NCBI GenBank assembly: GCA_013044385.1
Contig: JABEUN010000050.1
Span: 1-39,733 of the forward strand
DNA length: 39,733 bases
Source: Acidimicrobiaceae bacterium
GTDB taxonomy: Bacteria > Actinomycetota > Acidimicrobiia > Acidimicrobiales > Acidimicrobiaceae
Direction of reading: 5' to 3'
Position numbers and translations under genes: made by a program. Shown here piece after piece: positions 1-39,733 of this stretch (its first letter is position 1; every line of letters starts with the position of its first letter). The notes under the pieces were generated by a model that was given only the letters and a program-made list of their open reading frames with translations, was not told where the DNA came from and searched no databases.

Positions 1-52
1 GAGGTGCTCGGTGCTACAACTTCAAGCAGCAAAGCAATGAACTGCCTCAATA

Positions 53-127
53 TGGTGCCCCCGGCAGGATTCGAACCTGCGCACACGGTTTAGGAAACCG
101 ATGCTCTATCCCCTGAGCTACGGGGGC
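53..127 (-). tRNA. tRNA-Arg (anticodon CCU)
   Basis: Read on the minus strand, the sequence folds as a tRNA. The acceptor arms GCCCCCG and CGGGGGC pair over 7 bp, there is a D-arm with TAGCTCAG, and the T-arm carries GGTTCGAATCC. The anticodon loop TTCCTAA gives anticodon CCU (arginine AGG codon). One pair of the anticodon stem (27-43) is T-T. The discriminator is A, and the CCA end is encoded at 53-55. It lies downstream of xseB on the same strand. Confidence 0.95.
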
Positions 128-228
128 AAACCCGTCTTTATTTCAGTGGCCCCGAACAGGATAGTAACAGAACTGCAAACTCTAGGCCATCGACTATCGA
201 AGTCTGCCAGAGACCGACTCCCGTTCGA

Positions 229-462
229 TTAAGGCGTGTCTTCGGAGAGAAGTACGTCGATCTCGCCCTCGACTCGCCTAATCATTTGTCTACACGTTTG
301 AACGAGGAAGCGTGCCCGTTCCACTAACCCTCTCAACTCATCTATCCCCACATCCGAACTGTCGAGTCGTTCGAGAAGAATATCTAGTTCCTCCTTGGCC
401 TGCCGGTAGGAGATCTCTTCTCCTTCTGGACTCAAACCATCAGTCGATTGCACCTGACTCAC
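229..462 (-). CDS. xseB: Exodeoxyribonuclease VII small subunit
   Basis: Small subunit of the XseA-XseB nuclease, which degrades single-stranded DNA to acid-soluble oligonucleotides. The protein has the family pattern of a short helical hairpin: 'SYRQAKEELDILLERLDS', then a GIDEL turn, then a second helix with 'ARFLVQTCRQMIRRVEGEI'. The frame stays open up to an ATG at 510, which would give 93 residues. A GTG at 462 is preceded by a run of G residues that can serve as ribosome binding site, and it gives 77 residues, close to the usual size of XseB. I therefore prefer 462. The gene overlaps the 3' end of xseA by 23 bases (71 if the upstream ATG is used), so the two are translationally coupled. 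Assignment is firm; the start is uncertain. Confidence 0.88.
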   Translation of the reverse strand: MSQVQSTDGLSPEGEEISYRQAKEELDILLERLDSSDVGIDELRGLVERARFLVQTCRQMIRRVEGEIDVLLSEDTP

Positions 463-1963
463 CTTCAGTCCCCCCCCTATAAGGGTCTTCGATCTCGCCG
501 ACCACATCATCTATGCGGCCTGCCACCTTCCCGTCAGCGAAGTGCACCCAGAACCGTCCCACTGATGGTAGATCGCCGGCTGAGTAGATGCGCCTGCCAG
601 ACTTCCGACTCTCTACGATTGAATATCCCCTCGCCATTACCCCGTCGATATCATTGCTTGCGAAAATGACCTCAGCGTCCCCGAGTACTTCGCTGTGAGA
701 AGAGATCACCAAACTTGCGGATCTCGCTACCCGATCTAGGCCAGGCAGGCGTTCCATTTCAATGCTCACCCGCTCCCTTAGGCGACCTTGAAGGTCAAAC
801 CTCGTATTCGAGAGTGACGTCTTCTCTTCGGCAATCTTGTCGCGTACCTTGGACCGCAAACGGTTGGCAGATACCTCCAAGAGACGACCTTCGCTCGAAA
901 GAATCCGTTCAATGTAGGTTCCAGCCTTGAACCATTGCCCTATTTCGATCAGTTCAGCACTCAGCTTCGAATTGACCCGCCTCTCTAGCAAGGCTCCGTA
1001 ACCTGTGAGTTCAGACTCTTCTTCCTTAATCGCTCGTCTCGCAAGGGTAACTATTACAGCAACCCGATCATCAAGTTCATCCAAAAATGCTGCATTGTGG
1101 TCCACAATTGCCGCACCGACGGCCAAAGGGACATCAAACGCCTGGTTAGCTACCTCATTTACCAATGGTCGGTCCGAAGAGTGACCAATTCCACACCAGA
1201 CGGGCAACTCAGATTCAGCGACAGCTGTTACAACAGCTTCCGACTCATATGGAGAGAGTTCAGTTGCTGATCCACCACCTCTTAGAAGGACGATCAGGTC
1301 ATAGTCCGACCTCTCAGCAGCCTTGATTCCACTGGCGATCTCCTGAGACGCCTGGTCGCCAGTCGTCGAGACGTCGAATAGTTTCACGACAAACCTGAAG
1401 CCACTTGCGCTTAACTGCCCAACGAAATCTTCTTTCACCACGCCGGCTGAGGAACCTACAATGGCAATCCTCTCGATGACTGGAGCTGGTACGAGTGACC
1501 TGTTCTGCTCGTACGATCCCCTTTCGATTAGGAGCCCCCTGATTCGTTCCCGTTCAACGAGCCTCGCTTCAAAGGTTGCGTTGAGGTCAATCTCTTCAAT
1601 CACGAAATTGAACTTCCCACGTGGAACGAATATGTTAGGCCGGCCCTTGACTCTGACCATGAGCCCGGCCTCCAGTGAATCCATGCCACGCTCTCGAAGT
1701 TGGCGACCTATCAATGAATAGGTCTGAGCGAAGATGACAGCATCCAACTGTCCGGTAACGGTACCCGAGATTCCCCCTGGTCCAGACCTTTCAACCAGCT
1801 CCAGGTAGTAGTGTCCCTTCGCCTCCGTAATCCTCTGTATCACACCTCTGACCCAGACTTTACCTATACCCCTCCGGAGGGCTTCTTGGACAAGATTGCA
1901 AAATCCCGTCACCGAAAGGGTCTGTTCGGATGTATTCGTGCTAGCAGGGTCGAAAATACTCAC
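440..1963 (-). CDS. xseA: Exodeoxyribonuclease VII large subunit
   Basis: Catalytic subunit of exonuclease VII (507 residues; E. coli XseA is about 456). The N-terminal OB fold is seen at about residues 16-115 ('VWVRGVIQRITEAKGHYYL'), followed by the XseA catalytic core. The core includes 'SSAGVVKEDFVGQL', 'DLIVLLRGGGSATEL' and the conserved 'CGIGHSSDRPLVNEVAN', which matches the family pattern GIGHExDxxLxDxVA with the usual Glu replaced by Ser. A long coiled-coil region and a C-terminal beta segment ('ARGYSIVES...GRRIYSAGDL') follow, as expected. It is the first gene of a two-gene operon with xseB, stops at TGA, and is divergent from the membrane protein gene at 2225 across 261 bases. Confidence 0.95.
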   Translation of the reverse strand: MSIFDPASTNTSEQTLSVTGFCNLVQEALRRGIGKVWVRGVIQRITEAKGHYYLELVERSGPGGISGTVTGQLDAVIFAQTYSLIGRQLRERGMDSLEAGLMVRVKGRPNIFVPRGKFNFVIEEIDLNATFEARLVERERIRGLLIERGSYEQNRSLVPAPVIERIAIVGSSAGVVKEDFVGQLSASGFRFVVKLFDVSTTGDQASQEIASGIKAAERSDYDLIVLLRGGGSATELSPYESEAVVTAVAESELPVWCGIGHSSDRPLVNEVANQAFDVPLAVGAAIVDHNAAFLDELDDRVAVIVTLARRAIKEEESELTGYGALLERRVNSKLSAELIEIGQWFKAGTYIERILSSEGRLLEVSANRLRSKVRDKIAEEKTSLSNTRFDLQGRLRERVSIEMERLPGLDRVARSASLVISSHSEVLGDAEVIFASNDIDGVMARGYSIVESRKSGRRIYSAGDLPSVGRFWVHFADGKVAGRIDDVVGEIEDPYRGGTEGESGAID

Positions 1964-2224
1964 TATCCGATCTTAGGCTGACGACCGTGACAGATTTCAG
2001 GTCGGTCGACCACCGACACCTAGGTAGCAGTTCCGATCCTTAGAAACTGCAACTCTGCAAGGTTTCCCAGCTATTTCACATAATGTATCCATTACAACTG
2101 GTAGTCGGGACTGGTCGGTCGGCTCTCGATGAAGGTCAGGTTCTCAGCCGAAATTGCCGATACAGTTTCAGATCAGAATAGTGCAGAAGATGAATGAGGC
2201 TAGGGAGAGGGCTGGAAACCAGAA

Positions 2225-3331
2225 ATGAGCCTGACGGTTCAGAGTCAAGACATTTCGATATTGGGTCTTGGTGCTATTCTCAGCGGACTTGCGCTCCAAA
2301 CACTTCGGCTTAGGAACTTATCTAGGTCGCGCGACCCGGAACCACAAAGCTTGCCAGGAGGGCATTCTCTCGGCAAAAAAGGCTTTACAATCCTTGCCGC
2401 ACTTGTCGGCGACACACTTGTTCTTTCAGCAAATCGTCACTCTACAACGTTCGACTACAGTTCAGCGATCGGCATCGCCTTCCTTGGCGCAGTCGTCTTG
2501 GCGACAATCTCGGTAGCCGAATCGGTGGTCAACACTGGCAGCTCCTTAGATACAAAGGAACACTCGAGAGCCAGCCACCTCTGGTTATCTGCTTCGAGTT
2601 TCGGACTGGTCGCACTCAGCATCTTGGTACTTAGGCTTTACGGAATTGACAGTCCCTTCGCTACTGGGGCCTTGTTTGCAGGTGCAGTCGGCATCGCCGC
2701 GGCGATCTTGGCGGTAAAGTCCGGCACTGAATTTCTAAATGGGTCGAGGGGGATTTACAAGTTCCTGAGCATGTCCGCCGTACTTGGCCTACTCAGTTCG
2801 ACTGGTTCGGTTGCGACACAGTCAACTAGCTTCGCACTCGGTGCCATCTCGTCCAACTCTATACATGGACTTTCGGTTTCAAACTCAAATCGTGAGTCAG
2901 GGAACCAGAGTTCTATCGGGGACAATACGGCGAACGGCCTAGCTACGTACACCCTTGACTTCACCGCACGAGAGATCGTATCAAAACCTAACTTCCACCA
3001 AGTGGTTAGGGTGAAATTCTTGGGCCAGCTCGACGAGGGTCGGGGCGGCTCGGTAAACATCTTGGTTGCTGGAGTTCCTCAGCCTGATGGCACCCTTTTG
3101 CTTCGGAAATCGCGAACTGCAATACAGTTGAGCGGAATGACCACATCAGGCATTGGATCCGTGAATCTCTTCAATGCAAGGGCTGTCAGGGGCTCGATAA
3201 CTTTCGGTGGTAGGCGCAAGTACGACTTCATCGTAAGTTACTCTCCTACTTCAGCTAGCTCAGTTTCCGGCCAACTCAACCTATTCCCCACCCCAGATAG
3301 CAGCTTCAGTACTGTAACATCACACGTGTAG
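2225..3331 (+). CDS. Uncharacterised membrane protein with extracytoplasmic tail
   Basis: I do not recognise a family. The 368-residue frame has several hydrophobic segments: about residues 9-27, 53-68, 80-98, 122-140, 145-165 and 181-200. After these comes a polar Ser/Asn-rich stretch (about 205-240) and a C-terminal region rich in beta-type residues ending in 'SFSTVTSHV'. This suggests five to six membrane helices followed by an exported domain of about 160 residues. The start ATG has only a weak purine-rich sequence before it. The frame is long relative to its surroundings and its composition is that of a real membrane protein, so I regard it as a gene. It stands alone, divergent from xseA; no function can be assigned. 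Confidence 0.65.
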   Translation: MSLTVQSQDISILGLGAILSGLALQTLRLRNLSRSRDPEPQSLPGGHSLGKKGFTILAALVGDTLVLSANRHSTTFDYSSAIGIAFLGAVVLATISVAESVVNTGSSLDTKEHSRASHLWLSASSFGLVALSILVLRLYGIDSPFATGALFAGAVGIAAAILAVKSGTEFLNGSRGIYKFLSMSAVLGLLSSTGSVATQSTSFALGAISSNSIHGLSVSNSNRESGNQSSIGDNTANGLATYTLDFTAREIVSKPNFHQVVRVKFLGQLDEGRGGSVNILVAGVPQPDGTLLLRKSRTAIQLSGMTTSGIGSVNLFNARAVRGSITFGGRRKYDFIVSYSPTSASSVSGQLNLFPTPDSSFSTVTSHV

Positions 3332-3900
3332 GCAGGCTCGACTAATTCGCTGTGCTACGAGTTTGCCCGGCTTGCGTGTTCGGCAGTCATTGGAGTTCAC
3401 CGAGCGTTATCCAACCAGGCATGCCGCTTTAGCCCTATATGCAGATGATTCGGTGCTATCTGCATCAGTTGGCACCATGAACAGCAATAACAGACAATTT
3501 GGCGATCTTTATGGTCCAGGCTTCGAGCAGCCGCCAGCAACTTGAGGTTCCCCAAGGCAAGCGTAATGAAAAGGTGGCTCCGAAGCCCCAAGTGACCTTG
3601 CGTTTCTGCAGATTTCACGTGGACACTGACGGCAACATAATTCACAATTTCCTTAGGCTGGACTACGTCAACGTGAAGATCAAACAGACATCAAATTAAA
3701 CAAAAGTGGTCGTGCTACACATTCGAACCTTCGCCAGCAGGTCCCAAAACTCAGCGCACTGCCCCACAGTAACGACGTGGCTCGGCATCTCCGAGTAGTG
3801 ACGGATGACTGATGGGTTTGTTGGAAGTGTCTCATTTTGATGCCCCATATTCGATCCTGACAAGCGCCCACATCTAAGTAAGGATAGGGAGAGGTGAAGT
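3332..3900. other. Gene-poor interval
   Basis: Between the membrane protein and the rph pseudogene there is no frame with recognisable protein character. Short overlapping open frames on both strands (for example around 3397-3645) have no ribosome binding site or familiar motif. No RNA gene or strong hairpin was seen. Confidence 0.5.
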
Positions 3901-6510
<2,610 letters not shown>

Positions 6511-6972
6511 CAGTCCGCACCTTCCGTAGTTTCATTCGGGCAACCGCGCCCATGACTCGTTCCACCGATCGTTGCCCTGCGAATACGGAAACAAAGGGAA
6601 TCCCGGTCGATTACCAGACTGAAGTAACTGCCTCCCGCCAGATCCACTTCACACTCACTGTGCGACGACGGATGAATCCAGATTTTCACGAACATGATCG
6701 GCAAATTCCGTGCCGGATTGGACCCACGCTTTCCAGAGCGTCACCCATGCAGATCGGCAGAACCCGCCTATTTGTCCAACCTATTGCAACTCAACCGGCA
6801 CCTTCGACTCCTAGGCTCATTAGGCCCATTTGGGCACTAGGTAACCTCATTGGCCGATCCCCAAACTGAGCCGGTAGAAAGAGTCTGCGTCGCCGACCAG
6901 AGCTCATTGCAGATACGCAATTCAGTTGAGTCTTCATTTCCAGTGGACAAGCGCGTCAACAGTCAGGATCAG
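6511..6972. other. Intergenic region upstream of rph
   Basis: The stretch contains the leader of rph and little else. I looked for a rifamycin-associated element (a long GC-rich inverted repeat typical upstream of actinomycete rifamycin-resistance genes) and did not see one. Open frames here on the plus strand overlap the start of rph in antisense and have no protein character. Confidence 0.45.
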
Positions 6973-7045
6973 CGCCCCCGGTAGGAATCGAACCTACGAC
7001 CAATTGCTTAGAAGGCAACTGCTCTATCCGCTGAGCTACAGGGGC
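6973..7045 (-). tRNA. tRNA-Arg (anticodon UCU)
   Basis: On the minus strand the acceptor arm GCCCCTG pairs with CGGGGGC (one T-G pair). The D-arm TAGCTCAGCGG and T-arm GGTTCGATTCC are standard. The anticodon loop CTTCTAA gives UCU, which reads arginine AGA. The discriminator is G. The CCA end is not encoded, unlike the other three tRNAs of the window. It is a solitary gene. Confidence 0.95.
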
Positions 7046-7973
7046 CAAAAGACAGCCTAGCTTTTCAAGATCCCATGGGTTGCAAGTGGCGAACAGTTCT
7101 CGGCAACATCCCCCTGAAGCGCGATATAGCTAAAAGTTCGATTCCGCGTAGACCAGTCAAATTCACCGTAATTACCAAGCAGAAGGACCATCACCAGCTA
7201 AGTAGTGCCTTCACAGCTTGGAAAGCATGCGGACACTTTATTTTTCCGAGTATGCCACTGCCCAGCTTGGCGGATCGGATGGCGCTGGTTGGACGTCAAA
7301 TTTCCATGACATTCTACCAATCCGGAGTATCCGCACCGAGGGACCACTGAGCGGTTGCTCCGGTAGATTCGCGCGCCTGTGGTGCCGAAGTCAACTATTG
7401 CAATATCCGCCATACCAAGCTTCCTGGAACTTAACTTCAGCAACGTTCGGGACGAGCCAGAAGTCAGCGACGGCGCCGAACCAGATTACTTCACCGAATT
7501 CTCCCGATACTCACTAGGTTCGCTTAGCTTGGGCCCTAACCTACCTACCCATCAACCATGATGCGGGTCGGACTAGCGCATTCCGAGCGTGGACTCGATC
7601 GATCTTATGAGTTACGGCCTAAATGGGAATCTGGACTCCACCACTATCACCAACGCTCACGAAACGATGCGCAGATGGTCGACTCCTGATCCATACGACT
7701 TTGTATCTGTACAGTTGAACCTTGTCCGACGACAATCCATCACTCGACCTGAGGTCCAGCTTCGATTTTTGGGCGTCTGCAGATTCACTCCCCGAAGTGA
7801 GCCATCCCGAGTCATCCTTGCCCCGGTGGCCCACTAGCACATATGGCTCTGGTATTAGGCGCTCCGCCTATGGGTGCCAGTTCGGCGGCAGCCGGCCGCA
7901 TTTGACTAAGACGGACGAGGGTACTCATGACCTGCTCCTGCCCTGTCACTTCGCACCCTTTCCCGCCCTTGCA
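7046..7973. other. Gene-poor interval of about 0.9 kb
   Basis: No coding frame with a convincing start, ribosome binding site and protein-like composition was found on either strand. Several short frames overlap each other in all phases, which is what random sequence of this composition gives. It may be decayed coding sequence or spacer. No tRNA-like fold or repeat array was seen. Confidence 0.5.
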
Positions 7974-8576
7974 CTACTGGTCGAGCGACGCCTGCGGGTC
8001 GCGGCCCATGAAGGCGGCGAGTCGTTGCCAGTCGTCGGCACCGGGAGGCGGCGGGACCTCCGCCCCGAAGGGCGATCCCTTTGCAACCATGTCTCGGTAT
8101 TCGGGTCTGATCATTGCTCGCGCCCCGTCGAGTGCAATTGCGGCTAGAGAAGGGTCGAGCCTGTCGAGCTGCTCTGTAGCAAATGCTAGGTCCCAGGCAT
8201 GAGTCGCCAACTCGGCAAGATACATGTTCACCAAGGTCGCACCTGAGTACTCTTCTCCCCATGGCATGGTGAACAACGACGATAATCGGGAATCGTTCCC
8301 CCATGCCTGCGCCGCCTCCTCAGCAGCGCGCCGTAGCCTAGTGGGTGCTTCAGCCAGCTCTATGTGGGGATTGTCGTCGCCGGCCGGAGGCGTCTGGCCC
8401 CTGCCGAGCGCGGCTGCACGGTAGGCGGCTTCGACAATATGGTCGATCAGGTTCGATACGCTATAACCGGAACAGGGAGTCCGGAAGTCGACCTGGCTTG
8501 CGCTTATCCCCGACACGACCACAGCAGCGTTCTCGTAAGATGCCAGAAGTAAAATACGACGATCAAGCTCGGCCAT
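7974..8576 (-). CDS. DinB/MDMPI-fold protein of the TIGR03086 type
   Basis: Predicted metal-binding four-helix protein of the mycothiol-S-transferase/DinB superfamily, 200 residues, a typical size. Evidence: the N-terminal helix 'LLLASYENAAVVVSGISASQVDFRTPCSGYSVSNLIDHIV', with the family's 'TPC..W.V..L..H' pattern (Trp replaced by Tyr, His46 retained as likely metal ligand); 'MPWGEEYSGATLVNMYLAELATHAWDLA', whose H and D (about 145-148) match the conserved H.WDLA; and a C-terminal 'EYRDMVAKGSPFGAEVPPPPGADDWQRLAAFMGRDP', a hallmark of TIGR03086. Such proteins presumably use mycothiol or bind metal; substrates are unknown. The gene is single, in a gene-poor region. Confidence 0.85.
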   Translation of the reverse strand: MAELDRRILLLASYENAAVVVSGISASQVDFRTPCSGYSVSNLIDHIVEAAYRAAALGRGQTPPAGDDNPHIELAEAPTRLRRAAEEAAQAWGNDSRLSSLFTMPWGEEYSGATLVNMYLAELATHAWDLAFATEQLDRLDPSLAAIALDGARAMIRPEYRDMVAKGSPFGAEVPPPPGADDWQRLAAFMGRDPQASLDQ

Positions 8577-8806
8577 GGTGACCCACCTCGAAGTAACCAG
8601 TTTGTAGGCACCACATTGTTCCAGAGGGAAAGCGACTCCCGAGGAAGAGACCTTTCGGACTCGCTAGCAATCGTCCTACGAATGTCGACGGGATACCAGT
8701 CAACCGATGATGGCGTCGCTCCGTTGCCCCAGGGTCATCGGACCGATATACCAATTGGTGCCATTCCGAAACACCTATCACATCTAGCGATATTAAATCT
8801 CCCAAG

Positions 8807-9166
8807 CTACCCCTCCACCCGACTGCGAATCTCATCTAGCGCCTTTGATATCTCTCTCAAGCGCCTATCAATCGCGTTGATCTGGTCACTCAGCATCCTC
8901 AAATCGGATCCCGACGGTAGGTTCCATGTGCGAAGGAACTCAGAGGACAACTCCTCCAATGACCTTTCCAATTGAAAGCGAAATCTCGTGAGTCCGGAAA
9001 GCAGCTCTACTATGTCTCCGGATCCCGCAAACTCACGAAGTTTCGGAGCCAATTCCTTCTCAAGCAAGTCGAACAACTGGCGCCAGAGCGGCCTCTCCTC
9101 TGTCATATCGTCAGAGTATCCCAATTCGGAGTACTTCAGGTGGAGTTGATAAGTGTCAACTTCCAT
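8807..9166 (-). CDS. Small helical protein, possibly phasin/PHA-synthase-associated-like
   Basis: The 119-residue product is strongly charged and helical, with a C-terminal coiled-coil-like stretch preceded by 'WNLPSGSDLRMLSDQINAIDRRLREI'. A 'LPSxxDxxxLxxxLxxLxxRL' segment is seen at the end of PhaE/phasin-type granule proteins and of other actinobacterial accessory proteins, so a phasin-like role is possible but weakly supported. The frame opens at a GTG at 9184, but the ATG at 9166 has a good ribosome binding site (AAGGCGGAG) and is the better start. It is divergent from tRNA-His. No PHA synthase gene is nearby. Confidence 0.6.
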   Translation of the reverse strand: MEVDTYQLHLKYSELGYSDDMTEERPLWRQLFDLLEKELAPKLREFAGSGDIVELLSGLTRFRFQLERSLEELSSEFLRTWNLPSGSDLRMLSDQINAIDRRLREISKALDEIRSRVEG

Positions 9167-9187
9167 GTCTCCGCCTTGGTCCACTGG

Positions 9188-9215
9188 TTGTTCAATCCAA
9201 TTTGGCGACTAGATT
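9188..9215 (+). promoter_or_regulatory. Candidate promoter of tRNA-His
   Basis: TTGTTC (-35) and TAGATT (-10) are separated by 16 bases and end 16 bases before the tRNA. This is the right geometry for a sigma-70-type promoter with a short 5' leader. Confidence 0.5.
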
Positions 9216-9231
9216 CATTCATCTGAATCGT

Positions 9232-9309
9232 GGTGGCCGTAGCTCAGTTGGTTAGAGCGCCAGGTTGTGGCCCTGGAGGTCGGGGGTTCAAGTCCCCTCG
9301 GTCACCCCA
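9232..9309 (+). tRNA. tRNA-His (anticodon GUG)
   Basis: The acceptor arm GTGGCCG pairs with CGGTCAC. There is an extra G at position -1 (9232) facing C at 73 (9306), the diagnostic feature of histidine tRNA. The anticodon loop TTGTGGC gives GUG. D-arm TAGCTCAGTTGG and T-arm GGTTCAAGTCC are normal. CCA is encoded at 9307-9309. Confidence 0.97.
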
Positions 9310-9364
9310 TCAATACGATGGGCGTTCGTAAAGGCGGATTCAGTGATTAGTTGGTGATCAGCGA

Positions 9365-9393
9365 TTGGGTCAACCGGGCAAAGGCGCTAATCT
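9365..9393 (+). promoter_or_regulatory. Candidate promoter of tRNA-Lys
   Basis: TTGGGT and TAATCT lie 17 bases apart, with the -10 ending 18 bases before the tRNA-Lys 5' end. This suggests that tRNA-Lys has its own promoter in addition to any read-through from tRNA-His. Confidence 0.45.
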
Positions 9394-9411
9394 CTACCAC
9401 GCTACTCATAC

Positions 9412-9486
9412 GCGCCTCTAGCTCAATGGCAGAGCAACGGACTCTTAATCCGCAGGTTCTGGGTTCGAGTCCCAGGGGGCGCACCA
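9412..9486 (+). tRNA. tRNA-Lys (anticodon CUU), likely island attachment site
   Basis: The acceptor GCGCCTC pairs with GGGGCGC (with a T-G pair). The anticodon loop CTCTTAA gives CUU. T-arm GGTTCGAGTCC, discriminator A and encoded CCA (9484-9486) are normal. An integrase gene begins 77 bases downstream in the same direction, so the 3' half of this tRNA is the probable attachment site of the downstream island. I found no second copy of the T-arm/acceptor segment elsewhere in the window. Confidence 0.97.
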
Positions 9487-9503
9487 GGTAGATGGTGGTT
9501 TTG

Positions 9504-9541
9504 GTGGGCAAGGCTTTCCGTCTTGCCCACACCGTGCCCAC
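9504..9541 (+). repeat. Inverted and direct repeats between tRNA-Lys and integrase
   Basis: GTGGGCAAG (9504-9512) and CTTGCCCAC (9522-9530) form a perfect 9-bp inverted repeat. A further TGCCCAC lies at 9535-9541, exactly 11 bases after the previous copy (9524-9530). There is no T-run, so this is a poor intrinsic terminator. The helical-turn spacing and the position between att and int are typical of integrase or excisionase arm sites. Confidence 0.45.
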
Positions 9542-9562
9542 ATTCGTATTAGACTCACGCTC

Positions 9563-10714
9563 GTGAGAGGGTATATTCGTAGGCGCGGGAACGACGTCTG
9601 GCAGCTCGTCGTTGATCTGCCGAAGGATCCAATCACGGGTAAGCGGCGGCAGAAGTATGTCACCGTTCACGGAGCAAAGCGTAAGGCTGACGCTGAGTTG
9701 ACCAGGCTTCTGAGTGAGGCAGGTAGCTCTCGGGCACGATCATCGACCACGTCGATGGAACATGCGATAAGGGAGTGGATTGATCTTGTCGGTCCGAACC
9801 TGTCCCCTACCACCGTGCGTGGATACTTGGGTCGGATCGACTTAGAGATTGTGCCAGCGCTTGGAATGCTTCAGTTGGCCGATGTCACCGCTGCTCACTT
9901 GGATCATCTGTATCGAGATCTGGTTGGGAGGGGATGTGCAGCGGCCTCAGTTCGTCAAGTTCATGCCATTATTCGACGATTCTTCAACCAGGCCATGAAG
10001 TGGGAATGGACGACCTCCAATCCTGCTCTGTTAGCTTCACCTCCGAAGGTGCCAACGGCCCAAATCGTAGCACCGAGCGTTGAACAGCTCCTGACGATTC
10101 TGGCGGAGGCCAAGGGTGTACATCCCCAGTGGGAGGCGTTCTTCGCCTTGGCAGCGTTGACGGGTATGCGGCGAGGGGAGCTGTGTGCACTCCACTGGGA
10201 TGACTGCCAAGATGCCGGGGTCGAGGTGACCAAGTCGTTGATCTACACACCAGCAGGAGGCACACGAGAGGCACCTACCAAGACCCACCAGGGACGATAT
10301 ATCGCACTTGATTCATTTGCAAAGGCGGTTATTGATCGTCAGAAAGAAGACCTGAGGAGCGCTGGCAAGAATCTGAGCTTGACAATGGCTGCGAATCCAT
10401 ACCTGTTTTACTCTGAGCTCGATGGAACTACACCGGTACACCCGGACAGTCCGTCAAAGCTGTTTCGGCGGATTGCCGACAGGCACGATTGGAAGGAATT
10501 ACATCTGCATAGCTTGCGCCATTTTGCGGCGACACAGTTGGTTGCAGCCGGAATGGATATCCGAACCATCGCAGGACGTCTCGGACATGCAGACGCATCG
10601 GTCACCTTGAAGGTCTATTCACATGTCGTCGAGGCAAAGAACCATGAGGCTGCGTCGATTATGGGTGCACTCCTTGCGCCATCGTCGACGAATCGGGCTG
10701 AGGGCGCCACCTAG
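9563..10714 (+). CDS. int: Tyrosine-type site-specific integrase
   Basis: Phage/ICE-type integrase of 383 residues that would catalyse integration at the tRNA. An N-terminal arm-binding segment (about 1-60, 'RRRGNDVWQLVVDLPKDPITGKRRQK') is followed by a SAM-like core-binding domain (about 64-160) and the catalytic domain (170-365). All catalytic residues are present: Arg203 (LTGMRRGE), Lys240 (PTKTHQGR), His316 and Arg319 (HSLRH), His342 (GRLGHAD) and the nucleophile Tyr352 (KVYSH). Translation appears to begin at a GTG. The gene faces the helicase operon, with only 29 bases between the two stop codons. It looks intact and likely active. Confidence 0.95.
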   Translation: MRGYIRRRGNDVWQLVVDLPKDPITGKRRQKYVTVHGAKRKADAELTRLLSEAGSSRARSSTTSMEHAIREWIDLVGPNLSPTTVRGYLGRIDLEIVPALGMLQLADVTAAHLDHLYRDLVGRGCAAASVRQVHAIIRRFFNQAMKWEWTTSNPALLASPPKVPTAQIVAPSVEQLLTILAEAKGVHPQWEAFFALAALTGMRRGELCALHWDDCQDAGVEVTKSLIYTPAGGTREAPTKTHQGRYIALDSFAKAVIDRQKEDLRSAGKNLSLTMAANPYLFYSELDGTTPVHPDSPSKLFRRIADRHDWKELHLHSLRHFAATQLVAAGMDIRTIAGRLGHADASVTLKVYSHVVEAKNHEAASIMGALLAPSSTNRAEGAT

Positions 10715-10727
10715 GCCTTCCGCCCTC
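10700..10727. terminator. Hairpin between convergent int and helicase genes
   Basis: GAGGGCG (10700-10706) and CGCCCTC (10721-10727) form a perfect 7-bp GC-rich stem with a 14-base loop that includes the int stop codon. It sits in the 29-base gap and its flanks, so it could end transcription in both directions. There is no clear T-run. Confidence 0.35.
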
Positions 10728-10743
10728 GCCATCGTGTTGACCA

Positions 10744-12804
10744 CTACTTCGCTACGTGGTAAACCCACCCAGGCAGACGGTATTCATGGTGACTCCCAAC
10801 GTTGCCCAAAGCAAGCTGGATATGTACATACCGCGCTCTACTTGCCGCAACATACTCAAGTCCAAGTGCGTCTTGTGCCAACTTTTCAGCGTCTGGACTG
10901 CTTTGCAACGGACTCGTCCTAACTCTAGGCGGGACTTTGTCAGCACGATACAGAATGCTCACGTCGACCGTATCACCCTTAGATCGGAAAATGGTCTTTA
11001 TGCACGGATAAACTACCTGCATAGTGTCGCTAGGTCGACTTTCGACCGAAAGAGACCTTTCCCTAATCCACTCCGATAGCTCTGCTGGACTTATCCCATC
11101 CTTCCGAGCCTCTCGAAAGATCCATGGTTCCAATGTCGACGCAACAGCTAACTGGCTGCTCCTTCGCTGCCTAGCACCGATATTGAGTGTCACTGAAGAC
11201 AACGCGTTGAGCGACGATTCCAAACTTGATTCAGCATGAACGTTGGACCATAGCCGACAGACGTCCCTGAGTTCGTTTAGATAGTCGTGAGTTTGTTCAT
11301 CGAAGACATGCGACTTGCCTTGCAGTAGGTCGACCCAGCGTGTGAGTCCTTTCAGGGCGTCGGATAGTGGGAGTCGATATCTAGGATCGCCAGAAACATG
11401 GGAACACGCGTTCACAAGTTTATTGAAAATTTCCTGCATTTCGGTTTTGGCTCGCTCTGAACTGAATTTTCGTGGGCGTTTGAAATGCGCTTCCAGAACC
11501 AACTGGATGCGAGTCCAGAGAAATTCACCCTCGGGGTCACACCAACTAAGAAGAAGTCTCGCTTCGCGAGTGTCAAAGGGATTAAAATCAGCTTGTAGGA
11601 AGGGTACCACTACACCTCGAGTAAGTAGGGCAGATTCAAGGCTCCGCCCTACTTGGTTGGTAGGTACCAGAAGCACGATCGAGCGTAATCGCTGGTTGGT
11701 TAGAGCGCCAACCTGAGTCAGCAAGCTCGCTCTATCACATACCAACTCATTGAGTCCACCAGTTCTAGTTTCTAGTTGAGGACTCTTGCCTTGACCAGTA
11801 AAAGTATTGAGCATGTACAGGAGTGCCTCCAAGAGTTGCCCCTCTGATCGACCGACAACAAAGAGGGGTTCCACGCCTTCGGGCAACCTCGCTGCGGTTG
11901 CGTATTTGCCGTGCCATCCATTTAAACGTTGCAGTGAATTCTGTCCGGCTACCAGCTTCACCAGAGAACGCCTATTCACCGAAAGTGTGGTCGATCTGCA
12001 TGGTACACCTAGGACTCTGAACTCTCGTTCAAGATCGCCGAGTGCTCCTCGAAAGCCCATGAGATTCTGTCCCGGATCTCCAAGACAGACAACCCGCATC
12101 TTCGTTGCAAGCTTCGCCAATACGTTCAGCTCGTGGCGCGAGGTGTCTTGGCTTTCATCGACAATCAGGTAGTCATAGTCCGACAGGCATCGTCGTGAAA
12201 TATCGTGAGAGTGCTCGAGCACCAATTGCGCATACCCTCCGGGTAGCAACCGCTCCAACCGCGCGGCCTCCGCTGCTAGATCCATCCAGATGGGCTCGAA
12301 AGTCTCACGGAGCGGTGCAACTAATGCATTTCCGAGGTCCATGTCCGAACAGAGTTGTTCTAACTTCTGTGTCAGATTTTTGCGCGTAAAGAGTTCCGGG
12401 TATTCCATACAGAGCACAGAGCCAGCACGGGCGTGGAGGTGTTCGCAGACCCAGATTGATTTTGCCGTTTTCCAGGAGGCTCCTGAAACGGAAAGTTGCT
12501 TGAGCTCTCGACGAAGAAAGGAGTCAAATGTGGCCAGAGTTAGAGCAACACCCCTGCCAGTCAATAACGAACCATTCTTAGCTTCGAATGTGATCGAGTG
12601 AGTGCGTTCTAGCTGGGACGCTAACTCACCGGTTCCGTTGCGTGTAAAGGTGAGTGCCAACACGCGCCGACCTGAGGCCACTTGGGTTCTTATCAATTCT
12701 GCGGCAGTAGTTGTCTTGCCAGTTCCGGCTTTGGAGACTGCAAGGAGTACCTGGGATGGTTCGTCCCAATTTACGATCGTACGTTGTTCGTCACTAAGAT
12801 TCAC
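10744..12804 (-). CDS. UvrD/Rep-like superfamily 1 DNA helicase
   Basis: ATP-driven 3'-5' DNA helicase by family. The 686 residues show the SF1A motifs in order: Q-motif (L3-S-D-E-Q7), Walker A 'AGTGKTT' (26-32), motif Ia 'LALTFTRNGTGELA', Walker B 'DESQD' (216-220), motif III 'GDPGQNLMGFRG' (242-253), and a C-terminal motif VI-like 'EYVAASRARYVHIQL' (about 653-667). Motif IV/V regions are divergent, and the usual UvrD 2B segment is short. There is no fused nuclease domain. The GTG start overlaps the stop of the preceding 232-aa gene (GTGA), so it is the last gene of the island operon. Stand-alone UvrD-like helicases linked to unknown partners are frequent in anti-phage and element-maintenance systems, but the role here is unproven. 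Confidence 0.88.
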   Translation of the reverse strand: MNLSDEQRTIVNWDEPSQVLLAVSKAGTGKTTTAAELIRTQVASGRRVLALTFTRNGTGELASQLERTHSITFEAKNGSLLTGRGVALTLATFDSFLRRELKQLSVSGASWKTAKSIWVCEHLHARAGSVLCMEYPELFTRKNLTQKLEQLCSDMDLGNALVAPLRETFEPIWMDLAAEAARLERLLPGGYAQLVLEHSHDISRRCLSDYDYLIVDESQDTSRHELNVLAKLATKMRVVCLGDPGQNLMGFRGALGDLEREFRVLGVPCRSTTLSVNRRSLVKLVAGQNSLQRLNGWHGKYATAARLPEGVEPLFVVGRSEGQLLEALLYMLNTFTGQGKSPQLETRTGGLNELVCDRASLLTQVGALTNQRLRSIVLLVPTNQVGRSLESALLTRGVVVPFLQADFNPFDTREARLLLSWCDPEGEFLWTRIQLVLEAHFKRPRKFSSERAKTEMQEIFNKLVNACSHVSGDPRYRLPLSDALKGLTRWVDLLQGKSHVFDEQTHDYLNELRDVCRLWSNVHAESSLESSLNALSSVTLNIGARQRRSSQLAVASTLEPWIFREARKDGISPAELSEWIRERSLSVESRPSDTMQVVYPCIKTIFRSKGDTVDVSILYRADKVPPRVRTSPLQSSPDAEKLAQDALGLEYVAASRARYVHIQLALGNVGSHHEYRLPGWVYHVAK

Positions 12805-13499
12805 TGCTCTACTTCCGGTTGGTAAGTTGCCTGGTCAATAAGTCCCGACGGTGTTGAGTGACGACGCTGGATGGCACGAATACCACTCACCTCTTTGTCG
12901 GCCACGCGACTTAGTACTACGCGGGCTCTCACCGTCAAAAACCGAAAAGTGTCATCCACGTCAGCGGTCTCATCATGGAGTAACTCGCGATACACTCCTT
13001 CGTCATAGTCACAAGCAAAGGCAAGCTCCTCTCGTGCCCAGCGCCTAAGATCACGCACTCCCACTGTCAGATACATGCGCCATGAGGTAGAGGCGGCGGG
13101 CGTCTCGAGGTCAGCGAGTATTTCCCTTGCTCGTCTCTGAATAGAACGACCGAGGTGGTCTCGAATTGCCTTCTGGGTCGATGATCGACCTTTCTGCTGC
13201 AGCCAAGCTTGAACGACGTCCCAATCCCCCGCAGAGATATCGACGACATCGCCAGAGTCGTGAATCCTAAGAGAACCTTCCTCGATACGAAGGTTGCTGA
13301 TCTGTGCCGGCGAGAGATAATACTTCGTTAGCAGAAGAAGGAGGCCTTCCGAGCCTAGGTCTCTTGCAGCCTGGAGGATTGCAGAGCGGGCGATCATCGG
13401 CAGGATCAGAATGCCCTGGGCCAGATCCTTGTCATTCGCACCGACCACCTTTGGGCCTTTGGAGATTCTCCCCCAGGAGCGTGTTGTCGTTTCACCCAT
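12801..13499 (-). CDS. Tyrosine-recombinase-like protein lacking catalytic residues
   Basis: 232 residues, no firm family. The segment 'EGLLLLLTKYYLSPAQISNLRIEEGSLRIHD' (51-81) has the helix-turn-helix-beta rhythm of the tyrosine recombinase catalytic domain ('LLLLTGLRisEaLaLrwedI'), but the catalytic Arg of TGxR is missing. 'GVRDLRRWAREEL' (147-159) resembles HDLRHxxATxL with His changed to Arg. 'RELLHDETADVDDTFRFLT' (171-189) sits where 'xLLGHxSxxTTxxYxH' is expected, with Phe instead of Tyr. I infer a catalytically dead recombinase fold. The ATG has a good site (GAGGTGA). The gene follows the 530-aa gene after 112 bases and overlaps the helicase start. The resemblance is read by eye and needs a profile search. 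Confidence 0.6.
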   Translation of the reverse strand: MGETTTRSWGRISKGPKVVGANDKDLAQGILILPMIARSAILQAARDLGSEGLLLLLTKYYLSPAQISNLRIEEGSLRIHDSGDVVDISAGDWDVVQAWLQQKGRSSTQKAIRDHLGRSIQRRAREILADLETPAASTSWRMYLTVGVRDLRRWAREELAFACDYDEGVYRELLHDETADVDDTFRFLTVRARVVLSRVADKEVSGIRAIQRRHSTPSGLIDQATYQPEVEQ

Positions 13500-13611
13500 G
13501 ATTCACCTCGCGAATCAGTTCCGATTGCCCTTCGGCGGTCGATGTGTAGGAGGTAACACGGCACTCGTTGCCCCAGAGATCGTAGGCAGCTTGAACCTCC
13601 TCTAGCCAAGC

Positions 13612-15204
13612 TCACCAGTAGTTAGAGCGAGTGAGCCTCGACCGGTGGCCAAGGAGTGCAGTGACAACCTCCCTATCATTGCCGCACAAGTTGGTACGCA
13701 GAAGCTGCACAAAGGCACTTCGAGTGAAGCGGGCACTTTCTCGGGGTATCGGCAGCCCCGTCTTCTTCTCGAACTTCACACAGCATCTGTCAATTAGATT
13801 GCTGAGATCATCGCGCAACCAGTTGGGCGGGTCATCGCTGGTTCTCTCAGGAAGCCATTCACGCGTAATATTGAAAAGTTCGATCCAGGCTTGGGCGAGA
13901 AACAAACTGCTCCGGCCGGTCTTGTTAGAAGCGCTTCGAACGTGCAAAAGGACGCCACCAACGTCATCTATCCAACATGTGCGATCGAGGCCGAGTACCA
14001 CCGATGCCCGAGCAGCGGTGACAAATTGCAAAATTGCGAGGCGACTGAGCTGCTCATCTTCTCCCTCCAGCAGTTCGGGCAGGGCCGCAAGGAGTTCGCG
14101 AAGGGTGGACGGCTTGGGACTCAGATCTTCCCGTACACCCTTGTAGAGTTGGTGCTGGTTGTACGCCCCCGCAATGCCTTGGGGAAATGAAGTGACACGA
14201 GCCCCTTGAGCGTTGACTCGCTTGAGCCAGGAAATGAAGGGTTGAAATCCACTCATCACTTTCCGAAAGGCCCTTTGGCGAGCCGCATCTTGGGACAACA
14301 TCTCGTACTCGAATAGGTCATCGAACAATGACCTAGCGTCATCGAGCAGCCGCTGGTCAAATGCCTTCGCGCCCTTCTCGTCAAGCTGTACGGCTCCTAG
14401 TAAAGCTTGGGAGGGGTACAAAGTTGCGGGATGTGAAAACCCTAGTACGTCTGAAAGTATTGAAAAGTGACGAAATACCGGTTGCACTGATGACCATGTT
14501 GGTAAACGTGCTGGCGCACCGTATACGAACACTGCGCAGGCCTCACCGGACAACTTTGCCGCGTACTCTACTGGTGTGGGGCTAGGTAGCTGATCTCGAT
14601 TGCGTGATCCCGCACTCCTAGCTAGGTCCTCAAGTAGTTTCGGCAGTACTCCCGCCTCAATGACTTCACGGATAAATGGCTTGCCTCGAAGGAGAACCTG
14701 TTTTGCGGCTCCTATGGCGTCGAGTTCGCCACTTGGCAGTGCGAGCATCTGCGGTGCCCCAAGCAATTCCAAAAGCGAAACGTAGGAGAGTGGAACTTGC
14801 CCGTCGAATCGAAGTTTGAGGATCTCTAGGGTGGTCCCCAGGCAGACTGGATGAGGTACAAAAGTACAAATTTCTCCCAAGATGTCCCTGTAACTCGCGT
14901 AGGTCTGAGGATCGGGAGCCGCAGTATCCAATCTTCCATTGAGATCCTTCACACACTGGGTGCGATTGAAAAACTCAAGAATCCTCGGTTTCGAATACCC
15001 CTCGCACACCTCGCAGGCAAGAAGTGCAGAAATCCAAGTCCGTTGCGAAGGAGCACGTGACCAATCGGAATGCCTCCAAGCATTTCCGTCTGCCTCCACA
15101 AAGTCATCTAGCCGGGTGCCTAGGTCATCAATAGAGCATGCAAGTATCCTCGCGCCCTCCGCAGCCATTCTTGAACGAACGCCAGAGTCGATTGGAGGAA
15201 TCAT
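13612..15204 (-). CDS. Large protein with C-terminal tyrosine-recombinase-like domain
   Basis: 530 residues. Residues 1-360 are unrecognised and mostly helical ('ISALLACEVCEGYSKPRILEFF', cysteines at 64 and 67). Residues about 385-530 look like a tyrosine recombinase catalytic domain: 'LQFVTAARASVVLGLD' for TGxRxSExLxL (Arg399), a beta-hairpin lysine in 'SASNKTGRSS' (Lys428), 'ARFTRSAFVQLL' for HxLRHxxAxxL (Arg495 kept, first His replaced), 'ALLGHRSRLTRSNYW' with His520 and Tyr529 one residue before the C-terminus. Five of six catalytic positions are thus present. The ATG overlaps the stop of the 144-aa gene (ATGA). Function inferred: DNA binding or strand exchange together with the 232-aa protein and the helicase. 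Confidence 0.65.
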   Translation of the reverse strand: MIPPIDSGVRSRMAAEGARILACSIDDLGTRLDDFVEADGNAWRHSDWSRAPSQRTWISALLACEVCEGYSKPRILEFFNRTQCVKDLNGRLDTAAPDPQTYASYRDILGEICTFVPHPVCLGTTLEILKLRFDGQVPLSYVSLLELLGAPQMLALPSGELDAIGAAKQVLLRGKPFIREVIEAGVLPKLLEDLARSAGSRNRDQLPSPTPVEYAAKLSGEACAVFVYGAPARLPTWSSVQPVFRHFSILSDVLGFSHPATLYPSQALLGAVQLDEKGAKAFDQRLLDDARSLFDDLFEYEMLSQDAARQRAFRKVMSGFQPFISWLKRVNAQGARVTSFPQGIAGAYNQHQLYKGVREDLSPKPSTLRELLAALPELLEGEDEQLSRLAILQFVTAARASVVLGLDRTCWIDDVGGVLLHVRSASNKTGRSSLFLAQAWIELFNITREWLPERTSDDPPNWLRDDLSNLIDRCCVKFEKKTGLPIPRESARFTRSAFVQLLRTNLCGNDREVVTALLGHRSRLTRSNYW

Positions 15205-15635
15205 ATTGGCCTACCCTTCCCGCGGCGGACACACTCAAATTCGAAGTGTCGACCCCGTTTGATCAGGTACACGTCGATTGGTATTGACTTACCGACAGTT
15301 GGATCGAGACGAGCATCTATGAGCATCCGACGTAGTCCTTTGGTGAAGTCAAGCTCTAGACGGCCTGCTCGAGTTTTACGTACCACAACGGTCGGAGCGT
15401 TCAGAACGAACTTCGTAGTGAGTTTCAATAAATTCGGGGAAGCAAGCACGCACAGAGCCTGGAGATCACGTAGCCCGTCTAATGAGGTAACGGATATACG
15501 CCTTCCGGCCGTAATGCGACGGTCAAAAGGTCCCTTGACTGTGTTCCTACTGGTGACAGCTTCGTTTTTCCCAGTGCCTCCAGCAGGCTGAAGATCAAGT
15601 TCGATCACCATGTCAAACAAAGGATCAATTGACAC
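15201..15635 (-). CDS. Unknown protein of the island operon
   Basis: 144 residues, not recognised. It contains alternating hydrophobic segments ('LCVLASPNLLKLTTKFVL', 'TVVVRKTRAGRLELDFTKGLRRML', 'IPIDVYLIKRGRHFEFECVRRG') consistent with a small alpha/beta domain, and a basic C-terminus (RRGKGRPI). The start is a GTG with a textbook ribosome binding site AAGGAG five bases upstream. Its stop overlaps the ATG of the 530-aa gene, so it is the obligate upstream partner in the operon. Nothing in it indicates an enzyme. Confidence 0.7.
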   Translation of the reverse strand: MSIDPLFDMVIELDLQPAGGTGKNEAVTSRNTVKGPFDRRITAGRRISVTSLDGLRDLQALCVLASPNLLKLTTKFVLNAPTVVVRKTRAGRLELDFTKGLRRMLIDARLDPTVGKSIPIDVYLIKRGRHFEFECVRRGKGRPI

Positions 15636-15881
15636 GGAAACTCCTTTCTTACATTCCGAACAAGAGATGGAGAACTGTAGGAAACCAAGGCTCGCATGTG
15701 AGCCACCATGGACAATGAGCCTTCGGCAGAGAACGCCGAGTCCAAAAAGAGGCTTACCCGCAGCACGATTGCACGTCAGTGGCTCGTTCCTACGGCGGTA
15801 GGTGCGATGCCCCCTGCCATAAAGGCGCGAAGTCTGCCGACAGGTTTTTTGCGTACTTCGAGCTGGCGGGACGAGATCTGC

Positions 15882-16067
15882 CTAATACACGCCTACCTTT
15901 TCACCAGCAGCCCAAGAGACAAGAGCTGCACGCGAAAAGACCCATCTCCCATTCGGCGCTCTGTTCGCTGGGATTATGCCATCCCTTGCGAGCCCTTGCA
16001 CGTGTGTTCTGCTGCGCCGCAAGAAGCATGCAGCCTGGTCTGAATCCATGATCTCAGGAAAATCCAT
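15882..16067 (-). CDS. Small excisionase-like helix-turn-helix protein
   Basis: 61 residues resembling the MerR-type winged helix of excisionase/HTH_17 proteins: 'DSDQAACFLRRSRTHVQGLARDGIIPANRAPNGRWVFSRAALVSWA'. This corresponds to the usual pattern 'TveEAAelLgvsrstVyrLardGrLPavrvGgrwrfrradLeaWl'. The ATG has a very strong ribosome binding site (AGGAGGT, four bases from ATG). It lies 246 bases upstream of the 144-aa gene in the same direction and could be the first gene of the operon, acting as recombination directionality factor for the island integrase or as operon regulator. Confidence 0.75.
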   Translation of the reverse strand: MDFPEIMDSDQAACFLRRSRTHVQGLARDGIIPANRAPNGRWVFSRAALVSWAAGEKVGVY

Positions 16068-17342
16068 TGTTACCTCCTGCCTCGGCCGCCAACCTGTCGG
16101 GTGACTGAGTCCGAGTGCCGTCCTTCGGTTTTAACTCTCCATGTAGCTGTCGGACCATTGCTTGCACAACTTGAAGACAATTCCACTACCTCTATTGACA
16201 GCTCAAACTAGGATGCCTTGTACAATTTCTTCACAAACCTAATGTCCAGAGTTTCGTCGAGTTGCGCTTTCCTATGTGCAAACAAAACGCAATCACCATG
16301 AATACATCTGCTTACGACGTCGGACATATCGTCTTCGGTGATCCCTGTCTGGGAAAGTCCGCTGTTGCGATTGACATCGTCGACAAGCTTGTGACTCAGA
16401 GAATAGATGTGCAGGTGTGCAGCTTCCATGACCTTCGAATTTGGCCAGGACGTCGAGCACGTGATAGGTAGGCATCGGCTCTGCGTCGGCGTTGGTACTT
16501 CGCTGCGGTCGCATGGCACCGGCTGCTGGTAGTTGGCGGGCACTTGGTACCGAACACCGGGGTAGTTAGCTATGGGAACCGGTCCTAGCTCTGTAGAGGT
16601 CTTTCCGCTTGGACTCTCCAGGCTACGTTGTTCTGCCGTTTGAAACGATTCTTAACTTCAACCCCACTCGGCGCCGAGCAAATAAGTCCGTTGTTGAGCC
16701 GTTTATCGTTGGAGTAATCTGGAGCAGCCACTCAAGGAAGGAACCTCGCGTGTCATATCGAGAATCTGCTTCAAGATGCATGGTCACCGAGTCGGGTTAG
16801 GGATCCGTCAAGGATCTTGCTAACTCATCTGCCCTACCCTGAGGCGCTGGTTCCGTTGGGCACGATAGGAAGAAATCCCTTCGTGACAACGAAGAGGGTG
16901 CAGGGCTCACAAAGAGAGATGGAGTCAAATGGGCAGCCCATACTTACGGGGCCGGAGATGATGGCCACTGCCAATTACGCGTCGGTGCATCACTACTCGA
17001 AATTGCCACGTAGCGGCACCTCCTTCGCTGACACTAGCTTGCGGAGTTAGTCGTAGGCGGGCGGCGGGCCCCTTGCCAAAATTCCATCCCTATGTCCAAG
17101 GAGGAGAGCCTACGGAAACACGTCGCCAAGTCACTGACGTCAGGAACAGCCGTCATGGTGGGAAGCGTGGCGTACTTTCGGAATCGTGAGAAGCATACTT
17201 TCGGACTCAAATGGTGAGCACAAGCAATACCAGCCATGAATACACGGGCCATACCTTACAAGGTGACAAATCGGGATGTTGCGCACCTATCGTACAACAT
17301 CATCCTGTACTGTTCACCTTGACATCGACTAGATTGCGTTGT
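16068..17342. other. Gene-poor interval of about 1.3 kb inside the island
   Basis: No convincing gene was found. A minus-strand frame at 16208-16543 (111 codons) contains a helical stretch ('EDDMSDVVSRCIHGDCVLF') but no ribosome binding site and no recognisable family; it may be a relic. A TTGACA at 16195-16200 has no good -10. TTGACA at 17319-17324 lies just before the XRE gene and could be its -35, although the matching -10 (TGTGAC) is poor and falls on the start codon. Confidence 0.4.
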
Positions 17343-17744
17343 GTGACAAAAAAAGATCAACTGGCAGAGATGATCGATGCCGCTGTTACCAAACGCGGCT
17401 TACCTCAATCCGAAGTCGCGAGATTGGCTGAGGTCGATACTTCTAGTCTGAGCAGGTGGAGACGAGGGGAACAGGGTTGTCCGGCACATCGCGTGGAAAA
17501 GCTTGCGATAGCACTCCGTCTGGACTCAATGAGCGCTGATACCCTTCTGAAACTCGCACTAGAAGTCGAGAACGAGAACCGAAAACAAAGGGAGGTGCTT
17601 CGATCTCCAGGGTTCCGTAACGAATTGCGGGACCTTAAGAAATCGGTGAGCCACTTAGAGGAGCAGATCAAGCAAATCCAAGAGTACTTACAGATTCCAC
17701 CACCTCAGCAGGCACAGCTGGACCTGCAACCACCCCCGCACTAG
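17343..17744 (+). CDS. XRE-family helix-turn-helix regulator with C-terminal coiled coil
   Basis: The frame is open from 17211, but the conserved part begins at a GTG at 17343 ('VTKKDQLAEMIDAAV'), giving 133 residues. The Cro/C1-type HTH is 'KRGLPQSEVARLAEVDTSSLSRWRRGE', followed by 'RVEKLAIALRLDS', the usual fourth and fifth helices. The C-terminal half (about 75-120) is a charged heptad-rich region ('RDLKKSVSHLEEQIKQIQEYL') likely to form a coiled-coil dimer, then a proline/glutamine tail. It is oriented away from the helicase operon and could be the island regulator; the target is unknown. Confidence 0.8.
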   Translation: MTKKDQLAEMIDAAVTKRGLPQSEVARLAEVDTSSLSRWRRGEQGCPAHRVEKLAIALRLDSMSADTLLKLALEVENENRKQREVLRSPGFRNELRDLKKSVSHLEEQIKQIQEYLQIPPPQQAQLDLQPPPH

Positions 17745-18210
17745 CGGTAGCCAGTAGGTGAGACACTAACGATGGAACGGACTAAAGGGTCACGAATGCG
17801 ACGCTCAACGCGTATAAGCCCGTTAGGAATGGCGGAGAACTGCATGCTGCGATCGTTCGCCAACGAAAGGACTACCTCGGGGTCTTTGATGTTGCTTTCG
17901 CCATTTGCGTCAGCACGGTAATCTCCATTTGCTGACGTCGGGCGGGGCCACGGACGTACATTCATTCGGTGGCAGAAAACTTGATTGGAATTATTGCCGA
18001 CTCGCTTCAGTCCTGACACTTTGAACGATCCATTTGAAACCTGAGTGACCCTTAGCTACTGCAGGAGTAGCAATAACAACTGCACTCGATTTGAGCATCA
18101 CTTGATAAGCCATCTCACTGGCCCCAGAGAGCACGGAATCAGCGCTGCGCTGGGTTTCGGCCACAACTGATCATAAGATACCCAGTTCAGGGGCTTCTGC
18201 GTCGTTCCGG
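17745..18210. other. Gene-poor interval, probable rearrangement border
   Basis: No gene with support was seen. The right edge is where the Ada-AlkA reading frame stops making sense (about 18210), so this interval may contain a deletion or insertion junction. A 92-codon minus-strand frame (17741-18019) has no recognisable features. Confidence 0.4.
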
Positions 18211-19074
18211 TTATAGCTGACGGCATCGGGCCACGGCCGTCGACAGGTCACGCAAGTCCGATAGACGCAGGTCTGCTTCCACGAATGCTGGTCCGCCGGC
18301 ATCAGCACTATCGGGCGTCAGGCTAGCCACGCAGTACCCGTTTGCCAAACGCAGACTACGAGTGTAGGTCGAGCCCTCGAAGGACTCGACGCCGGCCGCC
18401 GCCCTCGCCGAGAGGTAGTGGAACACAGACGCCGAGCTAAAGGGTCGTCTCGCCGGGAGCCGAAGGTGGACCGTCTGAATAGTCCGACCCGGATGGTTAT
18501 TTACCGAGCTCCCAGGCGCCCGCCGCCGAAGTCCGCTTGGAGTATCGGCGAATACCTCACGAATCGTCTCGTTGTACTGGCGAACACTTGCGAACCCTGC
18601 TGCGAAGGCGACATCAGTGATGGACAGGTCGGTGGTCTCAAGAAGAATCCGAGCGGTCTGACTACGCTGAGCTCGAGCGAGTGCGAGTGGACCCGTTCCT
18701 ATCTCTGCCGTGACGACACGATTTATCTGCCGCACGCTATATCCAAGACGTCTCGCCAGTCCTTCCACCCCCTCCCTATCGACGATGCCATCACGTATCA
18801 ACCTCATGGCCCGGGCAACTACATCTGCTCGCACGTTCCACTCCGGCGACCCGGGCGTGGCGTCTGGCCTGCAGCGTCTACATGAGCGAAGTCCGGCTTG
18901 CTGGGCCGAAGCGGCCGATGCGTAGAATCGCACGTTCTCCCGTTTCGGTGTCTGGGCGGGACAGCTCGGCCGACAGTAGATACCAGTCGACAGGACACCG
19001 ACAAAAAACCAACCATCGAACCGGGTATCTCTGCTCTGGGATGCCTGGTAACAACGTTCTGGATCATCTAGCAC
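18211..19074 (-). pseudogene. Ada-AlkA fusion, truncated before the glycosylase domain
   Basis: DNA alkylation repair protein that normally joins a methylphosphotriester sensor, an AraC-type activator and an AlkA 3-methyladenine glycosylase (about 490 residues). Here only 287 residues remain. Present: the zinc domain with all four cysteines (Cys34, Cys38, Cys65, Cys68 in 'YCRPSCP' and 'CRRCRP'), two AraC-type HTH motifs ('GLARRLGYSVRQINRVV', 'SITDVAFAAGFASVRQYNE'), and the AlkA N-terminal domain ('VHLRLPARRPF' to 'DLSTAVARCRQL'). The frame ends at TAA where the family continues into the glycosylase domain. I could not find the missing HhH-GPD part in any frame downstream. The sensor and activator part may still be functional; glycosylase activity is lost. 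Confidence 0.8.
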
Positions 19075-19269
19075 AAATACATAATGACACTTTGAGCCGG
19101 TGATTCCCGGCGGAAATCGGACATCCCTATCTGCCCATCGAATCTCCCATCAGGGCGACGGCAAAAGGGTTAGAACTCGCCCACAACTCGGCTCTGCGCT
19201 CTCCGGACAAACCGGAGAGCGGTCCGTAGGCATTCCTAGGCGTGGCCTTGCCGGGATCGGATCGGATCC

Positions 19270-19992
19270 CTACTCAGGCAGATCGGACTCCACTGTAGCA
19301 GGAGAACGCAGAGTCACTCCGAAGATCTCATCCAGGAATGTCGTACCCGAATCGGTCACCTGAACCGCACGACTCGTCGGACTGCGTCGGAGTGACCCGT
19401 TCTCCAACAATGTCTCGAGTAGAGCAGCGCCAAGGGCGCCCGCCAGATGGTGGCGACGTTCCGTCCAGTCGAGGCACAGAAGCGCTAACGGTCGTCGTGC
19501 ACCCCTCAGGCCGTCCATATCGAGGCCAAGAGAGGCGAACAGGTCGATTCCAGCGGGCGACGGGGTCAGCTCGCCCCCGTTCACTCTCATTAGATCCATC
19601 GCCATGATTCGATCGAAAAGATCGACACCTAAGCAGCCAGCGAGGTGATCGTAGCAGGTCCTCGCGGCCCATAGTTTATTACGCCGTTGTGCGTCCGTAA
19701 GCGTCGAAATGCGGCGGGGAGGAGCCATCGTGAGCATCACCTCGAGAAGATGCGCAATCGCAGGATCAGCCAGTCGGTAGTAGCGGTGACGACCACGCCG
19801 CTCAACGATCACGACACCACCTTCGACGAGGCGAGCGAGGTGGGGACTCGCTGCAGACGCCGACGCTCCAGCCGCCCGGGCCATCTCGCTGGCAGTAAGT
19901 GCCCGCTCGCCAAGCAGGGCCAGAGCCATGTCCGCACGAACCCGTTCTGCGAAGAGTGTGGCAACGGCTGAGATATCGGCTTCTGTGGACAT
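19270..19992 (-). CDS. ArsR-family transcriptional regulator
   Basis: 240 residues. The N-terminal winged helix (about 8-85) has the ArsR pattern: 'ERVRADMALALLGERALTASEMARAAGASASAASPHLARLVEGGVVIVERRGRHRYYRLAD'. The long C-terminal part ('KLWAARTCYDHLAGCLGVDLFDRIM', 'ALLCLDWTERRHHLAGALGAALLE') is that of a subgroup of actinobacterial ArsR proteins with a 'CLDWTERRxHLxGxLG' signature. The Cys and His residues could form a sensing site. It is divergent from the MDMPI-like gene, with an inverted repeat between them, so it probably represses that gene and itself. Confidence 0.9.
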   Translation of the reverse strand: MSTEADISAVATLFAERVRADMALALLGERALTASEMARAAGASASAASPHLARLVEGGVVIVERRGRHRYYRLADPAIAHLLEVMLTMAPPRRISTLTDAQRRNKLWAARTCYDHLAGCLGVDLFDRIMAMDLMRVNGGELTPSPAGIDLFASLGLDMDGLRGARRPLALLCLDWTERRHHLAGALGAALLETLLENGSLRRSPTSRAVQVTDSGTTFLDEIFGVTLRSPATVESDLPE

Positions 19993-20008
19993 ACCACACG
20001 ATACATCA

Positions 20009-20032
20009 ATAGTTCAGGATACTCTGGACTAT
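20009..20032. promoter_or_regulatory. Operator-like inverted repeat in the divergent ArsR/MDMPI region
   Basis: ATAGTTCAG (20009-20017) and CTGGACTAT (20024-20032) are inverted copies with 8 of 9 positions matching, spaced by six bases. It lies in the 61-base gap between the two divergent starts (19992 and 20054), the expected place for an ArsR binding site. Confidence 0.6.
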
Positions 20033-20053
20033 ATCGGCATTACCATCCAGACC

Positions 20054-20830
20054 ATGAATATTGAACCAACGTCATCCCGCCCGTCCACAGCCATTGAGCC
20101 AGAGGCGAACGCCCTACTAGAAACCATCGACGCCACTTTACCTGCCGCACTAAGTGCGTGCTCTGGCTGGACCGCGCACGAGATCACAGCCCATCTAGCC
20201 GCCGGCTCTGTCGAGATTGCCTTAAACCTCGAAGCGTACGGAGAAGGTAAGTCAGTGCCGGCTACCAGAGGCTTCGAGGAGCGGGAAACTCCTTTCCGGG
20301 CCATGGATGAGAAGGGGTTGCGAAAGGAGTTGCCTAAATCGATTGCTCGAATGGCTAATGCCATCGACGCCGTTTTGGCGGCCGAGCCTGACGCAGTGGT
20401 CCCCTGGACCGGCCGCCAGATGGCGGTTGCAACGTTCATAACCCATATGCGAAGTGAACTCGCAATCCACCGATGGGACCTGGTGGGTGACGACGAGAAG
20501 AGTCTGGAACTTCTCGCACTCCCTGACCTCACGAACCACGCCATCACGGTGCTCGGTAGAGTTCTCCTTTCCCGCGGAGGCGCGTCGGCCACCACTGCAT
20601 TTTCGGCATCACTTAGGTCACCCGGAGACATGGACATCGTCGTTAAGGTCGATGTCGACGGAGCCAGGTTGACCCGGAGCGACGAGGTCTCACAACCATC
20701 GATCACCGGAGACCGCGCCGCTCTCCTACTGTTTCTATGGGGTCGCCGTCCCGGAGATCCACGTCGTCTTACCGCACCTCTGGGCCGCGACACTCTCGCA
20801 AAAGTTGAGGCACTCCTCGTCGGCTACTGA
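20054..20830 (+). CDS. Maleylpyruvate isomerase/mycothiol-dependent (MDMPI-fold) family protein
   Basis: 258 residues from the ATG at 20054. The frame is open back to 19928, but that would run into the ArsR gene and the operator. Features are the N-terminal DinB-like bundle 'LPAALSACSGWTAHEITAHLAAGSVEIA' (pattern SGWTxxEixxHLaaG, His likely metal ligand), 'VPWTGRQMAVATFITHMRSELAIHRWDLVG' (H.WDL with the second metal ligand His and the Asp), and a C-terminal SCP2-like domain ending 'SITGDRAALLLFLWGRRP'. The family includes mycothiol-dependent isomerases; the substrate is unknown. Controlled probably by the divergent ArsR protein. Confidence 0.88.
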   Translation: MNIEPTSSRPSTAIEPEANALLETIDATLPAALSACSGWTAHEITAHLAAGSVEIALNLEAYGEGKSVPATRGFEERETPFRAMDEKGLRKELPKSIARMANAIDAVLAAEPDAVVPWTGRQMAVATFITHMRSELAIHRWDLVGDDEKSLELLALPDLTNHAITVLGRVLLSRGGASATTAFSASLRSPGDMDIVVKVDVDGARLTRSDEVSQPSITGDRAALLLFLWGRRPGDPRRLTAPLGRDTLAKVEALLVGY

Positions 20831-21547
20831 CCGCACCAGTGCTTCCGTATAGATGCGACTTCAACCTTGAGCCAGCCACCGTGGGCTGCACCCGTCATTG
20901 GCCCCGATGGGCCTAGCGCCTGAGCGGCTATGCATCCAGCGCATTGATACCCAGTCAGGGACAGCATACCTCGTCGGAGTTTCAACCATTTGGACCACAA
21001 TGGTATTGACGATCTCAGAGATGGAGGTCTCCATCACCACCTCGTGTCGATCCGCCGGTGGACTGATTAGGTGAACAGAGTGGGCAGGTAAGCGCTTCCG
21101 CACCAACCCTTGAGTATTAGGCGGGCACCGACCCATAAGCCGTACTACGAGATCTCACCTTCTGAGAACCAACCGTTCGGTGACACTCCCCTACCACCGC
21201 CTCAGCTGGGTTCTTCTTTCATATCGTCGTTGAATCGGATATTTTCAGCGTTCAAACGTATCTGACCAAACATATTAATTAGCCGAGGGAACCAGATGGA
21301 GGGCAGCGACCAACCTACCGGGATGGGGTGTGGAAACATCGCATTGCTACCCAGGATAAAAGTATGGCAACGCGGCCCAGAAGCGACTTCGAGAGAATAG
21401 CTGATGCTGTTGCAATGACCAGTTGACCCCGCCGAGAGGCGTAGCTGAAACTCTTTTCGACACAAATCGAATGGACTCATTGACGATGGGAACCTAGCGT
21501 GTTACGTTACCGAGAGCGATAGCCCGCAGCTAAACCCGAAGGGGGAA
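20831..21547. other. Gene-poor interval of about 0.7 kb
   Basis: No supported gene. Two minus-strand frames (20861-21136 and 21202-21480) have no recognisable family or ribosome binding site. The last 70 bases hold the leader of the E1-alpha gene, with a purine-rich AAGGGGGAA before its GTG start. Confidence 0.4.
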
Positions 21548-22525
21548 GTGGTGGAAGACAAGACGCGATTGGGTCTCTATGAGACAATGGTGATGAGCCG
21601 AAGTTTCGAAGAAGCCATTCTTCACGATTACCACGCAGACAAAACCCCAGCGTGGGATATCGGAGCTGGTCTTATTCCGGGAGAGATGCACCTCTCAGCC
21701 GGTCAGGAACCAGTTGCTGCGGGTGTTTGCGCCCATCTAGGGGCCAACGATGCCGTCACTGCAACGCACCGCCCACACCATCTTGCCATAGCTCACGGCA
21801 TGGATCTTAAGACGCTTGCAGCGGAGATCTACGGACGCGAAACCGGCTTGGGCCGAGGACGAGGCGGGCATATGCACCTGTTCGATCCGAGCACGCATTT
21901 CTCCTGCTCGGGCATCATCGCTGAGGGTTATCCGCCCGCTCTCGGACAGGCATTCAGCTTCAAACACCACAAGACGGGCAATATTGCCGTAGCGGTTACC
22001 GGTGAGGGCGCCGCAAACCAGGGAGCATTTCACGAGTCGCTCAACCTTGCAGCACTCTGGAATCTACCTGTGGTATTCGTTGTCGAGGACAACGACTGGG
22101 CCATATCGGTACCTCGAAGGGGTTCAACGGCCGTGGCCTCCAATGCCGCTAGGGCCGAGTCCTATGGTATCCCAGGCGAGCGAGTAGAGAATAATTCAGT
22201 AGAAGGCGTTTGGGAGGCTGCCGGACGCGCGGTAGAACGGGCACGTTCTGGAGCTGGGCCTTCCATGATCGAAGTTCACACGGTAAGACTCTGGGGTCAC
22301 TTTGAGGGGGATGCACAGGCCTACCGTGACGACATGGACCAACTATCCGAGAGGGATCCAATCCCAGCCTATGCAGACGAGTTGGTTCGCGACGGAGTAT
22401 TGACTCCGGACCAGATCGAGGCGATCGCAGCCGATGCCAAGGCGGCAGTCGCAGAGGCGATCGATTTCGCGAAGTCGAGCCCGATACCGTCGGGAAGCGA
22501 AGCATCCAGATACGTTTTCGCATAA
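21548..22525 (+). CDS. Thiamine-diphosphate 2-oxoacid/acetoin dehydrogenase E1, alpha subunit
   Basis: Alpha subunit of a heterotetrameric E1 that decarboxylates a 2-oxo acid (or cleaves acetoin) and transfers the acyl group to lipoamide. 325 residues, normal for AcoA/PdhA. Seen: 'GEMHLSAGQEPVAAGVCAHL' (46-64), 'TATHRPHHLAIAHGMD' (71-86), 'GRGRGGHMHLFD' (102-113), and the thiamine diphosphate/Mg motif from 'GEGAANQG' (152-159) to 'VVEDN' (178-182). Two adjacent GTG codons could start translation (21548 or 21551). The next gene is the beta subunit, nine bases on. The closest character is acetoin dehydrogenase-like; the exact substrate cannot be read from the sequence. Confidence 0.93.
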   Translation: MVEDKTRLGLYETMVMSRSFEEAILHDYHADKTPAWDIGAGLIPGEMHLSAGQEPVAAGVCAHLGANDAVTATHRPHHLAIAHGMDLKTLAAEIYGRETGLGRGRGGHMHLFDPSTHFSCSGIIAEGYPPALGQAFSFKHHKTGNIAVAVTGEGAANQGAFHESLNLAALWNLPVVFVVEDNDWAISVPRRGSTAVASNAARAESYGIPGERVENNSVEGVWEAAGRAVERARSGAGPSMIEVHTVRLWGHFEGDAQAYRDDMDQLSERDPIPAYADELVRDGVLTPDQIEAIAADAKAAVAEAIDFAKSSPIPSGSEASRYVFA

Positions 22526-22534
22526 GGAGCAGTC

Positions 22535-23572
22535 ATGGTTATCGCCGATTCACCAGCACCGCAAGTTACAACGAGGAAACTCACGACCGCAAAAGCCATG
22601 GTCGAGGGCATTTCACAGGAGATGGAACGAGATTCGTCGATCTTCGTCATGGGTGAGGACGTGGGCGCCTATGGAGGCATCTTCTCATCTACTACGGGCC
22701 TCTTTGAGAAGTTTGGACCTAGTCGAATTCTGGACACGCCGATCTCCGAGACAGCCTTTATGGGGCTCGCCACGGGCGCCGCAGTTGAAGGTATGCGCCC
22801 GATAGTGGAACTTATGTTCGTGGACTTCTTCGGTGTGTGCATGGATCAGATCTACAACCATATGGCCAAGATTCACTACGAGTCTGGCGGGAACGTCAAG
22901 GTACCGGTGGTACTCATGACCGCGGTCGGGGGAGGGTACTCAGACGGGGCGCAGCATTCACAATGCCTCTGGGGGACGTTTGCCCACCTACCGGGAATGA
23001 AGGTGGTGATACCGAGTAATCCGGCCGACGCCAAGGGCCTGATGGTGTCCGCGATTCGTGACGATAACCCCGTTCTATACATGTTCCACAAGGGGGTGAT
23101 GGGCCTGCCATGGATGGCAAAGAATCCACGTTCGCTTGGGCCAGTGCCCGAAGAGGTATACGAGGTTCCAATCGGGAAGGCCTCCATCGTTCGCCATGGG
23201 AGTGATGTCACAATAGTGACGGTCTCGCTCTCAGTCCACCATGCGTTGGACGCAGCGGAGGAGATCGCAGAGTCTGGGATTGACTGCGAGGTGATCGACC
23301 TGCGCAGCTTGGTACCACTCGACCGAGCCGCGATCTTGGAGTCCGTGGCAAAGACTGGGAGACTGCTAATTGTGGATGAGGACTATCTCTCTTTCGGAAT
23401 GTCTGGGGAGGTCGCCGCCATTATAGCTGAGACCGATCCACGGATGCTGCATGCACCGGTAGTCCGGGTTGCGGTTCCTGACGTCCCAATCCCATACGCC
23501 AGAACTCTCGAATACGCCGTACTCCCGACGAAAGAGCGAATCGTCTCCGCAATCAAAGAGATCATGGGGTGA
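22535..23572 (+). CDS. 2-oxoacid/acetoin dehydrogenase E1, beta subunit
   Basis: Beta subunit partner of the preceding alpha subunit, 345 residues. Typical motifs: 'DSSIFVMGEDVGAYGGIF' (33-50, carrying the glutamate that activates thiamine diphosphate), 'RILDTPISETAFMGLATGAA', 'VELMFVDFFGVCMDQIYNHMAK', 'PGMKVVIPSNPADAKGLM', and the C-terminal transketolase domain 'IDLRSLVPLDRAAILESVAKTGRLLIVDE'. The ribosome binding site is AAGGAG, seven bases before ATG. Its stop overlaps the start of the lipoyl-domain gene (GTGA), so all three are co-translated. Confidence 0.94.
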   Translation: MVIADSPAPQVTTRKLTTAKAMVEGISQEMERDSSIFVMGEDVGAYGGIFSSTTGLFEKFGPSRILDTPISETAFMGLATGAAVEGMRPIVELMFVDFFGVCMDQIYNHMAKIHYESGGNVKVPVVLMTAVGGGYSDGAQHSQCLWGTFAHLPGMKVVIPSNPADAKGLMVSAIRDDNPVLYMFHKGVMGLPWMAKNPRSLGPVPEEVYEVPIGKASIVRHGSDVTIVTVSLSVHHALDAAEEIAESGIDCEVIDLRSLVPLDRAAILESVAKTGRLLIVDEDYLSFGMSGEVAAIIAETDPRMLHAPVVRVAVPDVPIPYARTLEYAVLPTKERIVSAIKEIMG

Positions 23573-23805
23573 GCACGGAGGTCCGCTTCCCATGGCTGTC
23601 GAGCCAAGAATCCGACTCCGAGGGGATCGTATCAACGTGGTTCGTTGAGCAGGGCGAGGGGGTGGCCGAGGGTCAGCTAATAGCCGAAGTGCAGCTGGAC
23701 AAGGTGGCGGCGGACGTAAGGGCTCCCGCTTCGGGGAGCCTCCAGCGCCTCGTCCCCGAGGGCGGGGTCGTGAGTCAGGGAACCGCCATTGCCGTAATCG
23801 AGTAG
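23569..23805 (+). CDS. Stand-alone lipoyl-domain protein
   Basis: 78 residues forming just one biotinyl/lipoyl domain. 'EGIVSTWFVEQGEGVAEGQLIAEVQLDKVAADVRAP' has the exposed hairpin with Lys45 as the lipoylation site (LDK), and 'GSLQRLVPEGGVVSQGTAIAVIE' completes the barrel. In normal complexes this domain is the N-terminal part of a large E2 acyltransferase; here the frame ends directly after the domain and no E2 catalytic domain or E3 gene follows (the next gene is convergent). The GTG start overlaps the E1-beta stop. It likely acts as a mobile lipoyl carrier for the E1 pair. Confidence 0.9.
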   Translation: MSTEVRFPWLSSQESDSEGIVSTWFVEQGEGVAEGQLIAEVQLDKVAADVRAPASGSLQRLVPEGGVVSQGTAIAVIE

Positions 23806-24097
23806 GGGAACTGGCGCTAGTTTGGTCGTTATCGCGTCAGACCGCGATGCCGTACCACCGACATCGCCCGATGGTCCACACACCAAAAAGCAAAACTCCG
23901 AAAGTATCTTCAGGCACATTCGAGTCCGGACCAACCATCAGTCCGGTCGCTGTCGGACTTGGTAGCAAAAACCACTGAATAGATTTGAGAATCAACCGGA
24001 TCTGGCTTATTACAGACCTTGAGCTAGTAACGAGTGCGACACCCACTAGTCAACCAGGATTCTCATCCACTGAGTTACCGTTGCCCCCTCTGAATGC
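23806..24097. other. Convergent intergenic region with AGTCCG repeats
   Basis: Separates the rightward E1/lipoyl genes from the leftward lactonase. AGTCCG (23940-23945) and CGGACT (23954-23959) form a 6-bp inverted repeat with an 8-base loop, and another AGTCCGGA occurs at 23923-23930. It could contribute to bidirectional termination, but it has no T-run. Confidence 0.3.
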
Positions 24098-24976
24098 CTA
24101 TCGACTCACCCCGAACCGATTAGAAGCAATCCCCACAACGCCCGCATCCAAGCAGAAGAGGGACCCGGACAGTGGCTGTGCATGGAGTTCGACGGGATTC
24201 AGCCCGGCGCGGGCAGAGCAGATATAGAGTTGGTCCAACTCCTCCCCTCCGAAAGTGATACCGGTCGGCTGGGACACCGGCATGTCCACCTGCTCAAGCA
24301 CCTTACCACTGAGGTCAAAACGGACCACCTTGCCACCCCCCCACATAGCCATCCAGAGACAATTCTCGGCGTCGATCACCAACCCATCGGGCTCACCGAA
24401 CCTCTTCGGTACTTCGAAAAGGCGACTCCTGTGGGAGAGTCGGCCCGATTCGGCATCGATTTTATAGACATCAACCCCCTGGGTAGAACTGTCGATATGG
24501 AAGAGGTGGGTACCATCTAAAGAGAAGTCGAGGCCGTTCGACACCACGAGCGAATCCAGGACCATCTCCGAGGTACCATCCGAATTAATCAGGTACATGC
24601 CACCAAGAGGATCACGTTCTCGTAAGTCCATAGTGCCCACGTACAGCCTTCCGTAGCGGTCAACCCTTCCGTCGTTAAAACGGACCCGCTCATCCTCGAA
24701 GACCTGGGTATGGGTCATCTCCATCGGAGTGCCATCGGGCCCCGATCGAACTATGTCACCCCCAATCGCGAGGACGAAACCGGTAGGAGCCAGCCCAATA
24801 CAGCCGATCAGTTCGGGTACCTCGAATCCGCTTTTCACCCCACCAGTAGGAGAGTACGCATTCACGGCCCTACCCTCGATATCGATCCAGTAGAGGATCT
24901 CATCCTCCGGGCTCCACACTGGTGTCTCCCCGAGCTGAGCATCGCATCGGAATGCAACCTCAAGTCCTCCGATCAT
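24098..24976 (-). CDS. SMP-30/gluconolactonase family lactonase
   Basis: Six-bladed beta-propeller sugar lactone hydrolase, 292 residues, normal length. Family residues are visible: the metal-binding Glu in 'CDAQLGETPVWSPEDEILYWIDIEG' (11-35), 'RFNDGRVDRYGRLYVGTMD' (substrate Arg/Asn), 'SNGLDFSLDGTHLFHIDS' (metal-binding Asn), and 'GEPDGLVIDAENCLWMAMWGG' (metal-binding Asp). It opens an aldonolactone to the aldonic acid. It is the last gene of the leftward catabolic run, 28 bases after the aldehyde dehydrogenase gene, and fits between a sugar dehydrogenase and a sugar-acid dehydratase, both present in the cluster. Confidence 0.92.
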   Translation of the reverse strand: MIGGLEVAFRCDAQLGETPVWSPEDEILYWIDIEGRAVNAYSPTGGVKSGFEVPELIGCIGLAPTGFVLAIGGDIVRSGPDGTPMEMTHTQVFEDERVRFNDGRVDRYGRLYVGTMDLRERDPLGGMYLINSDGTSEMVLDSLVVSNGLDFSLDGTHLFHIDSSTQGVDVYKIDAESGRLSHRSRLFEVPKRFGEPDGLVIDAENCLWMAMWGGGKVVRFDLSGKVLEQVDMPVSQPTGITFGGEELDQLYICSARAGLNPVELHAQPLSGSLFCLDAGVVGIASNRFGVSR

Positions 24977-25004
24977 CTATACACCCGCCTCTGTACAGAG
25001 TTAT

Positions 25005-26375
25005 TCACGACGCAGCGAGTACCGTGAGCGTCTGGATCCATGTGTAGAACTCCTGTGCTGCTTTACCCTGTTCCCTCGATCCATAGCTCGAATCCTTGAT
25101 TCCGCCGAACGGTGCGTGGAAGTCTACTCCTGATGTTGGAGCATTCACCCTAACGAGGCCGGTTTCAAGCCGCGACGTCAGGTCGAGCGCCCGAGTCAGA
25201 TCGTTGGTGAAGATCGCCGACACCAAACCGAATCTGACACCATTCGCCATCTCGACAGCCTCGTCATCATCTCTGGCACCGAGTAACACCGCAAATGGAC
25301 CGAAGATCTCCTCCTGAGCCACCCTGGCGCCGGGACCCACGCCGTCCAGGAGGACCGGCTCCACGAAATACCCCGCTAAATCAATCCTGTCACCACCGTA
25401 CAAGATCCTGCCCCCTGCACCCTTGGCATCGGCTACCGCATCGATCACCGCAGAGACGGCCGCCTCTGAAACGACGGGGCCGATGACGGTCTCCCTAAGC
25501 GATGGGTCACCTACTGGGAGAGATGCTATCGCCTCTCGCAAAGCCTCAGTGAAGCGACTTGGATCACCGACGACTATCACCCTCGAGGTCGCGGTACACT
25601 TCTGACCAGAGAAGCCCATTGCAGCCCCGGCGATCACGGAGGCCGCCGACTCGACATCGGCATCCGGGAGCACAATGGAGGGGTTCTGACCACCCATCTC
25701 GGCCTGGACGGGAATGCCCCTTGCGGTGGCGGCTCTGACTACAGCGCTGCCAACCCCCCTGGAACCGGTGAAACTGACACAGTCAACCTCCGAGATCAAT
25801 GCCTCACCGGTGACCTGGTCACCGGTTACGACTGTGAATGCATTGGCGGGCAAGAACGGTGCAATGATCTCCTCGACGAGAAGCGCTACCGCTGTCGCCG
25901 CTGGTGCGGGCTTACAGACCACAGTATTGCCGTATGCGAGTGCAGGTGCAGCTTTCCACAGCGGAATTGCAACGGGGAAGTTCCACGGGGTTATGATCCC
26001 GACGACCCCGTAGGGACGCCTACGCGCGATCACCAGACCGCCGACTGCGGGCGAAGGCAACGAAGTCCCATCAGGATCGAGAACCGCCTGTGCATAGTAA
26101 CGGAGGATCGCAACACCTCGAGCGGTCTCACCCTCCATTTCTGTTCGAGGCTTTCCGACTTCACGAATCCCCAGCTTCGTTATCTCATCGGCCCTCGCCG
26201 CAACGGCCTCCGCCGCTCTGTTCAGTGCGTTCACCCTGCCCAAAGCGCCCAGCTCCCACCACGATCTCTGCGCAACGCGTGCGGCCTCTACAGCCCGATG
26301 GACCCCAACAGCATCAACCTCTTCGAAGTCGAGCACCACATCGTCTGGATGGGTTGGGGAATTACTCGAAATCAT
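25005..26375 (-). CDS. NAD(P)-dependent aldehyde dehydrogenase
   Basis: 456 residues, complete ALDH superfamily enzyme. Catalytic residues are present: Asn132 (TPWNFPVAIP), Lys155 (VCKPAPA), Glu226 (QAEMGGQNP), Cys260 (FSGQKCTATSR) and the NAD motif 'FTGSRGVGS'. The overall character resembles 2-oxoglutarate semialdehyde dehydrogenases of sugar-acid pathways, which is the role expected at the end of an oxidative pentose or uronate route. I infer this from context. The ATG has GGAGG at the right distance. Confidence 0.92.
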   Translation of the reverse strand: MISSNSPTHPDDVVLDFEEVDAVGVHRAVEAARVAQRSWWELGALGRVNALNRAAEAVAARADEITKLGIREVGKPRTEMEGETARGVAILRYYAQAVLDPDGTSLPSPAVGGLVIARRRPYGVVGIITPWNFPVAIPLWKAAPALAYGNTVVCKPAPAATAVALLVEEIIAPFLPANAFTVVTGDQVTGEALISEVDCVSFTGSRGVGSAVVRAATARGIPVQAEMGGQNPSIVLPDADVESAASVIAGAAMGFSGQKCTATSRVIVVGDPSRFTEALREAIASLPVGDPSLRETVIGPVVSEAAVSAVIDAVADAKGAGGRILYGGDRIDLAGYFVEPVLLDGVGPGARVAQEEIFGPFAVLLGARDDDEAVEMANGVRFGLVSAIFTNDLTRALDLTSRLETGLVRVNAPTSGVDFHAPFGGIKDSSYGSREQGKAAQEFYTWIQTLTVLAAS

Positions 26376-26433
26376 CAGATCGCCTCCGGTTTCTTCTGAA
26401 AGTAACTACGCATTCTCAGGTTCTCCTCCACTG

Positions 26434-27375
26434 CTACTTGCTGACGCCGAGGGTAAGACCGGCTATGAGATACCTCTGGAAGACCAGATACACAGCGATC
26501 GCCGGAAGAGCGCTCATAATCGCCCCCGCCATAAGTATTGGGATGGAGACGACGCGCCCCGAAGAGAGTGCTGCCAAGCCAACCGTTATCGTGCGATTCG
26601 TGGGCTCCTGGAGGAAGAGGAGGCCTACGAGTAGGTCGTCCCAGATCTGAATGAACTGGAGCACTACGACCGTCACCAAAGCCGGCCTAGCCATGGGAAG
26701 AGCAATCCGCCAGTAGATCCTACCGTAGGTCAAGCCGTCGCAGAGCCCCGCTTCGATCACCTCTTCGGGCAGGCCGCGGAAGTAGGCGGTCATCAGGAAG
26801 GTGGCGAACGGCGTGCCTAGGGCACCGTAGACCAGGATCGCACTCAGGTAGTTGTTGATTAAACCGAAATGAGCGAGATTCACGTACTCTGGAATGATGA
26901 TCGACTGAACCGGAATCATCATGCAACCGATGACCGCCACGAAGGCGAATCCCCTCCCCCTGAACGCGAGCTTTGCAAATGTGAAGCCGGCCATCGTCGA
27001 GCAGAGCACGATGACGGCGATCGATGCCGCACAGATCAGAGTCGAGTTGAGCATCTCTCGCCAGACCGGAAGTGCGGAGAATAGTTGAGTCCAGCTCTGA
27101 GTTGAGAAGCCTTGTCCGGCGAAATATTGCGAGCTGCTCATGAAAGAGTTTCTGATCATGAAGTAGAACGGGTAGAGCATCACGAAGGTTGTCAGTAGCA
27201 GGAACACGAACACGACGATTCGGATCGGGTCGCCACGAACCTCTCGGACGAATCTGCCTAGCCAAGCCCGCTGCTCACTACTCTCAAGCTTGGAAGTGAA
27301 TCGTCCGCCATCCGTTACGCTCCCTGGACATGCTTCGGCTCCATCAACCTTTTCCTGGAAGTCACCGGTAATCAA
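26434..27375 (-). CDS. Sugar ABC transporter permease (MalG type)
   Basis: 313 residues with a cytoplasmic N-terminal tail of about 55 residues and six membrane helices starting at 'IVVFVFLLLTTFVMLYPFYFMIRNSF'. The EAA loop that contacts the ATPase reads 'LPEEVIEAGLCDGLTYGRIYWRIALPMARPALVTV'. The start is a TTG overlapping the stop of the upstream permease (TTGA). Together with the second permease, the binding protein and the distant MsmK-type ATPase it forms a CUT1 sugar importer. Confidence 0.93.
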   Translation of the reverse strand: MITGDFQEKVDGAEACPGSVTDGGRFTSKLESSEQRAWLGRFVREVRGDPIRIVVFVFLLLTTFVMLYPFYFMIRNSFMSSSQYFAGQGFSTQSWTQLFSALPVWREMLNSTLICAASIAVIVLCSTMAGFTFAKLAFRGRGFAFVAVIGCMMIPVQSIIIPEYVNLAHFGLINNYLSAILVYGALGTPFATFLMTAYFRGLPEEVIEAGLCDGLTYGRIYWRIALPMARPALVTVVVLQFIQIWDDLLVGLLFLQEPTNRTITVGLAALSSGRVVSIPILMAGAIMSALPAIAVYLVFQRYLIAGLTLGVSK

Positions 27376-28301
27376 TGTTCGCCCCTCAGCAGTCGCAGTT
27401 GAACGATGCTGATGCCAAAGAGCAGCACGAATAGAACCACTCCTATCATTGCGCCGGTGCCGAAGTCGCCGACACTGAATGCCTGTTGATATATGAAGAA
27501 CTCAAGTGTCGTGGTCCCGTAATCTGGTCCACCGCCCGTCATGATGAAAATGAGACTGAATAGCGCGGTGAACGCGGTTATCACGGTAAGAACGAAGCTG
27601 AATTGGAAGTACCGCTTCAAGAGCGGAATTGTTATTCGGATAAAAGTCGACCATCGTGCAGCCCCGTCTATGGCCGCAGCTTCGAAGATCGCCGGATCTA
27701 TAGTCGACATCCCCGTCAGGAAGATTATTGTGTTTGTGCCTATCATTGACCACACAAATGTCAGCGCCACCGCCAGGATCGCCGTCGCTGGCTGAGCGAG
27801 GAAATCCCGATGGAGGAATCCCAGACCAACCGCCCGTAAAAGCGAGTTGACAGCCCCTGGGTCGGCGAAAATACGGACCGCCACCATACCGATGACCACC
27901 CATGAAATTGCGGTCGGTAGAAAGATCAGCGAGCGAAATATCTTCCAGCCCCAAACCCTCTGATTGATCATGGCCGCTATACCCAGTGGGATGAGAATCG
28001 CCACCGGCACCGAGATCAGAAGAAGTCCATTGTTCTCGAGCACCCTCCAGAAGGTCGGGTTCCTGAAGAGCGTCATGTAGGTCGAAGGTCCCACCCATTG
28101 AGAGGTGATTCCATTCCAGTTGGTCATCGAGTAGTAGATCGCCTGAAAGATCGGGATTGCAACCAGAACACCGACCACGAGTGCCGCCGGTAGCATCAGG
28201 AGAAGACCCGCGCGAACCCGCTCACTGTCCAGTTGGCCCCGCTCCAGTCTCAAGTGTCTACGTCTAGTGGTGCCTAGTTCGCTGTTCGGATCCATTGTCA
28301 T
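27372..28301 (-). CDS. Sugar ABC transporter permease (MalF/UgpA type)
   Basis: 309 residues, six membrane helices beginning at 'GLLLMLPAALVVGVLVAIPIFQAIYYS' (31-57). The EAA loop is 'IDPAIFEAAAIDGAARWSTFIRITIPLLKRYFQFSFVL'. The start ATG has the purine run GAGAGGGGG. It follows the binding-protein gene after 115 bases that contain a strong hairpin, a usual arrangement for giving more binding protein than permease. Confidence 0.94.
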   Translation of the reverse strand: MTMDPNSELGTTRRRHLRLERGQLDSERVRAGLLLMLPAALVVGVLVAIPIFQAIYYSMTNWNGITSQWVGPSTYMTLFRNPTFWRVLENNGLLLISVPVAILIPLGIAAMINQRVWGWKIFRSLIFLPTAISWVVIGMVAVRIFADPGAVNSLLRAVGLGFLHRDFLAQPATAILAVALTFVWSMIGTNTIIFLTGMSTIDPAIFEAAAIDGAARWSTFIRITIPLLKRYFQFSFVLTVITAFTALFSLIFIMTGGGPDYGTTTLEFFIYQQAFSVGDFGTGAMIGVVLFVLLFGISIVQLRLLRGEH

Positions 28302-28340
28302 AACCCCCTCTCAAACCAGTCTGTCATGTCCCACAGGCGC

Positions 28341-28388
28341 TGCACAGATGGTTCGCTTGGATCACCCACCCCGGAACCCATCTGTGCA
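28341..28388 (-). promoter_or_regulatory. Hairpin between binding-protein and permease genes
   Basis: TGCACAGATGGTTC (28341-28354) pairs with GAACCCATCTGTGCA (28374-28388), 14 bp with one bulged C and a 19-base loop. It begins 28 bases after the binding-protein stop. There is no T-run after it on the minus strand, so it is more likely an mRNA 3' stabiliser or partial attenuator than a full terminator. Confidence 0.6.
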
Positions 28389-28416
28389 AACAGCCTTACT
28401 CTGTGTTCCCGCCCCC

Positions 28417-29754
28417 CTATGAGAGGTAACTCCCAAAGGTACTTCCACGCTGAGTCGAGGGGAGCGACTGCCACGCCTGCTGTAACTTCTGGGCGGCCTG
28501 CGTTGGAGTCATCTGGCCAGCTAGGAGTGCCGGCAAGACGGTACTGGCCGCCGTCACTATGTTCGGCTGGACGATGTTGTCCAGCATGGGATACTGAACC
28601 AGTCCTTGCGACTGCGAAAATGCCAGCATCGTCTGACTCAACGGATCCGACGTTGAGACACCCTTGACATCCGGGATGAGTCCGGCCTTGGCGACTATCT
28701 GACCCGCCTGACTCGTGGTCAGGAAGTTCAGGAACTCAGCGGCGGCGGCCTTGTGTGTCGAATAGCTCGTCATTGCGAAGCCATCCCCGGGAAACTGGAC
28801 AACGCCCTTCTGCGGAGCGCTTGAATACGGTGGTACGAACACTCCGAGATTGCTTCCGAGTTCCTGTTCCAAGGTGGCGAGGTCCCAGTTCCCTTTGATC
28901 ATCATCGCTGCTTGACCCTTGCCGAACGCAGTTAGCGAATTGATCGCCGTCACCACGTTGGAGTTCGTGTAGCCGTTCTTGTACAGGTTCTGCCAGTTGG
29001 TCAGCTGGCTGACTATTGATGGCGAAGTCCACGGAATACTCCCGTTGTAGAGGCCCTCCCATTGAGCAAGCGAGTAGTTCCCGATCATCATATAGCTGAG
29101 GTCATAGAATGGATAGAACTCCGAACCGAGGCTCTGGGACCCGCTCCCGTAGTACAAACAGGTGATGCCAGCGGCCTTGAACTTCTGGCAATCGCTATTC
29201 AACTCTGACCAGGTCCGCGGCACAGATGTAACTCCAGCCTTCCTAAAGAGCGCCTTGTTATAGAAACCGATATAGAACTGGTCCTCTAGCGGTATCACGT
29301 AGGTCCCATTGGACTGGTTGAAGCCCGGTGCGGTCCACTGCATGCCACCCATATTGGCGATACTGCTCGATGGGACCCAGGACTTCAGGTTCTCCAAATA
29401 GCTCTTGTACTGGAGCGTGAACAGCCCCGTCCACATCACTGCCAGATCCGGCCCGGTGTGTGAAATCGCTGCCGCCTGCAGCAGCGAGAAGTAGTTGCTC
29501 GCCGGCTGCGCAACGTCATTTATGGTGATATTCGGGTGCAGTTTCTCGAATGCAGAAATCAGATTCTTGGTCGCCGTTGCGTTGACCTCCGTACCGTAAT
29601 TCTGCCACAGCGTGAGCGTCACTGGTGCTGTGGAGACCTGCCCTGCCGCCGTCGTGGATGACGTGGAAGCAGCCGTGGACCCACAAGCCGCAGTCGCTGC
29701 CCCGAGCGCCCCTAATCCAACTCCGAGTAATGTCTTCCTGATTCGCCTATTCAT
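28417..29754 (-). CDS. Sugar ABC transporter substrate-binding lipoprotein
   Basis: Extracellular solute-binding protein family 1. The frame opens at 29784, but the ATG at 29754 ('MNRRIRKTLLGVGLG') has AAGGGGG before it and begins a proper lipoprotein signal: basic N-terminus, hydrophobic core, and a lipobox ending in Cys24 (AATAACGS). That gives 445 residues. The mature part shows 'VTLTLWQNYGTEVNATATKNLISAFEKLHPNITIND' and 'MMIKGNWDLATLEQELGSNLGVFVPPY', typical of CUT1 sugar-binding proteins. A Ser/Thr-rich linker follows the lipid anchor. The ligand is unknown; the neighbouring enzymes suggest a sugar or sugar acid. Confidence 0.94.
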   Translation of the reverse strand: MNRRIRKTLLGVGLGALGAATAACGSTAASTSSTTAAGQVSTAPVTLTLWQNYGTEVNATATKNLISAFEKLHPNITINDVAQPASNYFSLLQAAAISHTGPDLAVMWTGLFTLQYKSYLENLKSWVPSSSIANMGGMQWTAPGFNQSNGTYVIPLEDQFYIGFYNKALFRKAGVTSVPRTWSELNSDCQKFKAAGITCLYYGSGSQSLGSEFYPFYDLSYMMIGNYSLAQWEGLYNGSIPWTSPSIVSQLTNWQNLYKNGYTNSNVVTAINSLTAFGKGQAAMMIKGNWDLATLEQELGSNLGVFVPPYSSAPQKGVVQFPGDGFAMTSYSTHKAAAAEFLNFLTTSQAGQIVAKAGLIPDVKGVSTSDPLSQTMLAFSQSQGLVQYPMLDNIVQPNIVTAASTVLPALLAGQMTPTQAAQKLQQAWQSLPSTQRGSTFGSYLS

Positions 29755-29879
29755 GCAGACCCCCTTGGTTCTCAATGACTTCAAAACTGCTGTTCAACAA
29801 CTTCTAACAGAAACCCGAAACCCAACCCCAACACTCATACCCTCGCTCGCTCACCTCCTAATCATTTGCAAGAGGCCCC

Positions 29880-31604
29880 TCAGGACCTTCCCACGATCGG
29901 TTCCTTGAACTGTCCACCTTCGCCTTGGATACCGACCAGGAAATCGAAGTCGCAACCGAGCGGCGCCTGCGTCACGTGTTTTCTATAAAGATGGGGCCAT
30001 CCCCGCAGGTCCCCGAAGATTGGTGGTGACCAGTGCTCCCTGCGCCTCAGCACTTCCTCATCGTCGACGAGCATCTCAACGACGCCTCCGGATACATCGA
30101 GTCGAACCATATCTCCAGTTCGAAGCAGAGCCAGTGCTCCACCGATTGCCGCCTCCGGCGCAACATGGAGAACAACAGTTCCAAAACTTGTCCCGCTCAT
30201 CCTTGAGTCGGAGATGCGGACCATATCGGTCACGCCTACACGTGTGAGGTGTATCGGAATCGGGATCATCCCCCACTCCGGCATGCCCGGACCTCCGATG
30301 GGACCGCAGCCCCTAAGCACAAGCACGGAGTCTGGTGTGATGCCGAGGCCGGGGTCATCGATACTTGCGAGCATCGCCTCGTAGTCGTCAAATACGAATG
30401 CAGGTCCAACGTGGGTCAGCAGGTGGGCAGAAGCAGTCGAAGTGCGGATCACGGCACCCCCTGGAGCCAGGTTTCCCCACAGCACTGCAAACCCGCCTCC
30501 AACTCGGAGTGCGCTTCTTTCATCGCGAACGACTCCAGCAGCAGCCGGGGCTCGATTCACGATCTCTCCGAGAGTCTCTCCTGAGACCGTCGGTACTCTT
30601 AGGTCCAGATGGGAACTCAACACTCGCAGGATCGATGGAACTCCACCATCTCGGTTCAGGTCCTGGATTAGCCCCGCTCCGGAAGGTTCCACATCAACGA
30701 TCACCGGGACCTGGCGTGCCAGCTCCGCGAACCTCTCCAAGGAGAGCGGGGACTCTGTGCGACCTGCGATCGCAATCAGGTGTATCACGGCATTGGTCGA
30801 TCCCCCGACTGCCGAAAGCACCTTAGCGGCGTTGGAGAATGATGCCTCGGTTAGGAAATGGGAAGGTCTCTTTCCCTCGAGTACCAGCTGAACAGCCCGC
30901 CTTCCCGCCTCACGCGCCATGCCAAGCTGACGCTCATCTCCTGCTGGCAACGTCGAGGAGCCAGGGAGGGACATCCCCAGTGTCTCCGTGAGAATTGCCA
31001 TCGTCGAAGCGGTTCCCATCGTGTTGCATGCTCCGAGGCCACACGAAAGGGACAACTCGAACTCGAGCCATTCCGAGTCGGACATCGAGTTCGCCCGTCG
31101 GCGGTCCCACATACGCCAAAGATCCGTGCCGGTGCCCACTCTCCGTCCTTCGAAGTTGGCGGGCTCTCTCGGCCCTCCGGTCACAACGATCGCTGGCAGA
31201 TCTGCGCTGGCAACACCCATGAGAACAGCGGGCACCGTCTTGTCGCAGTTCGCCAAGAGAACCACTCCATCGAGCGGGTTAGACCTGATCGTCTCCTCGA
31301 TCTCCATGGCTAGCAAATTTCGATAGATCATTGCAGTCGGCTTCATGAGATCCTCTCCTAGCGACATAGTCGGGAACTCGACCGCGAGACCCCCCGCCTC
31401 AACAACACCCTCTTTCACCGCCATCGCCAGGCTTCGCAACGGTATATTGCAAGGATTGAGGTCGCTCGCACTATTTGCAATTCCGATTATCGGTCTCGTC
31501 TCATTCATTTCGATTTGAAGTCCGACGCTCCTGAGAGCCACCCGCGACGACAGAGCCACCTCTCCATCGCCAATTAGCCATCGTGAACTTCGCAACCTAC
31601 GCAC
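29880..31604 (-). CDS. IlvD/Edd-family dehydratase (aldonate dehydratase-like)
   Basis: Iron-sulfur dehydratase, 574 residues from the GTG at 31604, two bases after the upstream gene's stop; the longer open frame back to 31709 lies inside that gene. 'VRRLRSSRWLIGD' is the expected N-terminus for the sugar-acid dehydratase branch. Cluster cysteines are visible in 'SDLNPCN', 'VLLANCDKTVPA' and 'GLGACNTMGTAST'; 'GGSTNAVIHL' and the C-terminal 'RGCGPIGGPGMPEWG...DSRMSGTSFGTVV' are conserved. This branch converts aldonates such as L-arabonate or D-xylonate to 2-keto-3-deoxy acids. The precise substrate is not readable. Confidence 0.93.
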   Translation of the reverse strand: MRRLRSSRWLIGDGEVALSSRVALRSVGLQIEMNETRPIIGIANSASDLNPCNIPLRSLAMAVKEGVVEAGGLAVEFPTMSLGEDLMKPTAMIYRNLLAMEIEETIRSNPLDGVVLLANCDKTVPAVLMGVASADLPAIVVTGGPREPANFEGRRVGTGTDLWRMWDRRRANSMSDSEWLEFELSLSCGLGACNTMGTASTMAILTETLGMSLPGSSTLPAGDERQLGMAREAGRRAVQLVLEGKRPSHFLTEASFSNAAKVLSAVGGSTNAVIHLIAIAGRTESPLSLERFAELARQVPVIVDVEPSGAGLIQDLNRDGGVPSILRVLSSHLDLRVPTVSGETLGEIVNRAPAAAGVVRDERSALRVGGGFAVLWGNLAPGGAVIRTSTASAHLLTHVGPAFVFDDYEAMLASIDDPGLGITPDSVLVLRGCGPIGGPGMPEWGMIPIPIHLTRVGVTDMVRISDSRMSGTSFGTVVLHVAPEAAIGGALALLRTGDMVRLDVSGGVVEMLVDDEEVLRRREHWSPPIFGDLRGWPHLYRKHVTQAPLGCDFDFLVGIQGEGGQFKEPIVGRS

Positions 31605-31606
31605 GG

Positions 31607-32554
31607 CTATCCCCTTTCGCTTCGCCAATGCCCTGCGGATTCCGGAATCCCAAGGCCAGGTGCTGCGGACTTGGACTGGATGAGATCGGGGGAGAGCCGT
31701 TCCAGCCATTCGAGTGCCACCGCCGCCCGGTGCACCTTCTCCTTTGCGATGGCTATGGCCTCGGTGACTTTGTGCAACCCGGCCGGGTAAAGCGGAGTCG
31801 AGTTTCGCAAACCGAACTTGACATAAAGCGGGCTTCCGACCCTTATCAGGGCTCCGGATTCATGACCTCTTACAACACCAGCCATTGGATCAGGGGATTC
31901 GACATAAAGGTCGATCGGCAGGCCGGAGATCGAACGGAACTCGAAGATCTGCCCGAGAGTCACGTCGGACGGAACGTTAACGGTGGATGCGCCCAGCCGC
32001 TCAAGTACTTTGAAGGTAGCCGGGTTCGATGGCGCTATCACTACTGATGTCTTCCAGATCAAGGATTCAGGGAGATCGCCGGCAAGCTGTAATTGCCTAA
32101 GCACATCCAGAAGGCCGATGTCGGCCACCAGGAAACTCCGGATTCCCTCCTCTGTGGCTCGGACTACATCCTCAACTGCATAACTGAGTTGTCGTATGGA
32201 TCTGGCATGGCCCGCTAAGGAGCCTCCATCGGCGGCCCTCGAATGATTGCCGATATCGAACTCCTCCCTCGGACCTATGAAGAGCGACACTTCCAAACCG
32301 GCTTGGGCACCCAGTTCAGCCATTTCCCGTAGCTCCGCCCTTGAGAGGAGCATCGCCCCGCTGCCCTGGGAGACCCGATTCACGGTGATGCCCTCTGCCT
32401 GGGCAGCGTCGATCACCGCTTCAAGGACTGCAGGTCCCTCCACGCTCGGAATTTCGATCCGAAAGTGAGCATCATCGGCAAAACGAACCTTGCTCTCCAG
32501 CGGCGCTGGTTCCGCCGAGAACCCATTCTGTGCGAGATAATCATCGAGAAACAT
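31607..32554 (-). CDS. U32-like barrel protein of unknown function
   Basis: 315 residues. Translation probably begins at the second ATG (32554), which has GGAGG six bases upstream; the first ATG (32572) lacks one. The pattern of alternating strands and helices ('GLEVSLFIGPREEFDIG', 'IRSFLVADIGLLDVLRQL', 'KVLERLGASTVNVPSDVTLGQIFEFR', 'LPIDLYVESPDPMAGVVRG', 'PLYVKFGLRNSTPLYPAGLHK') is that of a TIM-like barrel and resembles proteins annotated as U32 peptidases in actinobacteria. The U32 signature with its cysteines is absent, so proteolysis is doubtful. Its place between the M24-like gene and the dehydratase suggests a step in sugar or sugar-acid metabolism. Confidence 0.65.
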   Translation of the reverse strand: MFLDDYLAQNGFSAEPAPLESKVRFADDAHFRIEIPSVEGPAVLEAVIDAAQAEGITVNRVSQGSGAMLLSRAELREMAELGAQAGLEVSLFIGPREEFDIGNHSRAADGGSLAGHARSIRQLSYAVEDVVRATEEGIRSFLVADIGLLDVLRQLQLAGDLPESLIWKTSVVIAPSNPATFKVLERLGASTVNVPSDVTLGQIFEFRSISGLPIDLYVESPDPMAGVVRGHESGALIRVGSPLYVKFGLRNSTPLYPAGLHKVTEAIAIAKEKVHRAAVALEWLERLSPDLIQSKSAAPGLGIPESAGHWRSERG

Positions 32555-32575
32555 AAAAGTCCTCCAGTCCATCTA

Positions 32576-33727
32576 TCAAATTTCCAAGACCCCTGCCACT
32601 GAGAAGGCCTCTCCCGCTTCGATCAATGGCCAACTGTCCGATCTGGTGACACATTCAATCACCGTCGAACCAACCAAGTAGGTATCCTCAACCTTGAAGC
32701 CGCCCGAAAACGAGGGATTAAATGCCACGGCGTCCCCCGACTTCACCACTTGGCCGTACCACCTGCTCGTCTGGTCATCCGGCGAGAGTTCGAACTCTCG
32801 CTGCTGGTAACCGATCGGGCCGCCCTGGAAGTGCTCTCTCCAATCTCCTGCATGGCCGACTGCCCGATATGCCTCGTCGAGGGCTCCGTACACCGTCCCA
32901 TAGCTGCTCCCCGGCGTCGCCCGCGATACAACCATCGACTGGATCACCGCTAGTTCGAAGAATCTCCTCCTCTCCGAAACGGCCAATTTACGGGAGCTCA
33001 CAAAACGAGTCGTCGCCACGTGCAGACCCTTACGCATCCCTACGACAACCAGCATCAGATACTCACCGATCGACTCACCAACGGCCACCGGGTGGCGAAA
33101 CGAGCGAACGCGCTCATCGCCGCCGACAAGAATCACAGTCGGCTCAATACCACGCTTCTCGAGTTTGAAGCAGAGTCGTGCCGCGATCTCCCGATCCACC
33201 TCACCGGGCGACCAGGACCTCGCGGAAGTCTCAACCGCCTCTGTCACATCACCGCCGAGGCACCGAATCTCCGACTGTGCGAATCCGGTCAACGAGAGTC
33301 GCTCGGCTATCAGGTCATCGGAGACATCAACGCCACCCAAACCTGGCCGATCGATTCCGAACCTATTGCCGCACAACTGCATGCACACCTCGGCATAAGC
33401 GGTCGAGGGAGACCAGGGGACAGTCACAAGAGACGAGAAGTGCGCAACCCCGGCCCGACTCTCGCTACTAAGGCGCTCCGCCTCGACCACATTCGTCACA
33501 AGTACTGCGGAATCCCTCGAGACGATCAACCAGACTGGATCCGAATCAGCGGTCCGGTCTATTCGAGGTGAGAGGCCCCCAGTCGCCCATGCAATACTGG
33601 TCGATCTTGAAAGTATCAACGCGTCTAGTGAGCGCGCATCAGCTATCGACCTGACCCGGTCGAGTACTTCGTCCACGTGAAGTTTCCACTCGCCGAAAGT
33701 ATTCTGTATTACCGAACGCTGTTCCAT
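32576..33727 (-). CDS. M24/creatinase-like pita-bread fold protein
   Basis: 383 residues from the ATG at 33727; the frame is open to a TTG at 33778, and the start is uncertain because no good ribosome binding site is visible. It has an N-terminal creatinase-type domain ('SLDALILSRSTSIAWATGG') and a C-terminal pita-bread domain ('SPGEVDREIAARLCFKLEKRGIEPTVILVGGDERVRSFRHP', 'EHFQGGPIGYQQREFEL', 'VKSGDAVAFNPSFSGGFKVEDTYLV'). The classic metal ligands of M24 aminopeptidases (two Asp, one His, two Glu) are largely not in place, as in creatinase-type non-peptidase members, so it is probably not a metallopeptidase. First gene of the leftward run, divergent from the IclR gene. Confidence 0.75.
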   Translation of the reverse strand: MEQRSVIQNTFGEWKLHVDEVLDRVRSIADARSLDALILSRSTSIAWATGGLSPRIDRTADSDPVWLIVSRDSAVLVTNVVEAERLSSESRAGVAHFSSLVTVPWSPSTAYAEVCMQLCGNRFGIDRPGLGGVDVSDDLIAERLSLTGFAQSEIRCLGGDVTEAVETSARSWSPGEVDREIAARLCFKLEKRGIEPTVILVGGDERVRSFRHPVAVGESIGEYLMLVVVGMRKGLHVATTRFVSSRKLAVSERRRFFELAVIQSMVVSRATPGSSYGTVYGALDEAYRAVGHAGDWREHFQGGPIGYQQREFELSPDDQTSRWYGQVVKSGDAVAFNPSFSGGFKVEDTYLVGSTVIECVTRSDSWPLIEAGEAFSVAGVLEI

Positions 33728-33782
33728 TTCTAGAACATTCTTGCAGATATCACGGGCCACGGATGAACTTTTCACCAACTAT

Positions 33783-33805
33783 TTTGCTAGGTTGGGTGAA
33801 GCAAA
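33783..33805. promoter_or_regulatory. Inverted repeat in the IclR divergent control region
   Basis: TTTGCT (33783-33788) and AGCAAA (33800-33805) are perfect inverted copies with an 11-base spacer. They lie in the only gap between the leftward catabolic run and the rightward iclR-type gene, so they may be the IclR binding site. No clear -35/-10 pair was chosen. Confidence 0.35.
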
Positions 33806-33850
33806 GGGTTATGTTCGGCATTACAAAACCGGAATGAGGACTGAATTGTG

Positions 33851-34705
33851 ATGACAGAGGACGCTGAGGTCGAAGCAGCGGATCGTTATCGGGTCAAAAG
33901 TGTCCAGCGTGCTCTGCGTCTCGTGGAGTTGATCGCTGATGCCGCGCCGAACGGATTGACAGTGACAGAGCTGGCGCGCCAGTTGAAGACCTCCAAGAGC
34001 ACAGCCTTCGCTTTGGCCCAGACCATGTTGGCCAACGGCTATCTCAGAGATGTCCAACCGGGTCCGAGGTATCAACTGGGCCTCGCCTTCCTCCGGCTCG
34101 GGGACCTCGTGTCCCGTCAGATCCCGCTCGGCGACACATACCGGCCCGTGCTTGTCCAGTTGACCGAGGCTACGGGTTTGACGTCGAGAGCTGCGATCTC
34201 CGAGGATGGCTACCCGGTATTCATCGAGCGCGTGGACGGCCCGGGGACGGTTCGCTTCCACACACTGCTCGGCCACCGTGAAGCACCACACGCCAGCGCC
34301 GCCGGCAAGGCGATCCTGTCGACCCTTCCGACGACTGATGTCGAACGAATCTGCGGGGCCCACGGACTGCCGAGACATACCCGCAACACGATCACCGAGG
34401 TACCGATTCTCCTGGACGACCTCGAAAGGACCCGCAGGAGGGGGTTCTCGATCGATGACGAGGAGGATGCGGAGGGCATATTCTGCATTGCCGCACCCTT
34501 CTTCGATCACTCCCAGCGATGCGTCGGGGCTATAAGTGTGACCGGCATCAAGATCGACGTCCCATCATGGAAAATGCAGGAGTTCGGACACCTGGTGGCC
34601 GACCACGCCAGGATCCTCACATCCCGTTTCAACGGTCAGGCACCGACACTGCATCTCACCTCCAATCCACGGATACAGAACCTTGTCGATGAGGTTTCAA
34701 ATTGA
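33851..34705 (+). CDS. IclR-family transcriptional regulator
   Basis: 284 residues from ATG 33851 (a GTG directly before it is also possible; GAGGA lies upstream). The N-terminal winged helix (about 13-80) is 'VKSVQRALRLVELIADAAPNGLTVTELARQLKTSKSTAFALAQTMLANGYL', followed by the IclR effector domain with 'FHTLLGHREAPHASAAGKAILSTL' and 'RRGFSIDDEEDAEGIFCIAAPFFD'. It likely controls both the leftward eight-gene run and its own rightward genes, with a pathway intermediate as ligand. Its stop overlaps the start of the dehydrogenase gene. Confidence 0.95.
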   Translation: MTEDAEVEAADRYRVKSVQRALRLVELIADAAPNGLTVTELARQLKTSKSTAFALAQTMLANGYLRDVQPGPRYQLGLAFLRLGDLVSRQIPLGDTYRPVLVQLTEATGLTSRAAISEDGYPVFIERVDGPGTVRFHTLLGHREAPHASAAGKAILSTLPTTDVERICGAHGLPRHTRNTITEVPILLDDLERTRRRGFSIDDEEDAEGIFCIAAPFFDHSQRCVGAISVTGIKIDVPSWKMQEFGHLVADHARILTSRFNGQAPTLHLTSNPRIQNLVDEVSN

Positions 34706-35718
34706 TCTCAACTATGGCCCTCGTCGTTGAAGCACAGGACCAGATCGCCTGGCGAAGTAGAGAGCTCGATGACTCCCTTGTCGATGAGGTTCTCATCGCC
34801 CCGACCGTGGTCGGGCTGTGTGGCACCGATCTCGAGATAATCTCCGGTCTGATCGACCCCGGCTACATCCGATATCCAGTCGTCCTCGGACACGAGTGGG
34901 CGGGTGTGGTCAAATCTGATGGACCGCTACTTGGGAAGCTCGTGGTGGTCGAGGGCATAATTCCATGCTGGCACTGCGCAATGTGCCGGGCCGGCAGGAC
35001 GAATCTATGTGAGGTCTATCAGGAGATCGGATTTACCCGGGATGGGGCGGCTGCTCAGCTTATATCTGTTCCGTCGCAACTGGTTCACGTCCTAGCCCCA
35101 GGCGTCACCGCACTTCGGGGTTGTCTTGTCGAGCCATCGGCGGTGGTTTACCAGGCACTCCTCAAATCCTCTCCTGCTCCGAATCTCAAAGTTCTGATCG
35201 TGGGTGATGGAACCATCGCACTACTGGCCGCACATCTGTTGAGTCTCTTCAGCCCGAACTCGATTGATATGGTCGGGCGGCGGGCTGCGCAAGCCAATCT
35301 CGCCGAGTCCGCCGGTGTCACAAATTTCCACACCTCTCCAGACGAGGTAAGCGCCGTGTACGACCTGGTCATCGAGGCAGCAGGCAGCCCAGAGTCAGTT
35401 GAGACAGCGGTCCGGAAGGCAAAGCGAGGGGCGACTGTGACCCTGCTCGGGCTAACCGGCAATAGTAGTCGGGCCTCACTCGTGGTCGATGATATCGTGA
35501 ACAATGACCTCGAGATCCTCGGTAGCTTCAGCTACACCTCCAAGTCCTTTAGCAAAATCGTGGAGCTCATCAACTCGTCGCAGATCGCACCCGAATTTCT
35601 CATCACACACAGATTTCCGATCACGGATTGGGCGGGGGCGTTGGCCACCCTGAGCCAGAGTGCCGGCGCAAGAGGGAAAGTCATTCTGGAATTGAATCAA
35701 ATTCCAGGAGCGCTGTAG
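34702..35718 (+). CDS. Zinc-dependent medium-chain dehydrogenase
   Basis: 338 residues, MDR/alcohol dehydrogenase superfamily. Catalytic zinc ligands are seen in 'GLCGTDLE' (Cys), 'GHEWAG' (His and Glu) and an acidic residue in 'CLVEPSAV'. The structural zinc cysteines are 'CWHCAMCRAGRTNLC'. The nucleotide-binding fold is weak: 'VLIVGDGTIALLAAHL' has G-x-G-x-x-A rather than the usual GxGxxG. The TTG start overlaps the IclR stop (TTGA), with GAGG upstream; ATG at 34714 is an alternative. It resembles sorbitol/threonine-type polyol dehydrogenases and could perform the first oxidation of the imported sugar. Confidence 0.9.
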   Translation: MISTMALVVEAQDQIAWRSRELDDSLVDEVLIAPTVVGLCGTDLEIISGLIDPGYIRYPVVLGHEWAGVVKSDGPLLGKLVVVEGIIPCWHCAMCRAGRTNLCEVYQEIGFTRDGAAAQLISVPSQLVHVLAPGVTALRGCLVEPSAVVYQALLKSSPAPNLKVLIVGDGTIALLAAHLLSLFSPNSIDMVGRRAAQANLAESAGVTNFHTSPDEVSAVYDLVIEAAGSPESVETAVRKAKRGATVTLLGLTGNSSRASLVVDDIVNNDLEILGSFSYTSKSFSKIVELINSSQIAPEFLITHRFPITDWAGALATLSQSAGARGKVILELNQIPGAL

Positions 35719-35780
35719 TGGCACTGAGAACGGAACAGGAACCCAACTGCATCGGGCGCAACCCGAGAAAGGTCTAAGAG

Positions 35781-36956
35781 ATGGCGGAAGTGGTGCTAGA
35801 GGACGTGACCAAGGCCTATCCGAACGGCTTGGTTGCCCTTGATAGCTTGGACCTGACCGTGAACGATGGAGAGTTCGTTGTCCTGGTCGGGCCTTCAGGT
35901 TGCGGCAAGACCACGGCTCTGCGGATGGTCGCCGGCTTGGAGAGCATCTCCAAAGGAACCATCCGTATCGGTGACAAGGTGGTCAACAACAAGGGACCGA
36001 AGGACCGCGATATTGCTATGGTATTCCAAAACTATGGCCTGTATCCGCACATGACGGTAGCCGAAAACATCGGATTTGCCCTGAAGATGATGAAGTTACC
36101 CAAGGCCGAGATACTGAGCAAGGTAACCGCAGCCTCCCGTGTACTTGGCTTACAGGACTATCTGGATCGCAAACCGGGCCAACTCTCCGGCGGACAGCGG
36201 CAACGCGTAGCAATGGGTAGAGCGATAGTGCGTGAACCAGCCGTGTTCCTCATGGACGAGCCGCTATCGAACCTAGATGCAAAGCTCAGGGTTCAGATGC
36301 GTGCCGAGGTAATCAGAATCCACCGGCGCCTCGATGTCGCCACGATCTACGTCACGCACGATCAGATCGAAGCCATGACAATGGGCGACAGGGTGGCGGT
36401 CATCCGGGGGGGTCATCTCCAGCAATTCGACAAGCCGCAAAGTCTCTATGACGCCCCAGCCAATATTTTCGTCGCAAGCTTCATAGGGTCACCATCCATC
36501 AACCTCTTCCGCTCGACGCTCGCACCTGACGGCTCTAGCATTCGGCTGGGCAGTCAGATCCTGGAGCTCAACGACACGACATATCGGCGACTCCCCCGTC
36601 TAGCTGATTACCGCGGGCGAGAACTCGCCCTCGGCATCAGGCCCGAGCACACGGAATTCACGGAAAGCGCTGACGGATCGACTCTCGCGGCGGACGTAGA
36701 GCTCGTCGAGGCCCTGGGCTCCGAACTTTTCGTGCATTTCCAAACCGATGCCCGTCCCGTCCCAATCGAGACCGGGAGTTCGGGCTTTGAACTCGACTCA
36801 GCCGACATCACCCAACCAGGGGCAGACACGGCGTCAGGCACCACCCGCGTATCGCCGAGAACGCAGATCAAAGTCGGCGAGAGAATCCAGCTTCGGGTCG
36901 ACCAGGAGAAACTCCACTTCTTCGATCTCGGAACAGGAGAATCGCTAGCGACCTGA
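35781..36956 (+). CDS. ugpC: Sugar ABC transporter ATPase (MsmK/UgpC type)
   Basis: 391 residues. Walker A 'GPSGCGKTT' (37-45), Q-loop '[12 protein letters not shown]', signature '[14 protein letters not shown]' (135-148), Walker B 'FLMDE' (156-160), H-loop 'VTHDQ'. The C-terminal half is the MalK-type regulatory/TOBE region ('[12 protein letters not shown]', '[15 protein letters not shown]'), with an unusual insertion rich in Thr/Ser/Asp (about 335-355, '[18 protein letters not shown]'). It is the likely energising subunit for the two permeases and binding protein encoded on the opposite strand. The gene symbol reflects the family, not a proven glycerol-phosphate substrate. Confidence 0.93.
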
Positions 36957-37281
36957 TATGCCAACAGCGAATGCACCGATGGGACTGAAATGTCCAAAGA
37001 TGAGTCGCCACGACGACCCCCCAAGATGCCGTCTCCGAAACGACTCGTAGATGCGACCCGGACAAGGAACCGTGTAATTTCCAACCCAGTCGCAGGACCT
37101 CGATGTGGGCACAACACACAATGCCCACTGGATCGCGCCATCACAGACAATAACGAGACCTTTGGAAGATAGCGAGTTACGGATCTCGGGAAGCGATAGA
37201 AGATCCGCACCAGAAACTTTCACAGGATTACAGCCCAATTCCGGGAGCCATGCTCCCCGGATTGGCTAGTCAAACCAATGA
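36957..37281. other. Convergent intergenic region
   Basis: No gene seen between the ugpC-type and livF genes, which converge here. Its only notable structure is the hairpin at 37235-37265, listed separately. Confidence 0.5.
37235..37265. terminator. Hairpin between convergent ugpC and livF
   Basis: CCAATTCCGGGAGC (37235-37248) and GCTCCCCGGATTGG (37252-37265) form a long stem with a 3-base loop, one T-G pair and one C-C mismatch. Near-symmetry and position make it a candidate bidirectional terminator, though it lacks a T-run. Confidence 0.45.
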
Positions 37282-38019
37282 CTACGATTCAATCCGTTCG
37301 ATCCCAAAGAACGCGTCCTTTACGTTCTCATTCTGCTCGAACTCTTCAACCGACCCATCGAACCGGCTCCTACCGCCCTCGATCACAACAATCCTTTCGG
37401 CGAGGCGCAGAAATCGAACGTTCTGCTCAGCCAGCAACAGTGTCATTCGCTGCTCGGCGTGAATTGAGATCAGCCGGTCAACCAGCTGACTCACAAACAG
37501 TGGAGAGAGTCCGGCTGACGGCTCATCCATCACGATCAGACGGGGCCTTCGAAACTGTGTTCGGGCGACGCCGAGAATCTTCCGTTGTCCTCCTGAGAGC
37601 GAACCCGCCAGTTCACCACGCCGCGCAAATAGGTCTGGGAACTGACCCCAGGTCTCCGAAAGTCGAAGATTCACGATTTTCCTGGGAAGTCCATGCCCCG
37701 TTACGCGAAGGTTCTCCTCAATGCTGAGTCCCGGAAATACGCCGAGTTCGCTCATAAAACTTATACCCGCACGGACCCGCTCATCGGGACGCATGGCGTC
37801 GAGGCGATTGCCTTCGAAACTCACCGATCCACCGATATTCGGAAGGAGGCCCATGATTGTTTTTAGAAGTGTCGTCTTCCCCGCTCCATTTGCACCGAGA
37901 AGTACGACGACCTCACCGGGGAGTACCGCAACGCTTACACCCCAGAGCACCTGCATGCCGCCGTAGCCAGCCTCCAGCTGGTCAACGACCAACGAAGGCA
38001 CCACGCCGCTACTGTCCAA
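37282..38019 (-). CDS. livF: Branched-chain amino acid type ABC transporter ATPase LivF
   Basis: 245 residues from a TTG start with GGAGGTG five bases upstream. Walker A 'GANGAGKTT', Q-loop region 'GISFMSELGVFPGLSIEENL', signature 'SLSGGQRKILGVARTQ', Walker B 'LIVMDEPSAGLSP', H-loop-like 'LLLAEQN' (Gln/Asn as normal for LivF). It overlaps the livG 3' end by 11 bases. It would energise uptake of branched-chain amino acids or related compounds, but its permease gene livM upstream is broken, and livH and livJ are not in the window. Confidence 0.93.
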   Translation of the reverse strand: MDSSGVVPSLVVDQLEAGYGGMQVLWGVSVAVLPGEVVVLLGANGAGKTTLLKTIMGLLPNIGGSVSFEGNRLDAMRPDERVRAGISFMSELGVFPGLSIEENLRVTGHGLPRKIVNLRLSETWGQFPDLFARRGELAGSLSGGQRKILGVARTQFRRPRLIVMDEPSAGLSPLFVSQLVDRLISIHAEQRMTLLLAEQNVRFLRLAERIVVIEGGRSRFDGSVEEFEQNENVKDAFFGIERIES

Positions 38020-38716
38020 GGAACACCTCCACGACCTTATCGTCAGAAAACGCTTCTTTCAGGCCCCCAGAGAAGATCTCTCTCCCTGCGTCGAGAACCA
38101 AGACCCGATCTACAACCGCCTCGAGGAACCCGAGCAGGTGTTCTACCACAACCAATGCCATGCCGGTCTTTCGAAGCTCGTTCAGCAACGAAGCAATGTC
38201 GCTCAATTCAGACGGTGACAAACCAGCGGCTAGTTCATTGACAAGGACCACCGAAGGTGAGAGTGCGAGCACCCGGGCGAGATCGAGTCTTTTCTGTTGC
38301 ATCGTCGTCAATGAGTTCGCGCGTCGATCTCCGAGATCTGCAAGCCCAACAAACTCCAGCGGGTCAACGTCTCGATTCTTGACGGCTTTGGAGTACCGGA
38401 GTGCAACTTGAACGTTCTCCAAGACAGTCAGGTTACCGAGCGGCTTAGGGACCTGGAAGGTGCGACCAAGCCCTAATCTTGCTCGTCTATGGGGAGGAAG
38501 ATCTTCTATTCCAACGCCACGAAGCATGACGGTACCGGCTGAGGCGGTGTAGACCCCCGAAACAACATTAATAAAGGTCGTCTTGCCTGAACCGTTTGGG
38601 CCGACTAGCCCAACTGCCTCACCGGGATAGAGCTCTAGCGACACTGAGTCAAGGGCTCGAAAACCTCCGAAATTCTTAGTTAGGCCAATTGCCGACAACA
38701 AGGGCGCATCACTCAT
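38009..38716 (-). CDS. livG: Branched-chain amino acid type ABC transporter ATPase LivG, altered Walker B
   Basis: 235 residues from ATG 38716 ('MSDAPLLSAIGLTKNFGGFRALD'), which overlaps the end of livM by 8 bases; the frame is open further upstream. Walker A 'GPNGSGKTT', 'GLGRTFQVPKPLGNLTVLENV', and the usual short C-terminus 'VFLGQ'. Two motifs are unusual: the signature reads 'LTTMQQKRLDLARVLA' (LPYGQQRRLEIARALA is typical) and the Walker B reads 'VVLVNELAAGLSP', where the Mg-coordinating Asp is Asn and the following Pro is Leu. ATP hydrolysis may be impaired, in keeping with decay of the operon. Confidence 0.9.
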   Translation of the reverse strand: MSDAPLLSAIGLTKNFGGFRALDSVSLELYPGEAVGLVGPNGSGKTTFINVVSGVYTASAGTVMLRGVGIEDLPPHRRARLGLGRTFQVPKPLGNLTVLENVQVALRYSKAVKNRDVDPLEFVGLADLGDRRANSLTTMQQKRLDLARVLALSPSVVLVNELAAGLSPSELSDIASLLNELRKTGMALVVVEHLLGFLEAVVDRVLVLDAGREIFSGGLKEAFSDDKVVEVFLGQ

Positions 38717-39029
38717 CAGAACCGTCCGCTGCTCCAGCTCCCACCGAAATCGGCTCATGACCACCCGATCCCGGACTCGCGGCGATCCCGCCTCGACTCC
38801 CAGGAAGTCGCCTTCGAAAGATCTCAACGAGACTCGCAAGACCGCCCGGCAAGAAGAGTGTCAGAAAGACGATCAACACGCCGTAAATAAGTTGGAAGTA
38901 CTGGGGTGAGGAGATGCCGATGAACTCGTACAGAACGTAGAGAGCTATACCGCCAAGAATGGGCCCAAGCACACTTCCAACGCCGCCAAAGAGTGCGAAT
39001 ACTATCGCAAAGACGCTCACGTCGGCACG
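38709..39029 (-). pseudogene. livM: LivM permease, 3' remnant cut by an insertion sequence
   Basis: About 106 codons of the C-terminal part of a LivM permease: 'DVSVFAIVFALFGGVGSVLGPILGGIALYVLYEFIGI', 'YFQLIYGVLIVFLTLFLPGGLASL'. The match to LivM stops at 39029, where the IS end TGTCAAGC begins; the first about 200 residues of the protein are missing. The 3' end overlaps livG as in intact operons. Confidence 0.9.
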
Positions 39030-39489
39030 TGTCAAGCTTTTTGAGACAATTCTTTCAATTATTTACTGAGTCAGTGACCTCCTTCACCGGTTCGTTGATC
39101 CACGCGACGGTCGGAAGCGCCGGTGGGGTGGGAACTTTGTGAACAAACCGTTCGGGGTGTTCTGCGTAGGCGTCGAGCAGGACCGTCTCACGTCGTTCAC
39201 GAACCTTTTCAGCTCGTCCGTAGTGGACATCGGCTGGAGTGTGATATCCGATGCCGGAGTGACGATGATGTTCGTTGTACCAAGACATGAAGCGTCGAAA
39301 ATGGGCCTGAGCGTCTTCGAAACTGCCGAATCGATTGGGAAAATCGGGCCGGTACTTGAGGGTTCGGAACTGGCTCTCTGAATAGGGATTGTCATTACTT
39401 ACATGAGGACGGCTGTGGGATTTGGTGACTCCGAGATCCGCCAGTAGGTGCGCTACTCCTTTGGCGATCATTGGTGATCCCCGGACGCT
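39030..39489 (-). mobile_element. IS3-family element remnant (right end and C-terminal transposase)
   Basis: The right terminus reads TGTCAAGCTTTTTGAGACA from 39030 on the plus strand and directly abuts livM. The transposase OrfB frame (stop at 39055) covers the C-terminal part of the rve integrase core: 'GVTKSHSRPHVSNDNPYSESQFRTLKYRPDFP' with the catalytic Glu, then 'FMSWYNEHHRHSGIGYHTPADVHYG'. The usual ATG at 39471 is internal. The upstream part with 'HADRG' (a catalytic Asp) is lost: sense ends at about 39489 at 'RGSP', where an IS110-type 3' end begins. The element is not functional by itself. Confidence 0.85.
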
Positions 39490-39733
39490 CTCATGTTTGT
39501 CAAGTCGAGAGAGTAGGTCGTTTGAGAACCAACTGGGCCTTCGGAGTGAACGCTAGGCAGCCACCTTGTGATTAACCAAAACGTGATAGACCTCTCTTGC
39601 AACATAACGCTTCAAGCACCTCATCACCTCGCGTTTCCCTCTGTGTCAACCTTGATCGAGGCAGGCTGAGCTGTCGAATCGTTGAACTGAGAGGGCGGGA
39701 AAGAGAACCCCGAAATGACAACCGTTACCGACC
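39490..39733 (-). mobile_element. IS110-family element, 3' fragment
   Basis: A short minus-strand frame (39553-39645) reads 'GKREVMRCLKRYVAREVYHVL' and ends 'NHKVAA' at a TAG. This is the C-terminal signature of IS110/IS116-type transposases (GKTKREAxRCLKRYxAREVYxLL). After the stop, about 60 bases with 'CTTGACAAACAT' resemble the usual IS110 right-end sequence up to about 39490. Upstream of 39645 the frame is broken by a TGA, and the expected 'EGKTKRE' seems to have a small deletion, so the copy is degenerate. It continues beyond the window. Confidence 0.6.

Follow-up and report, generated by a model that had tools for sequence, protein, structure and literature searches.

The window, by which we mean the whole stretch of DNA analysed here, comprises 39,733 nt of an Acidimicrobiaceae bacterium (assembly GCA_013044385.1, contig JABEUN010000050.1, positions 1-39,733) and carries on its minus strand an operon of five genes in the order HTH_17 protein (61 aa), 144 aa protein, 530 aa protein, 232 aa protein and UvrD-type helicase (686 aa). 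All open reading frames reported in a first-pass annotation of the region were recovered at the same positions. The leading gene (15882-16067), described there as a small excisionase-like gene upstream of the operon, does encode an excisionase-like HTH_17 protein (PF12728, 5.7e-09). The 144 aa gene (15201-15635) and the 530 aa gene (13612-15204) share an ATGA overlap at 15201-15204, and the 232 aa gene (12801-13499) and the helicase gene (10744-12804) share a GTGA overlap at 12801-12804. Convergent with the operon, on the plus strand, is a conventional tyrosine integrase of 383 aa (9563-10714; PF00589, 2.6e-22; phrog_1 integrase, 2.2e-69), which starts 76 bp past a tRNA-Lys(CTT) gene (9412-9486, plus strand, ARAGORN), the presumed attachment gene of the island, in agreement with the tRNA-anchored integrase proposed earlier.

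The 530 aa gene is interrupted by an in-frame TGA at 13612-13614, which had been overlooked; beyond it the frame reads on for 39 codons (AWLEEVQAAYDLWG...NHG) to a terminal TGA, a severed segment (13492-13611, minus strand, stop included) that is homologous to the C-terminus of the relatives and overlaps the start of the 232 aa gene by 8 bases. The idea that four of the genes are locked together by 4-base overlaps or short spacing is therefore right for the 144/530 and 232/686 junctions, whereas the apparent 112 bp gap between the 530 aa and 232 aa genes is coding sequence behind a nonsense TGA that removes the last 39 codons. Recoding of this TGA was considered and ruled out, because Arg occupies the position in five of six relatives and because the stops in loci L018 and L019 have ordinary causes, a lone TAG nonsense stop in the former and an IS21-type insertion in the latter; a further relative, L021, shows decay. 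The lost codons lie downstream of the catalytic tyrosine, and the window copy may be impaired without them.

Judged by its AlphaFold model, the 530 aa protein is a tyrosine recombinase, large and divergent, whose catalytic set is complete. Residues 356-525 of the model match XerH (Z 12.8, rmsd 3.3, 153 residues), with Cre, HP1 and P2 next in the list of structure matches, and R399, K428, R495, H520 and Y529, the same R-K-R-H-Y set as in XerH/Cre-type recombinases, do not vary among seven members, the most distant at 21% identity. It differs from these enzymes in overall sequence (~10-15% identity only), in some 215 additional N-terminal residues, which are helical, and in box II, where the His is replaced by Arg (by Tyr in distant members); a Phage_integrase sequence match was obtained for none of six family members. 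Two order-wide matches (G200 and G131) were weak (E about 1e-4), confined to the last 40-50 profile positions, and are probably ordinary integrases.

Both the 530 aa and the 232 aa proteins had been thought to look like tyrosine recombinase domains, and for the former this holds, in fold and in catalytic set. The 232 aa protein is convincing by eye as a dead recombinase, but it has no Pfam or PDB match and an integrase profile scored its family no higher than shuffles, although the same profile was also weak on the 530 aa family; it is nevertheless conserved, being kept in place in L015, L018, L017, L019 and L022/L044. The 144 aa protein, earlier read as a helix-turn-helix protein, has in its AlphaFold model an MraZ fold instead (five MraZ entries at Z 8.8-10.0, next unrelated fold at 4.8), and the whole fold of MraZ transcription factors (PDB 9r4j, 1n0f) is common to its ordered part; it is a putative DNA binder. 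It is conserved in the relatives, yet none of seven family members has a Pfam match, the Pfam MraZ family included, and it sits in a recombinase operon rather than beside cell-division genes. PCNA-like matches to this protein in Foldseek were low in probability and TM-score and are superseded by MraZ. The last protein is, as had been recognised, an SF1 helicase (PF00580, 2e-18), with motifs I, II, III, V and VI readable; the family helicase was found only in genomes holding the 530 aa-type recombinase, and its top defence-library matches are Gabija and DRT helicases, in the shared helicase core only (PADLOC 2023).

The same five-gene order recurs in genomic islands of related actinobacteria, supplying the conserved co-occurrence that had been proposed as a check on the operon, and the cassette is rare, occurring in roughly 2% of the order's genomes; no relatives of it were found in the plasmid, phage and viral-contig collections searched. 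The recurrence of this order, together with 4-base overlaps in members of ~21% identity, indicates that the operon is not a chance arrangement, and strict order with overlapping start and stop codons in distant members suggests a fixed stoichiometry. Patchy distribution and frequent lesions are as expected of mobile DNA. The 144, 530 and 232 aa proteins have no family match in Pfam, NCBIfam, PADLOC (2023) or PHROGs, so the earlier impression that no named system has this composition still stands and the operon is apparently undescribed; an origin as pieces of a known recombinase-trio family found no support in the family libraries or in tblastn.

An HTH_17 gene lies beside the cassette at six loci (window, L013, L016, L017, L022 and, divergently oriented, L018). 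Three loci have an integrase at the 3' end of a tRNA gene, each time a different tRNA (tRNA-Lys in the window, tRNA-Glu in L017, tRNA-Pro in L018), and in L020 an integrase lies 51 bp upstream of the cassette on the same strand. G015 and L041 have no integrase beside the cassette, and G027 has a similar integrase at the same tRNA in a genome (85% complete) with no match to the 530 aa recombinase. The 3' half of the tRNA-Lys is repeated, without a tRNA gene, on another contig (G000:C74:13273-13342), forming an att-like copy. Within the window, the search for an attR or duplicated tRNA end gave nothing above shuffles, and no element ends or inverted repeats were found; comparison of G015 with its genus for element ends revealed a repeat-rich patchwork. 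L038, viewed as an attR flank, has an inconsistent orientation.

The operon probably aids movement or replication of the island. We put at about even the proposal that the cassette is the core recombination and copy-out module of integrative elements from this order of actinobacteria, similar to SE, GInt and Tn554 elements and not a member of any of them. It draws on the recombinase fold and an active site kept down to 21% identity, on the strict gene order with its overlaps, on the excisionase-type HTH_17 gene and on the integrases and tRNA genes at the loci above, on the patchy distribution and frequent lesions, and on analogy with the SE and GInt operons. In such a module, the MraZ-fold and HTH_17 proteins would bind the element ends or the operon control region, setting direction and expression; nicking or strand exchange at an element site would be the task of the large recombinase and its partner, the 232 aa protein; the helicase would unwind from the nick, so that the element is excised by copy-out or replicated; and re-insertion would fall to the integrase or to the large recombinase itself. 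Against this stand the missing ends, inverted repeats and attR in the window, the cassettes of G015 and L041 without an adjacent integrase, and the G027 integrase without a recombinase match. Somewhat doubtful, though worth stating, is the stronger claim that a non-canonical box II recombinase, an SF1 helicase and an MraZ-fold protein mark an unrecognised five-component machine for helicase-driven copy-out recombination (or defence) with no named match.

We lean towards a mobility module over defence or element maintenance, both of which the first-pass annotation had suggested. An undescribed anti-phage or anti-plasmid system carried as island cargo, in which the recombinase-fold protein would cut or rearrange invader DNA, the helicase would process it and control of expression would fall to the HTH_17 and MraZ-fold proteins, would suit the island setting, the AbiEii, SoFic-like Fic (G015) and Upx-like (L041) genes within about 5-10 kb, the DUF499- and TIR-like genes on another island of this genome (one with a tRNA-Lys att-like repeat), the Gabija and DRT helicase matches, shared core though they are, and the separability of cassette and integrase seen in G027. 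We nevertheless consider it less likely, as the middle proteins are unmatched in PADLOC 2023 and the HTH_17 gene and nearby integrase indicate recombination. It also counts against defence that a strand-exchange active site is conserved, which is unusual in such systems. Less probable again is a module that maintains or replicates the integrated element (by dimer resolution or rolling-circle replication of the excised circle, for instance), with movement left to the conventional integrase alone: the complete, separate integrase beside the tRNA, the dedicated SF1 helicase and a 12 bp tandem array (about 11 copies) lying upstream of the G015 operon speak for it, but no such array was found at the other loci and there is no relaxase or replication initiator among the genes examined. 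Whatever the family does, the window copy itself could be a decaying remnant without present function, a tentative reading to which the in-frame TGA, the missing attR and the existence of decayed relatives point, and which is opposed by the other frames, all open, by the intact catalytic residues and helicase motifs and by a dN to G021 of 0.31 (dS saturated).

The cassette can serve to flag actinobacterial islands of a class unrecognised by the annotation libraries used. Gamma-Mobile-Trio (GmtX/Y/Z), attributed to Mahata et al. 2024 (cited in PMC12774648), is reportedly a recombinase-type gene set marking genomic islands; our operon appears set apart from it in having a helicase and an MraZ-fold protein, and the NCBIfam search left the middle proteins unmatched. 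With Gabija the operon has in common the UvrD-type helicase core of GajB, in partial matches only, and since no operon protein matches a GajA-type nuclease (PADLOC 2023) it does not class as Gabija. Also among the closest parallels are SEs, strand-biased circularizing integrative elements with the operon intA-tfp-intB-srap, reported from Gammaproteobacteria only (PMC9345347, PMC10214605), and GInt elements (ginABCD), which form genomic islands (PMC5385486). In both, a small accessory protein accompanies two recombinases and a protein that has the recombinase fold but lacks part of the catalytic set, and recombination requires the operon genes (PMC10214605, PMC5385486). Our operon resembles that of SEs in that its genes overlap or are coupled, in that one tyrosine recombinase carries a greatly extended N-terminal region, and in that it includes both a small accessory protein and another conserved protein to which no catalytic role is assigned. 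It differs in that it has one recombinase, a small protein of MraZ fold and a UvrD helicase, the conventional integrase not being part of the window operon, and neither a sequence link nor 19 bp terminal repeats were found. GInt and Tn554 (tnpABC) likewise combine, in a single operon, several recombinase-type genes with an additional small one, but ours lacks a third recombinase with the catalytic set and has another gene order, and its small protein has an MraZ fold where the model of GinD has an HLH domain (PMC5385486). SE, GInt and Tn554 are defined by two or more catalytic recombinases in an operon that also contains a small accessory gene, whereas the window operon has one such recombinase, L020 coming nearest. 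The named systems have no helicase, and the SE/GInt papers searched mention none, which also argues against the module reading. Of the tyrosine-recombinase elements with several genes, SEs have a proposed copy-out route in which the unwinding step is unexplained (PMC10214605), and an element with a helicase gene of its own next to that for a large recombinase would allow this step to be tested directly.

The minus-strand operon is real, and its five open-reading frames lie where the first-pass annotation had placed them. In transcription order they are a 61 aa, excisionase-like HTH_17 gene (15882-16067), as had been reported upstream, a 144 aa gene (15201-15635), a 530 aa gene (13612-15204), a 232 aa gene (12801-13499) and a 686 aa gene (10744-12804) for a UvrD-type SF1 helicase, previously read as such, whose motifs I, II, III, V and VI can be made out. 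A 246 bp gap separates the 61 and 144 aa genes; the 144 and 530 aa genes overlap by 4 bases (ATGA), as do the 232 and 686 aa genes (GTGA). Convergent with the operon, a conventional integrase (9563-10714, +; PF00589, 2.6e-22) starts 76 bp after tRNA-Lys(CTT) (9412-9486). A search of the window for an attR found none, which leaves the island without a defined right end. Another contig of this genome (C74, locus L035) has an att-like repeat of the tRNA-Lys 3' half (13273-13342), with no tRNA gene there, and DUF499-, OLD-like ATPase- and TIR-like genes, and probably holds a second island with the same tRNA type; a 72-bp stretch, 92% identical, lies at the end of unrelated genes in both (window 18142-18213, L035:8587-8658). 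Right of the operon lies an XRE/Cro-type regulator (17211-17744, +), whose decayed homologue in G029, a genome of the same genus, lies ~1 kb away from a repeat of the tRNA-Lys 3' half (contig C31), and near the window edge we judged by eye an IS3-type transposase integrase domain-like fragment (39055-39471, -).

Two of the proteins had been taken for tyrosine recombinase domains, and for the 530 aa protein this holds, on an XerH-type fold and invariant catalytic residues. Searches of Pfam, NCBIfam, PADLOC and PHROGs gave no match for it; residues 356-525 of its AlphaFold model (mean pLDDT 77.7) match tyrosine recombinases, best XerH (Z 12.8, rmsd 3.3, 153 residues), then Cre, HP1, P2, lambda and others, and looser matches back to ~residue 218 point to a likely core-binding part, preceded by a helical stretch. 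R399, K428, R495, H520 and Y529 are invariant in 7/7 aligned members, including the distant loci L020 and L041 (~21% identity); in place of the box II His most members carry Arg, and distant ones Tyr or a Met-Thr-Arg-type sequence. The 232 aa protein, kept in place across relatives, resembles boxes II-III without the Tyr by eye (LRR...LLHD...FRFL); no match was found for it, and its recombinase likeness was unsupported by profile comparisons and a shuffled control, a weak control as the 530 aa family also scored low. The 144 aa protein has no Pfam match, and its former reading as an HTH protein was dropped: its model (mean pLDDT 74.7) has the MraZ fold, matching five MraZ entries at Z 8.8-10.0, with the next unrelated fold at 4.8.

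Of the linkage claimed for the last four genes the 4-base overlaps stand, but the 112 bp "spacing" between the 530 and 232 aa genes is the continued 530 aa frame, with 39 codons behind the TGA (AWLEEVQAAYDLWGNECRVTSYTSTAEGQSELIREVNHG) and a stop 8 bases inside the 232 aa gene. At the TGA position relatives have Arg (L013, NYWRPWANEV; L022, NYVRPWPEEIDEAYRKLG; L017, SYLRAWPEELVGAYRRW; L016, NYLRPN; L019, NYVRAWPDEIRESYSRW), or Gln in L018. The frame in the window is thus interrupted two codons past the catalytic tyrosine, either by a premature stop or through a sequence error, and this genome's copy of the cassette is probably damaged.

In whole-genome searches relatives turned up in 5 of 42 family genomes (one a decayed remnant), in 6 of 397 genomes of the order and, among genomes sampled from the class and the phylum, in 2 of 395 and 1 of 396, the window's own genome being counted; with a broader profile, 336 genomes of the order yielded 6 strong matches. 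None occurred in the plasmid, phage or viral-contig collections searched, and the named records with relatives are one Ferrimicrobium MAG and a pair of MAGs labelled 'Actinomycetes bacterium'. G015 (L015/L016) has the full order HTH_17, MraZ-like, recombinase, 232-like, helicase, as does G038, there spread over two contigs (L022, L044) with two HTH_17 copies; the order is kept as far as the contig end in G127 (L017), G021 (L013) and G327 (L018), the last with a divergent HTH_17 gene and only the helicase start on the contig. Across the family, every genome with the specific helicase (E below 1e-20) also has the recombinase, and conserved co-occurrence of these genes is borne out. L020 and L041 have a small gene (its protein identified from where it lies, its length and a faint similarity), recombinase, 232-position gene and helicase or helicase-like gene, with a 4-base overlap at each junction; the last gene of L041 is without a visible Walker A. 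The HTH_17 copies of G038 are a tandem duplication upstream of the cassette (contig C154, L022:527-820 and 966-1259; 300-nt repeat, 92% identical). In G015 a perfect 12-bp tandem array (CGTACGCATCGA, ~11 copies; contig C19, L016:2610-2739), found in none of the other loci, lies directly upstream of the HTH_17 gene, and short interspersed repeats beside the cassette (L016:2743-3032) apparently recur in dozens of copies across that genome.

We read the cassette, with moderate confidence, as probably a module for recombination/mobility that includes a helicase and an MraZ-fold protein; what the data show directly is composition, order, two protein folds, active-site conservation, lesions and tRNA/integrase association. 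Like the window with its tRNA-Lys, L017 and L018 have an integrase with tRNA-Glu(CTC) and tRNA-Pro(GGG), L020 has an ordinary tyrosine integrase on the cassette's own strand, 51 bp upstream, and in G029 decayed recombinase and 232 aa genes (contig C183, L021:2489-3412) adjoin tRNA-Arg(CCT); G027, an 85%-complete genome, has the integrase region at the same tRNA-Lys (DNA 82% identical) and no recombinase match. The first-pass annotation had suggested defence or maintenance. Anti-phage defence we keep as a serious rival, albeit a rather unlikely one: G015 and L041 have no integrase near the cassette and have defence-type genes (AbiEii, SoFic-like Fic, Upx-like) within ~5-10 kb. A maintenance or replication module is a lesser rival and improbable. 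The Upx-like gene of L041 is a 1068 aa open frame with a partial PADLOC match (G284 contig C4, L041:16796-19999), ~5 kb from the distant cassette.

In a recombination/mobility module the MraZ-fold and HTH_17 proteins would bind DNA, the large recombinase would cleave strands and the helicase would unwind DNA. Four family libraries and a literature search of limited extent yielded no named system of such composition, as the first-pass annotation had held, and on that footing the operon appears undescribed. By composition it falls outside the SE, GInt and Tn554 families, and no sequence link to them was found; these multi-gene recombinase operons are nonetheless the closest working analogy. Excision and integration of GInt required all four operon genes (PMC5385486); SE elements proved to need the operon and srap, though no knockout of tfp itself could be made, and copy-out movement was proposed (PMC10214605), a route for which the dedicated helicase of the cassette would provide the unwinding needed.
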